From: Clostridiales bacterium
GTDB lineage: Bacteria > Bacillota > Clostridia > Caldicoprobacterales > DTU083
Direction: 5' to 3'
Length of the DNA: 53,544 nt
NCBI GenBank assembly: GCA_012839095.1
Contig: DUOA01000069.1
Coordinates: 1-53,544 of the forward strand
Below the pieces are notes generated by a model. The model was not told the DNA's origin, did not search any database, and was given only the letters and a program-made list of their open reading frames with translations. Position numbers and translations under genes: made by a program. The first letter of the stretch is position 1. Every line of letters begins with the position of its first letter. Of this stretch, positions 1 to 53,544 are shown piece by piece.

Positions 1-1869
1 ATGATTTAGGTGTCAAAAGCCCTAATAAATAATATTATCACTTGCACCTTGAAAACTTAACACAAAGCCCATAAGAAGCCCAATATATAGTATAATAGAG
101 ATATACTATTGATGGATACGAGAGGAAATTAACAATGTCTTTTGTCAAAAATGATTGTACCCAAATATCATTCAATGATAGCATGCTATCGCTTACTGAG
201 AGAGAAAGAAAATTTCTTGATAAATCCTGGGCAAAACCTTTTGCTGATAACATTTTTCCAGCAATAAAGGAAGATGATTTCGCTGTTCTATATAGTGATG
301 TAGCCTCCCGCCCCAACACTCCTGTTAATATCATAATCGGCTCACTTATTCTAAAAGAACTTTTAGGATTAACCGATGATGAGGTCATGGAGTCTTTGAT
401 GTTTGATATAAGGTTCCAGTATGCTCTTCATACGACCAGTTTCAAGGAACAACCGTTAAGCGATAGAACGCTAAGTCGTTTTCGTGAAAGATGTTTGACT
501 TACGAAGCCATGACAGGGATCGATCTCATAAAGAACTGCATTACCAGCCTTTCTGCTCAGATTGCTGATATCATGGGAATTAATATTGCTTTAAAGCGAA
601 TGGACAGTATGATGGTAGCGTCTAATATCAAGAAGCTCTCTCGTCTAGAATTACTGTACACTTGCGTAGCCAATTTTGTAAAACTTCTTCACAAGAATGA
701 CGATGATATACCAACCGGAATGGAACACTATTGTGAAGCCGATGACTATAACAAGGTTATTTATCATACACGAAGCATGGATATCAGTGAGAAGATGGAG
801 AAAGTCCTTTGTGATGCTTCTCTACTCGTGAAGAAATATGCTGGGCTCTATGGTGAAAGCAGCGAATACCAGCTTCTAGTGCGTGTCATTGGCGAACAAA
901 CCATAGAGGATGAAAATGGCTCCTTAGTTCTAAAGGATAAAAACGATGAAACTATGGACTCTTCAATTCTTCAAAACCCTGCTGACTCAGACGCAACCTA
1001 CAGATTTAAATCTGGCAAACAGCATCGTGGATATGTTGCTAACCTTACCGAAGATATAGGTGAAAATGCAAGTATTATCTCTGATTATGATTATCAGGCT
1101 AATACTTATAGCGACAGCCAGTTTCTAAAAGACACTATAGAAAGGCTGGGTAAACAGGAAGAGACACTTACCATAGTAGCTGATGGCGCATATGGCGGCG
1201 AAGAAAATATTACTATGGCAAAAGACAATAATATTAACCTTGTCACGACTAACTTTCAGGGAAAGAAACCTGAAGATATATTTGCCGAATTTGACTTCAG
1301 TCCCGACGGCAAAAAAGTTCTAAAATGTGCTGGTGGTCAAATACCAGCTACCAATAGTTACAACGCCAAGACGGAACAATGTCGCATTACACTGGATAAA
1401 GAAAAATGTAACAGATGTCCGTACAAGGATCAGTGTAAGCCGAAGTTTCATAAAACAAAGACTTCCAAAGTATTATCGTGGAAAACCACCTCAAGAGCTA
1501 AACAACTTCGGTACATGAAAACTTCAGAATTTATGGAGCTTGCGAAAATCCGTAATGGTATCGAATCTCTTCCATCAATACTTAGAAGAAAGTACCGTGT
1601 GGATGAAATGCCGGTTAGGGGAAGTCTGAAAACGAAGTTGTTCTTCGGTTTTAAAGTCGCAGCATTAAATTACAAGAAGCTACTGGATTATCTATCCAGT
1701 CTAGATAAATGCGCCTTGAAACTGGAATTTTGCTAGTAGTCCGAAGAGGATATTGCTCTTTATCAGTCTATAGAATCATCCTAGGGTAAAAATCTAGTTT
1801 TGTGTTAAATTTTCAAGGTGCAAATAGTGGTTTAGTTTACTAGTTGGTGTCTTTTGACACTCTAATCAT
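1..1869 (+). mobile_element. IS1182-family insertion sequence
   Basis: An insertion sequence with one transposase gene and imperfect terminal inverted repeats. The outer repeat is at 10-19 (GTGTCAAAAG) and 1851-1860 (CTTTTGACAC). It extends imperfectly to 1-19 against 1851-1869, with 16 of 19 positions matching. An inner inverted repeat around TTGCACCTTGAAAA lies at 42-66 on the left and about 1798-1823 on the right. Because the left repeat reaches base 1, the true left end and any target duplication may lie outside the window. No target-site duplication could be identified. The element is more AT-rich than its neighbours and sits about 70 bp upstream of the next gene. Confidence 0.85.
135..1736 (+). 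CDS. IS1182-family transposase
   Basis: Transposase of 533 residues, intact and in the normal size range for the family. The N-terminal third resembles the DUF772 transposase domain (segment around LSDRTLSRFRERC). The C-terminal half looks like a DDE catalytic domain. Candidate acidic residues are D157 (RMDSMM), D350 (VADGAYGG) and E477 (NGIESLPS). A zinc-like cluster, CNRCPYKDQC, lies before the last acidic residue, as in many IS1182 proteins. A GAGGAAA ribosome site precedes the ATG. The gene fills the element between the terminal repeats, so the IS appears autonomous. The family assignment is firm; the exact DDE residues are inferred by eye. Confidence 0.9.
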   Translation: MSFVKNDCTQISFNDSMLSLTERERKFLDKSWAKPFADNIFPAIKEDDFAVLYSDVASRPNTPVNIIIGSLILKELLGLTDDEVMESLMFDIRFQYALHTTSFKEQPLSDRTLSRFRERCLTYEAMTGIDLIKNCITSLSAQIADIMGINIALKRMDSMMVASNIKKLSRLELLYTCVANFVKLLHKNDDDIPTGMEHYCEADDYNKVIYHTRSMDISEKMEKVLCDASLLVKKYAGLYGESSEYQLLVRVIGEQTIEDENGSLVLKDKNDETMDSSILQNPADSDATYRFKSGKQHRGYVANLTEDIGENASIISDYDYQANTYSDSQFLKDTIERLGKQEETLTIVADGAYGGEENITMAKDNNINLVTTNFQGKKPEDIFAEFDFSPDGKKVLKCAGGQIPATNSYNAKTEQCRITLDKEKCNRCPYKDQCKPKFHKTKTSKVLSWKTTSRAKQLRYMKTSEFMELAKIRNGIESLPSILRRKYRVDEMPVRGSLKTKLFFGFKVAALNYKKLLDYLSSLDKCALKLEFC

Positions 1870-1939
1870 AATATACTTATACATTCCATGTACCGGTCTA
1901 TTTGACGCTTACATGTTTTGCAGGGAGGGTGTAAACAAA

Positions 1940-2707
1940 ATGAAATTATCATTATGTATTGAACCGGTTTTGACTGATCTGGATTTTTATGACCGTATAA
2001 AGGCAGCGGCTGATTTGGGCTATGATGCAGTGGAATTCTGGGCGCTTGATGGCAGGGATGTAAACAGGATAGGCAGGCTGGCAGCTGAAAACAGAATAGC
2101 TGTCTCCATTTGCTGTATTAAGGATTCATGGTCATGTAAAATGAATTCTCCCGTGAATGACATTATTAATAATCTGACAGAATCAATCAAATTAATTAAG
2201 GATATGGGATGTAATTCCCTAATAGTGCTTTCCGGAGATACTGATGGAGAAGGGGATGCACAGAAGAATACTCTGGTTGAAAACTTGAAAAGAATAGCTG
2301 ATATAGTGGTTAAAGAAGATGTTACCATAAACCTTGAGGCATTGAATTCACTGGTCGATCATAAAGGTTACTACGTGGATTCTTCCGGTCTTGGTTTCGA
2401 TATTTTAAAAAGTGTGGGCTGCTCTCATATTAGACTGCTCTACGATGTTTATCACATGCAGATTATGGAAGGAAACATAATTAATAATGTAACAAAAAAC
2501 ATTGAACATATCGGACATTTCCATTCTGCTGGTGTTCCTGGAAGACATGAATTATTTGACGGAGAAATTAACTACAGAAAGGTAATAAGTGAGATAGAAG
2601 CTGCAGGTTATGATCGATATTTTGGATTGGAATACTGGCCCACTTATGACCATATGAAATCACTTACGGATATAAGAGAGTATTTGAAAACAGATTATTC
2701 TATATAA
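1940..2707 (+). CDS. Hydroxypyruvate isomerase-like TIM-barrel protein
   Basis: Sugar-phosphate isomerase/epimerase family TIM barrel (PF01261 type) of 255 residues. It is closest in motif content to hydroxypyruvate isomerase, which interconverts hydroxypyruvate and tartronate semialdehyde. Visible hallmarks are NLEALN (E133), LLYDVYHMQIMEG (D169, H172), HFHSAGVPGRHEL (H195, R202, E204) and GLEYWP (E231). E133, D169, H195 and E231 fit the usual metal quartet. The ATG at 1940 was chosen because GGGAGGGTG lies just upstream; a longer reading frame from 1844 would begin inside the IS end. The gene precedes an aminotransferase operon but has its own gap and probably its own transcript. The exact substrate is inferred; other C3-C6 keto-sugar substrates are possible. 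Confidence 0.75.
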   Translation: MKLSLCIEPVLTDLDFYDRIKAAADLGYDAVEFWALDGRDVNRIGRLAAENRIAVSICCIKDSWSCKMNSPVNDIINNLTESIKLIKDMGCNSLIVLSGDTDGEGDAQKNTLVENLKRIADIVVKEDVTINLEALNSLVDHKGYYVDSSGLGFDILKSVGCSHIRLLYDVYHMQIMEGNIINNVTKNIEHIGHFHSAGVPGRHELFDGEINYRKVISEIEAAGYDRYFGLEYWPTYDHMKSLTDIREYLKTDYSI

Positions 2708-2815
2708 ACCAAGTCTTGTCAAACAATTTGTTATTATTTCTTTATTCATTATGTTACAGGCTGTGAAAAGCTGCTTGTTCATACAAGGAGATCTTAGAAT
2801 GAGTAATATATCTTA

Positions 2816-2844
2816 TTGAGTATTTAAATAAGGAAGTTTATAAT
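2816..2844 (+). promoter_or_regulatory. Candidate sigma-A promoter of aminotransferase-PurC-Pot operon
   Basis: TTGAGT at 2816-2821 and TATAAT at 2839-2844 are separated by 17 bases, about 95 bp upstream of the aminotransferase start. This separates the operon's transcription from the isomerase gene upstream. Confidence 0.55.
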
Positions 2845-2940
2845 ATTAACTTAAAAAAAGTATTGGGAAATCCGTTTACATTAATACAGTGGTGAAATAC
2901 AATATACCCAAGATGATTATCTGAAATAGGAGGGAATCTA

Positions 2941-4167
2941 ATGTATAGATTTGGGGATGAAGAGTTACAAGCAGTAAAAAGAGTATTTGATTCCAAGGAG
3001 TTTTATAGAGTTGGAAGCAGATATCAGGAAGTGGATAATTTCGAGAAAGAACTGGCTGATAAAATGGGTGTGGATTACGCCTTATTCCTGGGCGGCGGTA
3101 CCATTGCACTGATAGCTGGTTTAATCGGGCTTGGAGTCGGCCCCGGAGATGAGGTTATTGTACCTGGATATACCTTCATGGCATCTGCATTGGCGGTAAC
3201 AGCTGTAGGAGCAATACCCGTCATTGCAGAAATTGATGAGACTCTGGCTATCAGTCCGGATGACATAGAAAAGAAAATAAGTCCGAATACCAAGGCGATC
3301 ATGCCTGTGCATATGATTGGCTTTCCCTGCGACATGGACAGGATAATGGAAATAGCAGAAAAGCACAATATTTTGGTCATAGAAGATGCCTGCCAGGCTG
3401 TCGGCGGCAGCTATAAGAGTAAAAGGCTGGGCTCCATCGGTCATGTAGGTGCCTTAAGCTTTAACTATTTTAAGATAATCAGCTGTGGTGAAGGCGGAGC
3501 AGTTCTTACTAACAGCAAAGATGCATTTGAAAGGGCAGTATATCTGCACGATGGGGGTTCTGTATTCAGGCAGGATTATATAGGTCTGGCTAAAGCCCAA
3601 AATGAAGAATTCAGCTATACAGATATCAACCCCATATACAGCGAATTCAGAAATCCTGTATTTGCAGGAATACAAAGCAGGCAGAGCGAAATTAACGGAG
3701 CAATCATGAGAGTTCAGCTGAAAAGGCTTGACGGGATACTTGCTGACCTAAGGAGAGCCAAAAAGGTGATAATGGATGCTGTGGCAGACAGTGGAATACA
3801 ATTCCTGAAGACAAATGATGAAGGTGATTGCGCTACCCACCTTGGCTTCATCTTTGATGACGAGAAAACTGCAAGACGCTTTGCCGAAAGTCAGGGCGTT
3901 GGAGGTTCTCTGCCAATAGACAGCGGCAGGCATGTGTATACAAATTGGGAGCCTATTATGAATAAAAGAGGATCCGCTCATGACAGAACAAATCCCTTTA
4001 AGCTGGAGGCCAACCAGGGCTTGAATTTTAACTACAGCGAAGATATGTGTCCTGATACTCTGGATATCCTGAGCAGGGTGGTATGCGTAGCGATGAATCC
4101 CGACTGGACAGGTGAAGAGATTCAAGAAAAAATCAGCAGTATAAATACTGCGGCAAAAGCCTTATAG
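2941..4167 (+). CDS. DegT/DnrJ/EryC1/StrS-family PLP aminotransferase
   Basis: A fold-type I PLP aminotransferase of the DegT/DnrJ/EryC1/StrS family (408 residues), a family that usually aminates keto groups of sugars or cyclitols using Glu or Gln. The cofactor-binding signature is intact. GGGTIALIAG (51-60) replaces the usual GTxA segment, D149 lies in VIEDACQAVGG, and the Schiff-base lysine is K178 in SFNYFKIISCGEGG. A GGAGG ribosome site precedes the ATG. It is the first gene of an operon with a PurC-like ligase and a polyamine-type ABC transporter, which suggests an unusual amino compound. No other nucleotide-sugar enzyme is nearby, so a classical deoxysugar pathway is unlikely. The substrate is unknown. 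Confidence 0.85.
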   Translation: MYRFGDEELQAVKRVFDSKEFYRVGSRYQEVDNFEKELADKMGVDYALFLGGGTIALIAGLIGLGVGPGDEVIVPGYTFMASALAVTAVGAIPVIAEIDETLAISPDDIEKKISPNTKAIMPVHMIGFPCDMDRIMEIAEKHNILVIEDACQAVGGSYKSKRLGSIGHVGALSFNYFKIISCGEGGAVLTNSKDAFERAVYLHDGGSVFRQDYIGLAKAQNEEFSYTDINPIYSEFRNPVFAGIQSRQSEINGAIMRVQLKRLDGILADLRRAKKVIMDAVADSGIQFLKTNDEGDCATHLGFIFDDEKTARRFAESQGVGGSLPIDSGRHVYTNWEPIMNKRGSAHDRTNPFKLEANQGLNFNYSEDMCPDTLDILSRVVCVAMNPDWTGEEIQEKISSINTAAKAL

Positions 4168-4271
4168 GAGCAATTGCTTAATCGGATAATCCTGCAGCCC
4201 AGGTTGAATTTTCTACTGACATATATTAGAATTTACTCAGCGAGGGATTTTTCCGAAAGAAGGTGACAACC

Positions 4272-4955
4272 ATGAGAAAAATATATGAAGGCAAAACCAA
4301 GGATGTATTTGTTTTGGAAAACGGAAACTACCGTCTTATATTCAAGGATGATGTGACCGGAGAAGACGGTGTTTTTGATCCGGGGGCAAACACAGTGGGT
4401 CTTACTATAGAGGGGATAGGAAAGGCAAATCTCAGAGTATCTTCAATGTTTTTTGAGATGCTGAATCGTGCCGGTGTCAAGACCCACTATATAAGTTCAG
4501 ATCCTGCCCATGCAGCCATGGACGTTAAAGGAGCAAAAGCTTTTGGAAAGGGTCTGGAGTTTATCTGCCGCTACAGGGCTGTGGGAAGTTTTCTGCGCAG
4601 ATACGGTGCTTATGTCAAAGAAGGCGACAAGCTTGACTCATATGTGGAAGCAACCCTGAAGGATGATGAAAGAGGAGATCCTCTGATTACATCCGAGGGT
4701 CTGGAGGCTTTGAACATCATGTCTGCTGACCAGTTTGAAGAAATCAAAAAAAGTACCAGGGAAATCACTGCTTTGGTCAGCGATGTGCTTGAGAGCAAGG
4801 GTCTGGAGCTTTATGACATCAAACTGGAATTCGGTGTCGACAATGGTGGGAATATTATGCTGATAGACGAAATATCATCAGGCAACATGCGAGTCTATAA
4901 AGACGGAAAGGTCATGGAACCGCTGGATTTGACAGCGGCGCTGCTTGATGACTAA
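4272..4955 (+). CDS. Divergent PurC-like (SAICAR synthetase fold) ligase
   Basis: Protein of 227 residues homologous to PurC, which ligates aspartate to a carboxylated aminoimidazole ribotide using ATP. Retained motifs are IYEGKTKDVF (4-13), FKDD (24-27), RAVGSFLRRYG (102-112), KDDERGDPLI (130-139), DIKLEFGVD (182-190) and LIDEIS (197-202). The usual SPD(x)SRLWD segment is altered to SSGNMRVYKD (202-211), losing the aspartate, and VRNxAAGS is altered to CRYRAVGS. The ATG at 4272 follows AGAAGGTG; a GTG at 4263 lies inside that ribosome site. No purine gene is adjacent. The gene sits 26 bp before an ABC transporter ATPase, so it is probably a paralogue with another substrate. True SAICAR synthetase activity cannot be excluded. 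Confidence 0.8.
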   Translation: MRKIYEGKTKDVFVLENGNYRLIFKDDVTGEDGVFDPGANTVGLTIEGIGKANLRVSSMFFEMLNRAGVKTHYISSDPAHAAMDVKGAKAFGKGLEFICRYRAVGSFLRRYGAYVKEGDKLDSYVEATLKDDERGDPLITSEGLEALNIMSADQFEEIKKSTREITALVSDVLESKGLELYDIKLEFGVDNGGNIMLIDEISSGNMRVYKDGKVMEPLDLTAALLDD

Positions 4956-4981
4956 TTTTTTTGGAACGAAAGGAAACTCTA

Positions 4982-6076
4982 ATGCAGGAACCGTTATTGA
5001 AACTAATTAATATCAATAAATATTATGGCGATTCTCATATTTTGAAGGATATATCACTTGATATCAATGATGGAGAATTTTTGACCTTGCTGGGGCCTTC
5101 AGGCTGCGGTAAAACAACACTGCTTAGGTGTATTGCCGGATTGGTTAGTATAGAATCCGGCGACATTCTTCTGAGGGGAGAATCCATTAAGGATTTGCCT
5201 GCTAACAAGCGGAATGTAAATACAGTTTTTCAAAACTATGCCTTGTTTCCGCACCTGAATGTGTATGATAATGTTGCTTACGGGCCTCGAATCAGGAAGT
5301 CCATGAATGAGACTAAGCTGAAAAGACGAGTGGCTGAAGTGCTTGAAATGGTACAGATGTCCGGTTACGAAGAGCGAAGACCGCATCAGTTGTCCGGCGG
5401 GCAAATGCAGAGAGTAGCTATAGCGAGGGCCTTAATCAATGAACCTGACATCCTGCTGCTGGATGAACCGCTGGGAGCTCTGGATTTGAAGCTAAGAAAA
5501 TACATGCAGACAGAACTGGCTCAGCTGCAGAAACAAACCGGAACAACCTTTGTATATGTGACTCATGATCAGGAAGAGGCCCTTAATATGTCCGACCGGA
5601 TTGTGGTGATTCATGAAGGAAGGATTCTGCAATCGGGAAGTCCCAGGGAGGTTTATAACAATCCCCGGAACCTCTTTATTGCAAACTTTATAGGCGACAG
5701 AAATATCATAAAGGTTAAGGTCCTGGAAAAGGGTGATGAATATTCCAGGATTAGATTGGGAAACCACGAGTTATATATCAGATGTTCAGGCAATGCTGAA
5801 TGCGCCGGTGACATGGCTGTTCTGGCGATTCATATGGATAAGATGAGAATATCATGCAATGAAATGCCGAATTCCCTAACCGGTGAGGTACTATCCATCC
5901 ATTATGCAGGTTCACAGATTAGAACCGAAGTCAGTGTGGACGGTAAAAAAATCACAGTAATAGAGTACCGGAACAGCGACTGTGATTACGAAGCAGGAGA
6001 TCATGTGACAATAACATGGGAGGATTCCGGAGCTATACTTCTCCCAATGGAAGATTTTGAGGAAAATGGGATATAA
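4982..6076 (+). CDS. potA: Spermidine/putrescine-type ABC transporter ATPase PotA
   Basis: Cytoplasmic ATPase subunit of a PotABCD-type importer, 364 residues from the ATG at 4982. That start follows AAAGGAAA; the in-frame TTG at 4961 has no ribosome site. Walker A GPSGCGKTT is at 38-46, followed by the signature LSGGQMQRVAIARAL, Walker B ILLLDEPLGALD and the switch histidine in YVTHDQEEAL. The C-terminal ~90 residues form a TOBE-like regulatory domain. It overlaps potB. Placement directly after the aminotransferase and PurC-like genes suggests the transported molecule is their substrate or product. The family covers polyamines and other small amines or carboxylates, so the substrate is uncertain. 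Confidence 0.9.
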   Translation: MQEPLLKLININKYYGDSHILKDISLDINDGEFLTLLGPSGCGKTTLLRCIAGLVSIESGDILLRGESIKDLPANKRNVNTVFQNYALFPHLNVYDNVAYGPRIRKSMNETKLKRRVAEVLEMVQMSGYEERRPHQLSGGQMQRVAIARALINEPDILLLDEPLGALDLKLRKYMQTELAQLQKQTGTTFVYVTHDQEEALNMSDRIVVIHEGRILQSGSPREVYNNPRNLFIANFIGDRNIIKVKVLEKGDEYSRIRLGNHELYIRCSGNAECAGDMAVLAIHMDKMRISCNEMPNSLTGEVLSIHYAGSQIRTEVSVDGKKITVIEYRNSDCDYEAGDHVTITWEDSGAILLPMEDFEENGI

Positions 6077-6926
6077 GAAGATGAAGAAACTAAAACAAAA
6101 CGCACCTGCCATTCCTATTCTGATTTGGATAAGCCTGCTGGTGGGTATGCCGCTTATGTTTGTGGTCGTACTGAGCTTTTTGTCCAGAGATAGCCTGGGG
6201 AATATTGTATTCAGGTTTACTCTGGAAAACTATAAGAGAATATTCGATCCTGTTTATTTAAGGGTTTTCCTTAACTCATTCATACTGGCTGTACTGACAG
6301 GGCTCATCACCTTGTTAATCGGTTATCCGGTGGCATACTTTACCACCAAATTGCAGCCTAAAAAACGGTCCTTTGTGATTATGCTGATTATTCTTCCATT
6401 CTGGATATCAAGTCTGCTGAGGACCTACGGATGGATTATCCTGCTGGGAAAAACCGGGCTAATAAACAGTTTGCTCATGCAGTTGAATATCGTTAAAGAG
6501 CCTCTGAACATGATGTACCGGTTCGGGACTACTTTAGTCGGTATGGCATACATGCTAATTCCATTCATGATAATTGCTGTATATAATTCTGTAGACAAGC
6601 TGGACAAATCTCTGGTGGAGGCTTCCTATGATTTAGGTGCAAGCAGGTGGAAAACCTTTTTAAACATAACCCTGCCGCTCACAATACCGGGTATTGCAGG
6701 AGGGTTTACTCTGGTATTCATACCCTCTCTGGGCATGTTCTTTGTATCAGACCTGCTTGGCGGAGGCAGAACAATTTTTTTGGGCAATTTAATTAACACG
6801 CTGGTTACCAGAGGCAGAAACAGACCCCTGGCTGCAGCCTTCTCAGTAGGAATGATTGTTTTGGTTCTGCTGGTTCTGTTTATCTATAACAGGGTAGCCA
6901 AGGATAAGGGGGAGGGATTGTTTTAA
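6066..6926 (+). CDS. potB: ABC transporter permease PotB
   Basis: Membrane permease of the Pot-type importer with about six transmembrane segments. The coupling (EAA) motif is visible as EASYDLGASRWKTFLNITLPL in the C-terminal half, close to the family consensus. The start is ambiguous. The ATG at 6066 lies inside the end of potA and has GAGGA close upstream; the ATG at 6081 lies just after the potA stop but has a weak ribosome site. Either way, potA and potB are overlapping or abutting and likely translationally coupled. The length of about 284-289 residues is normal for PotB. Confidence 0.88.
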   Translation: MGYKKMKKLKQNAPAIPILIWISLLVGMPLMFVVVLSFLSRDSLGNIVFRFTLENYKRIFDPVYLRVFLNSFILAVLTGLITLLIGYPVAYFTTKLQPKKRSFVIMLIILPFWISSLLRTYGWIILLGKTGLINSLLMQLNIVKEPLNMMYRFGTTLVGMAYMLIPFMIIAVYNSVDKLDKSLVEASYDLGASRWKTFLNITLPLTIPGIAGGFTLVFIPSLGMFFVSDLLGGGRTIFLGNLINTLVTRGRNRPLAAAFSVGMIVLVLLVLFIYNRVAKDKGEGLF

Positions 6927-7717
6927 TGAATGCAAGGGCGGGCCGATTCCGTACATTCTATCTGTCTCTGTTCTTCGTTGCGCTGTACGTTCCGGTTTTG
7001 AGCGTCATTTTGTATTCTTTTAACGAAAGCTCTTCCACAGCTCACTGGGCAGGCTTTACCCTGAATTGGTACAGACAGCTGTTTAATGACAGGGTGATTG
7101 CGGAGGCTTTTAAAATAAGCATACAAGTAGCAGTGCTTACATCTGTGCTGTCTGCCATAATTGGAACAGCAACGGCTATCATTGCCATGTATGTGACAAA
7201 GAAAATGAAGAAAGCCATAAATGGAATAATGCTGTTGCCGTTGCTGGTTCCTGAGGTGGCTTTGGGGATATCGCTTTTGATATTCTTCAGTGCCCTTAAG
7301 CTGCCTTTCGGGCACTTAACTCTGGTTCTGTCTCATTCCCTGTTCTGCGTGCCTTATGTATATATTATGGTACAATTGAGACTAAATGATATTGATTTTT
7401 CAATTCTGGAGGCAGCAAAGGATTTGGGAGCTGCCAGATGGCAGATAATAAGGACAATTATACTGCCTTTGGTTGCACCTTCCATCCTAACGGCATCCCT
7501 GCTGGCACTGGCGATTTCTTTGGATGACGTCATAATATCAACCTATATGTCAGGTGCCGCATCAACAACCCTGCCGGTCCATGTTTTCTCCATGATGCGG
7601 GTAGGTGTTACCCCGAAGGTAAATGCATTATGTACCCTAATCCTGGTGGGCACCTTTTTTATAGTAGGCTTGGGTCAACTAATCAACAAAAAGGCTAATA
7701 AAAAGGAGGCGTTCTAG
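6926..7717 (+). CDS. potC: ABC transporter permease PotC
   Basis: Second permease of the Pot-type transporter, 263 residues, with about six membrane spans. The coupling motif EAAKDLGAARWQIIRTIILPL is clear. Its ATG overlaps the potB stop in a TAATG junction, indicating coupled translation, and its stop directly abuts the potD start. It pairs with PotB to form the membrane channel served by PotA and the binding lipoprotein. Confidence 0.9.
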   Translation: MNARAGRFRTFYLSLFFVALYVPVLSVILYSFNESSSTAHWAGFTLNWYRQLFNDRVIAEAFKISIQVAVLTSVLSAIIGTATAIIAMYVTKKMKKAINGIMLLPLLVPEVALGISLLIFFSALKLPFGHLTLVLSHSLFCVPYVYIMVQLRLNDIDFSILEAAKDLGAARWQIIRTIILPLVAPSILTASLLALAISLDDVIISTYMSGAASTTLPVHVFSMMRVGVTPKVNALCTLILVGTFFIVGLGQLINKKANKKEAF

Positions 7718-8779
7718 TTGACAAAATTTAAAGGAATACTGCCAATTCTTCTGGCAGTCGTATTAATCTTTGTTTTTACCGCTTGCGGTCAAAGCAAAGA
7801 CAGCGGACAGATCAACCTTATGACCTGGGGTGGGGACTTTATACCCCGTGAAATCATTGATGAATTTGAATCCGAAACAGGCATTAAAGTGAATTACAAG
7901 GAAGTTACTTCCAATGAGGATATGCAGTCATTGCTTGAAGCAAATCCGGATCAGTATGACCTGGCAGTTGTAACTGACTATATGGTTGATATTTTACGGC
8001 AAAATGGTATGCTGGAGGTCTTGGACCAATCAAAGCTGTCCAATTTCTCAAATATCAATCCGGTATATCAGGGAAATTACTACGATGAAAACAATGAATA
8101 CTCCATACCGTATGCCGTATCAACATCATTCCTGCTTGTTAATCCGGAGGCTATAGCAGATTTGGGAGCTGATCCCATCACCGGCTACAGTGATCTTTGG
8201 CAGGAAGAACTGAAGGACAGTATTGTTGTAGTGGACTGGTCGGTAGAAGTGATGGGAATTGTCCTTAAATCTTTGGGATATGAGTACAATGAAACAGATC
8301 CCGAAATAGTAGAGGAAGCAAAACAAAAATTATTTGAACTGGCTGATAACATTATGCGGTTTGAAACCAATACACCGGAAGACTCCCTGATCAATAGGGA
8401 GGCTGTAGTGGGGTTTATGTATTCAAATCAGGCAGTGAAAGGCAAGAAAGCCGATGACAAACTGGAACCGGTATTTCCCAGAGAAGGCATGCCTATTTTT
8501 ATAGATTCCTTCGTAATGTCAAAGCAGGCACCAAATAAGGATAAGGCTTATACTTTCCTTAATTTTATACTGCAGCCGGAAATAGCTGCAAGAATAGCAG
8601 ATATAACCAAGTTTACCACACCTAACAAAGCAGCTGAAGAATATGTGTCGGAGGAGTACAAAAACAATCCTATGCTTAATATTCCTGATGAAGTTGCTGA
8701 AAATACCAGCTTTTATATTAACGTAGCTGATGTATTGGAGATGTATGAGCACATTTACTCTGAATTTAAGATGAGGTAA
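7718..8779 (+). CDS. potD: PotD-type solute-binding lipoprotein
   Basis: Extracellular binding component of the importer, 353 residues. An N-terminal lipoprotein signal (hydrophobic 7-20) ends in the lipobox FTAC with lipidated C23. The mature part resembles periplasmic spermidine/putrescine-binding proteins (for example MTWGGDFIP near the start and FIDSFVMSKQAPNKDKAYTF later). The start is a TTG directly after the potC stop; AAGGAGG at 7704-7710 supports it. It is the last gene of the operon and is followed by a strong terminator. Ligand-pocket residues could not be judged by eye, so binding of a polyamine is not established. Confidence 0.88.
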   Translation: MTKFKGILPILLAVVLIFVFTACGQSKDSGQINLMTWGGDFIPREIIDEFESETGIKVNYKEVTSNEDMQSLLEANPDQYDLAVVTDYMVDILRQNGMLEVLDQSKLSNFSNINPVYQGNYYDENNEYSIPYAVSTSFLLVNPEAIADLGADPITGYSDLWQEELKDSIVVVDWSVEVMGIVLKSLGYEYNETDPEIVEEAKQKLFELADNIMRFETNTPEDSLINREAVVGFMYSNQAVKGKKADDKLEPVFPREGMPIFIDSFVMSKQAPNKDKAYTFLNFILQPEIAARIADITKFTTPNKAAEEYVSEEYKNNPMLNIPDEVAENTSFYINVADVLEMYEHIYSEFKMR

Positions 8780-8786
8780 CTAAAAA

Positions 8787-8816
8787 CGGGCAGGACATAA
8801 TCCTGCCCGAATTTTT
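8787..8816 (+). terminator. Rho-independent terminator after potD
   Basis: Perfect 9-bp stem CGGGCAGGA / TCCTGCCCG with loop CATAA, followed by ATTTTT. It closes the aminotransferase-PurC-Pot operon. Confidence 0.9.
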
Positions 8817-8992
8817 GAAATACTTACCGGATATTTATGAAATCACACTGTCAGCCTGACCAGACCGGATTTCTTTACAAAGGCTGAGTGATAATGTACA
8901 ATTATATGTATACAACGAAATCGATAGAATTAGGCTCGGTTATTGCTTAATACCTGAGTCTTTTTCTGTGTTGATGAGTATGTAAATCGTGA

Positions 8993-10405
8993 ATGCAGAG
9001 GAAGATAATTAACGTGTTTTCAATGAAACGTGATATGGATACAGATATGAGCAGCGGACCGCTTCTGGGTAAAATACTGCTCTTTGCCTTGCCCATTATG
9101 GCAATGAACATTCTTCAGCTTATGTTTAATGCGGCTGATATGATAGTAGTCGGACGATTTTCGGGAAAAGAAGCGTTGGCTGCAGTGGGCGCCACAGCCT
9201 CTCTGGTTGCTCTTATCGTAAATCTTTTTATGGGATTATCCGTAGGTACCAGTGTCATAGTTGCACAGGATTATGGTGCCGAACGCCATGCAGATGTTAA
9301 TCGTTCAGTTCACACCTCCATGGCTGTCAGCATAATTACCGGCTTCTTTGTTATGATTCTGGGTCTTGTTTTTTGTAAACCAATGCTTACACTTATGGGT
9401 ACGCCTGACGATATTATCGAATTGTCTATTATCTATATGAGAATTTTCTTTTTAGGAATTCCAGGCAGTATGGTCTATAACTTCGGTGCTGCCATCCTGC
9501 GTGCCATAGGCGATAGCCGCCGCCCTATGTATTATCTTGTTATTGCAGGCATCGTAAATGTTATATTCAATCTGTTTTTTGTAATTGTATTTAATATGGG
9601 TGTTGCAGGTGTGGCATGGGCAACAGTGATTTCCCAGTATCTTTCTGCTTTGCTCATTGTAGTATGCCTGTACAGAAGCCATGGAGCCATACGTTTTATT
9701 CCTAAAGAAATGAAAATTCATAAGCAAAAACTGATTGCTATTGTCAGGATCGGTCTGCCGGCTGGATTACAGAGCTTATTATTTTCCATCTCCAATGTAT
9801 TGGTTCAGTCAGCGATCAATTCATTTGGATCAACTTTGGTAGCAGCAAATTCTGCTTCCGGCAATGTTGAGGGATTTGTCGCCACCTCAATGAATGCCTA
9901 TTACAATGCTGCCATAACCTTTACCGGCCAAAGTATGGGTGCAAAAAAATATGACAGGATAGATGCCATTGCCAGAATTTGTACTGTACTGATATTTGCC
10001 ACCTGGATTATTTTAGGCGGTGCAACATTGCTGTTTGGCAAGCCCTTGCTTGGAATGTATACATCGGATCCCAAAGTTATCGAGCTTGGAATGCTTCGTT
10101 TGAAAATTATGATGGCTGCTAACTTTGCCTGCGGCACTATGAATGTATTCCCGGGCTTGACCCGTGCAATGGGTTATTCCGTACTGCCCATGCTGTGCAC
10201 GTTGATTGGAGCCTGTCTCATGAGGATAGTCTGGTTGGTAACTGTCTTTGCCTGGTATCCCACCATATTCATACTATTCCTCTGTTATCCGGTGACCTGG
10301 ACTCTGGCAGGGATTGGGCAGGTAGCCAGTTTCTTTTATGCAAGGCATCAGATCCGCAAACGAGATTTACTGGAGTCACAGGAAGCTGCGGGGATCAGCG
10401 CATAA
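8993..10405 (+). CDS. MATE-family efflux transporter
   Basis: Multidrug and toxin extrusion family membrane antiporter, up to 470 residues, with about 12 transmembrane helices in two similar halves. Typical MATE sequence is visible: GPLLGKILLFALPIMAMNILQLMFNAADMIVVGRF-like N terminus, and a second half starting near IRIGLPAGLQSLLFSISN. It probably exports cations, drugs or metabolites using a Na+ or H+ gradient. The start is uncertain. The ATG at 8993 has no good ribosome site, and the ATG at 9023 would still keep all helices. It stands alone between two terminators. Confidence 0.88.
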   Translation: MQRKIINVFSMKRDMDTDMSSGPLLGKILLFALPIMAMNILQLMFNAADMIVVGRFSGKEALAAVGATASLVALIVNLFMGLSVGTSVIVAQDYGAERHADVNRSVHTSMAVSIITGFFVMILGLVFCKPMLTLMGTPDDIIELSIIYMRIFFLGIPGSMVYNFGAAILRAIGDSRRPMYYLVIAGIVNVIFNLFFVIVFNMGVAGVAWATVISQYLSALLIVVCLYRSHGAIRFIPKEMKIHKQKLIAIVRIGLPAGLQSLLFSISNVLVQSAINSFGSTLVAANSASGNVEGFVATSMNAYYNAAITFTGQSMGAKKYDRIDAIARICTVLIFATWIILGGATLLFGKPLLGMYTSDPKVIELGMLRLKIMMAANFACGTMNVFPGLTRAMGYSVLPMLCTLIGACLMRIVWLVTVFAWYPTIFILFLCYPVTWTLAGIGQVASFFYARHQIRKRDLLESQEAAGISA

Positions 10406-10492
10406 AACTAAATGAAACAAGAAGAACAGATTGGCATACGCAATAGCATATGGCATTGAAGATGTCATTACATTCTGCTATAAGTTCCAGAT

Positions 10493-10514
10493 TTCCCGTT
10501 TAGGGAATTTTTTT
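10493..10514 (+). terminator. Weak candidate terminator after MATE gene
   Basis: Short stem TTCCC / GGGAA with loop GTTTA, followed by a long T-run (TTTTTTTT). The stem has only five pairs, so efficiency is doubtful. Confidence 0.4.
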
Positions 10515-10577
10515 TATGAGGAGAATGAGTAGGGATTAACGGGTATATATTACTATGTTGAGAAAAATAATTATTAT

Positions 10578-10610
10578 GCATGCAATAAATTGCTGCTGTT
10601 AATCGTTATA
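10578..10610 (+). promoter_or_regulatory. Shared upstream signature of the sigma-factor operon
   Basis: GCATGCAATAAA at 10578-10589 and TCGTTATA at 10603-10610 lie immediately upstream of the sigma-factor ribosome site. The same two words occur in the same order at 12318-12356, upstream of the second RsgI-like gene. The TCGTTATA word contains the CGT core often seen in ECF -10 elements. The gap between the words differs (13 here, 19 there), so it may be an operator or a composite promoter, not one fixed-spacing promoter. Confidence 0.5.
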
Positions 10611-10629
10611 TGATCAAAGGAGCTTGGAT

Positions 10630-11220
10630 ATGCTGCTGTTTACTTTTGTTTATGAAGATAATCCCGGAGAAAGCCGGAACAATAGGATAGAAATTGATGA
10701 AGGTCTTTTCAAGAGAATTGCAGGGGATGATATGACCGCCTTGGATGACTTGTATGGGATTACGGAAAGAACTATGTATGCATATACCCTTTCCCTTACA
10801 AAAGAGCATCAGCAAGCGCTTGATCTTATGCAGGAAACCTACGTCAAGGTGATTTCTGCGGCTCATTTGTATAAGCCAATGGGAAAGCCTCTGGCATGGA
10901 TGTTTACAATTGCAAGAAATCTTTATTATACAAAAGTTAGGAAGGATAAGAGAAGAATACTGGTTGAACCGCAGGAGGTATCGGATGACGTAAAATTCTC
11001 ATATGTGACGGACCTTGACGATCGCATAGTCCTGGAAGGAGTGCTGGCGCTGCTGTCTGAAGAGGAAAGGGAAATAGTACTGCTTTATGCTGTGTCGGGC
11101 ATGAAGCACAAGGAAATAGCGGAAAGCCTTGGGCTTAAACTTTCCACTACCTTATCCAAATACCATAGAGCCCTGAAAAAACTTAGAGATTACCTGATCG
11201 GAAGGGAGGCGAGGGCATGA
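10630..11220 (+). CDS. ECF-type RNA polymerase sigma factor
   Basis: A sigma-70 family factor of ECF size (196 residues) that would direct RNA polymerase to its own promoters. Region 2 spans about residues 33-105 (with DLMQETYVKVI and PLAWMFTIARN). Region 4 spans about 134-188, with a helix-turn-helix around MKHKEIAESLGLKLSTTLSKYHRALKKLR. The ATG at 10630 sits seven bases after AAAGGAG; a TTG at 10624 is less likely. Its stop overlaps the next gene (ATGA), which encodes the probable membrane anti-sigma partner. The neighbourhood suggests an envelope stress or surface-signal regulon. The target promoters are probably the two upstream signatures here. Confidence 0.85.
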   Translation: MLLFTFVYEDNPGESRNNRIEIDEGLFKRIAGDDMTALDDLYGITERTMYAYTLSLTKEHQQALDLMQETYVKVISAAHLYKPMGKPLAWMFTIARNLYYTKVRKDKRRILVEPQEVSDDVKFSYVTDLDDRIVLEGVLALLSEEEREIVLLYAVSGMKHKEIAESLGLKLSTTLSKYHRALKKLRDYLIGREARA

Positions 11221-12302
11221 GGGAAGAGAAGATACTGAACAGCTTGAAGAATTCAATTGAGCAGGCTCCTATAGATATACTTGATAAAATTAAGGCAGAA
11301 CCCAGGATAAAGATGTTGAAACATGACGATATTACCAGACAGAACAATAGGAGTTATCCGTTTAGAAAACTTATGTCCTATGCCGTTGCCGCAGCTGTAT
11401 TTGTAATTATGTTTTTCGGCTGGCAGTATCAAACCGGAATACCTGACAGCCGTGTCTATCTGGATGTAAATCCAAGCATTGAAATTGTATCCAACAGGCA
11501 GGATAAGGTTATAGGATTAAGTGCAGATAACCAAGATGGTAAGAGGCTTATTGAGGACCTGATGTATAAAGGAAAGAACATATATCAGGTAACAGAAGAG
11601 ATTCTGGACAGGATGATGAATGAACGCTATCTGAGCAGGGAAAGAGAAATCCTTCTCCTATCAATTTATAACAAAAACCAGAATAAGGCTGAGCAGCAAA
11701 AGCAAATCTTGGATGAAAGAATCCACGAGCATTTACAGGCAAAAGAACTGCAGCCTATAGTGCTCCTGCAGAAGCTGGATAATACTACAACCATTGAAAA
11801 GTATGCAAGGATGTATGGAATATCAGTAAGCAAAATGACCTTTATAAGGAATTTGATAATTCTTAATCCGGAGCTGCAACCGGAAGACCTCGCAGGCTTA
11901 AGCATTGAAGAACTGGTTAGATTAAGTCAGAGCATGGAGCTTGATTTGGAAAAGATTATAGAGTCTGCCGATATTGATAGAATCCGGACTCCATTACCTG
12001 AGCCGGATCCAGAAGAATCGCCGGATATTACTTCGCCTAATCAGGAGGTCGATAATGGCGATGATGACCATGATGACGACGATGATGACAACGATGACCA
12101 TGATGATGACGATTACGATTTTATTTCTTCAGAGAAGGCAAGGTCGATTGCCCTATCAGTCGCCGACGGAACCATAACTGATTTTGAGTTTGATGATGAT
12201 GATTTGGAATATGTAGTAGAAATTGAAGTGGAAGATTTGGAGTATGAAATAACCATAGATGCAAGAACAGGCGAGATTATAGAGATAGAAATAGATGACT
12301 GA
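11217..12302 (+). CDS. Membrane anti-sigma factor, RsgI-like, with C-terminal PepSY
   Basis: Predicted single-span membrane protein of 361 residues and the likely anti-sigma partner of the upstream sigma factor. Order: cytosolic N terminus (1-50), membrane helix (about 53-70), and an extracellular RsgI-like domain beginning YLDVNPSIEIVSN (81-93). A helical stretch follows to ~250, then a Pro/acidic linker, an Asp-rich tract (280-301) and a PepSY-like domain (303-361). The DVNPSIE segment contains the Asn-Pro pair (N85-P86) that in characterised RsgI proteins is a self-cleavage site leading to regulated intramembrane proteolysis. The ATGA overlap with the sigma gene supports coupling. Binding of this N terminus to the sigma factor is inferred. 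Confidence 0.75.
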   Translation: MREEKILNSLKNSIEQAPIDILDKIKAEPRIKMLKHDDITRQNNRSYPFRKLMSYAVAAAVFVIMFFGWQYQTGIPDSRVYLDVNPSIEIVSNRQDKVIGLSADNQDGKRLIEDLMYKGKNIYQVTEEILDRMMNERYLSREREILLLSIYNKNQNKAEQQKQILDERIHEHLQAKELQPIVLLQKLDNTTTIEKYARMYGISVSKMTFIRNLIILNPELQPEDLAGLSIEELVRLSQSMELDLEKIIESADIDRIRTPLPEPDPEESPDITSPNQEVDNGDDDHDDDDDDNDDHDDDDYDFISSEKARSIALSVADGTITDFEFDDDDLEYVVEIEVEDLEYEITIDARTGEIIEIEIDD

Positions 12303-12317
12303 AAATTTCTTTAAAAA

Positions 12318-12356
12318 GCATGCAATAAAAATGCAGCCTCGTGAGTTATCGTTATA
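12318..12356 (+). promoter_or_regulatory. Second copy of the shared upstream signature
   Basis: GCATGCAATAAA at 12318-12329 and TCGTTATA at 12349-12356, between the two RsgI-like genes. It is identical in both words to the copy at 10578-10610 but has a 19-base gap. It suggests that the second RsgI-like gene has its own promoter or operator under the same control. Confidence 0.5.
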
Positions 12357-12380
12357 GAATGGACAAGGAGGAGTTTATAA

Positions 12381-13778
12381 ATGAGATTCAAGAAAGCTTT
12401 TTATGTACTACCAATTATTATATTAGCAGTTGCTGTCGTGGGAGTAGTTTTAACCAGGCCGGCTAACTCGCTGACCATGGATGTCAATCCAAGCATCGAG
12501 ATTATAACCAATCGGCTGGATAGAGTTGTGGAGATAAAACCGTTAAACAATGATGCCAGGGATTTACTCGAAGACTTTGATCCCGGAAACAGGAATCTGG
12601 AAAGCACAGTAAACGATCTTGTGGATCTGTTAATCCTGACAGGGCATATAAGAGGCGGCGAAGATAATATTGTCATGATAACGGTTAAGGATGATTCTGT
12701 TGACAGCAGACTGGTGAATAAGGTTAATCAGGCAATACAGGCCATGCTTGAAAATAAGCAGATTGAAGCTACAATACTAAACCAGGCAATAGCAAGCAGC
12801 GACAGGGACGCGAATCAGACCGGTGTACAGCTGGCAGCTAAACGAATTCAAGAGATGGATGAGCGTCTGACTGCAGAAGAGATTGAATCAATGACAGTAA
12901 AGGAATTGATCCAGTACAGCAATAAGAACAATATAGCAATTGAAAGCCTTTTCAGGGTTGTAGCCGGAAATATCAATGAGAGTACAAGTTCAGGAGCAGT
13001 GATTTCCAGGGAAAAGGCAAAAGAAATAGCTCTTGCGCAGGTAAACGGCGAAATAATAAAGATTGAACTCGATGATTTACATGATGATGATGACCCGGAG
13101 TATGAAATAAAGATATTAGCAGATGGGGTAATATATGAGATAGAGATAGATGCCTATACCGGCCGGGTCGTAAAATTTGAGCGGGATGATGACGATGATT
13201 CAGAACCGGGCAGGAAAAACAATAATCTGATAACAGAAGAAGAGGCTTCCAGGATAGCGCTGGAGCTTGCAGACGGCGAGATTGTAAAGCTTAAATTGGA
13301 TGATGACGATGATGACGACGATGATCCGGAGTACGAGATAAAAGTAAATAAGGACGGTGTCATCTATGAAATCAAGATCGATGCAAGAACCGGGGGAGTG
13401 GAAGAGTTCGAAATTGATGACGATGATGATGATTACAGGAGCACCTCTGCTCAAAAACAGCAATCTAAATCAGAGACTGATAAAACACAGCAGCCGGTTC
13501 AGACCCATAAGCCGGAGCAGACACAGCAACCGGCTTCTACCCAGCAGCCAAAGCAAACCCAGCAGCCTAAGTCACATCATGCTTCAAGAGAAAGAATATC
13601 AGCAGATGAAGCAAAAGCAATAGCTCTTGAGCTTACCGGCGGGGGACGCATAACTGATTTTGAATTGGATGATGATGAATACGAGATAGAGATAAGAGCA
13701 AACGGCAAGGAATATGAAATTGAAATTGATGCCTATACCGGCAAGGTTCTGGACTTTGATGTAGAAGATGATGACTAA
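12381..13778 (+). CDS. Secreted/membrane-anchored RsgI-like protein with three PepSY domains
   Basis: Protein of 465 residues with a short N terminus and one membrane helix (about 7-25). An RsgI-like extracellular domain starts MDVNPSIEIITN (33-44) and carries the Asn-Pro pair N36-P37. Three PepSY-like domains follow (about 209-266, 285-345, 404-462), each ending in an EIxIDAxTGxV-type strand. Asp-rich insertions (around 234-238, 269-273, 307-315, 346-351) and a TQQP-type repeat linker (369-396) separate them. Only about six residues precede the helix, so it lacks a cytosolic sigma-binding part and cannot itself be a classical anti-sigma factor. It could be a co-sensor, a decoy or a divalent-cation-binding surface protein. 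GGAGGAG precedes the ATG. Confidence 0.65.
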   Translation: MRFKKAFYVLPIIILAVAVVGVVLTRPANSLTMDVNPSIEIITNRLDRVVEIKPLNNDARDLLEDFDPGNRNLESTVNDLVDLLILTGHIRGGEDNIVMITVKDDSVDSRLVNKVNQAIQAMLENKQIEATILNQAIASSDRDANQTGVQLAAKRIQEMDERLTAEEIESMTVKELIQYSNKNNIAIESLFRVVAGNINESTSSGAVISREKAKEIALAQVNGEIIKIELDDLHDDDDPEYEIKILADGVIYEIEIDAYTGRVVKFERDDDDDSEPGRKNNNLITEEEASRIALELADGEIVKLKLDDDDDDDDDPEYEIKVNKDGVIYEIKIDARTGGVEEFEIDDDDDDYRSTSAQKQQSKSETDKTQQPVQTHKPEQTQQPASTQQPKQTQQPKSHHASRERISADEAKAIALELTGGGRITDFELDDDEYEIEIRANGKEYEIEIDAYTGKVLDFDVEDDD

Positions 13779-13790
13779 TTGATGAAAGAG

Positions 13791-13816
13791 AAGGGAGGAT
13801 GAATTCCTCCCTTTTT
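13791..13816 (+). terminator. Rho-independent terminator after PepSY gene
   Basis: Stem GGGAGGA / TCCTCCC with loop TGAAT, preceded by AA and followed by TTTTT. It ends the sigma-factor/RsgI region. Confidence 0.88.
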
Positions 13817-13868
13817 CAATATTGTAATCTTCATCAGCTTTTTCTATACAAAAAGGGATATAGCTACC

Positions 13869-15107
13869 TTACCTCTTAATCAGCAAAACCGACAAGTCAT
13901 TTACATTGGTACCGGTCGGGCCTGTAATAATCAGCCCGTCACATGCCTTAAGTGCATTATAGGCATCGTTGTTTTCCAGAAATTCAAATATGGATACTCC
14001 TTTTTCATCAAGCAATTTACTGGTATTGTTATCCACATAACCTCCGGCAGCATCGGTGGGCCCGTCGGTTCCGTCTGAGCCTATGGAGAAAACCGCAACA
14101 TTATTTAATTCGGAGATTCCAAGTGCAGCTGACAGTGCCAGTTCCTGATTTCTTCCACCCTTGCCGGAGCCTTTCAGATGTACAACCGTTTCTCCGCCGG
14201 CAATAAAAGCCAGGGACTTATTTGAGCTGTTATGGTACTGGGCAATGGAAGCCAAAAAGCTTCCCGCTTCCCGGGCTTCACAGTTAAGGCTTGCAGTCAG
14301 CACTATTGGTTCATAGCCCAGTTCCCTGCATGTCTTTTCTGCTGCTGCGCATAATTGTGTAACGCTTCCGGTAATTCTGGTTGTTACATTGGTAATTGTG
14401 TCAGGTGTTTCTATTTTTAACAGTCTTTCAACTTCATCGGATACCTTGATTTTATATCTGTCTATTATTTCAAGGGCCTGCTCACAAGTGGAGTCATCCG
14501 GATAGGCTGGACCTGAGGCTATCATATCCAGGGGATCGCCGATTATATCAGATAATACGACTGAAAACACCTCGGCTGGTTCGCACAGTTTGGCGAACTT
14601 GCCTCCTTTAACAGCTGACAAACGTTTGCGTATGGTGTTAATTTCCACAATATCGGCACCTGATGCAAGAAGCTGTTTAGTTACATCTTCCAGAGTCTCT
14701 TTGGAAACAAGAGGTTTCTCAAACAGGGCCGAACCGCCTCCGGATATCAAGAACAATACCTGGTCTTCCGGTGACAAGCCTGAAACGATGTTTATCACCT
14801 GTTCAGTAGCTGCAAAGGAATTATCATCCGGGATTGGGTGACCGGCTTCGTAGATACGGATATTGGGCAAATGACCCATTGAATGATCGTACTTTGTTAT
14901 TACAATGCCATCATCCAGTTTGTCGCCCAGAATATCACTTGCTGCCTTAGCCATTGACCAGGCAGCCTTGCCGATGGATATCAGAATTAACCTGCCGCCG
15001 GATAGCTTCAGATCCTGAAGTGCTTTTTTTACAGCAGTATCGGGAAGTGCAGCTGTTATGGCTGAATCAATTATTCTTAACGCATCATTTTTTAGACTCA
15101 AGAACAT
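13869..15107 (-). CDS. Glycerate kinase, MOFRL family
   Basis: MOFRL-type glycerate kinase of 412 residues, which in characterised relatives phosphorylates D-glycerate to 2-phosphoglycerate. Family features include LISIGKAAWSMAKAA near the N terminus, GHPIPD, LISGGGSAL, the KGGK segment (SAVKGGKFAKL) and DIIGDPLDMIASGP. The C-terminal MOFRL domain contains GKGGRNQELALSAAL and SIGSDGTDGPTDAAGG. The start chosen is the ATG at 15107, preceded by AAAGGTG; the frame extends 17 codons further without a good ribosome site. It lies downstream of a GntP permease on the same strand but beyond a hairpin. Together they suggest glycerate uptake and use. Confidence 0.88.
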   Translation of the reverse strand: MFLSLKNDALRIIDSAITAALPDTAVKKALQDLKLSGGRLILISIGKAAWSMAKAASDILGDKLDDGIVITKYDHSMGHLPNIRIYEAGHPIPDDNSFAATEQVINIVSGLSPEDQVLFLISGGGSALFEKPLVSKETLEDVTKQLLASGADIVEINTIRKRLSAVKGGKFAKLCEPAEVFSVVLSDIIGDPLDMIASGPAYPDDSTCEQALEIIDRYKIKVSDEVERLLKIETPDTITNVTTRITGSVTQLCAAAEKTCRELGYEPIVLTASLNCEAREAGSFLASIAQYHNSSNKSLAFIAGGETVVHLKGSGKGGRNQELALSAALGISELNNVAVFSIGSDGTDGPTDAAGGYVDNNTSKLLDEKGVSIFEFLENNDAYNALKACDGLIITGPTGTNVNDLSVLLIKR

Positions 15108-15176
15108 CACACCTTTCTGCATTAATAGGATTTCCCGGTTATTCTGTCTTAATTTCAAATAGCATCATTATTTTAC

Positions 15177-15208
15177 AAAAGCGCCAAAGTATATGCCTTG
15201 GCGCTTTT
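15177..15208 (-). terminator. Bidirectional terminator between GntP and glycerate kinase genes
   Basis: Perfect 11-bp inverted repeat AAAAGCGCCAA / TTGGCGCTTTT around a 10-base loop. In the minus direction it follows the permease gene and precedes the kinase, so it may terminate or attenuate read-through. Confidence 0.75.
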
Positions 15209-15301
15209 GTCCATTATAACAGATTATTTTAAAATCTTCTTATATTTTCTATCAGATTGTTATCATCAGCAGAATCGATCCTGATTCCAACCAATTCTGT
15301 A

Positions 15302-16672
15302 CTATCTGATAAAGAGATAGATTATATATACATTGATTATTGATGCTATACCAGTTACAAGTGTACCCAGAGTCTGTGTCTTGTAACCGTCTTCAACTTT
15401 CATATTACCAAAATTGGTTACTACCCAGAAGTAACTGTCGTTTGCATGGGATACAGTCATAGCGCCGGCACCTATCGCAATAACAGTCAAGGCAATCAGA
15501 GCTGGCGAAGCCAGACCGATTGATGTAAGCATAGGTGCTATAATTCCTGCAGTTGTAGTAATCGCAACTGTGGATGAACCCTGAGCTGTTTTTAGGATAG
15601 CAGACAAGAGGAAGGGGAACATCATGCCTATGGCAGCAAGAACGGTTGAATTTTCCTTTATGAATTCTACCATGGAGGTGTTAGCGATTACATTGCCAAG
15701 AACTCCGCCTGCTGCTGTGATAAAGAGGATAGGGCCTGCTATTTTCAGGGTTTCATTGGTAAGCTCGTAGAAGTCACCAGTACGTTTTTGGGCTACCAGA
15801 ACGCCAAGAGCAAAGAGAACGCCTACAGCGATAGCAATAATTGGGGTACCAAAGAAGGTAATTACGGGGACAGATAGCTTAGCCATGGCAAAGGCAGATG
15901 AGAGGCTCATCAGAAGAATGGGGACAACGATAGGTGCAAAGGAAAGCCATGCGTTAGGCAGTTTGCCATAACTTGCTACCAGTTCCTCATATGTTTGAGT
16001 AATCTCAGCATCATTGTCTTCGCCTAACTCTTCTCTGTCTTTTACTCTCTTGCCGATTGATATTGCAAAGATATAGCTGGCAATGAGCGGCAGGATTGAA
16101 GCAAGTATACCAAACATTATTACCAACAGCAGATTTACGCCTTGTCCTGCTCCTTCATACAAGGTATTTGCTGCAGCAATGGGACCGGGAGTTGGTGGAA
16201 TGAAACAGTGGGAAATATATAATCCCATGGAAAGAGCAACAGTGCTTGCTACAGACGATCTCATTGTACGCTTTACCATTGCTTTACGAATTGGATTGAG
16301 AATAACAAAACCGCTGTCACAGAATACGGGGATGGATACAATCCAGCCCATCAGCAGCATAGCCAGTTCGGGATTCTTCTTTCCGACCAGACGAACAACA
16401 GAATCTGCCATTTTCAGGGCTGCACCTGTTTTCTCCAATAGGGTACCGATCAAAGCGCCAAAGATTATTACAATACCGATACTTTTGAAGGTATTGCTGA
16501 AACCGGTTCCGATTACATTGGGGAGGTCGGCCAGCGGAATGCCTGCCACCAGTCCAAATAGCAGAGATACTGCCATGATGGACAGGAATGGGTGGATCTT
16601 TAGTTTGGAAATAGCATAAATCATGAGTGCAATGGCAATAACAAATGTGATAATGAGAGGAATACCAGACAT
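15302..16672 (-). CDS. GntP-family permease, probable glycerate/gluconate importer
   Basis: GntP family secondary transporter of 456 residues with about 12 hydrophobic segments. Characteristic stretches are IPVFCDSGFVILNPI and HCFIPPTPGPIAAANTL, which carry conserved family signatures, and a C-terminal AHANDSYFW-like segment (SHANDSYFWVVTNFG). The family takes up gluconate, glycerate or related sugar acids with protons. AAGGAGG precedes the ATG. The adjacent glycerate kinase makes glycerate the most likely substrate, which is an inference from context. Two palindromes upstream suggest a dedicated repressor or activator. Confidence 0.88.
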   Translation of the reverse strand: MSGIPLIITFVIAIALMIYAISKLKIHPFLSIMAVSLLFGLVAGIPLADLPNVIGTGFSNTFKSIGIVIIFGALIGTLLEKTGAALKMADSVVRLVGKKNPELAMLLMGWIVSIPVFCDSGFVILNPIRKAMVKRTMRSSVASTVALSMGLYISHCFIPPTPGPIAAANTLYEGAGQGVNLLLVIMFGILASILPLIASYIFAISIGKRVKDREELGEDNDAEITQTYEELVASYGKLPNAWLSFAPIVVPILLMSLSSAFAMAKLSVPVITFFGTPIIAIAVGVLFALGVLVAQKRTGDFYELTNETLKIAGPILFITAAGGVLGNVIANTSMVEFIKENSTVLAAIGMMFPFLLSAILKTAQGSSTVAITTTAGIIAPMLTSIGLASPALIALTVIAIGAGAMTVSHANDSYFWVVTNFGNMKVEDGYKTQTLGTLVTGIASIINVYIIYLFIR

Positions 16673-16696
16673 GAGAAAACCTCCTTGTATTTTTTG

Positions 16697-16725
16697 ATAA
16701 TCATAACTATAAAAGTTATGATTAT
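16697..16725 (-). promoter_or_regulatory. 12-bp inverted repeat upstream of gntP
   Basis: Perfect 12-bp arms ATAATCATAACT / AGTTATGATTAT around ATAAA, 25 bp upstream of the permease start. It lies downstream of the predicted promoter, so it could be a roadblock operator or an RNA hairpin. It has no T-run typical of a terminator in the minus direction. Confidence 0.6.
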
Positions 16726-16731
16726 GTATTA

Positions 16732-16770
16732 AGATATATTAAATATATCTCACAAATGTAAATGTGTCAA
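16732..16770 (-). promoter_or_regulatory. gntP promoter overlapped by a 9-bp palindrome
   Basis: On the minus strand, TTGACA (16770-16765) and TATATT (16747-16742) are 17 bases apart. A perfect palindrome with arms AGATATATT / AATATATCT and one central base occupies 16732-16750 and covers the -10 element, as expected for a repressor operator. Confidence 0.6.
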
Positions 16771-16873
16771 TTAGTTTTGTGGCAGTAATATGTTGTTATT
16801 TGTAATTAAAAGGATGACAAACTATCAATAATGCATAAAATAAGCAAGATACATATGTGACATATTTTTAACA

Positions 16874-16904
16874 TTAAAAATGCCTTCCCTGTAGATGGGA
16901 AGGC
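16874..16904 (-). terminator. Rho-independent terminator after the permease at 16926-18341
   Basis: 8-bp stem GCCTTCCC / GGGAAGGC with a 7-base loop. Read on the minus strand it is followed by ATTTTTAA, just downstream of the permease stop. Confidence 0.75.
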
Positions 16905-16925
16905 TGATTCAATAGTATGTTTATG

Positions 16926-18341
16926 TTATATAAGGAAAATAGCTACAATTGTAGTAGCAGCCAGACCTATTATAACGGGTTTCATATTTCTTCTCACCAG
17001 CTCAAAGGGGCTGACACCGCATATTGCTGCTGCGGGAATAACTGCCCAGGGAATAATGGTACCGCCTCCTACCCAAATGGCAGCTATCTGGCCTAAGGCA
17101 GTAAGCGTGGCCACCCCTCTTCCAATGGCTGTGGAGAATAATCTAGCTACGGAACCTGCAAGCGTAATTCCTGAAAAACCGGATCCGTCCAGGCCTGTAA
17201 TTGCGCCGACTAACGTAGAAGTAATTGCACCAATGGTGCTGTTTAACGGGACGGTATCAGCCAGCGCTATACCCAGGTCATTAACCAGACCATTTGAACC
17301 TGAAGGCAAAACCTCTCCGAAAAGGTGGGTAAATGCAGAATCACCCAGATAAAAGAATGCGGCTATGGGAATAACCGGGCCGAAAATTTCGAAACCGAAC
17401 TTTAATCCTTCAATAAAGTTAGATGTAATCTTTTCCAGGCCTTTGCTTTTATATGCAAACATGGCTATTAGAATCAATATGAAAACAGAAGTGCCGCCAA
17501 CCAGAGCGGTGGCATCTCCGCCTTGCAGTTTGAGCAGATACATGGCTGCCAGGTCTGCAGCAAACAGCACAGGGATCAGAATTGCGAACCCTCTTCTAAC
17601 AGCCTTGGACAGGCCAACGCGATGGTTTTGACTGTTCTCTGATTTGGAATCACTGTTTTCACCCTGATACAGCTTGGATTCCAGGGGAATTGTTCCTTCT
17701 TTCAAATCGCGTCTGAGATACAAAAATGCTGCTGTAGTTGTTACAACTCCCATAACTATAATAAGCGGTATACTGGCTGATATGACATCGCCTACCGGTA
17801 TGCCGGCACCATCAGCTGTCAGCTTTGGAGCACCCTGTATAATAAAATCACCGGAAAGTGCAATGCCGTGACCAAACAAATTCATTGCCATGGCAGCTCC
17901 TATGGCCGGCAGCTTCACCCGCAGGGCAACAGGCAGCAATACTGCACCCATCAGGGCAACGGCAGGTGACGGCCAGAAAAACCATGAAATGATCATCATT
18001 AGAATTCCGATTACCCAATAAGCCAATGAAGGCGACCGTATTAATTTGGTAAAGGGATATACCATTTCTTCATTTATTCCGGTTACAAGAATAACCTTGC
18101 TCATGCCGGTAATAACTGAGATAATCAGTATGGTTCCCATTAGCTCGGATATGGCATAGATGAAGCTGTTGAAAATTCCCATGACAGGCAGATACAAAGA
18201 ACCGGTTGCTATTAAACCGAGGGTAAAAATACCTGCAATGCTGACCAAACTGGTATCCCGCCGCATTATCATCGTAACTATGATTATCAGGATGAAGGCG
18301 AGATATACCCAATGGAGTGCTGTTAATTCAATACCTAACAT
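16926..18341 (-). CDS. Unidentified polytopic permease (IT/GntP-like)
   Basis: Integral membrane protein of 471 residues with about 12 hydrophobic segments, probably a secondary carboxylate transporter. I do not recognise a specific family member. It shows repeated Gly/Pro-rich re-entrant-like stretches, for example SWFFWPSPAVALMGAVLLPVA and GAITGLDGSGFSGITLAGSVA, the kind seen in the ion-transporter superfamily. A hydrophilic loop rich in Ser, Asn and Lys separates two halves near residues 225-245. The start at 18341 follows GGGAGGGAG; the frame extends 20 codons upstream without support. It is a single-gene unit upstream of the GntP/glycerate genes on the same strand, which hints at an organic-acid substrate. 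Confidence 0.6.
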   Translation of the reverse strand: MLGIELTALHWVYLAFILIIIVTMIMRRDTSLVSIAGIFTLGLIATGSLYLPVMGIFNSFIYAISELMGTILIISVITGMSKVILVTGINEEMVYPFTKLIRSPSLAYWVIGILMMIISWFFWPSPAVALMGAVLLPVALRVKLPAIGAAMAMNLFGHGIALSGDFIIQGAPKLTADGAGIPVGDVISASIPLIIVMGVVTTTAAFLYLRRDLKEGTIPLESKLYQGENSDSKSENSQNHRVGLSKAVRRGFAILIPVLFAADLAAMYLLKLQGGDATALVGGTSVFILILIAMFAYKSKGLEKITSNFIEGLKFGFEIFGPVIPIAAFFYLGDSAFTHLFGEVLPSGSNGLVNDLGIALADTVPLNSTIGAITSTLVGAITGLDGSGFSGITLAGSVARLFSTAIGRGVATLTALGQIAAIWVGGGTIIPWAVIPAAAICGVSPFELVRRNMKPVIIGLAATTIVAIFLI

Positions 18342-18469
18342 ACGCTTTCTCCCTCCCATGAATTGATGCTTTGCTGTGAAACTATAATATAGAGTATGCA
18401 AGGTGAGGAAGGATGCTACTGAAATTGACAGACAGAAAATTCTTACTATTCAAATTGCAAAAAAAGCGG

Positions 18470-18498
18470 TTGACAATCTCCGCCTACTTGGCTATAAT
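18470..18498 (+). promoter_or_regulatory. Strong promoter of tRNA-Leu
   Basis: Consensus TTGACA at 18470-18475 and TATAAT at 18493-18498, 17 bases apart, with the tRNA 5' end 11 bases downstream of the -10. Confidence 0.9.
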
Positions 18499-18509
18499 TA
18501 GTTTTGCCT

Positions 18510-18596
18510 GCGGACATGGCGGAATTGGCAGACGCGCTAGATTCAGGTTCTAGTGAGCAATAGCTCATGGAGGTTCAAGTCCTCTTGTCCGCACCA
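18510..18596 (+). tRNA. tRNA-Leu (anticodon CAG)
   Basis: Class II tRNA of 87 bases. The acceptor arms GCGGACA and TGTCCGC pair, the D-arm region (TGGCGGAATTGGCAGACGCG) is typical of leucine tRNAs, and the anticodon stem CTAGA / TCTAG closes a loop with CAG at 18544-18546. A long variable arm (TGAGCAATAGCTCA) follows, then the T-loop GTTCAAGTC. The discriminator A and the 3' CCA are encoded. It is a single-gene unit with its own promoter and terminator. Confidence 0.95.
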
Positions 18597-18603
18597 AAAA
18601 TAG

Positions 18604-18653
18604 ATCCGAACCAATCACGGCAGACTTCTGCCGAGGGTAGGTTCGGATTTTTT
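18604..18653 (+). terminator. Rho-independent terminator after tRNA-Leu
   Basis: Outer stem ATCCGAACC / GGTTCGGAT followed by TTTTT. It encloses a second perfect hairpin, CGGCAGA / TCTGCCG at 18618-18633. Confidence 0.88.
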
Positions 18654-18710
18654 CTTGTCCTGCCCTGCTATTCATTTGTCCGTTTGTACGCCTGAAAAAT
18701 CGCGCTTGTA

Positions 18711-18739
18711 TTGAGTTGTCCATAAAAACAATCTATAAT
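18711..18739 (+). promoter_or_regulatory. Candidate promoter of 2-hydroxyacid dehydrogenase operon
   Basis: TTGAGT at 18711-18716 and TATAAT at 18734-18739, 17 bases apart, about 100 bp upstream of the start codon. It has the same hexamers as the promoter at 2816-2844. Confidence 0.5.
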
Positions 18740-18840
18740 TGAACAGTAAGGATAATTCAATACGGACACAATGTATTCGTTGGCAGATTTTGAATGTGAC
18801 CTGTTGGATGAAAGATTTTGAAGGAAGGAAGTAGAGTTTC

Positions 18841-19842
18841 ATGAAAAGTGTTCTATTGGGTCAGAAAGATACCCTGATGGCTGTGTACCCATTGGAAGTA
18901 CGGCAGGCGCTGGGCAGGGAGGCAGGCCTGAATCCGGATTTTTATCTGGAGGTTGATGAACTGAGTAACTTCAGAGAACAGCTGCGTGATACCCGTTTCA
19001 TATTCAGCACCTGGGGTATGCCCCAATTATCGGAAGATGATATAACCCGCTTTTTTCCTTCCCTGGAAGCAGTGTTTTATGCCGCCGGATCCGTACAATA
19101 TTTTGCCCGTCCCTTATTAAAAAGTGGCATCAGGGTGTTCAGTGCATGGGGAGCCAACGCAGTTCCGGTTGCTGAATTCACTCTTGCCCAGATTTTACTG
19201 GCAAACAAGGGTTATTTTGCCCTGTCCGGCTTGTATAGCAGAGGAGGCCGGCCTGCACTGGAATCTCATAAGGTGGATTATCCAGGTAACTATAAGTGTA
19301 AAGTCGGCATCATAGGTGCGGGTATGATTGGAAAGCTGGTTATTAAGCTGCTCAGGAATCATAATCTGGAAATACTGGTATTTGATCCTTTTCTGCCAGA
19401 GGAAAAGGCTGAAGAGCTTAAAGTGGAGAAGGTGGATCTTCCTACATTGTTTGCTTCCTGTCAGACCGTGTCAAATCATTTGGCAAACAATGCTCAGACT
19501 GAGGGCACGCTTAATTATGATCTGTTTTCCAGAATGCTGCCGGGAGCTGTTTTCATAAATACCGGGCGGGGTGCGCAAGTGGTAGAGTCAGATCTGTGCC
19601 GCCTGCTTATCGAACGCCCTGATGTTACTGCTGTATTGGACGTTACCTGGCCGGAACCGCCTGAAGAAGGACACCTTTTTTATACTCTGCCCAATGTAGT
19701 GATGACCCCCCATATTGCAGGCAGCATAGGCAATGAAAGACAGAGGATGTCGAAGTATATGTTGGAAGAATTCCGTCGATATATAAATAATGATACCTGT
19801 TTGTTTGAAGTAACTGAACTCATGCTGACAACCTTGGCCTGA
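18841..19842 (+). CDS. D-isomer-specific 2-hydroxyacid dehydrogenase
   Basis: NAD(P)-dependent dehydrogenase of 333 residues that interconverts 2-keto acids and D-2-hydroxy acids. The nucleotide-binding fingerprint GAGMIG is at 159-164. The catalytic triad of the family is present as R243 (NTGRGAQV), E272 (DVTWPEPP) and H291 (TPHIAGS). The substrate domain at the N terminus is divergent from phosphoglycerate dehydrogenase. GGAAGGAAG precedes the ATG. It is followed after about 18 bp by a TIM-barrel isomerase, so the two probably form one pathway step pair. Hydroxypyruvate/glyoxylate reductase is plausible in this glycerate-rich region, but the substrate is not readable. Confidence 0.85.
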   Translation: MKSVLLGQKDTLMAVYPLEVRQALGREAGLNPDFYLEVDELSNFREQLRDTRFIFSTWGMPQLSEDDITRFFPSLEAVFYAAGSVQYFARPLLKSGIRVFSAWGANAVPVAEFTLAQILLANKGYFALSGLYSRGGRPALESHKVDYPGNYKCKVGIIGAGMIGKLVIKLLRNHNLEILVFDPFLPEEKAEELKVEKVDLPTLFASCQTVSNHLANNAQTEGTLNYDLFSRMLPGAVFINTGRGAQVVESDLCRLLIERPDVTAVLDVTWPEPPEEGHLFYTLPNVVMTPHIAGSIGNERQRMSKYMLEEFRRYINNDTCLFEVTELMLTTLA

Positions 19843-19860
19843 TATTAAGGAGGAACTGAT

Positions 19861-20625
19861 ATGCTTGAAACCGGTCTTGTATCTGTTTCATTCAGGAAGG
19901 AGAAACCCGAAACGCTGATAGCTGCGGTCAAAGCAGCAGGCCTTAAAAATATTGAATGGGGCGGTGACGTCCATGTTCCTTCGGGAGATTTGAAAACCGC
20001 CCGAAGAGTTGGCGCACTTACTGTTGAGGCGGGTTTACGCACTTCTTCCTATGGCTCATACTATAGGCTGGGGCAGGAATCTGAGCCCGTCAATGCCTTT
20101 TCAAAGGTAATTGAAACAGCCAAAGCATTAGGTGCTCCTGTTATACGCCTATGGGCAGGTTCCAAAGGGTCGATTCAGACACCTCTTAGAACACGGAATC
20201 GCATGGCAGAAGAAGCCCGGATTTTGGCGGAGATGGCTGAAGAGAAGGATGTTATTCTTGCACTGGAATGCCATCAGGGTACTCTGACCGATGATTGGAA
20301 ATCATCAGCAGAATTTTTATCCCAGGTAAACCATTCCAGACTTCGTATGTACTGGCAACCCAACCAATTCAGGGATTTTGAGTACAATCTGGAAGCCGCA
20401 AGTGAACTGGCAGCACATGTGGTGCATGTTCATGTCTTTCATTGGGATAAAACAAATCGCTTTCCCCTAAAAGACGGTACATCAGACTGGAGGATGTATC
20501 TGGATATTTTTCAAAGCAACTGGAAAAATGATAGGCAAACCCGTGTTATGCTGTTGGAATTTATACATGACGATCGGTTGGAGTCTCTGCCTGAAGAAGC
20601 AGCAGTTCTTCATTCCTGGTTATAA
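19861..20625 (+). CDS. Sugar-phosphate isomerase/epimerase-family TIM barrel
   Basis: PF01261-type TIM barrel of 254 residues. Metal-ligand-like positions are seen in LALECHQG (Glu), RMYWQPNQF, VVHVHVFHW (His pair) and MLLEFIHDD (Glu). These enzymes isomerise or epimerise keto-sugars or cleave related metabolites. AAGGAGG precedes the ATG, and the gene directly follows the 2-hydroxyacid dehydrogenase, probably in one transcript. The usual aspartate in the fifth strand is replaced by a Trp-Gln context, so its activity may differ from classical isomerases. The substrate is unknown. Confidence 0.75.
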   Translation: MLETGLVSVSFRKEKPETLIAAVKAAGLKNIEWGGDVHVPSGDLKTARRVGALTVEAGLRTSSYGSYYRLGQESEPVNAFSKVIETAKALGAPVIRLWAGSKGSIQTPLRTRNRMAEEARILAEMAEEKDVILALECHQGTLTDDWKSSAEFLSQVNHSRLRMYWQPNQFRDFEYNLEAASELAAHVVHVHVFHWDKTNRFPLKDGTSDWRMYLDIFQSNWKNDRQTRVMLLEFIHDDRLESLPEEAAVLHSWL

Positions 20626-20745
20626 AGTGGCTTATGTGATGCAAATGGTAATAGATAGTATTCAGGCAAATCTTCTAGTCGCAAAATTATTGTAAAATCA
20701 GGCAGGCAGAACTCAAAGTCAATATTATAAATGGAGGAATTCACA

Positions 20746-22503
20746 TTGAGGAAGACAAAGATTATATGCACATTGGGTCCGGCAGTGGATGACCCGGAAG
20801 TATTGGAAAGACTATTTCTCAAGGGCATGGATGCAGCCCGTTTGAATTTTTCCCATGGAGACCACGAAGAACAGAGAAAAAGAGTCATTAATTTTAAAAA
20901 GATACGTGAAAAGCTGGGTTTACCCATTCCCCTCTTGCTTGATACCAAAGGCCCTGAAATCCGAATCGGCCGGTTTAAGACAGGTGAAGCAACTCTGATG
21001 GAGGGAAATGCCTTTGTACTGACTCAAGAAGATATATTGGGAGATGATACAAGGGTATCGATTTCATATAAGGAGCTATACAAGGATGTCAGCAAAGGCA
21101 GCCGGATTCTGATCAATGACGGACTGATTGAACTGGAAGTGGAACAAATTATAAACCAGGACATTCATTGTATCATCAGGAACGGCGGAATCATAGGCGA
21201 CCGAAAAGGTATCAATGTGCCTGATACGGAAGTCAATCTGCCGTCTTTGACGGAGAAAGACATAGAAGATATTATTTTTGGAATTGAAAATGGATTTGAC
21301 TTTATCGCTGCCTCCTTTGTCCGCAAAGCCCAGGATGTGCTGGAGATAAAGAAAGTTCTCGAAAAGAACGGCGGCCAGGGAATAATGGTAATAGCAAAAA
21401 TTGAAAACCGTCAGGGTGTAGAAAATATCGATGAAATACTGAAGGTTTCCGATGGCATCATGGTAGCAAGGGGAGATCTGGGCGTGGAAATTCCCGTGGA
21501 AGAGGTACCTGTGGTGCAAAAAATGCTGATTGACAAATGCTATCGCAACGGAAAGCCGGTTATAACTGCCACCCAGATGCTTGACTCCATGATACGCAAT
21601 CCCAGGCCCACCAGGGCAGAGGCCAGTGATGTAGCCAATGCAATATATGACGGTACGAGCGTGATCATGTTATCGGGGGAAACTGCAGCCGGCAGATATC
21701 CGCTGGAGAGCATGGATACTATGGACAGAATTGCAGGAAAAGCAGAAAAAGCAATTGACTATTGGAAACAATTTCTCGCCATGAAATATGATTTTGATAT
21801 AAGTGTAACCAATGCAATAAGTCATGCCACATGTACTACAGCCATGGATTTGAATGCAGCAGCTATCGTTACGGTTACCCAGTCCGGCAGAACTGCCAGG
21901 ATGATTTCACGATTCCGGCCGGCTTGTCCCATCATAGCTGCCACTACTTCACCAATGGTTCAAAGGCAGCTTAATATGTCCTGGGGCGTTATACCTTTCC
22001 TGGTAAAAGAGGCTGAGTCGACAGATGAGATGTTTGATATGGGTGTGGAGAAGGCCCTGGAATCCGGTTATGCAAGAAACGGAGACATTGTAGTTATAAC
22101 CGCAGGCGTACCCGTTGGTATAAGCGGTACCACAAATATTTTGAAGGTCCAGACGGTTGGGAATGTGTTGGTACGCGGTAATGGTACGGGTACAGGAATC
22201 TTTACAGGAGAATTATGTGTTGTCCGGACGCCTAAGGAAGCAGAGGAAATATTTACAGACGGGAATATTCTGGTAGCCCCCTTTACATCCAATGAAATGC
22301 TGCCAATTCTCAAAAGGGCGTCGGCTGTTGTTGTGGAGGAAAGCGGCAGCAATGTACATGCCGCCATAGTAGGCATGACGCTGGAGCTCCCTGTTGTTAC
22401 GGGAGCAGAGAATGCAACCAAAATATTAAAAAAAGGTACAGTTGTCACTGTAGACTCAAATCGCGGCATCGTCTATTATGGATCTCACAGAAAGACGGAA
22501 TGA
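20746..22503 (+). CDS. pyk: Pyruvate kinase with C-terminal swivelling domain
   Basis: Glycolytic enzyme converting PEP and ADP to pyruvate and ATP, 585 residues. The catalytic barrel is evident from KIICTLGPA, ARLNFSHG, LLDTKGPEIR, MVARGDLGVE and the signature KPVITATQMLDSMI. The C-terminal domain of the core is followed by an extra ~110 residues resembling the phosphohistidine domain of PEP-utilising enzymes (SNVHAAIVGMTLELPVVTGA), as in Bacillus-type pyruvate kinases. The start is the TTG at 20746, eight bases after GGAGG; the upstream ATG at 20731 lies inside that site. It closes a possible glycerate-to-pyruvate route with the nearby glycerate kinase. Confidence 0.95.
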   Translation: MRKTKIICTLGPAVDDPEVLERLFLKGMDAARLNFSHGDHEEQRKRVINFKKIREKLGLPIPLLLDTKGPEIRIGRFKTGEATLMEGNAFVLTQEDILGDDTRVSISYKELYKDVSKGSRILINDGLIELEVEQIINQDIHCIIRNGGIIGDRKGINVPDTEVNLPSLTEKDIEDIIFGIENGFDFIAASFVRKAQDVLEIKKVLEKNGGQGIMVIAKIENRQGVENIDEILKVSDGIMVARGDLGVEIPVEEVPVVQKMLIDKCYRNGKPVITATQMLDSMIRNPRPTRAEASDVANAIYDGTSVIMLSGETAAGRYPLESMDTMDRIAGKAEKAIDYWKQFLAMKYDFDISVTNAISHATCTTAMDLNAAAIVTVTQSGRTARMISRFRPACPIIAATTSPMVQRQLNMSWGVIPFLVKEAESTDEMFDMGVEKALESGYARNGDIVVITAGVPVGISGTTNILKVQTVGNVLVRGNGTGTGIFTGELCVVRTPKEAEEIFTDGNILVAPFTSNEMLPILKRASAVVVEESGSNVHAAIVGMTLELPVVTGAENATKILKKGTVVTVDSNRGIVYYGSHRKTE

Positions 22504-22590
22504 TTAACGGTTACTCCTTTGGATAAAAATATGATGTATATTACATTATCCAGGAAGCTTGTATAAATATTCATTATTTCAAAAAACATG

Positions 22591-22619
22591 TTGACAAAAG
22601 GTTTGGTACTACGTATAAT
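22591..22619 (+). promoter_or_regulatory. Promoter of the T-box leader
   Basis: Perfect TTGACA (22591-22596), 17-base spacer and TATAAT (22614-22619), just ahead of the structured leader. Confidence 0.9.
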
Positions 22620-22625
22620 GTGAAA

Positions 22626-22906
22626 CTATAAAGAAGATTAAAAGCAATGACCGGGAACCAGTAACGAATGCATCGTACCTTACAGAGAGCCTTTTGCCGG
22701 TGAAAGAAGGCAGGATACGAACTTCGCGAATTCGTCCCGAGAGCTGCACACTGAAAGGCTGCTGCCCGGTAGGCTGTGCCGGATTCCGACCGTTAAAGCG
22801 GAGGGGCAATTATTGTTGCCCGCTGAGGTTGTTTTTCGAACAACGAAGACAAGGTGGTACCGCGAACCGAAATTATTCGCCCCTGTTACACAGGAGGCGT
22901 TTTTTT
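22626..22906 (+). ncRNA. T-box riboswitch leader, specifier probably UUC (Phe)
   Basis: tRNA-sensing leader controlling the ABC importer downstream. Stem I shows CGGGA / TCCCG base pairs, the AGTA motif (22660-22663) and the pairs ACGAAT / ATTCGT. The CAGAGAGCC distal-arm motif follows, then GAAC followed by TTC at 22723-22725 in the specifier position. The T-box sequence AAGGTGGTACCGCG is at 22851-22864. The terminator hairpin CGCCCCTG / CAGGAGGCG (one bulged A) with seven T residues ends at 22906. Uncharged tRNA should stabilise the antiterminator and switch on the transporter. The T-box call is firm. The specifier is read by analogy with the GAA-N-codon pattern of other T-boxes and is less certain. 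Confidence 0.9.
22878..22906 (+). terminator. T-box-controlled terminator
   Basis: Stem CGCC-CCTG / CAGG-A-GGCG with loop TTACA and a T7 tail, immediately after the T-box sequence. It is mutually exclusive with the antiterminator. Confidence 0.85.
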
Positions 22907-22996
22907 ATACACTTTTTCAAATAAAGTTTGTAATGCTGCAACCCCTTAGGGGATGCAGATTACGCAAATATATTAAAGGGAGTAGGAGGCATTGAA

Positions 22997-24007
22997 ATGA
23001 AAAGAAAAAATCAGATTATTACGATTGTTTTAACTGTTGTTTTACTTGCTTTAGTCCTCATGACATCAGGCTGCGCAAGCCAGACCGGGGCTGATAAACA
23101 GGGCGGCACCAAGAATTACAACATCGGCATAATTCAATATGCGGAGCATGTCGCATTGGACTCCGCCCGGGAAGGTTTTGTTGATGCCCTGAAAGACAAT
23201 GGTTATGTTGACGGGGAAAATATTACTCTCGACATTCAGAATGCGCAGGCTGATTCATCCAATCTGTCTACTATCAGCGATCGCTTTGTCAGCAACAATT
23301 GCGATTTGATACTGGCCATTGCAACTTCGGCAGCGCAGGCGATAGCCGGGAAAACCACGGAAATTCCGATACTGGCTACGGCTATTACAGATTTTGTAGA
23401 AGCCCGTCTGGTAGATTCAAACGAGGCACCTGGAGGAAATGTAAGCGGGACATCAGATATGAATCCTGTAAAGGAGCAGATTGACTTGCTTGTCAGACTG
23501 GCACCTGAGGCCAAAACCATAGGTGTCATCTATACATCCAGTGAGCCTAATTCCGTTGTACAGGCAAGGATTGCCAAAGAGGCTGTTGAGAAGCTTGACC
23601 TTAATTTTGCGGAAGTTACAATTACTAACTCCAATGATGTTCAGCAGGCTGTTCAGTCCCTGGTTGAGAAATGCGATGCCATCTATATACCTACCGACAA
23701 CATACTGGCCTCAGCAATGCCCACAGTATACGGAGCAACAGCCAAGACTAAAACTCCGGTGGTTTGCGGAGAGATTGGAATGGTGGAAAACGGCGGACTT
23801 GCATCTTACGGCATCAATTACTATGATTTGGGATATCAGACAGGTGAAATGGCTGTCAGCATACTGAAGGGAGAAGCAAAGCCTGCGGATATGCCTGTTC
23901 AAACCGCTTCAAAATATCACTATGCAGTTAACGGTACCATAGCTCAGGAATTTGGAATTGCAGTTCCCGAGGATTTGCAGGAATATGTTTTTGAAATGGA
24001 ACAGTAA
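22997..24007 (+). CDS. TrpX-type ABC transporter substrate-binding lipoprotein
   Basis: Binding protein of the ABC_sub_bind family (PF04392 type), 336 residues. The lipobox is TSGC with lipidated C26. Family sequences such as NIGIIQYAEHVALDSAREGF, ITDFVEARLVDSNEAPGGNVSGTSD and YIPTDNILASAMPTV are evident. Relatives linked to T-boxes are predicted aromatic amino-acid importers (TrpXYZ). AGGAGG precedes the ATG. The upstream T-box couples its expression to tRNA charging, so it likely imports the amino acid matching the specifier, probably phenylalanine here. It is the first gene of a three-gene operon. Confidence 0.88.
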   Translation: MKRKNQIITIVLTVVLLALVLMTSGCASQTGADKQGGTKNYNIGIIQYAEHVALDSAREGFVDALKDNGYVDGENITLDIQNAQADSSNLSTISDRFVSNNCDLILAIATSAAQAIAGKTTEIPILATAITDFVEARLVDSNEAPGGNVSGTSDMNPVKEQIDLLVRLAPEAKTIGVIYTSSEPNSVVQARIAKEAVEKLDLNFAEVTITNSNDVQQAVQSLVEKCDAIYIPTDNILASAMPTVYGATAKTKTPVVCGEIGMVENGGLASYGINYYDLGYQTGEMAVSILKGEAKPADMPVQTASKYHYAVNGTIAQEFGIAVPEDLQEYVFEMEQ

Positions 24008-24065
24008 GAGTTGAAGATGGTTAGGAAGGAATAAGCAGGAGCAAAATGAAAATGGGTGAAAAATT

Positions 24066-24953
24066 ATGCTGGATATTATAACTGGTGCGATCTCTCTGGG
24101 TTTGTTGTGGGCTGTTATGACTATAGGAGTTTTTATCACATACCGGATTCTTAACATTGCGGATCTTACTGTGGAGGGAAGCATAGCCATGGGGGCAGCG
24201 ATTGCTGCGCAGGGGATTACCATGGGATTAAACCCCTTCCTGGCAACAGCGCTTGCATTGGCAGGGGGCATGGCAGCAGGCCTGATTACTGGCCTGCTGC
24301 ATACCCAGCTGAAAATCCCGGCTCTGCTGTCAGGTATACTGACAATGATTGCTCTTTGGTCTGTCAATCTTCGAATTATGGGCAAGGCTAATATTTCCCT
24401 TCTGCGAATGAATACGGTTTATACATTTCTGGAAAGTTTCGGTATGGATAAGACCTATGCGATTATAGTTCTGGGCCTGCTCCTTGTTCTTGCACTGGTT
24501 AGCCTTTTATATTGGTTCTTCGGTACGGAAATCGGCTCTGCTATCCGGGTAACCGGCAATAATCCACATATGGCCCGGGCCCTCGGTATAAATACCAATA
24601 CCACGCTTATACTGGGCCTTATTATCAGCAATGGACTGGTAGCTTTCAGCGGTGCTCTCATCGCTCAAAGTCAAAGCTATGCAGATGTGCAGATGGGCAC
24701 CGGTTCCATAGTAATCGGTTTGGCTTCCGTAATTATCGGAGAAGTGTTGTTTGGAAGACAGCATTTCTTTGGACGCTTGACTGCTCTGGTACTTGGGGCG
24801 GTGACTTACAGGATTATCATTGCCTTGGTATTGAAATTGGGTATGCCGGCAAATGATCTGAAGCTGTTTACTGCGATAACAGTTGCCATTGCCTTGTCTC
24901 TTCCGGTAATCAAGCAATATTTGAATCCGCATCGGTTCAGGGAGGTGGAATAA
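24066..24953 (+). CDS. TrpY-type ABC transporter permease
   Basis: Membrane permease of 295 residues with eight to ten hydrophobic segments, resembling branched-chain-type permeases of the TrpY group (for example ISLGLLWAVMTIGVFITYRILNIADLTVEGS near the N terminus). It partners the upstream binding lipoprotein and overlaps the downstream ATPase gene at a TAATG junction, showing coupled translation. Confidence 0.88.
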   Translation: MLDIITGAISLGLLWAVMTIGVFITYRILNIADLTVEGSIAMGAAIAAQGITMGLNPFLATALALAGGMAAGLITGLLHTQLKIPALLSGILTMIALWSVNLRIMGKANISLLRMNTVYTFLESFGMDKTYAIIVLGLLLVLALVSLLYWFFGTEIGSAIRVTGNNPHMARALGINTNTTLILGLIISNGLVAFSGALIAQSQSYADVQMGTGSIVIGLASVIIGEVLFGRQHFFGRLTALVLGAVTYRIIIALVLKLGMPANDLKLFTAITVAIALSLPVIKQYLNPHRFREVE

Positions 24954-25747
24954 TGCTTTTGGTGAAAGATGTCTGTAAATCTTTTTTTCCTGGCACAATA
25001 AACGAAAAAATTGCCTTAAAAGATGTAACTGTGGAAATGCAGGAGGGAGAATTTGTAACCCTTATAGGGGGAAATGGTGCCGGAAAGTCTACTTTGCTGA
25101 ACTGTGTAGCAGGTGTATATGGTGTGAATCGGGGCTCTGTTTATGTGGATGATATCGATGTTACCAGACTGCCGGAACACAAGCGGGCTGCAGTGCTGGG
25201 CCGGGTTTTCCAGGATCCGATGATGGGTACGGCTGCCAATATGGGAATTGAAGAAAATCTGGCCCTGGCCTATCGACGTGGAGAAAAAAGAGGCTTGAGA
25301 TGGGGAATAACCCGCAAGGAAAGGGAATTGTACCGGAGACATCTGGAACGCCTGGAGCTGGGGCTGGAAGACAGGATGGACATAAAAGTAGGCCTTTTGT
25401 CAGGCGGACAGCGGCAGGCCCTTACTCTCTTAATGGCGACTCTCAAAAAACCTAAGGTACTCCTGCTCGATGAGCATACTGCTGCATTGGATCCTAAGAC
25501 AGCCCAGAGGGTGCTGGAGATAACGCAGCAATTAGTTGAAGAAAATAATCTTACTACAATGATGGTAACCCATAATATGAGGGATGCCATAAAGTACGGA
25601 AACAGATTGATTATGATGCATGAAGGTCAGATCGTTCTGGATATAAACGGAGAAGAAAAGAAAAAGCTGACGGTAGAGGATTTGCTGAGGCGATTTGGCC
25701 AAGTAAGCGGCGAAGAATTTGCCAACGATCGGGCTTTGCTTTCCTGA
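24953..25747 (+). CDS. TrpZ-type ABC transporter ATPase
   Basis: ATPase of 264 residues that energises the amino-acid importer. Walker A GGNGAGKST, signature LLSGGQRQALTL, Walker B VLLLDEHTAALD and switch histidine MVTHNM are all intact. In Walker B the usual DEP is DEH, as is common in this subfamily. Last gene of the T-box-controlled operon. Confidence 0.88.
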   Translation: MLLVKDVCKSFFPGTINEKIALKDVTVEMQEGEFVTLIGGNGAGKSTLLNCVAGVYGVNRGSVYVDDIDVTRLPEHKRAAVLGRVFQDPMMGTAANMGIEENLALAYRRGEKRGLRWGITRKERELYRRHLERLELGLEDRMDIKVGLLSGGQRQALTLLMATLKKPKVLLLDEHTAALDPKTAQRVLEITQQLVEENNLTTMMVTHNMRDAIKYGNRLIMMHEGQIVLDINGEEKKKLTVEDLLRRFGQVSGEEFANDRALLS

Positions 25748-25820
25748 TATAAGCATTTGTGAGCATTTAGTACTCGCCGGTTATGGATTTTATCTGACAT
25801 AAATCCTCCGGGATTAATAC

Positions 25821-25876
25821 TTGTATAATTCAAACAATAGTGGTAGTATAGATAGAAAATACTTTACTGTAGTAAA
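25821..25876 (+). promoter_or_regulatory. Promoter and palindrome upstream of pdxK-like gene
   Basis: TTGTAT (25821-25826), 17 bases, TAGTAT (25844-25849). A short perfect palindrome, TTTACT-GT-AGTAAA, lies at 25863-25876 in the predicted start-site region and may be an operator. No MocR/PdxR-type gene is nearby. Confidence 0.4.
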
Positions 25877-25929
25877 CTGTACTATCGCTTTTGTGTTTGA
25901 AAAATTCTGCTTACAACGGAGGATAAACC

Positions 25930-26778
25930 ATGAACAGACAAAAAAGAGTAGCTGCAATACACGATATATCCTGTTTTGGAAGATGTTCGCTTACTGTAGC
26001 ATTGCCTATCATTTCAGCTGCCGGCATTGAGTGCAGCGTTATTCCCACCGCTTTATTATCGACACATACCGGGGGGATTGACGGATATACCTTTCTTGAT
26101 CTGACTGATGAGATTATGCCGATTGTGCGGCACTGGCAATCTTTGAATCTTGGATTCGATGCCGTTTATACCGGGTATCTTGGTTCTTTCAAGCAGTTGG
26201 ACATTGTATCTCAGGTGTTTGAGCTGATTGGACAGGGAAAGGCTCTGAAGATAGTGGATCCTGTTATGGCAGATAACGGCGTCTTATATAAATCTTTTCC
26301 GGAGAACTTTCCCGAGGGAATGAGAGGGCTGTGCAGCAAAGCGGATATCATTATACCAAATATAACTGAAGCTGTCCTGATGCTTAATGAGCCCTATATG
26401 GAAGGACCCTACTCAGTTACATATATAGAGTCACTGCTTAAGAAGCTCAGTGAGATTGGAGCAGGGAAAGTCGTGCTGACCGGCGTCCATTTTGATCAGA
26501 AGCAATTGGGAACAGCCACCTATGACCGGGATACCGGCAAAATTGGTTATTCCTTTGCTGAGTGGATTGAAGGCTATTATCATGGTACCGGTGACGTATT
26601 CGGCAGCGCTTTTGTGGCTGCATATTTAAAAGGTTTTCCCTTGGATGAAGCTTCTGCTGAGGCAGTACGTTATACAGTGGGTAGTATAGCCAGAACCAAG
26701 GCAGCCGGCACAGACATTCGATTCGGAGTCGATTTTGAAAGCGGCCTGGGTGAATTAGCTGCCAGGCTGGTTCGTTAA
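25930..26778 (+). CDS. Pyridoxal/pyridoxamine kinase
   Basis: Ribokinase-fold vitamin B6 kinase of 282 residues (PdxK/PdxY group), which phosphorylates pyridoxal, pyridoxamine or pyridoxine to make PLP precursors. It shows AAIHDISCFGRCSLTVALPIISAAG, a typical N terminus for Firmicute PdxY-type kinases. IVDPVMADNG and IIPNITEAVLM are also present, as is the anion-hole motif GTGDVFGSAFVA with the catalytic aspartate. GGAGG precedes the ATG. It has its own promoter and no obvious functional partner next door, although the window contains a PLP enzyme at 2941-4167. Confidence 0.88.
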   Translation: MNRQKRVAAIHDISCFGRCSLTVALPIISAAGIECSVIPTALLSTHTGGIDGYTFLDLTDEIMPIVRHWQSLNLGFDAVYTGYLGSFKQLDIVSQVFELIGQGKALKIVDPVMADNGVLYKSFPENFPEGMRGLCSKADIIIPNITEAVLMLNEPYMEGPYSVTYIESLLKKLSEIGAGKVVLTGVHFDQKQLGTATYDRDTGKIGYSFAEWIEGYYHGTGDVFGSAFVAAYLKGFPLDEASAEAVRYTVGSIARTKAAGTDIRFGVDFESGLGELAARLVR

Positions 26779-26886
26779 TTGTATTGATTCAAATAAGGGT
26801 GACAAATAATTTGATTCCATTAGGAAAATCCGTGAAAGATACGATGATTGAAATACAAAAAACAAAAGCAGGAGGTGAGAACGGAT

Positions 26887-27900
26887 ATGAGCGATAATCC
26901 CATTATTAGAATTGAGAATCTCGGGAAAATATTCCCCGGTCCGGATGGTGAATTCTACGCCTTGGAAGATATCAACCTGGACATCAGGAGGGGGGAAATA
27001 TTTGGGATTATCGGAATGAGCGGTGCAGGAAAAAGCACCCTGGTGCGATGCATCAATTTCTTGGAGCGTCCCACTGAGGGCACCGTTTATTTTGACGGCC
27101 AGGACTTATCCGTTCTTACAAAGAAGGAACTATACAAAGTTCGTCAATCCATGGGCATGATTTTTCAGCAGTTTAATCTGCTCATGCAAAGGACTGTTCT
27201 TAGCAATGTTTGCTTTCCTCTGGAGATAGCCGGCATAGACAAGAAAAAGGCAGTTGAAAGAGCTAAGGAGCTTCTGGCACTGGTTGACCTGACGGACAAG
27301 ACATATGCTTATCCTTCCCAATTATCAGGAGGTCAGCGTCAGAGGGTAGCCATAGCCCGTGCACTGGCTACAAATCCTAAGGTTTTATTATGTGATGAAG
27401 CTACCAGTGCACTGGATCCGGCTACAACAAGAGGCGTGCTGATGCTGCTCAAAGATATTAACAAACGACTGGGTATCACTATTGTGGTAATCACTCACGA
27501 AATGCGGGTTATAGAGGAAATATGCAATAGGGTGGCAATTATAGACAAGAGTCGAATAGCTGAAGTGGGAAGTGTGGAGGAGATCTTTACCAGACCCCGG
27601 ACAGCAGCAGCCAAACGACTGGTATTTCCTGAAGAGCATTCCATAGAAATACTTCCCGGCAGGCGCTGCTGCCGCATTGTATTTGACGGCAGTTCATCAT
27701 TTGAGCCCATAATTGCGGGAATGGTACTGGATTTCCGTCAGGTAGTAAATATTTTATTTGCCGATACCAAAAATATTGACGGCAAGGCCTTCGGACAAAT
27801 TGTTATTCAGCTTCCCGACAATGAGCTGATTGCTGACAGAATGATAGAGTACCTTCGGGGGAAAAACCTGACTGTTGAGGAGGTGGATGGCTATGTTTGA
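26887..27900 (+). CDS. metN: Methionine ABC transporter ATPase MetN
   Basis: ATPase of the MetNIQ importer for D/L-methionine, 337 residues. It shows Walker A GMSGAGKST, signature LSGGQRQRVAIARAL, Walker B VLLCDEATSALD and switch region VITHEM. The last ~90 residues form the NIL domain that allows feedback inhibition by bound methionine. The start is the ATG at 26887 after AGGAGGTGA; the frame extends upstream to a TTG without support. It overlaps metI. No S-box or T-box is seen upstream. Confidence 0.93.
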   Translation: MSDNPIIRIENLGKIFPGPDGEFYALEDINLDIRRGEIFGIIGMSGAGKSTLVRCINFLERPTEGTVYFDGQDLSVLTKKELYKVRQSMGMIFQQFNLLMQRTVLSNVCFPLEIAGIDKKKAVERAKELLALVDLTDKTYAYPSQLSGGQRQRVAIARALATNPKVLLCDEATSALDPATTRGVLMLLKDINKRLGITIVVITHEMRVIEEICNRVAIIDKSRIAEVGSVEEIFTRPRTAAAKRLVFPEEHSIEILPGRRCCRIVFDGSSSFEPIIAGMVLDFRQVVNILFADTKNIDGKAFGQIVIQLPDNELIADRMIEYLRGKNLTVEEVDGYV

Positions 27901-28552
27901 TCCGTCTGTTTGGACTATGCTGGGACAGGGACTGCTGGAGTCCATATATATGACCCTGGTTTCTACTGCACTGGCTTATCTGTTCGGCCTTCCACTTGGA
28001 ATTGCCCTGGTTATAACCGATAAAGATGGAATTCATCCTAAGGAAACCTTCAACTGGATTCTGGGATTGATTATCAATCTGCTTCGCTCTGTTCCCTTTT
28101 TAATACTGCTGATTATGGTCATACCCGTTACCAGGGCTATTGTCGGGACAATAATTGGCACCAATGCAACCATCGTACCTTTGGTCATTGCAGCCGCTCC
28201 CTTTATTGCAAGGCTGGTTGAGTCTTCTTTGAAGGAAGTCGATAAGGGGGTGATTGAGGCTGCCCAGTCCATGGGGGCCTCATCTATGCAGATCATCACC
28301 AGGGTATTGCTGCCTGAAGCCCGTCCCTCTCTGATTGTAGGGGGAGCTATTGCAGTGACCACTATTCTCAGTTATTCCGCTTTGGCAGGCTTCGTTGCCG
28401 GCGGCGGTTTGGGGGATATAGCAATCCGGTATGGATATCACCGTTATCAGACAGATGTAATGTTGATTACGGTAGTTATGCTTGTTGTCATTGTACAGGT
28501 GCTTCAGGAAATGGGAACAAGGCTGGCAAGGCTTGGTGATAAGCGTAAATGA
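27893..28552 (+). CDS. metI: Methionine ABC transporter permease MetI
   Basis: Permease of 219 residues with five or six membrane spans. The coupling motif EAAQSMGASSMQIITRVLLPEA is clear, and the N-terminal WTMLGQGLLESIYMTL is typical of MetI. The ATG at 27893 overlaps the metN stop by eight bases and has GAGGAGGTGG upstream. Confidence 0.93.
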   Translation: MFDPSVWTMLGQGLLESIYMTLVSTALAYLFGLPLGIALVITDKDGIHPKETFNWILGLIINLLRSVPFLILLIMVIPVTRAIVGTIIGTNATIVPLVIAAAPFIARLVESSLKEVDKGVIEAAQSMGASSMQIITRVLLPEARPSLIVGGAIAVTTILSYSALAGFVAGGGLGDIAIRYGYHRYQTDVMLITVVMLVVIVQVLQEMGTRLARLGDKRK

Positions 28553-28632
28553 TGAAAAAACAGCATAGGATATTTAACAGCTGAAACATTTAAAGGAATA
28601 AATCTAAGATAAAAGGTTTGGAGGTTAAAAAT

Positions 28633-29451
28633 ATGAAAAGAATATTATCTATTATCCTGGTGACAGTATTATCCCTGTCCCTACTGGCAAGTTGTTCACA
28701 ATCAGGCAATGGCAATGATAAGAAAATTGTGATAGGAGCATCACCTACTCCTCACGGAGAAATACTGAAGGTGGTAAAGGAGGTACTGGCTGAAAAGGGT
28801 TATGAGCTGGAAATTAAGGAATTTACCGAATATGCCCTGCTCAATCCCAGTCTGGACAGCGGTGACTTGGACGCCAATTACTTCCAGCATCAGCCGTATT
28901 TGGACGATTACAATCAGCAAAACAACGGCAAACTGATTTCCATAGCTTCTATCCACTATGAGCCTCTGGGTTTATATCCCGGAAAGACAAAATCACTGGA
29001 GGATCTGAAGGATGGCGCTCAGATCGCAGTTCCCAACGATACCACCAACGAAGCCCGGGCTCTGCTCCTGCTGGAAGCAGTTGGGCTGATAAAACTAGAT
29101 CCTGAAGCCGGCCTGGAAGCAACAATAGTGGATATAACAGAAAATCCGAAAAACCTCGATATCAAGGAAATCGAAGCAGCTCAGCTGCCCCATTCCCTGC
29201 AGGATGTGGATATGGCGGTCATCAACGGTAATTATGCATTACAGGCAGGTCTGAATGCAGCAACAGACTCACTCTTCAAAGAGGAGCAGGATTCGTTGGC
29301 TGCAGTAACCTATGCCAATATCGTAGCCGTTCGGGAAGGTCATGAAAAGGACGAAAAACTGCTGGCTCTGGTTGATGCTTTAAAAAGCGACAAGGTTAAG
29401 GAATTTATTGCTGAAAAGTATCAGGGAGCAGTGGTGGTTGTTGACGATTAA
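28633..29451 (+). CDS. metQ: Methionine-binding lipoprotein MetQ
   Basis: NLPA-family binding lipoprotein of 272 residues that delivers methionine to MetNI. The signal ends in LASC with lipidated C21. The family segments IGASPTPHGEIL, DANYFQHQPYLDDYN, YPGKTKSLEDLKDGAQIAVPNDTTNEARALLLLE and MAVINGNYALQAGL are well conserved. The ATG at 28633 follows GGAGG. Last gene of metNIQ, followed by a bidirectional terminator. Confidence 0.94.
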   Translation: MKRILSIILVTVLSLSLLASCSQSGNGNDKKIVIGASPTPHGEILKVVKEVLAEKGYELEIKEFTEYALLNPSLDSGDLDANYFQHQPYLDDYNQQNNGKLISIASIHYEPLGLYPGKTKSLEDLKDGAQIAVPNDTTNEARALLLLEAVGLIKLDPEAGLEATIVDITENPKNLDIKEIEAAQLPHSLQDVDMAVINGNYALQAGLNAATDSLFKEEQDSLAAVTYANIVAVREGHEKDEKLLALVDALKSDKVKEFIAEKYQGAVVVVDD

Positions 29452-29495
29452 TAAGCATTATAAAGTACATTCACTTATAAATATTAAAGCATAAG

Positions 29496-29528
29496 AAACA
29501 GGCTGCAAATTAATTTGCAGCCTGTTTT
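29496..29528. terminator. Bidirectional terminator between metQ and citrate synthase
   Basis: Long, nearly loopless inverted repeat: AAACAGGCTGCAAAT pairs with ATTTGCAGCCTGTTT around TA, with flanking A and T runs. It serves the two converging transcripts. Confidence 0.9.
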
Positions 29529-29536
29529 CATTACTC

Positions 29537-30916
29537 TTATTTGCCGGATTCCCTCTTTTCAATGGGAATATAATCCCGCCTGGGCAAAACACTCTTATAT
29601 GACGGACGAATGATTTTACCGGAGTTAATCAGCTCTTCCAGCCGATGAGCACTCCAGCCTGCGATACGTGATATGGCAAAGATAGGAGTATAGAGCTCCA
29701 GAGGCAGGCCCAGCATGCTGTAGACCAGGCCGCTGTAGAAGTCCACATTGGCACTGACTCCCTTATATATTCTTCTCTTTTTGCTTATCAGCTCTGCAGC
29801 AAGTCTCTCAACACGGGCGTATAATGCAAATTCCTCGGTCAGACCTTTTTCTTCACTGAGGTCCTCCAGGAAGCCTTTCAGAATATCAGCCCTGGGATCA
29901 GAAAGAGAATAAACAGCGTGCCCCATTCCATATATCAGACCGGAGTGGTCAAAGGCTTTTTTATCCAGCAAGGCACTGAGATAGTCTGCTATTTCATTCT
30001 CGTCGGTCCAGTCAGAAACTGACTTCTTCATATCCTCAAACATTTGAACAACTTTAATGTTGGCACCGCCGTGTCTCGGTCCTTTCAGAGAACCAAGGGA
30101 AGCTGCTACGGATGAATAGGTATCCGTGCCGGATGATGATACCACATGGGTTGTAAAGGTGGAGTTATTCCCCCCGCCGTGCTCTGCATGCAATACCAGG
30201 GCAATGTCCAGTATGCGCGCTTCCAGTTCAGTATACCTGCTGTCCGGGCGAAGCAGATGCAATATGTTTTCAGCCGTGGACAAGTCAGGACGGGGAGTAT
30301 GGATAAAGAGGCTCTGGCCGTCATGATAATGACGATAAGCCTGATAACCGTAAACCGAAAGCATGGGAAAGAGAGCAACCAATTGGAGTGACTGTCTCAA
30401 TACATTGGGTATTGAAATGTCATCCGCATTTTCATCATAGGAGTACAGGGTCAGAACGCTGCGCGCCAGAGTATTCATCATGTCTCTGCTTGGCGCCTTC
30501 ATTATTATATCCCTTACAAAGCTGGTAGGCAGGGTGCGGTAATAGGCCAGCAATGCCTTGAAATCATCCAGTTCCTTTGTTGTGGGTAGCTCGCTGAAAA
30601 GAAGTAAATATACAATTTCCTCATAGCAGGCATATCCCCTTTGGATGGAGCCTTTTACAATTTCTTCAATATCATACCCGCGATAATAAAGCTTGCCGCG
30701 GCAAGGAATGCTTTGACCGGATTCATCTACGGTTTTGGATATAATTTCACTGATCTCAGTCAGTCCGGTCAGTACCCCCTGTCCCTTTAAATCCCGCAAG
30801 CCTCTTTTTACATCGTATTTTTCATACAAAGAGGGATCCAATGGTCCTTTTTTCATACATAATTCAGTCAGATTGAGAATTTCCGGTGTAATATCTGAAT
30901 AGCGTGCCTTAGCCAT
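29537..30916 (-). CDS. Citrate/2-methylcitrate synthase
   Basis: Condenses acetyl-CoA with oxaloacetate (or propionyl-CoA in methylcitrate synthases); 459 residues. The active-site triad appears as HAEHGGGNNSTF, GMGHAVYSLSDPRA and NVDFYSGLVYSMLG, giving the two His and one Asp of the family. The N terminus is longer than in minimal citrate synthases and matches the clostridial type II-like form with GKLYYRGYDIEEI. The start at 30916 follows AAAGGAGAG; the frame extends 11 codons upstream without support. Monocistronic and convergent to metQ. Likely part of an incomplete TCA branch for glutamate synthesis. Confidence 0.92.
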   Translation of the reverse strand: MAKARYSDITPEILNLTELCMKKGPLDPSLYEKYDVKRGLRDLKGQGVLTGLTEISEIISKTVDESGQSIPCRGKLYYRGYDIEEIVKGSIQRGYACYEEIVYLLLFSELPTTKELDDFKALLAYYRTLPTSFVRDIIMKAPSRDMMNTLARSVLTLYSYDENADDISIPNVLRQSLQLVALFPMLSVYGYQAYRHYHDGQSLFIHTPRPDLSTAENILHLLRPDSRYTELEARILDIALVLHAEHGGGNNSTFTTHVVSSSGTDTYSSVAASLGSLKGPRHGGANIKVVQMFEDMKKSVSDWTDENEIADYLSALLDKKAFDHSGLIYGMGHAVYSLSDPRADILKGFLEDLSEEKGLTEEFALYARVERLAAELISKKRRIYKGVSANVDFYSGLVYSMLGLPLELYTPIFAISRIAGWSAHRLEELINSGKIIRPSYKSVLPRRDYIPIEKRESGK

Positions 30917-31295
30917 ATTACTCTCTCCTTTCAGAACAAAAAAACTCAAAGGTGCTGCATGTTTACATTTTATGATTTATTATGCAGAGAAAAAATAGAA
31001 TTTAGAATAACACATTGAAAATTCTACAACAGACAAGCAGACAACCCTGGATAATTCAGAAGAATCATTGACCCGAAGTGGACCAAGAATTACGTTATTT
31101 TTCATTATACTATTATCCTATATGGCTGTCAAAGCTTGTTTTTATCAAACCAGTATTTTACAGTCATATTTCCTGCATATTTATTAATGACTAAAAAGCG
31201 GGAAGGTTAACTCTTGTATTCTATGGATGGTCATTGTAGAATATAGGTTGAATATTATGCAAGAAGCAGTTTTAATATAGAAGGGAATGTGTTTA
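30917..31295. other. Intergenic region between citrate synthase and galE
   Basis: About 380 bases between divergent genes, AT-rich. It must hold the citrate synthase promoter on the minus strand, which I could not place confidently, and it holds the galE promoter listed separately. No ORF or structured RNA was recognised. Confidence 0.6.
31214..31242 (+). promoter_or_regulatory. Candidate promoter of the galE operon
   Basis: TTGTAT at 31214-31219 and TAGAAT at 31237-31242, 17 bases apart, about 55 bp upstream of the galE start. Confidence 0.5.
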
Positions 31296-32309
31296 TTGGC
31301 AATTCTGGTAACAGGCGGTGCAGGTTATATTGGCAGTCATACTTGTGTCCAGCTTTTAAATGCGGGATATGAGGTAGTGGCGATAGATAATCTGTACAAC
31401 AGTAAACTTGAAGCAATTCGCAGGGTGGAAAAGATAACAGGAAAAAAGATTAAATTTTATCAGGAGGATGTCTGTAATTATTCAGCACTGCAAAAAATAT
31501 TTGAGGAAGAATGCATTGATGCTGTGATCCACTTTGCGGCATATAAGGCTGTAGGAGAGTCCGTTTACAAGCCTTTGAGTTATTACAGAAATAATCTCAT
31601 GTCTACCATAGCATTGCTGGAAACCATGAGAAAGTATGAGGTAAAGAATTTTGTATTCAGTTCCTCTGCAACGGTTTACGGCAATCCGGCAACTGTGCCC
31701 ATTCGGGAGGATTTTCCAACCTCTGCTGAAAATCCTTATGGCCGTACCAAACTGATGAATGAGCAAATCCTTATGGATGCCGGCAAGGCCTGTCCGGATA
31801 TGAATATTGCTCTTCTTAGATATTTTAATCCAATCGGAGCACATCAAAGCGGACTCATAGGGGAAGACCCTAATGATATTCCCAATAATCTGGTGCCATA
31901 TATTACCCAGGTTGCAATAGGAAAGCTGGATAAACTGCAGATATTCGGCGATGACTATGATACGGTTGACGGTACAGGCGTTCGTGATTATATACATGTG
32001 GTGGATCTGGCGGATGGTCATATTGCAGCATTGGAAAAATTGAAACAGAAATGCGGGCTGGTTATATACAATTTGGGAACTGGAACCGGCTATTCAGTGC
32101 TGGAGATGGTACGAGCGTTTGAAAAGATTATAGGGGCTTCGATACCGTATGAAATAACTGAGCGCAGACCGGGGGATGTTGCAGTTTGCTTTGCAGATCC
32201 GACCAAGGCACGGAAAGAGCTGGGCTGGGAAGCTAAATTCTCACTGGAAGAGATGTGCCGTGACAGCTGGAACTGGCAGAAAAGCAACCCCAACGGATAT
32301 GAAGAATAA
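31296..32309 (+). CDS. galE: UDP-glucose 4-epimerase GalE
   Basis: Extended SDR enzyme of 337 residues that interconverts UDP-Glc/UDP-Gal and often UDP-GlcNAc/UDP-GalNAc. The NAD fingerprint ILVTGGAGYIGSH opens the protein. The catalytic Ser and YxxxK motif appear as FSSSATVYG and YGRTK, and VRDYIHVVDLADGH is typical of GalE. The TTG at 31296 has AAGGGAATG upstream; the ATG at 31287 lies within that site. First gene of a three-gene operon with a nucleotidyltransferase and a hexosamine kinase. Confidence 0.93.
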   Translation: MAILVTGGAGYIGSHTCVQLLNAGYEVVAIDNLYNSKLEAIRRVEKITGKKIKFYQEDVCNYSALQKIFEEECIDAVIHFAAYKAVGESVYKPLSYYRNNLMSTIALLETMRKYEVKNFVFSSSATVYGNPATVPIREDFPTSAENPYGRTKLMNEQILMDAGKACPDMNIALLRYFNPIGAHQSGLIGEDPNDIPNNLVPYITQVAIGKLDKLQIFGDDYDTVDGTGVRDYIHVVDLADGHIAALEKLKQKCGLVIYNLGTGTGYSVLEMVRAFEKIIGASIPYEITERRPGDVAVCFADPTKARKELGWEAKFSLEEMCRDSWNWQKSNPNGYEE

Positions 32310-32342
32310 AATATAGAAAAGCGAAGAATTGGAGGAGTTCAA

Positions 32343-33266
32343 GTGGAAAAACCGGTACTGGCAGTTATGGCTGCAGGAATGGGCAGCCGTTACAAAGGCT
32401 TGAAGCAGATTGATCCTGTCGGGAAAAACGGCGAAATCATAATGGATTTTTCTCTGTATGATGCCCTGCAGGCAGGATTTGAAAAAGTGGTATTCATCAT
32501 TAAAGAGGAAATGAAAGACAGTTTTCGCAGAATCATAGGTGACAAGGTTTCCGGATTCATGGAGGTTGAATACGCATATCAGCGGATAGATGACCTGCCG
32601 GCAGGCTATTCCGTTCCAACAGACAGAGTTAAACCATGGGGGACGGCTCATGCCATACTGTCCTGCCGGAACATTATTAACGATGTTTCTTTTGCAGTGA
32701 TTAATGCCGACGATTATTATGGAAGAAATGCATATCGAATGATATATGATTATCTGGTTAATACCAGAGACGATGAGAAATACCGGTATGCTATGGTGGG
32801 ATACTCGCTGAGCAACACCATGACAGAGCATGGCCATGTAGCCAGAGGTGTATGCGTAATCAATGAAGAAGGCTATCTTAAAGACATTAATGAAAGAACC
32901 CGTATAGAAAAAAGAGAAGGTCTGCCTCATTATACGGAAGATGGAGAATACTGGGTGCCAATACCGGAGGACAGCGTTGTTTCCATGAATCTTTGGGGCT
33001 TTACACCTAGTTTTATGCAGGAACTGGAACGAAAATTTCCTGTTTTCTTAGACAGAGCACTACGTGAAAACCCCTTAAAAGAAGAATACTTTCTTCCCAG
33101 TGTAGTAGACTCGCTGCTGAAGGAAGGCAAGGCAACGGTAAAGGTTCTGCATACACCGGATAAATGGTATGGCATTACTTATCGTGAGGACAAACCTTCT
33201 GTAGTTGCAGCTCTTGCAAAAATGCAGGAATCCGGACTGTATCCGCAAAAATTGTGGGAGGACTAA
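32343..33266 (+). CDS. NDP-sugar pyrophosphorylase-like nucleotidyltransferase
   Basis: Nucleotidyltransferase of 307 residues with the sugar-1-phosphate nucleotidyltransferase motif MAAGMGSRYKGLKQIDPVG at the N terminus. AVINADDYYG is the metal-binding aspartate region. The start is a GTG with GGAGGAG upstream. It lies between galE and a NahK-type kinase, three bases before the latter, so it most likely converts HexNAc-1-phosphate to UDP-HexNAc. In bifidobacterial galacto-N-biose clusters that step is done by a different uridylyltransferase, so this would be a substitute. The substrate is inferred only from context. Confidence 0.8.
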   Translation: MEKPVLAVMAAGMGSRYKGLKQIDPVGKNGEIIMDFSLYDALQAGFEKVVFIIKEEMKDSFRRIIGDKVSGFMEVEYAYQRIDDLPAGYSVPTDRVKPWGTAHAILSCRNIINDVSFAVINADDYYGRNAYRMIYDYLVNTRDDEKYRYAMVGYSLSNTMTEHGHVARGVCVINEEGYLKDINERTRIEKREGLPHYTEDGEYWVPIPEDSVVSMNLWGFTPSFMQELERKFPVFLDRALRENPLKEEYFLPSVVDSLLKEGKATVKVLHTPDKWYGITYREDKPSVVAALAKMQESGLYPQKLWED

Positions 33267-33269
33267 ACC

Positions 33270-34388
33270 ATGAAAGCAATTAACAAGGAAATAATAATGG
33301 AGGCTGCCCGGGCATTTCTTTTGGAAGGCAGAATCCTGAATGCTCGGCCCTATGGAGGAGGGCACATAAACGATACATTTGCCGTGGAGTGTGAGAGGGA
33401 AGGGGGCAGCATTAAACGCTATATTCTTCAAAGAATCAATACCAATGTATTTCGGAATCCCATTCAACTTATGGAGAATATAGTTGGTGTAACCAATTAC
33501 CTGGGCAAGCTGATAGAGAAGCAGGGCGGAGATCCCATGCGTGAAACCCTTACAGTTATTCCTACTCGGGAGGATAAGAACTGGTATGTGGACAGTCAGG
33601 GCGGTTATTGGAGAACCTACCATTTTATTGAGGATACCGTTACCTATGATAAGGTTGAAAGCAAGGAAGACTTCTATAACTCTGCACGGGCTTTCGGCAG
33701 ATTCCAACAGCTGCTGTCCGATTATCCTGCAGAAACTCTGTATGAGACCATACCGAATTTCCACAATACCGTGGATCGATTTGCTAAATTCAGAGAAGCT
33801 CTGAACAGGGACATTTGCGGACGCGCAAAAAATGTATCCCGGGAAATTGCCTTTGCTTTAGAGCGGGAAAAGGATACCCACAAGCTGATCGACTTGCTGA
33901 AATCGGGAAAACTGCCCTTGAGGGTCACTCACAACGATACCAAGCTGAACAATGTGTTAATCGATAAAGAGACAGGAGAAGGCATTTGTGTCATTGACCT
34001 TGATACAGTTATGCCGGGCTTGTCCTTATACGATTATGGGGATTCAATCCGCTTTGGCGCTACCTATGCGGCGGAAGACGAGCAGGATCTATCAAAAGTC
34101 AACTTTGAACTGGAGCTTTTTGAAGCTTACACAAAAGGCTGGCTGGAGGTTGCCGGAGACGTGCTGACTCCATATGAAATAGAGAATCTGCCCATGGGAG
34201 CAAAATTGATGACCCTTGAATGCGGCATAAGGTTTCTAACTGATTATCTGTCAGGAGATACCTATTTTAAGGTGCACAGGGAAGAGCATAACCTGGATCG
34301 GTGCCGTACCCAGTTTAAACTGGTTTCTGACATGGAAGCATGCTGGGGAGAAATGAAAGCAATAGTAAGTAAATATACGGACAAATAA
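33270..34388 (+). CDS. N-acetylhexosamine 1-kinase-like phosphotransferase
   Basis: Aminoglycoside-phosphotransferase-fold kinase of 372 residues resembling NahK (LnpB), which phosphorylates GlcNAc/GalNAc at C1. It shows RPYGGGHINDTFAV (nucleotide loop), YILQRINTNVFRNP, the catalytic loop THNDTKLNNVL with its aspartate, and the metal motif VIDLDTVMPG followed by YDYGDSIRFGA. It follows the nucleotidyltransferase after 3 bp. With GalE the set forms a hexosamine-to-UDP-sugar salvage line. No galacto-N-biose phosphorylase is in the window. Confidence 0.85.
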   Translation: MKAINKEIIMEAARAFLLEGRILNARPYGGGHINDTFAVECEREGGSIKRYILQRINTNVFRNPIQLMENIVGVTNYLGKLIEKQGGDPMRETLTVIPTREDKNWYVDSQGGYWRTYHFIEDTVTYDKVESKEDFYNSARAFGRFQQLLSDYPAETLYETIPNFHNTVDRFAKFREALNRDICGRAKNVSREIAFALEREKDTHKLIDLLKSGKLPLRVTHNDTKLNNVLIDKETGEGICVIDLDTVMPGLSLYDYGDSIRFGATYAAEDEQDLSKVNFELELFEAYTKGWLEVAGDVLTPYEIENLPMGAKLMTLECGIRFLTDYLSGDTYFKVHREEHNLDRCRTQFKLVSDMEACWGEMKAIVSKYTDK

Positions 34389-34441
34389 TAACAGCAAATT
34401 CGTTTACATGGCAGATGCCTGTAGAGATGGTTTTATGCAAC

Positions 34442-34470
34442 TTGACAACTTTAAAGTGAAATAATATACT
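34442..34470 (+). promoter_or_regulatory. Promoter of the DUF1538/P-II operon
   Basis: TTGACA at 34442-34447, 17-base spacer, TATACT at 34465-34470, about 75 bp upstream of the start codon. Confidence 0.7.
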
Positions 34471-34543
34471 CAAGAAGTAAATATAAAATGTTTTTTGACA
34501 GAAAAAGCAAACAATGATGTACTACTGACTAAGAGGTGTTGGA

Positions 34544-36040
34544 TTGAACGAACTGAAAAGTAAATTAAAAGAAGTGCTGGCATCAGTTCTGCCGATTACA
34601 ATTATAGTACTGATTCTTCATTTTACAATAAGCCCTTTGGATCCGGGCATGCTGAATGCCTTTCTCGTGGGTTCGTTACTTATTGTTATAGGTCTCACTG
34701 TATTCCTGTTTGGTATAGATCAGGGGTTGGAACCCATAGGCCATAATATTGGCAGTTCACTTGCACATTCAAAAGGCTATGCATCCATTATTACAATCAG
34801 CCTGATCTTAGGTTTTTTTATATCATATGCTGAGCCCGATTTACATATACTTGCTGGTCAGGTAGATGCCGTTACACTGGGACTGTTTGGTAAAACTTTA
34901 ATGGTTGTGGTTGTCTCTATTGGGCTGGGCGTAATGATGACACTGGGAATGCTTCGCATACTTCGGAGTGTTCCTTTGAAATTTGTATTTACAGCTGCAT
35001 ACGGCCTGATTTTTATTCTTTCCATTTTTTCATCGGTTGACTTTATTGCCATTGCATTTGATGCCTCCGGAGCAACTACAGGTGCCATTACTGTCCCCTT
35101 CATGCTGGCCTTGGCAGCAGGAATATCAGCCCTGAAAAAGGACAGCAGAGAGAGTGAAGCAGACAGCTTTGGTCTTGTGGGGATATCTTCGACAGGTGCC
35201 ATACTTGGAGTATTGATTACCGGCATAATATTTGGTATTGAAAAGATGGACGGAGAATTGCCGGAGCAGATCATAACCAGTTCAAATTTGCTGGATGTTT
35301 ATGGTTCCAGGATTCTGCCTCTTGCCTGGGAGGCCTTTTTGTCCCTCCTGCCTATTATAGCGGTATATGTTCTTTTTCAGATATTTGCTTTTAAACACAA
35401 GAAAAGCCGTGTTTTGGATATCTCCCGTGGTGTTATTCTGACCTTTTTAGGTCTGGTTGTGTTTTTGCTGGGTGTTAACGGCGGCTTTATGGCAGTGGGT
35501 ATACAGACAGGATTGCAGCTAGCTGCCATGGAATCAAAGATACCGGTTCTTGCAGTTTCACTGCTTCTGGGACTGACTACAGTTCTTGCAGAACCGGCTG
35601 TTCACGTACTGACTCACCAGGTTGAAGAAGTCACCGGCGGTTCGGTAAACCGATTGCTGGTTCTAATTTTTTTCTCCATAGCTGTTGGTATGTCCATCTT
35701 TATGTCGGCACTTCGGATTCTTATTCCCGGCCTTCAGTTATGGATGTATCTGCTGCCTGGTTTCGGTCTTGCCGCATTGCTTGCATATTATGTACCTGAC
35801 TTGTTTGTCGGTATAGCATATGATGCAGGCGGTGTGGCATCAGGACCAATGACTGCAACTTTTTCCCTTGCCTTTGTACAGGGAATTGCAGCCCAGGTAC
35901 CGCATGCTGACCTGGTGTCAGATGGATTTGGAATGATTGCAATAGTTGCCATGATGCCTGTTATTGCAATAGAAATTTTAGGCGCGCTTTATCAGGCAAA
36001 AACACGCAAGGCATCAGAAGTTAAGAAATCCAAACAGTAA
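34544..36040 (+). CDS. DUF1538-family membrane protein (two repeats)
   Basis: Polytopic membrane protein of 498 residues made of two similar halves. Each half carries the pair of signatures seen in DUF1538 proteins: FGIDQGLEPIGHNIG with AEPDLHILAGQV in the first, and LGVNGGFMAVGIQTG with AEPAVHVLTHQV in the second. Each half later has an AFDASGATTG or AYDAGGVASGPMT segment. The internal symmetry suggests a channel or secondary transporter, but no member that I know of has an established substrate. The start is a TTG with GAGGTG upstream. The gene is followed after 15 bp by a double P-II protein, which implies that transport is regulated by a nucleotide or metabolite signal. Confidence 0.85.
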   Translation: MNELKSKLKEVLASVLPITIIVLILHFTISPLDPGMLNAFLVGSLLIVIGLTVFLFGIDQGLEPIGHNIGSSLAHSKGYASIITISLILGFFISYAEPDLHILAGQVDAVTLGLFGKTLMVVVVSIGLGVMMTLGMLRILRSVPLKFVFTAAYGLIFILSIFSSVDFIAIAFDASGATTGAITVPFMLALAAGISALKKDSRESEADSFGLVGISSTGAILGVLITGIIFGIEKMDGELPEQIITSSNLLDVYGSRILPLAWEAFLSLLPIIAVYVLFQIFAFKHKKSRVLDISRGVILTFLGLVVFLLGVNGGFMAVGIQTGLQLAAMESKIPVLAVSLLLGLTTVLAEPAVHVLTHQVEEVTGGSVNRLLVLIFFSIAVGMSIFMSALRILIPGLQLWMYLLPGFGLAALLAYYVPDLFVGIAYDAGGVASGPMTATFSLAFVQGIAAQVPHADLVSDGFGMIAIVAMMPVIAIEILGALYQAKTRKASEVKKSKQ

Positions 36041-36055
36041 TAAATGGAGGTAAGC

Positions 36056-36775
36056 ATGGATACTCAAATGGATGCTTCGCATATTGACAAGGTTCGGATG
36101 CTGACACTTATCCTGACTGAAAATCAATGTCATAAATGTGTCCGTCTCGCCAAGGAAAAAGGGATCCGGGGCGGAATGGTAATGATTGGAAGAGGTACAG
36201 TGAGCAGCTCCATACTGAACTTTCTCGGGATTAAGAGCGAGAAGAAAGAGATTGTTAATTTTCTGCTTATAAAGGAAAAAGCTGAGGAAATGCTGGATTA
36301 CTTTGACAGGGAACTTCAATTGGCAAAACCCGGTCATGGCATTGCCTATATAACGCCGGTATTAAGCGGAACAGGTTTTTCAGGGCAAAAGACCGACAAA
36401 AAGCAGGTTGTTATTAATACAGCGCCATATATGGAGGAAGAGAGCATGTTCAAGAAACTTACTGTGATAGTTGATCGCGGCGTGTCAGACGAAGTGATGG
36501 ATATCGCACGCAGCGCAGGTGTTCGGGGCGGAACCATTCTGCATGGCAGAGGTGCCGGTGCTGATATTGCCACAAAACTGTTTGGTATAGAAATCGAGCC
36601 TGAAAAGGAGCTTGTAATAATTCTGACGCCAAACCATTTAATAGACAAGGTTGTAAATGCTTTATCTGAAGGCTTGCAACTGGATGAACCCGGTAAAGGA
36701 GTTCTGTTTGTTGAACCTATTCTGGATGCCAGGGGTCTTCTTGAATCAAATGAAATGAATCAGGTAGATAATTAG
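36056..36775 (+). CDS. Tandem P-II-like regulatory protein
   Basis: Protein of 239 residues built from two P-II-like domains fused in tandem (about 1-115 and 120-230). Each contains a RGG-containing turn and an RGxG-type loop: IRGGMVMIGRGT with LNFLGIKSEKKEIVNFLL, and VRGGTILHGRGAG with FGIEIEPEKELVIIL. P-II proteins normally form trimers that bind ATP/ADP and 2-oxoglutarate and gate membrane proteins such as AmtB. The T-loops here are unlike GlnB (no YRG-type uridylylation site was seen). It is paired with the DUF1538 gene. GGAGGT precedes the ATG at 36056. A fused dimer would alter the usual trimer geometry. Confidence 0.8.
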   Translation: MDTQMDASHIDKVRMLTLILTENQCHKCVRLAKEKGIRGGMVMIGRGTVSSSILNFLGIKSEKKEIVNFLLIKEKAEEMLDYFDRELQLAKPGHGIAYITPVLSGTGFSGQKTDKKQVVINTAPYMEEESMFKKLTVIVDRGVSDEVMDIARSAGVRGGTILHGRGAGADIATKLFGIEIEPEKELVIILTPNHLIDKVVNALSEGLQLDEPGKGVLFVEPILDARGLLESNEMNQVDN

Positions 36776-36831
36776 CCATATTTTCCGGATACAACAGGCG
36801 CCCGGGAAATATGGCAGGATAAAGAGCGTGC

Positions 36832-36873
36832 AGGCATCTGGGACGGGAAGACCTGTTTTGGATGCCTTTTCTT
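36832..36873 (+). terminator. Candidate terminator after the P-II gene
   Basis: AGGCATC (36832-36838) pairs with GATGCCT (36861-36867), followed by TTTCTTCTTTTT. The loop is long (22 bases), so confidence is moderate. Confidence 0.5.
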
Positions 36874-37040
36874 CTTTTTCCGTATGTCATATAATGGAAC
36901 GGGGAATTGATGCATAAGTTCTTGCATTATAAACAATATATCGGTATAATGTTATCCTAATAGTGTACACATAATATGAGATTGATAAGCAGAAAAAGAA
37001 TGAAAATGCAGGATAAGGACACGGTTGAATGCAATCATTC

Positions 37041-37069
37041 TTGTATCATTGCAGATTCTCTGTTAAAAT
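37041..37069 (+). promoter_or_regulatory. Candidate promoter of the opp operon
   Basis: TTGTAT at 37041-37046 and TAAAAT at 37064-37069, 17 bases apart, about 100 bp upstream of oppA. Confidence 0.5.
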
Positions 37070-37103
37070 AATATATATTTATAAATATATTTACTGATAG
37101 AAT

Positions 37104-37136
37104 TATAACTTGAAGGATATATAACTTCATGTTATA
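37104..37136 (+). promoter_or_regulatory. Inverted repeat in the opp leader
   Basis: TATAACTTGAAG (37104-37115) pairs with CTTCATGTTATA (37125-37136) with one T-T mismatch and a 9-base loop. It lies between the predicted promoter and the oppA ribosome site. It could be an operator or a 5' mRNA stabilising hairpin; it lacks a T-run. Confidence 0.5.
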
Positions 37137-37167
37137 GTTATAAAAATGCTTTAAGGAGGAGAAAATT

Positions 37168-39630
37168 ATGAAGATCAAAGCTTTCAAGGGGTCGCTTGCG
37201 CTGATAGTGACACTTATATTAATCTTTACAGCAGTAAGCTGTACCCCGACGGCAGTAGATCCGGATCCAACACCCACACCTGCTCCGGCTGAAACACCCG
37301 AGCCGACAGACGAGCCGGTGGAAGTTCTTCCCGACCTTCCTGCCGACAGGTATGATGCCAGGGTTACCCCCCGTACAGGCAACAATGCAACCAATCCATT
37401 GGTTGTAAGCACAGGCACATTGGACGGCAAATTCAGCCCCTTCTTTGCCACATCAGCTTACGACACAGACGTAGTAGGCATGACCCAAATCGGTCTGCTT
37501 CATTACAACAAGGACGGGGAACCGGAAGCGGGAATTGACGTACCCAGCTTTGCTTACGACTACACCATGGAAGTAAGCGCTGATAACACCCTGTCTACCT
37601 ATACCTTTGTTCTGAAGAATGGAATCACCTTCTCAGACGGAACACCGGTTACAGCTAAAGACGTTCTGTTCTCCATGTATGTACTGAGTGATCCTGCCTA
37701 TGATGGTTCTTCCACCTTCTATACAATGAAAATTCAGGGTATAAATGAATATCGCCTGCAAACAAGCGCCGATGTTCTTAAAACAGTTGATGCCATTCTG
37801 GAAGCCGGCATTACGGCCAATGAGGATGGAACCTTCACCATAAATCCTGCTGACGGCGTAGCAATGGAAGTACAGGAAAAGTTCTGGAGTTATCTGGACG
37901 AAGCCGGTATTAAATTCGCGCAGGAGATTATCGATTACGTAAATACTAATTATGCAAGCTATATTGAAAGTTATTTTGCACCTTATACCCCTGACCAGGT
38001 AGCAGAAAATTCCAACATGCAGGCAGCATTCGGCATGGTATTGTGGGGCTTCGGTGAAGTTGATGAAGAAGGAGCCTTCACCGACTCTATGGGTAAAACA
38101 TATGATCTGACTACAGACACAGTCGATGCCAAAGTATATTGGGAGAATATTCTGGATGCATATGGATACGACTTAAGCGATGCCGGAATTAACTATGAAA
38201 AAGCCGGCGATCTGACCATCCAGGATTATGTTAAGGAAGCTTATATAGCTGCTGAAGGACAGGTAGAAGGCGGCGTTCCCAGCATTAGCGGAATCACCAC
38301 CGGAACCGTAACCAGCGATGACGGCGTGGAAAGAGAATATGTGAAAGTTGTTATCGAAGGCGTGGATCCCACAGCTATCTTCAAACTGGGCGTCTCAGTA
38401 ACTCCCTTCCATTATTATACCGATGGGTATACAGGTACCTTAAATGAAAACGGAGTGGATACCGGCAGCAAGGAATTCATGGATTTCCTGAAAACCAAGA
38501 ATGACAGACCGGTTGGTGCCGGCCCGTATGTATTCCAGGAATACAAAGACAATGTGGTTACCTATACAGCAAATGACGACTTCATGCTTGGTTCTCCCAA
38601 GATTCAGACATTCCGCTATCAGGAAATTTCATTGGGTGCTGAGCTTGACGCTGTAAAGACAGGTACTGTACACTACTCGGATCCCTCTGCTTCCATGACA
38701 ATCATTAATGATATAACCTCCGGTGAGGGAGATTATGCAAAACTTGCCTATACTCTGGTTGACAATGACGGCTACGGTTACATTGGCATACAGGGGCAGG
38801 CTATACCCGAGTTTGAAGTAAGAAAAGCTCTTGCTCATTCCTTTAATGTTCAGCTGTCCATAGACGATTACTATGGTGAGCTTGCAAGTGTAAACTATCG
38901 CACAATGACGAAGATCCTCTGGGCTTACCCGGATAATCCTGAAAACCTCTTCCCCTATGACGGAACAGGTGAGACATCCAAGCAGTTGTTCCTGGAAGCC
39001 GGATACATCTATGACGAGGCTAAAAATATCATGATGTATCCCGAAGGCCATGAAAAAGAAGGACAACAGGTAACATTTAAGTTCACCCTGCCTTCTGAGG
39101 CTAAAGACCATCCGGCAGGCTCCATATTCATCGACTCTCAGCAGGTGCTGGAGAAGATTGGTGTAAAGGTTGAGCTGGAATCAGACACAAATCTGCTCTC
39201 CAAACTGAGCACCGCATATGAGTCCGGTATTCAGGTATGGGCAGCAGCATGGGGCAGCGGCGGTGTTGACCCCGATATGTTCCAGATTTGGTACTCCGAT
39301 CCGGCAGTAAACCAGGGAACCTCAGCTGCAAGAAGCGGTCTCTATTATCTGTTTGAGAATGGTAGTGAAGAAGAGAAAGCCATGCTGGTAGAGCTCAATG
39401 AACTGATTATGGCCGGACGTTCCACTCTTGATCAGGAAGAACGAAAAGCTATCTATAAGAGGGCATTGGAGCTGTCCACTGGTCTGGCAGTTGAGATACC
39501 GACCTATCAGAGAAAGAATATGTATGTTTACAATAAAGATGTAATTAATAGCGCAAGCCTGTTCAGCGGCGAAGATGTAACACCTTTCCAGAGCCCGCTC
39601 AGCTATATCTGGAATGTTGAGCTGAACTGA
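37168..39630 (+). CDS. oppA: Oversized oligopeptide-type substrate-binding lipoprotein
   Basis: Extracellular solute-binding protein family 5 (OppA/DppA) of 820 residues, compared with about 500-620 for the usual family member. The lipobox is AVSC with C25, followed by a Pro/Thr-rich spacer (about 26-55). Core motifs are present: FVLKNGITFSDGTPVTAKDVLFSMYVLSDP, RPVGAGPYVFQEY and FEVRKALAHSFN. The extra length comes mostly from an insert between about residues 185 and 375, which separates two core strands. AAGGAGGA precedes the ATG. First gene of oppABCDF plus two accessory genes. The ligand is probably peptides, but the insert may indicate a specialised substrate. Confidence 0.85.
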   Translation: MKIKAFKGSLALIVTLILIFTAVSCTPTAVDPDPTPTPAPAETPEPTDEPVEVLPDLPADRYDARVTPRTGNNATNPLVVSTGTLDGKFSPFFATSAYDTDVVGMTQIGLLHYNKDGEPEAGIDVPSFAYDYTMEVSADNTLSTYTFVLKNGITFSDGTPVTAKDVLFSMYVLSDPAYDGSSTFYTMKIQGINEYRLQTSADVLKTVDAILEAGITANEDGTFTINPADGVAMEVQEKFWSYLDEAGIKFAQEIIDYVNTNYASYIESYFAPYTPDQVAENSNMQAAFGMVLWGFGEVDEEGAFTDSMGKTYDLTTDTVDAKVYWENILDAYGYDLSDAGINYEKAGDLTIQDYVKEAYIAAEGQVEGGVPSISGITTGTVTSDDGVEREYVKVVIEGVDPTAIFKLGVSVTPFHYYTDGYTGTLNENGVDTGSKEFMDFLKTKNDRPVGAGPYVFQEYKDNVVTYTANDDFMLGSPKIQTFRYQEISLGAELDAVKTGTVHYSDPSASMTIINDITSGEGDYAKLAYTLVDNDGYGYIGIQGQAIPEFEVRKALAHSFNVQLSIDDYYGELASVNYRTMTKILWAYPDNPENLFPYDGTGETSKQLFLEAGYIYDEAKNIMMYPEGHEKEGQQVTFKFTLPSEAKDHPAGSIFIDSQQVLEKIGVKVELESDTNLLSKLSTAYESGIQVWAAAWGSGGVDPDMFQIWYSDPAVNQGTSAARSGLYYLFENGSEEEKAMLVELNELIMAGRSTLDQEERKAIYKRALELSTGLAVEIPTYQRKNMYVYNKDVINSASLFSGEDVTPFQSPLSYIWNVELN

Positions 39631-39659
39631 TTAATTGAGATAAAGTAGTTGGAAACAAG

Positions 39660-39696
39660 GGTACAAGGCTTGAATATCTTATTTAAGCCTTGTACC
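39660..39696 (+). promoter_or_regulatory. Intercistronic hairpin between oppA and oppB
   Basis: Perfect 12-bp stem GGTACAAGGCTT / AAGCCTTGTACC, extendable by three more pairs including one G-T, with a 7-base loop. It is not followed by a T-run, so it is more likely an mRNA-stabilising or partial attenuation element than a full terminator. Confidence 0.65.
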
Positions 39697-39721
39697 ACTT
39701 CTTAAGGGATTGAGGATAGTT

Positions 39722-40720
39722 ATGTGGAAATATTTTCTTAGAAGAATTGCATTGTCCTTGCTTATATTGTTAGGTGTATCGGCATTAATCTATCTGCTTT
39801 CCATGCTGATGCCTGCTGACTATATTGACAATCAGACAGCAGCTGCCCTGCAAAGCGGAGCCATGACCATGGAAGACGTCCAGCGCCTGAAGGAGCTGTA
39901 TGGACTTGCTGACAAAAGCTTTACCGGTATAATTAAGAGCTATATGGCATGGCTGACCAGTACAATGAAAGGGGATCTTGGATATTCATTCCTGTATGGA
40001 AAGCCTGTTACAGCTGTATTGTCCGATTATATATGGATATCCTTTGCAATTGCTTTTATCTCATATTTGCTGCAGATAATCATTGGCATACCAATGGGGA
40101 TCAAGGCATCTGTCAATCAATACAGTGCATATGACTATACTGTATCGGTATTTGCCATGATGGGCACGGCTTTGCCTTCTTTCTTTCTGTCAGCATTGTT
40201 TATGAATGTCTTTGCAATACGGCTGGGTATCCTGCCATTGCAGGGTCTGACCACAGCAACTAAAATCTTTGCAAAAGATGCACATCTGCAGATATTTTTT
40301 GATAAGGCATGGCATCTGGTGATGCCTATATCAGTGCTCACACTGTTAAGTGTCGGAGGTACCATGAGGTTTACCAGAACCAATATGCTTGAGGTATTGG
40401 GTTCTGACTATATCAGAACTGCCCGTGCCAAGGGTTTATCCGAACCGGTTGTAGTTTACAAACATGCATTCAGAAATACAATGATACCACTGGTTACATC
40501 CCTTTCCGGTATGCTGCCCGGTCTGTTTGGCGGTGCAATGATAACAGAAACCGTTTTTGCCATCCCAGGTATTGGCTATATGGCCCTGAGGGCTACTCAG
40601 CAGGGAGATATTCCTTTTATCATGGGTTATAATATGTTTTTATCCATCCTCACCGTGGCAGGTATGCTGATATCGGATATAATGTACATGGTGGTTGACC
40701 CCCGTGTCAAACTATCTTAA
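39722..40720 (+). CDS. oppB: Oligopeptide-type ABC permease OppB
   Basis: First permease subunit, 332 residues, six membrane spans. It has a typical N terminus (WKYFLRRIALSLLILLGVSALIYLLS). The coupling region is RTARAKGLSEPVVVYKHAFRNTMIPLVT, followed by LFGGAMITETVFAIPGIGYMAL. The ATG at 39722 has GAGG upstream; a TTG at 39710 is less likely. It is separated from oppA by the hairpin at 39660-39696, which may lower its expression relative to the binding protein. Confidence 0.9.
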   Translation: MWKYFLRRIALSLLILLGVSALIYLLSMLMPADYIDNQTAAALQSGAMTMEDVQRLKELYGLADKSFTGIIKSYMAWLTSTMKGDLGYSFLYGKPVTAVLSDYIWISFAIAFISYLLQIIIGIPMGIKASVNQYSAYDYTVSVFAMMGTALPSFFLSALFMNVFAIRLGILPLQGLTTATKIFAKDAHLQIFFDKAWHLVMPISVLTLLSVGGTMRFTRTNMLEVLGSDYIRTARAKGLSEPVVVYKHAFRNTMIPLVTSLSGMLPGLFGGAMITETVFAIPGIGYMALRATQQGDIPFIMGYNMFLSILTVAGMLISDIMYMVVDPRVKLS

Positions 40721-40741
40721 GGGGTGTAAGGGGTGAAAAAA

Positions 40742-41815
40742 ATGGCAGTAGATAAGGAAAAAGACATTATAATAAATAGCAACGAAGAAAACAATGACCA
40801 TGCTGAACTGGCTGCAGCTCAGCATTTCAAAGTGATTTCTCCTGGACGTATGGTGGCCAAACGATTTTTCAAAAGCAAATTGTCAATCGTAGGACTGGCC
40901 ATGATAATATTTTTGTTTTTATTTTCATTTGTCGGCCCCCTGATTGTAGACGCCACATGGGGCTATAAGGAGACACAGGTTTTTAAAATAGAGCGTAATT
41001 CTGATATGATTACCAAAGCTGAATTTCCCGGACCGGATGGAAAAGAATACACTTACTATGACAAATCCCAGACGCTGGTAATCTTTAAGGCACCGCCTTC
41101 TGCTGAACATTGGCTCGGCACAGACACGTCTGGTTTCGATATATTTACCCGCCTCATGTATGGCGGCCGGATATCACTGGTGATATCATTTATAGTAATT
41201 TTTCTGGAAACAGTGATAGGAGTAATCTTGGGCGGATTAGCCGGTTACTTTGGCAAATGGGTGGATCAACTGGTAATGAGAATCGTCGATATATTTGCCT
41301 GTTTACCGGGCTTGCCCATTCTGCTGGTGCTTTCAGCTACCATAAACTCAATTGAAAGCATACCGGCGGAGCACCGTATTTATTACCTGATGGCTTTTTT
41401 GACTCTCATGGGTTGGACAGGCACCGCTCGTATAGTAAGGGGCCAGATTCTGATGTTAAGAGAGCAGGAATATATGATGGCTGCGGAAACTACAGGCATC
41501 CGGGCATTTCACCGTATTTTCAGACATCTTGTACCAAACGCGATGCCGCAGTTGATTGTCACCGCTACTTTGGGTCTCGGCGGAGTTATTCTCTACGAGT
41601 CAACTCTGTCTTATCTGGGTCTGGGAGTTCCCTTTCCCCGAGCAGCCTGGGGCTCCATGATAGCACTTGCAGATCCGTCGAAAGGACAGGAAATCCTGGC
41701 CAATTATCCAAATATGTGGGTTCCTGCAGGATTGTTAATAGTAATTGCAGTTTTGGGATTCAGCTTTATCGGTGATGGTCTCAGAGACGCATTTGATCCC
41801 AGAATGAAAAGGTAG
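40742..41815 (+). CDS. oppC: Oligopeptide-type ABC permease OppC
   Basis: Second permease subunit, 357 residues, six membrane spans. It starts with a hydrophilic cytosolic N terminus and has a large extracellular loop after the first helix, as usual for OppC. HWLGTDTSGFDIFTRLMYGGRISL, MMAAETTGIRAFHRIFRHLVPNAMPQLIV and YLGLGVPFPRAAWGSM are diagnostic. The ATG at 40742 has AAGGGGTG upstream; a GTG at 40733, nine bases earlier, is an equally possible start. Confidence 0.9.
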   Translation: MAVDKEKDIIINSNEENNDHAELAAAQHFKVISPGRMVAKRFFKSKLSIVGLAMIIFLFLFSFVGPLIVDATWGYKETQVFKIERNSDMITKAEFPGPDGKEYTYYDKSQTLVIFKAPPSAEHWLGTDTSGFDIFTRLMYGGRISLVISFIVIFLETVIGVILGGLAGYFGKWVDQLVMRIVDIFACLPGLPILLVLSATINSIESIPAEHRIYYLMAFLTLMGWTGTARIVRGQILMLREQEYMMAAETTGIRAFHRIFRHLVPNAMPQLIVTATLGLGGVILYESTLSYLGLGVPFPRAAWGSMIALADPSKGQEILANYPNMWVPAGLLIVIAVLGFSFIGDGLRDAFDPRMKR

Positions 41816-41823
41816 GTGGAACC

Positions 41824-43053
41824 ATGGGTTTACTGGATATGTTAAAACGCAGAAAAGTTGAAGGCACAGAAGACCTTGATAATACAATGTATCTGACTCT
41901 GCGCGAAGAAAGACGCATAAGCAGAGAAAACAGAAAGATAATGAAACAATATGAAAGAGAAAAAAACAGGAAGAATGTACCTGAGGAAGAGTATCTTACA
42001 CAGATGAGGGATCCTTCCAATGTAGTTGAGTTCGATAATCTCCACACCTATTTCTTCACAGACCTGGGTACAGTAAAGTCTGTAAACGGAGTTACCTTTG
42101 ATATACCACAAGGGAAGATAGTAGGTGTGGTTGGAGAATCCGGCTGCGGCAAGTCGGTTACCAGTCTTTCACTCATGCAGCTTGTTCAGGCACCACAGGG
42201 ACAGATTGTGGAAGGCAGCATTCGATATCAGGATATCAATGGCAAGTGTTATGAGATAACAAAAATGCCCAGGGATAAAATGCTGGAAATCCGCGGCAAG
42301 GAAATATCAATGATATTCCAGGAGCCAATGACCAGCTTAAATCCCGTATTCAAAATAGGAGAACAGATGGATGAGGTAGTTCTTCTGCATACAAAAGGAG
42401 CAACCTCCGAATCCGCAAAAGCCAGGTCCATTGAGATGCTCAATCTTGTGGGAATTGCAGATGTGGAAAAGGTATACAACAGCTATCCCCATGAGCTTTC
42501 CGGCGGAATGCGGCAGCGTGTTATGATAGCTATGGCCTTGTCCTGTGATCCCAGGTTAATAATTGCTGATGAACCTACTACCGCACTGGATGTTACCATT
42601 CAGGCCCAGATACTGGAGCTTTTGCGGGATGTTAAGGATAAAATAAATGGAAGCATAATGCTGATTACCCATGATCTGGGAGTTATAGCTGAGATGGCCG
42701 ATTATGTTGTGGTTATGTATGCAGGCAGAATAATTGAGCAGGGAACTGTAAGAGAGATCTTTCACAATCCCAAGCACCCCTATACCATCGGTCTGATGAA
42801 ATCAAAGCCAAGCGGCGATACGAAGGACAACCGCTTGTACAGCATCAGAGGACAGGTGCCGAATCCTATAAACATGCCTGATTATTGTTATTTCTGCAAC
42901 CGATGTGACTATGCAATGAATGTTTGTTGGAAAGAATACCCTGATATTGTAGAGTTTTCTGAAAGCCATTCAGCGGCCTGTCATTTGTACTATGGTGAAG
43001 GCTTGGAGGAGCAGAAAAAGAGAAGAGTCGAGGTAGAAAATAATGGCAATTGA
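41824..43053 (+). CDS. oppD: Oligopeptide ABC transporter ATPase OppD with N-terminal extension
   Basis: ATPase subunit of 409 residues. After the Walker A segment [14 protein letters not shown] come the signature [15 protein letters not shown], Walker [13 protein letters not shown] and switch [11 protein letters not shown]. The C terminus carries the Cys-rich oligopeptide/dipeptide domain, with cysteines in [15 protein letters not shown], a candidate iron-sulfur site as in Opp/Dpp ATPases. About 65 highly charged residues precede the ABC domain, probably a coiled coil ([21 protein letters not shown]-like). This extension is not typical of OppD. AGGTGGA precedes the ATG. It overlaps oppF by 11 bases. 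Confidence 0.9.
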
Positions 43054-44047
43054 AATGATGGAGTATGCAAACAATAGCGATAATATACTGGAAGTATACA
43101 ATCTGAAGAAGTACTACCCCATCTCCAAGTTTGTTCTTGGCAAGAGCAGATCCTATGTCAAGGCTGTTGATGATGTTTCATTTTCCATTAAACGGGGAAC
43201 CACGATGGGGCTTGTAGGTGAATCCGGATGCGGTAAGACAACCGTTGGACGCACTATCCTGAGACTGCATGAGGTTACTGACGGAAAAGTTTTCTTTGAA
43301 GGCAGGGATCTTTCCAAAATACCTCCCGCAAGGCTCAGAAAGATGCGGCCGCAAATGCAGATGATATTCCAGGATCCATATTCAAGCTTGTCACCGCGCA
43401 TGCCTATAGGGGAGATTATCGGTGAAGCCGTAAAAGAACATAAAATTGTGCCCAAATCCGAATACCGGGCATATATTCTTAAGGTTATGCGGGATTGTGG
43501 ATTGCAGCCTCATTTTTATTATCGCTATCCCCATGAGTTCTCAGGCGGGCAGAGACAGAGAATCAGCATCGCCAGGGCAGTAGCTTTAAAGCCGAAGTTT
43601 ATCATATGTGATGAGCCTCTGAGCGCGCTTGATGTATCCATTCAGGCACAGATTATCAATCTGATGAAGGATCTGCAGGAGCAGTACGGATACACATATT
43701 TATTTATATCCCACGATCTTTCGGTTGTGGAATACCTGTCGGACACCATAGGCGTGATGTATTTGGGCAGCATGATGGAAATGGGCGACAAGAAGAAAAT
43801 CTTTGCCAACCCCATGCATCCCTATACAAAGGCCCTTTTATCCGCTGTGCCTGTATCCAACCCGGATGTAAAGATGAACAGAATTATCCTGGAGGGGGAT
43901 ATCCCCAGCCCTGTCAATCCACCGTCAGGCTGCAAATTCCGTACCAGATGTCCAAATGCCATGCCGATATGTGCTGAAAAGGCTCCTGTTTTCAAAGAGT
44001 ATGAGGAAAACCACAAGGTTGCATGTCATTTGTACAGCCAGGATTAG
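43043..44047 (+). CDS. oppF: Oligopeptide ABC transporter ATPase OppF
   Basis: Second ATPase subunit, 334 residues. It shows Walker [31 protein letters not shown], signature [15 protein letters not shown], Walker [12 protein letters not shown] and switch [11 protein letters not shown]. The C-terminal oligopeptide domain contains [15 protein letters not shown], the usual Cys cluster. The ATG overlaps the end of oppD. Confidence 0.92.
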
Positions 44048-44061
44048 ATTGGATGTTATAA

Positions 44062-44337
44062 ATGAAAAAAAAGAAAAGAACAACAGATTTTGTTGATGAT
44101 GGCAGGGTAATAGCCAATATGAATATAGACGGCATGCCCCGATCCTTAATAAGGCGGACTGCCTTTGACGAATTTGGAAAGAAAAAGGAAAAAAAGGATA
44201 CGATCCAACTTACAAAAGAGGAACGCAGAAGTATTGTACTGGGTACGGTTGCTTCTCATCTTTTGTTCGCAATTATTGTTTTTGGTTCGTTTGCCTTGTT
44301 TATATTATTCTGCATTAAAGTATGGTTTCGCCAGTAA
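44062..44337 (+). CDS. Small single-span membrane protein in the opp operon
   Basis: Protein of 91 residues that I do not recognise. It has a very basic, hydrophilic N-terminal part (about 1-57; many Lys, Arg and Glu) and one strong membrane helix near the C terminus (about 60-87). It follows oppF after 14 bp and precedes a lipoprotein gene on the same strand, so it belongs to the opp transcript. It may be a membrane anchor or assembly factor for the transporter. The tail-anchored topology is inferred. Confidence 0.6.
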   Translation: MKKKKRTTDFVDDGRVIANMNIDGMPRSLIRRTAFDEFGKKKEKKDTIQLTKEERRSIVLGTVASHLLFAIIVFGSFALFILFCIKVWFRQ

Positions 44338-44374
44338 AGGCCGTACTCGTACCAACTAGGGGGAAAACACTGAC

Positions 44375-45820
44375 ATGAAAAGAAATGGAAAATTGCACCG
44401 CATGACAGCCCTGGCAGTGCTGATAGCAGTCAGCATTCTATTAGGCTCCTGCAGAGTCAGCGACAATGTGGCAGACCCGGGTTCCTGGGGTTATGACTGT
44501 ACAGTTATATATGATGCTCTGGGCGGGCTTGTTAATTCACGTGAAATCCGTGAGACTTATTATATGACCAACTCTTATATTTTTAAACCGTCAGGCACCA
44601 CCAATATGCTTATTGAACCTGTGAAAGATGGTTATATACTTGCCGGATGGTATACTGCCAAAGAGGATATAACAGATAAAGATGGGAATATAGTAGGATA
44701 TTCCTTCAGAGCAGAAGACAGATGGGATTTTGACGAGGACAGGGTCCAGGGCGACATGACCCTCTATGCCCGATGGATCCCTCAGGCAAAAGTTGATTAC
44801 GTGGATGCAGAAACAGGGGAGGTTTTGTTTACCAAGAACATAACCACTGATTCGCCGATCCAACCCTTATCAGGAGCGGCAGAAAGGCTCATAGCTAAAA
44901 GTGGTTATTCTTTTGCCGGTTACTTTGCCGATCGCGAAGGCAAAGTTCCCTATGATTTTACGGAATACACCCATCAGGAACTTATTCCTTCCAACGAAGA
45001 AATCTATGCTCAGCTGTATGAAGAGTTCCCACAGTATATCAGAAAGGTGGAATATACAGCTCCGTCGGAAGAAGAAATAAGTACGGAGACGGATACATCA
45101 GACTTGTTTATCAATAAACTGGGATATGAGATTACAACTGATGACCCTGCAGCCAGAGAAGAAATAGCCAGGCGCAAGGATAGAATTATTGAGGAACATA
45201 TTCAGCACTATGAAAAAAATACAGTCGACAAGGTTGTATATCTGCTGTATGAAACGGGCAGCTTTGTACGTGTTACCAGCCTGGATGATTTGAAACAGGG
45301 AAGTAAATATGGATTTTTTGAGACGGATACTTCCGGTAATCCTATTGAAGGTTATGTAATAAACAGCGATCTTGATTTCAGCGGTATATTGCTTGAACCT
45401 CTTGAAAAATTCAGCGGTGAGATACGTGGAAACGGTCATACCCTGAGAAACATGACCATTCGTGTCAACAGCAGAAAGATTGATACGGATACCAGTAAGG
45501 AAATTGGATTGTTCCGGATACTGGATGGAGCCTATATCGAAAATCTGACCTTTGAGAATATGAAGGTAAACATGAACATAAATTCCGGTATTAATGTAAC
45601 TGCAGGCGCTCTTGCTGCGCAGGCAAACGGTTCGGAACTGAAGAATGTCACCTTTAAAGGCTTGACTATAGATACCGGAAGAGGCGATGATGGTGAGGCC
45701 GAGTATCGGATAGGCGACCTGTTTGGAACTCAGAGAAATAACAAACTGGAAAATTTAACAGGGACGGACATTACGATTAATGCATCCGAGCACGCACAGA
45801 TTGAACTGATATTGGAGTAA
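44375..45820 (+). CDS. Lipoprotein with InlB-type B-repeat and beta-helix-like C terminus
   Basis: Predicted surface lipoprotein of 481 residues; the lipobox is LLGSC with lipidated C26. An InlB B-repeat (Listeria-Bacteroides repeat)-like unit ends in VKDGYILAGWYTAK ... GDMTLYARW, and a degenerate second unit follows (SGYSFAGYFADREGKVPYDF). The last ~150 residues show a right-handed beta-helix or GLUG-like pattern (FSGEIRGNGHTLRNMTI, GAYIENLTFENMKV, LAAQANGSELKNVTFKGL). AGGGGG precedes the ATG. As the last gene of the opp operon it may help capture substrate at the cell surface. This role is inferred. Confidence 0.7.
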   Translation: MKRNGKLHRMTALAVLIAVSILLGSCRVSDNVADPGSWGYDCTVIYDALGGLVNSREIRETYYMTNSYIFKPSGTTNMLIEPVKDGYILAGWYTAKEDITDKDGNIVGYSFRAEDRWDFDEDRVQGDMTLYARWIPQAKVDYVDAETGEVLFTKNITTDSPIQPLSGAAERLIAKSGYSFAGYFADREGKVPYDFTEYTHQELIPSNEEIYAQLYEEFPQYIRKVEYTAPSEEEISTETDTSDLFINKLGYEITTDDPAAREEIARRKDRIIEEHIQHYEKNTVDKVVYLLYETGSFVRVTSLDDLKQGSKYGFFETDTSGNPIEGYVINSDLDFSGILLEPLEKFSGEIRGNGHTLRNMTIRVNSRKIDTDTSKEIGLFRILDGAYIENLTFENMKVNMNINSGINVTAGALAAQANGSELKNVTFKGLTIDTGRGDDGEAEYRIGDLFGTQRNNKLENLTGTDITINASEHAQIELILE

Positions 45821-45833
45821 AGAAATATATATA

Positions 45834-45859
45834 GGGGGAGGTTAAGCCTCCCCTTTTTT
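45834..45859 (+). terminator. Rho-independent terminator of the opp operon
   Basis: Stem GGGGAGG / CCTCCCC with loop TTAAG and six T residues. Confidence 0.92.
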
Positions 45860-45886
45860 GATTCTGCTGAAACAGCAAACAGAGTG

Positions 45887-47167
45887 TCAGCGGGTAAGTT
45901 TCAGCAGGTTCAACTTAGCCACAGACAGCATTAGCTTGATGCGGTTTTCCTGGTTGATCCTGGTTGCACCCGGATCATAGTCGATAGCAACTATATTGGC
46001 GTTGGGATAATTCTCTTTTATCTTCCGTATCATACCCTTTCCGGAGATATGGTTGGGAAGACAGCCGAAGGGCTGGGTGCAAACTATATTATTAACACCG
46101 GAAGAAATTAAATCCAGCATTTCCGCTGTAAGCAGCCAGCCCTCTCCCATCTTGACTCCTGTTCCGATATATCCCTGGACCAGTGATTTGATATGGTCAT
46201 AAGGAGAGGGAGCTCGAAAGCAAGGCTGGCTTCTTACTGCTTCTATAAGCAAATTCTGCATTTTTACAAGATAGTTTTTCAGGATGGATGAGAGAATGGA
46301 GGTCCCTCTGTTGATTCCGTAAAGTCTTGCATCTGTGGCCCCATTGTCGCAGGTATATATAATAAAATCCAAAAGTCCGGGTACTTCCACTTCTGCATCT
46401 TCCTGCTGAAGAAAATCTTCCAGGTTATTATTGCCCAGCGGTGAGTATTTCATGTATATCTCACCGACTATGCCCACCTTTACCTTATCAGTTTTCTTAA
46501 CCGGAACAGCTGCGAAGTCGGCTGCAATCTGCTCCATTCTTTTTTTTACTTTTTTAGTGTTCAGGAAACTGCTGCCTCTGAGTTCCCGGCTCAGCTGCCT
46601 GATCCATTTATTCGTCAGATTGTCCGAAGCACCCTGCTCGACTTCATAGGGACGGGTCTGATTGGACAAAAGCATCAGAATATCACCGTAAAGGACAGCA
46701 TATATCAATTGAACCAGCATGCCCGGAGTGATTATAAAACCCGGGTTTTTTTCCATCCCATTTAAATTAAATGAAATTACGGGGATATGGCTGAGGCCGT
46801 TTTTCTTCAATGCCTTTCGAAGCAGATATATATAGTTGGATGCACGACATCCTCCGCCGGTTTGCGTAATAATAAGTGCTGTCCTGTCAATACTGCACTC
46901 TCCCTTTTTGATGGCATCCAGCAGCTGTCCGATTACAAGAAGGGCGGGATAGCAGGTATCATTATGTACATTTTGTAAGCCTTCATCCACAATCCTAGCA
47001 TGGGTTGTCTTAAGCAGCTTCATCCTGTATCCGTATTTAGTCAGAATATTTTTCAGGAAGGTAAAGTGGATGGGCATCATCATTGGCATCAGTATGGTGT
47101 ATTCTTTTTTCATTTCTTTTGTAAACAGCAGTCTGCCGTCTTTTGTATATTTCAATTTGCTCATCAT
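45887..47167 (-). CDS. 2-hydroxyacyl-CoA dehydratase-like protein (second component of activase pair)
   Basis: Protein of 426 residues resembling the dehydratase-like C-terminal part of large CoA-enzyme activases. Conserved cysteines lie in HNDTCYPALL (C72), TQTGGGCRASNY (C107), FIIYTCDNGATD and VCTQPFGCLPNHISGKG. They are suitable to hold iron-sulfur clusters, as in HgdB/DCCP-type proteins. The ATG overlaps the stop of the upstream activase gene (ATGATGA), so both are made together. In many Clostridia this part and the activase are one polypeptide of about 1400 residues; here they are two genes. The redox or dehydration substrate is unknown. Confidence 0.75.
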   Translation of the reverse strand: MMSKLKYTKDGRLLFTKEMKKEYTILMPMMMPIHFTFLKNILTKYGYRMKLLKTTHARIVDEGLQNVHNDTCYPALLVIGQLLDAIKKGECSIDRTALIITQTGGGCRASNYIYLLRKALKKNGLSHIPVISFNLNGMEKNPGFIITPGMLVQLIYAVLYGDILMLLSNQTRPYEVEQGASDNLTNKWIRQLSRELRGSSFLNTKKVKKRMEQIAADFAAVPVKKTDKVKVGIVGEIYMKYSPLGNNNLEDFLQQEDAEVEVPGLLDFIIYTCDNGATDARLYGINRGTSILSSILKNYLVKMQNLLIEAVRSQPCFRAPSPYDHIKSLVQGYIGTGVKMGEGWLLTAEMLDLISSGVNNIVCTQPFGCLPNHISGKGMIRKIKENYPNANIVAIDYDPGATRINQENRIKLMLSVAKLNLLKLTR

Positions 47168-50094
47168 ATCTCTCCCTGTAATGAGACAGCTGCAATCAGA
47201 CTGCGCAGTCTGATTTTTGCAGCACCCAGATTGCTTATTTCATCGATTTTTATCTGGGTGTAGAACTTGCCTTTGGATTCCAGAATGTCTCTTACCTCAT
47301 CAGTTGTAATGGCATCCAGCCCGCAGCCAAAGGAAACCAGCTGAACCAATTGCATATTTTTGCATCTTGTTACATAATGGGCTGCTGCATACAGCCGGGA
47401 ATGATAGGTCCATTGGTCCAGAACCTGTACCTTTTGCTTTTTTTCCAGGCAGCTGATACAGTCCTCGGTTATAACAACCAGGCCCAGGGCTTGAATTAAT
47501 TGATCGATGCCATGATTAACCTCCTTATCAACATGATAAGGCCTGCCTGCCAGCACAATAATATTTCGATTATTCTCCTTTGCATACTGTATGGCAGTAA
47601 GTCCATATTTTCTGATATCGTCCATATAGCGGAATTGTTCAATATATGCTTTTTCTACTGCTGCTTTGGTAACCCTTGCCGGTATATTAAACATTTCCTT
47701 AAAATAACTGCTCGCTCGCTTTGTGAACTGCTTTTTATTCGACAGGGAAAAATAAGGGCAGTGGAATTCAATTTCAGCCAAAGCCGAGACATTTGCTTTT
47801 AAAAGTTCGGGGTAATAGGCAACCACAGGGCAATTGTAATGGTTGTCTCCAAGGTCTTCGTCAAAGTTATAGGTCATGCAGGGGTAGAATATTGTTTCTA
47901 TGTCCTGTTCCAGCAATTGTTCAATATGACCGTGCATCAGCTTGGCAGGATAGCATACCGTATCGGAGGGGATGGTATGCTGCCCCTTTGTATACAATTC
48001 TCTGGTGGAATGGCCGGACAGAACTACCTCAAAGCCCACATCGGACAAAAGGGTATGCCAGAAGGGCAGGTTCTCATACATGTTCAGCCCCATGGGCAGG
48101 CCTATTCTGCCCAGAGGCGCATTTTTCAGGGGCTTATATTCCTCCAGACGTTTCAGCTTGTATGCATATGCATTGGGAAGTCTGGTCTTATCTTTACTGC
48201 CAAGAGGTCTTTCGCAGCGATTGCCGGAAATGTATCTGGCATTACCGGAAAACAGGTTCACTGTAAGCCTGCAATTATTGGTACAGAGCCTGCACTGGGC
48301 AGCTTTTGCCGTATGGGTGAACTTAGCCAGTTCCAATGCATTTAAAATGGAGGATTCTGTCTTGTTCAGGGACTTTGCATACAAGGCTGCCCCGAATGCA
48401 CCCATGAGACCTGCTATGGGCGGCCTGGTTACCTCCTTTTCTGTTTCCATTTCAAAGCTGCGCAAAATAGCATCATTGAGAAAGGTTCCACCCTGTACAA
48501 CTATATTATCGCCCAGCTCATCGGGGGAGGAAACGCGGATTACCTTGTATAATGCATTTTTTACGATGCTGACTGCCAGACCGGCAGAAATATCGGAAAT
48601 ATCGGCTCCGTCTTTTTGTGCCTGTTTAATGGAAGAATTCATAAAAACCGTGCATCTGGATCCCAGATCCACCGGGTGCTCAGCGAAAAGTCCCAGTTTC
48701 GCAAATTCTTCTATTGGATATCCCAGCGCCTGGGAATAGGTATCAATAAAGGAACCACAGCCTGATGAGCAAGCTTCATTCAGCATGATGGAGTCTACTG
48801 CATTGTTCTTAATCTTAAAGCACTTGATATCCTGACCGCCTATATCCAAAATGAAATCTACCCGTGGATTAAAAAAACGGGCTGCAAAAAAATGGGCAAT
48901 GGTTTCAACTATATTTCCATCCAAATGAAAAGCATGCCTTATCAGTTCTTCCCCATATCCGGTAGAGGCACCGGAGCAAATGCGGATTCTGCCTGCTCCG
49001 AGCTGATATATCCTTTGAAGATGTTCCTTAACTAAGGGAATGGGTTCTCCATAATTGGATTGATAGAAACTATACAGGAGGTCTCCATCGGGGGATATCA
49101 AGACCAGTTTTATGGTGGTAGAGCCGGCATCTATGCCAAGATATGCATCACCTGTATATGTGCTGATATCAACATGTCTTACTTTGTCTTGGCTGTGCCT
49201 GCTTTTGAATTCCTGATACTGTTTTTCGGATTCAAACAAAGGCGGAAGAGATCTTAAAATATTTTTATAGGTCAGCGACTGCTTAAGCTTGTCCATCAGT
49301 TCATTGTAATCCATGGCAGTCCGGTTCATGCTGTAAAGTGCAGCTCCCAGGGCAACGTAAAACTCGGCATTTTTAGGAAACAAGGCATGCTCCCGGTCCA
49401 GCCCCAATGTTTCAACAAAACGTTCCTGAAGCCCTTTCTGAAAGGTAAGCGGGCCTCCCAGAAAAGCCACCCTGCCCCTGATGGTCCGCCCCTGGGCCAA
49501 TCCGCCTATTGTCTGATCAACCACCGCCTGATATATACTGGCAGCTATATCGGCTTTGTTTGCCCCCTGATTGAGCAGAGGTTGTATGTCGGATTTGGCA
49601 AACACACCACACCTGGAAGCTATGCTGTATATTTTCTCGTGTTTAAAACTCAGTGTGTCCAATTCCTCTAAAGAAACATTCAGGAGGGAGGCCATTTGAT
49701 CGATAAATGCCCCTGTACCACCGGCACAGCTGCCATTCATTCTTTCTTCCGTACCGCCGGTAAGGAAGAGGATTTTTGCATCTTCTCCTCCCAGTTCAAT
49801 AACAACATCAACATTGCATAAGCAATCTTCAACTGCTATTCTGGTGGCAAATACCTCCTGTACAAATTCTATTCCGGTATCCCTGGACAAACCCAGTCCT
49901 ACTGAACCTGTAATAGCAACTTTCAGACGCTTCCCCTTCAGAAGATCTTTCAGATCGTCTATCAGCTGTACAGTTGTCTCCCTCACCCTGGCGTAATGCC
50001 TGCCGTAATGTTTGTATTGTATATTTTTGTGTTCATCCAGTACAACTGCTTTTACAGTTGTTGAACCGATGTCAATCCCAATGAAGCAATCCAT
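47164..50094 (-). CDS. Double-activase (BadF/BadG/BcrA/BcrD) plus DUF2229 protein
   Basis: Protein of 976 residues with two ASKHA ATPase domains and a C-terminal DUF2229-like region. ATPase 1 starts GIDIGSTTVKAVV, with Fe-S cysteine motifs SCAGGTGAF and SRCGVFAKSD. ATPase 2 starts GIDAGSTTIKLVL, with ACSSGCGSF and SRCTVFMNSS. A Cys motif CRLCTNNCRL follows, then the C-terminal part (IPSDTVCYPAKLMHGH, LAGRPYHVDKEVNHG, FGCGLDAI). Such proteins use ATP to drive low-potential electron transfer to a dehydratase or double-cubane-cluster partner and need anoxic conditions. The start at 50094 follows AGGTGA; the frame extends six codons upstream. It overlaps its partner gene by four bases. Confidence 0.85.
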   Translation of the reverse strand: MDCFIGIDIGSTTVKAVVLDEHKNIQYKHYGRHYARVRETTVQLIDDLKDLLKGKRLKVAITGSVGLGLSRDTGIEFVQEVFATRIAVEDCLCNVDVVIELGGEDAKILFLTGGTEERMNGSCAGGTGAFIDQMASLLNVSLEELDTLSFKHEKIYSIASRCGVFAKSDIQPLLNQGANKADIAASIYQAVVDQTIGGLAQGRTIRGRVAFLGGPLTFQKGLQERFVETLGLDREHALFPKNAEFYVALGAALYSMNRTAMDYNELMDKLKQSLTYKNILRSLPPLFESEKQYQEFKSRHSQDKVRHVDISTYTGDAYLGIDAGSTTIKLVLISPDGDLLYSFYQSNYGEPIPLVKEHLQRIYQLGAGRIRICSGASTGYGEELIRHAFHLDGNIVETIAHFFAARFFNPRVDFILDIGGQDIKCFKIKNNAVDSIMLNEACSSGCGSFIDTYSQALGYPIEEFAKLGLFAEHPVDLGSRCTVFMNSSIKQAQKDGADISDISAGLAVSIVKNALYKVIRVSSPDELGDNIVVQGGTFLNDAILRSFEMETEKEVTRPPIAGLMGAFGAALYAKSLNKTESSILNALELAKFTHTAKAAQCRLCTNNCRLTVNLFSGNARYISGNRCERPLGSKDKTRLPNAYAYKLKRLEEYKPLKNAPLGRIGLPMGLNMYENLPFWHTLLSDVGFEVVLSGHSTRELYTKGQHTIPSDTVCYPAKLMHGHIEQLLEQDIETIFYPCMTYNFDEDLGDNHYNCPVVAYYPELLKANVSALAEIEFHCPYFSLSNKKQFTKRASSYFKEMFNIPARVTKAAVEKAYIEQFRYMDDIRKYGLTAIQYAKENNRNIIVLAGRPYHVDKEVNHGIDQLIQALGLVVITEDCISCLEKKQKVQVLDQWTYHSRLYAAAHYVTRCKNMQLVQLVSFGCGLDAITTDEVRDILESKGKFYTQIKIDEISNLGAAKIRLRSLIAAVSLQGEI

Positions 50095-50503
50095 TATTTC
50101 ACCTGTTCTCACTTTTACTTCGTTTTAACATCAGAAATAGTACAGAGGATAAGCTGAACTGCTTAAGAATCCTTTGCTGCTTGAATTTTGTCCGGCTAAT
50201 CCTGCTAATGAACTATATATAATGTGATTAATATATTATTGGAGATATTATATCTATTATATCCCGCTTATAAAATATAATCAACTTTGACAGTCCGGCC
50301 ATGGCGGCCTTATCTGCATTATTAAGGCTTTATGCATGGTTCGGGCAATATGGCACCATATACTGTATATCCCTTAGCAATTGTTGTATAATAAGGGGGA
50401 CCGGACAACCAAAAATATTTTTCTGTTTTATGTTAAATTTATGTCCTAAATGAAACGAAGTGGATAGTCAATTGCATTTAAATTATGAAAGGAAGGATAT
50501 TGC
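50095..50503. other. Intergenic region between divergent activase and isomerase genes
   Basis: About 410 AT-rich bases. It contains the minus-strand promoter listed separately and a TATAAT at 50387-50392 that might serve the plus-strand gene but lacks a convincing -35. No ORF or RNA was recognised. Confidence 0.5.
50256..50284 (-). promoter_or_regulatory. Promoter of the activase operon
   Basis: On the minus strand, TTGATT (50284-50279), a 17-base spacer and TATAAT (50261-50256), about 160 bp upstream of the activase start. Confidence 0.6.
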
Positions 50504-51349
50504 ATGAATTACAACTTTGTTTTGTCCGCTTTCGCAGATGAGATTGATCCAGATCTGAAAGTTCAGATGGAAGTACTGAAGCAGCATGGGATTCAATACA
50601 TTGAAATGCGGGGGGTAAATGGAAGAAATATAACGGATTATACACTGGAGGAAGTAAAGAGAATCAAGAATCAGCTGGATGAACAAGATTTTCGTATATC
50701 TGCAGTAGGATCACCTATTGGCAAAATTCAGATTACAGATGATTTCACCCCTCATCTGGAGAAGTTCCGACATACTCTGGAAATTGCCAAAATACTGGAG
50801 ACCGATTATATTCGTATGTTCAGCTTTTATATACCCAGAGAAGAGGATCCCGCCCGATACCGGGAAGAGGTGCTAAACCGCTGGAAGGCTTTTCTTGGAG
50901 CAGCAGAGGGGAGCGGCATTACATTGCTTCACGAAAATGAAAAGGATATCTATGGTGATACGCCTGAGCGCTGCCTTGATCTAGCAGAAAGCCTGAACAG
51001 TGAATCATTTAGGCTGATATTCGATCCTGCCAATTTTATTCAATGTGATGTGGAAACCTATCCGAAAGCATTCACCATGCTTCAGGACCACATAGTATAT
51101 TTACATATCAAGGATGCACTCTTCAGCAATCATCAGGTTGTTCCGGCCGGACAGGGTGACGGAAAACTGAAGGAAATCCTGGATGCATTGAAAGACAAAG
51201 GATTCCGCGGTTTCCTTTCACTTGAGCCGCACCTGGCCAACTTCACCGGTTTCTCAGAACTGGAAACTGATGTTATTACAGCAGATCTGCCGGATGGAGG
51301 ACCCAGGGAATTTGCAGTTGCAGCTCATGCCCTAAAAAGCCTTCTGTAG
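50504..51349 (+). CDS. Sugar-phosphate isomerase/epimerase-family TIM barrel
   Basis: PF01261-type TIM barrel of 281 residues, the third in this window. Metal-ligand-like residues appear in LLHENEKDIYG (Glu), LIFDPANFIQC (Asp), VYLHIKDAL (His) and FLSLEPHL (Glu). It starts FVLSAFADEIDPDLKVQMEVLKQHGIQYIEMRG, a form frequent in clostridial paralogues. GAAAGGAAGG precedes the ATG. No pathway partner lies next to it, so the substrate cannot be assigned. It is divergent from the other two TIM barrels, so recent duplication is unlikely. Confidence 0.8.
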   Translation: MNYNFVLSAFADEIDPDLKVQMEVLKQHGIQYIEMRGVNGRNITDYTLEEVKRIKNQLDEQDFRISAVGSPIGKIQITDDFTPHLEKFRHTLEIAKILETDYIRMFSFYIPREEDPARYREEVLNRWKAFLGAAEGSGITLLHENEKDIYGDTPERCLDLAESLNSESFRLIFDPANFIQCDVETYPKAFTMLQDHIVYLHIKDALFSNHQVVPAGQGDGKLKEILDALKDKGFRGFLSLEPHLANFTGFSELETDVITADLPDGGPREFAVAAHALKSLL

Positions 51350-51498
51350 TAAATCGACCTGATAGTCGTGTTCAGTTGACAAAATAGGTTAAATAGCCCT
51401 CCCCTTTATAAATGCAGTAATAATTGCAGTTCGGCCTTCATAAGCTGAAGTGTAACGGTACGAGCCTGCCGGCTGGATAAATTAAAGGAGGGGATAAG

Positions 51499-51933
51499 AT
51501 GCCGCGGCCGTCTACCCTGAGTTATGCTCTAAACAAAAAAACAGACAAGCTGCTGAAGGTATATCGTAAAAAGGGGACCGGCATGACTCTGATGATCCCG
51601 ATTGGTGCTGCTGCCGGAATGCTGTGGGTTTACTTTCTGGGTAACATGGATCGGTATCTGAGCACCTGGTCGTCTCTCTTTCATGACGGGACTGCTTCTT
51701 CTGAACTGCTTACCCCTCTTGAGGGGTTGTTTTTTAATGCTCTTATGATAACTACAGCAGCATTTGGTTGTGTTTATGCTTTGTGGAACAGACATAATGA
51801 GAAGTATAAGAAGTATAAGCGGGAAATACTGGAGATACTGGAATTGGATCCCTGTGAACACAGAAGCCCCTGCTCCTGCAAGGACCAATACTGCTATTGG
51901 CTGGAGCAGGAGGAAGGGGTTGATCTGCTTTAA
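51499..51933 (+). CDS. Small two-span membrane protein with Cys-rich tail
   Basis: Protein of 144 residues that I do not recognise. It has a basic N terminus, one membrane helix around 29-48, an extracellular loop, a second helix around 72-92 and a basic stretch. The hydrophilic C terminus carries five cysteines counted from PCEHRSPCSCKDQYCYW, a possible metal site on the cytosolic face. AGGAGGGG precedes the ATG. It is located upstream of a cell-wall hydrolase gene on the same strand, but with a gap of about 140 bp. Confidence 0.65.
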   Translation: MPRPSTLSYALNKKTDKLLKVYRKKGTGMTLMIPIGAAAGMLWVYFLGNMDRYLSTWSSLFHDGTASSELLTPLEGLFFNALMITTAAFGCVYALWNRHNEKYKKYKREILEILELDPCEHRSPCSCKDQYCYWLEQEEGVDLL

Positions 51934-52075
51934 GTCAGCTTAAAAATATTTAAACAAAAAAATGTTTCAGGCAGGAATTATTTAAAATATGTCGAATATA
52001 TTTTATAATGTAACAAAAACGCAAAATTATGAAACAAAAATGTAACAAACAGGTATGACCTGAGGGGGTTCCATT

Positions 52076-53544
52076 ATGAAATATATCAAAGCGGCCGTTT
52101 CAATGCTGCTTTCTGTCCTGCTTGCATCTTCCCTGGTATCATTTGCCGGTTTAGATCAAAGGGAAGCATCCTATGAAATGTACGTAAATGATCAAAAGGT
52201 CGGGCTGGTGAAATATGCAGCCAGAGGTTTGGCATATTATGATGCTGCCATGGAAGACATAAGAGATGATTATCCGGAGGATGTAAGTATCCGCGCAGAT
52301 GTATATTTCAAGGAAGTGAAAACGGAAACCCCGTCATACACCAGCGAATCTCAGATTGCCGGCGCAATGAAGAAGGCTGTTAAAGTGCAGGCTGAGGCTT
52401 GTGCCATAAATATAAACGGTGAGACACTGTGCTATGTGCGTTCTGCAGAAGAAGCAGAAGCTTTGGCTGAAGCTGTTAAGAAACCATATGTCGATGAACT
52501 GAAGTCCTCTCAGAATACCACGGTAGAAGAAGCAGTATTTTCTGAAGAATTCAGCCTGGTGCAGGTTACTGTTGACTACGAAGAACTGATAAGTGCTGAT
52601 GAAGCCCTTGAACTCCTGCAGCAAAGAACTGAAGGGGTCGTAGAGCACATCGCAGGAGACGATGATACCTTCTGGGGTCTCGCCAGGGAGATGGGAATGG
52701 ATGTGGATGAAATCATTGCACTTAATCCCGACATTAACCCCAATAAAATAAGACCGGGTCAGGTAATAAAACTGTCTGCTGAAAAGAAATTATTAAATGT
52801 TATAACCAAGGAAGTTATTACCTACCAAGAGGATATCCCCTTTGATACCAAAAAACAGGATGATAATACCCTGCTTCAGGGAAATACCAAAACTGTTCAG
52901 AAGGGGAAAAACGGTAAACAGGAAATCCAAGTCCGCATTATACGTGAAAACGGCAGGGAAATCGGACGGGAAATCATTCAGACAACCACTGTGGAAGATC
53001 CTGTTGATGAGATTATAGCTATCGGCACCAAAAAGCCTCCGACGCCGAAACCAACTCCAAAGCCAACATCAAAACCGTCAACATCAAGAGGGGATTCCGG
53101 TTCTTCCGGCAATGGTGATGCATCGCCGCCGCCAAGCAATGGGGATGCACCGCCGCCAAGCAACGGCTCTGTTACAGGTACGGATGTTGTCAACTACGCA
53201 AAGAAGTTTCTTGGAAGGCCTTACGTATATGGAGCTAACGGCCCCAAAGCCTTTGATTGCTCCGGATTTACCAGTTATGTTTATAAACATTTTGGTTACA
53301 GTCTATACCGGAGCGCATTGTCTCAGCTGAAGAACGGAACTCCCGTATCCAAGAGTAATCTTGCCCCTGGTGATTTGGTTATATTCAAACCATACAGCTC
53401 CAGAACCACATCCGGTCATGTCGGAATATATATAGGGAATAATCAGATGATTCATGCATCGTCTACCAATAAAAAGGTAGAAATCAGATCTTTGGATTCC
53501 GGAAGTTATCCCAGCCGCTACCTGGGTGCACGCAGAATCTTGAA
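52076..53544 (+). CDS. Secreted LysM-G5-NlpC/P60 peptidoglycan hydrolase (3' end cut by window)
   Basis: The reading frame stays open to the end of the window (at least 489 residues), so the stop lies just outside. Order: signal peptide (about 1-27), an uncharacterised N-terminal region with repeated acidic helices, a LysM domain (about 188-232) and a G5-like domain (about 240-316). A Pro/Thr/Ser/Gly-rich linker (about 320-367) leads to an NlpC/P60 catalytic domain (from about 370). The catalytic Cys is C395 (FDCSGF), with H448 (SGHVGIYIG) and H460 (IHASS) completing the expected triad. Such enzymes cleave stem-peptide bonds in peptidoglycan. GAGGGGG precedes the ATG. Reaching YLGARRI suggests the domain is nearly complete. 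Confidence 0.9.
   Translation, partial: MKYIKAAVSMLLSVLLASSLVSFAGLDQREASYEMYVNDQKVGLVKYAARGLAYYDAAMEDIRDDYPEDVSIRADVYFKEVKTETPSYTSESQIAGAMKKAVKVQAEACAININGETLCYVRSAEEAEALAEAVKKPYVDELKSSQNTTVEEAVFSEEFSLVQVTVDYEELISADEALELLQQRTEGVVEHIAGDDDTFWGLAREMGMDVDEIIALNPDINPNKIRPGQVIKLSAEKKLLNVITKEVITYQEDIPFDTKKQDDNTLLQGNTKTVQKGKNGKQEIQVRIIRENGREIGREIIQTTTVEDPVDEIIAIGTKKPPTPKPTPKPTSKPSTSRGDSGSSGNGDASPPPSNGDAPPPSNGSVTGTDVVNYAKKFLGRPYVYGANGPKAFDCSGFTSYVYKHFGYSLYRSALSQLKNGTPVSKSNLAPGDLVIFKPYSSRTTSGHVGIYIGNNQMIHASSTNKKVEIRSLDSGSYPSRYLGARRIL

Follow-up and report, generated by a model that had tools for sequence, protein, structure and literature searches.

A predicted ECF sigma/anti-sigma switch with an RsgI-type ectodomain and a satellite PepSY protein in a Clostridiales genome

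Which sigma factor does an RsgI-type ectodomain serve when the gene in front of it encodes an ECF factor, and what is the role of a second protein that carries the same outer domains? Both questions are raised by the window, the whole stretch of 53,544 nucleotides that was analysed. In it, a module spanning 10581–13813 contains, in this order, the genes for an ECF sigma factor, a membrane partner and a satellite protein. An earlier note on this DNA had described the set, and its observation is confirmed for the module. The features of the region are as follows.

10493–10507, +: terminator-like hairpin with a T run, which parts the module from an upstream MATE-type transporter gene
10581–10609, +: promoter predicted for the sigma operon, ECF type (−35 TGCAATAAA, 10581–10589; −10 CGTTAT, 10604–10609)
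10616–10622, +: ribosome-binding site AAAGGAG (from the sequence)
10630–11220, +: ECF sigma factor, 196 aa, regions 2 and 4 (profile matches)
11217–12302, +: membrane partner, putative anti-sigma factor, 361 aa, one-pass (profiles and alignments)
11217–11357, +: cytosolic N terminus of the partner, residues 1–47, putative sigma-binding part (model and alignment)
11361–11432, +: transmembrane helix of the partner, residues 49–72
11454–11849, +: RsgI_M/SEAL-type domain of the partner, residues 80–211 (RsgI_M 2e-27)
11469–11474, +: predicted self-cleavage bond N85-P86 (D83, N85 and P86 invariant among homologues)
12060–12119, +: Asp-rich tract of the partner, residues 282–301
12123–12290, +: PepSY domain of the partner, residues 303–358 (PepSY 3.9e-11)
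12321–12349, +: promoter predicted for the satellite gene, ECF type (−35 TGCAATAAA, 12321–12329; −10 AGTTAT, 12344–12349)
12381–13778, +: satellite, 465 aa, with five cytosolic residues, a transmembrane/signal helix, RsgI_M and three PepSY units
12486–12491, +: predicted self-cleavage bond N36-P37 of the satellite
13002–13763, +: three PepSY units of the satellite (about residues 208–265, 285–345 and 405–461), with Asp tracts between them
13791–13813, strand not assigned: inverted repeat with T runs, likely terminator and end of the module (scan and sequence)

The terminator scan found four terminator-like elements in the region, where 2.0 were expected. It lists the repeat at 13791–13813 on the − strand, and the + strand likewise reaches CCCTTTTTC.

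The sigma gene matches Sigma70_r2 (9.5e-12) and Sigma70_r4_2 (3.1e-13), and so presents sigma-70 regions 2 and 4 without region 3, the composition of an ECF factor. SigI is defined by region 2 and a SigI C domain without region 4, and the SigI control in the Pfam search gave region 2 alone; the typing of the gene as ECF and not SigI therefore stands. The listed start, a TTG at 10624, was rejected, since the ATG at 10630 agrees better with the AAAGGAG and with the orthologues, whose N termini begin MLI/MLLFTFVYE. Position 10578, the start noted earlier, falls inside the promoter region. The sigma and partner genes share 4 bases (11217–11220), in keeping with the overlap previously described, and the identical 4-base overlap occurs in 19 ECF-paired genes of the family sample presented below, which makes this arrangement typical of ECF-paired relatives.

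The partner has the RsgI-like domain and the PepSY tail that had been read from its sequence. Its predicted model (pLDDT 80) matched RsgI periplasmic structures at Z 13–17, among them 8t9n (Z 16.7) and 8hdj (Z 15.3), and the PDB chains of RsgI periplasmic domains start at the Pro equivalent to P86. Pfam profiles gave no carbohydrate-binding (CBM) or glycosidase (GH) match in the partner and found PepSY instead, as the earlier note had proposed; the model shows this domain as folded, at a pLDDT of about 95. On the cytosolic side, RsgI_N (PF12791) is absent by Pfam profile search, and the N terminus consists of two predicted helices (residues 2–15 and 19–27) with the motif family '..L+.A....PD.LD.I'. 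No Pfam match to known anti-sigma domains was found for it, class I and zinc-finger domains included, and a profile of 15 such N termini yielded nothing significant against the PDB; this counts against the explanation preferred below.

The position of the partner within its family was assessed in a sample of 135 RsgI_M proteins from Clostridia, taken best scores first and including 13 loci found using the window protein. Genes directly behind an ECF gene numbered 48, a share that is not a prevalence because the sample is non-random; 34 of them follow an ECF gene like that of the window and 14 a divergent one, verified in Pfam, while 69 genes of the sample lie behind SigI. The view that RsgI pairs with SigI and not with an ECF factor thus holds for the latter part of the family and fails for the 48, and ECF pairing, far from being peculiar to this locus, marks a branch that is widespread among RsgI_M proteins. 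When matched sets were compared, 30 of 31 SigI-paired proteins carried RsgI_N and none of 31 ECF-paired ones did, and PepSY was in none of the former and 24 of the latter; three ECF-paired proteins of other branches also lacked RsgI_N. To judge from these profiles, because RsgI_N is distributed in this way, the N terminus switches with the sigma class when an RsgI_M ectodomain pairs with an ECF factor, and the expectation that the partner would differ from RsgI at this end and match its sigma class is supported.

The cleavage site does not follow this division: D83, N85 and P86 (DxNP) are invariant across the 31 ECF-paired and 31 SigI-paired homologues. Protein L177 has E-V-N-P in place of D-x-N-P, which counts against the explanation preferred here. 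The C-terminal tails differ in median net charge per residue, −0.16 in ECF-paired against −0.01 in SigI-paired proteins (Mann-Whitney p 3e-12, on rows that are not independent), and a difference of this strength rules out the Asp tracts as mere chance. In the tree, RsgI_M domains paired with the ECF type of the window form one clade together with the satellites, which are themselves one clade (99/98); two or more other lineages acquired ECF partners separately.

The satellite repeats the RsgI-like domain (RsgI_M, residues 31–147, 1.5e-20) and has three PepSY stretches (1e-41) with six short Asp tracts. Only MRFKK precedes a strongly hydrophobic helix, so that the cytosolic sigma-binding part is missing; all these traits had been described correctly, as had the positions of N85-P86 and N36-P37. 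The DVNPS motif is present in both proteins, and the satellite RsgI_M domain matches the fold of RsgI structures at Z 10–13. Two observations weigh against the preferred explanation: the predicted satellite model is weak (pLDDT 67), and the satellite of locus L033 lacks the N-P strand and appears to be secreted, so self-cleavage of the satellite would not be essential to its role. No relatives of the satellite were found in the viral contigs searched. The partner and the satellite are the only RsgI_M proteins in the whole genome, and an M50 (site-2) protease gene was found in it.

A predicted promoter common to the sigma and satellite genes supports a place for the second protein in the same circuit, as had been supposed. 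The strict predicted pattern, TGCAATAAA-N14-nGTTAt, precedes both genes and was found three times in the window, against 0.03 expected. Both promoter blocks, with equal spacing, precede orthologous sigma genes as well as most of the distant ECF-paired ones; the promoter recurs before roughly two in three related sigma genes and upstream of all eight satellites found (8/8), and is almost absent elsewhere. One satellite lies on another contig from its sigma gene, and the −10 variant CATTG is common to both promoters. For the satellite gene, CGTTATA was rejected as the −10 since its spacing is 23 and not 17, and AGTTAT, 17 bases past TGCAAT, fits the other copies.

The whole genome contains three exact matches to the strict pattern. 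The third (5656, − strand) is antisense within a gene for an ABC-transporter ATPase (PotA-like) and was attributed to chance. Sites with one mismatch numbered 11 in the genome and 3 in the reversed control, and inspection of each revealed no convincing promoter. Across 16 further ECF-paired genomes, a single copy of the strict motif, sited at the sigma gene, is the usual finding, and the extra copies either fall within coding sequence or have no clear gene ahead of them. No convincing additional site was common to the members of two related genome pairs: one candidate was coding-like, and the other, before a nicotinate phosphoribosyltransferase gene, had a poor −10. Clear targets outside the module were not found under the strict promoter, which also counts against the preferred explanation. 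Because matching promoters stand before the sigma gene, its relatives and every satellite and are nearly absent elsewhere, the satellite in all likelihood belongs to the sigma factor's own, very narrow regulon.

Then, we propose that the module probably encodes a sigma/anti-sigma switch of ECF type that controls its own expression, with a self-cleaving ectodomain like that of RsgI and a feedback co-sensor. A role of the partner as ECF anti-sigma factor is very probable; its two short N-terminal helices would hold the sigma factor. Self-cleavage followed by intramembrane release is also likely: the ectodomain would cut itself at N85-P86, with the halves joined through the beta sheet, until the acidic PepSY tail sensed a signal that loosened the outer fragment or pulled it away and the M50 protease cleaved the membrane helix. 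The released sigma factor would then transcribe its own operon and the satellite gene. Since the satellite has the same outer domains and no sigma-binding part, its most likely role, held at slightly under even confidence, is that of an extracytoplasmic feedback protein and co-sensor, which would act on a ligand or surface common with the partner as a buffer or competitor. The PepSY units match metal-binding PepSY proteins in sequence and fold, which makes cation sensing plausible; a divalent or trivalent cation as the ligand itself is a tentative suggestion, rather improbable as it stands.

An extension of this proposal is more speculative still, and we consider it unlikely. The circuit would be self-contained, the sigma factor having as sole direct targets the self-cleaving sensor and a sigma-blind copy of it, possibly encoded elsewhere. 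This SEAL/PepSY copy, free or membrane-held, would re-cap the cleaved sensor, compete with it or out-titrate it, the sensor being both input and output, and SEAL ectodomains would have been grafted onto ECF and SigI anti-sigma factors several times.

Two other readings are each possible, with well under even probability. The satellite may be the effector and the purpose of the switch, an acidic PepSY protein, surface-held or shed, that binds metal ions or inhibits proteases; its strongly negative charge and a strict-motif regulon almost confined to the module would suit this function. However, most related two-gene systems have no satellite, which means that the switch works without one, and the SEAL domain and the N-P site are kept, although a plain effector would not need them; one satellite, L033, has lost the site. 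Alternatively, the signal may be tension or a wall defect, as has reportedly been proposed for Bacillus subtilis RsgI, with the acidic PepSY tail as a mere stalk or wall anchor. A SEAL fold and site identical in kind to those of RsgI, a stalk-like variability of the tail (tandem PepSY, pure Asp/His tracts, or both) and PepSY fold matches that include Bacillus YpmB and YpeB are consistent with this reading, but the retention of a folded PepSY domain in 24 of 31 proteins of the clade exceeds what a disordered stalk needs.

Protease sensing, in which PepSY would serve a surface peptidase as bait or inhibit it and the attack of that enzyme would free the ectodomain, is improbable. The name PepSY derives from peptidase propeptides, and metalloprotease propeptides were matched in fold (Z 6–7), but no better than unrelated cystatin-like folds, and no peptidase gene was found in the module or under the promoter. 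The reading as a SigI/RsgI polysaccharide sensor of the classical kind, its sigma factor mis-typed, is backed by the common RsgI_M domain and is otherwise ruled out by domain content: region 4 in the sigma factor, and neither RsgI_N nor a carbohydrate-binding domain in the partner.

The proposed switch implies that a self-cleaving ectodomain can be uncoupled from SigI, so that one release device would serve two unrelated mechanisms of sigma retention, the cytosolic part being exchanged accordingly. It also delimits a large group of ECF systems whose release mechanism can be tested and for which a promoter and an accessory protein are predicted, and offers a route to ask what PepSY domains sense. 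No paper in the literature searched links RsgI and PepSY; a mention in work on SEAL domains or on ECF reclassification is possible.

Among known systems, SigI/RsgI of Bacillus subtilis and Clostridium thermocellum has the D-x-N-P cleavage site, and release by a site-2 protease is expected (PMC12203970). The module shares with it a one-pass anti-sigma gene behind the sigma gene and a SEAL/RsgI_M ectodomain with D-x-N-P, but its sigma factor is an ECF type with region 4, two short helices replace RsgI_N, the tail bears PepSY and Asp instead of carbohydrate modules, and a satellite is in the regulon. Sigma24C/Rsi24C of C. thermocellum, classed alongside the SigI/RsgI pairs (PMC3990059), likewise joins an ECF sigma factor to an anti-sigma factor with a large ectodomain. 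Locus L186, in a C. thermocellum-like genome, was taken as this system from its GH5 domain, upstream ECF gene and gene order; its N terminus is of the CxxC type, and GH5 occurs there without RsgI_M. The module is not of this type, and sigma24C/Rsi24C was discarded as a direct precedent. The metal-binding, extracytoplasmic UipA and LanPepSY (PMC8963506, PMC12482762) share the tandem PepSY fold, and UipA, which spans the membrane once and has an acidic face, was recovered by the fold search; neither protein has a SEAL domain or a sigma partner. Finally, in Vibrio cholerae DbfQ acts as a regulator of the DbfS sensor (PMC12714742). Although it targets a histidine kinase and lacks a SEAL domain and a sigma factor, it is comparable with the satellite as a separate small PepSY protein, encoded in the operon of its sensor, that tunes a membrane sensor.

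The module studied here comprises the sigma gene, the gene of a membrane protein that is its putative anti-sigma factor (the partner), and the gene of a second RsgI_M protein (the satellite). Its features and two others of the window are the following:

135-1736 (+), transposase-like frame at the contig end
10493-10507, terminator-like hairpin, upstream boundary of the module
10581, predicted promoter ahead of the sigma gene
10630, most likely ATG start of the sigma gene
11217-12302, partner
12321, predicted promoter ahead of the satellite
12381-13778, satellite
13791-13813, inverted repeat, downstream boundary of the module
45887-50112 (-), two large frames, one of 982 aa with a doubled ATPase that resembles a CoA-dehydratase activator and one that resembles the partner of such an activator

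Both Sigma70_r2 and Sigma70_r4_2 were matched in the sigma protein, which identifies it as an ECF factor, as the earlier note had proposed, and not as SigI. The start at 10630 is favored because the sequence AAAGGAG ends at 10622 and the orthologues begin with MLI/MLLFTFVYE. The partner gene overlaps the sigma gene by four bases, and the same overlap occurs in 19 ECF-paired homologues.

A profile search placed RsgI_M at residues 80-211 of the partner and PepSY at 303-358, in agreement with the domains first read from the sequence. The AlphaFold2 model (13 sequences, pLDDT 80) presents N-terminal helices at 2-15 and 19-27, a membrane helix at 49-72, a mixed alpha/beta domain and the PepSY domain. 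The middle domain matches Bacillus subtilis RsgI (8t9n; Z 16.7, rmsd 1.8, 107 residues) and Clostridium thermocellum RsgI2 (8hdj; Z 15.3, rmsd 2.9, 151 residues). In the PDB RsgI periplasmic domains, chain B starts at the proline that aligns with P86 of the partner and P37 of the satellite, so the known cut separates N from P. Across 31 ECF-paired homologues D83, N85 and P86 do not vary, nor do the equivalent residues across 31 SigI-paired ones. By analogy, self-cleavage of both proteins would be expected, at N85-P86 and N36-P37; in C. thermocellum RsgI, cleavage of an RsgI_M-type domain is the first signalling step (PMC12203970). The ECF-paired relative at locus L177 (2245-3430) has E-V-N-P in place of D-x-N-P, a natural test of the aspartate.

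RsgI_M genes and their neighbours were read in the relatives, in 391 genomes of the class and in 13 loci found using the window protein. This sample of 135 reading frames is not random, and its counts give no prevalence: SigI directly precedes 69 frames, a sigma of the window type 34 and a more distant ECF gene 14. By position, another five are satellites of ECF pairs. For the remaining 13, many of them at contig ends, no sigma gene lies within reach. The view that RsgI goes with SigI and not with ECF factors thus holds for only part of the RsgI_M family, as 48 of the 135 frames in this non-random sample follow ECF genes. Judged by gene neighbourhood, ECF pairing is a feature of a family rather than an oddity of this locus. 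Among the distant ECF genes, a checked selection had regions 2 and 4, versus region 2 only in the SigI control. In Pfam scans, RsgI_N was matched in none of 31 ECF-paired proteins against 30 of 31 SigI-paired ones, and PepSY in 24 of 31 against none; RsgI_N was not found in three ECF-paired proteins of other branches either. The C-terminal tails are much more acidic in the ECF-paired set. At loci L034, L037 and L033, long Asp/His/Arg repeat runs (up to about half Asp) stand instead of PepSY.

The RsgI_M tree was built from 135 domains and only 134 columns, so its deep forks are weak. ECF-paired domains of the window type formed one clade (96/80) and joined the satellites, themselves one clade (99/98), in a larger clade (98/86). 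There were three exceptions: a long-branched SigI row grouped with the satellites, and two rows from contig ends fell among the ECF-paired domains. ECF partners were gained elsewhere on the tree as well (L082-L085; short proteins such as L059; L168), and PepSY is therefore a trait of one lineage, not required for ECF pairing. The other branches with a distant ECF gene are L082-L085; L049, L057, L059, L141, L142, L150, L160, L162 and L172; and L168 (1020 aa, with an fn3 match). Their proteins lack PepSY and, where scanned, RsgI_N.

As anticipated, the satellite combines an RsgI_M domain (31-147) with three PepSY units. The absence of a cytosolic sigma-binding part was also borne out: the hydrophobic helix starts after just five residues, which leaves nothing to hold sigma in the cytosol. 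Apart from partner and satellite, no RsgI_M protein was found in the window genome. The single satellite clade argues for an old companion of the system, not a recent local duplication. The L033 satellite lacks the N-P strand and has a signal-peptide-like start. In L211 (Clostridium sp. MCC353, 494-3333), another RsgI_M protein, whose start resembles that of a lipoprotein (LTGC), is encoded after a SigI-RsgI pair, which suggests that satellite-type proteins may have arisen beside SigI systems too.

The predicted promoter ahead of both sigma gene and satellite is TGCAATAAA-N14-nGTTAt; a search of the window that tolerated one mismatch gave 3 sites versus 0.03 expected. The pattern is conserved ahead of both genes in genomes G026, G014 and G028, and ahead of the satellite in G012, where sigma is off the contig. 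A matrix from these sites and those of the window was applied to the upstream regions of 34 sigma genes of ECF pairs. About two thirds have TGCAATAA-type boxes whose spacing differs by no more than one base, and most matches reached p 0.01 or better against shuffles. In other families of ECF-paired sigma the -10 is usually GCATTA. The predicted promoter stands ahead of all eight satellites. In G402, satellite and sigma lie on different contigs and both promoters read TGCAATAAA-N14-nCATTG; in G363, GTTATATATAT is common to the two; in Clostridium MCC353, where the satellite precedes sigma, the satellite promoter reads TGCGATAAA. Such sharing across genomes gives good comparative support for placing the satellite in the sigma regulon. 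Since the strict motif is almost confined to the module in the genomes searched, the regulon looks very narrow, though weaker sites may escape a strict search. An exact copy at 5656-5683 (-) is antisense within a PotA-like ABC ATPase gene, with no gene downstream, and is probably due to chance.

We propose that, at rest, the N-terminal helices of the partner would hold sigma, as suggested by gene order, by the overlap and by an N-terminus that changes with the type of sigma, while its ectodomain, by homology, would be already cut yet held together. A signal at the PepSY tail would remove the outer fragment, a site-2 protease (a gene is present at G000:C31) would cut the membrane helix, and the freed sigma would raise expression of both its own operon and the satellite. 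Because the satellite shares the outer domains but has no inner one, it could act only outside, as an effector, a ligand-presenting helper, or a competitor or buffer exerting negative feedback. Negative feedback plus co-sensing is the reading we tentatively prefer, at slightly short of even chances. DbfQ, a separate PepSY protein that controls the DbfS sensor, is a parallel for accessory regulation (PMC12714742). In favor of a possible cation signal, the tandem PepSY resembles the solved 9vy3 and UipA; a negatively charged face of UipA binds uranyl (PMC8963506), and LanPepSY binds lanthanides (PMC12482762).

No paper joining RsgI and PepSY was found in the accessible literature. The ECF member among the described C. 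thermocellum biosensors is sigma24C/Rsi24C (PMC3990059). Unlike the window partner, Rsi24C seems to lack RsgI_M and to carry a GH5 ectodomain. Compared with SigI/RsgI, the window system has a sigma with region 4 and a partner without RsgI_N, both tested, and is therefore not a member of that group: it is RsgI-like outside the membrane and ECF-anti-sigma-like inside.
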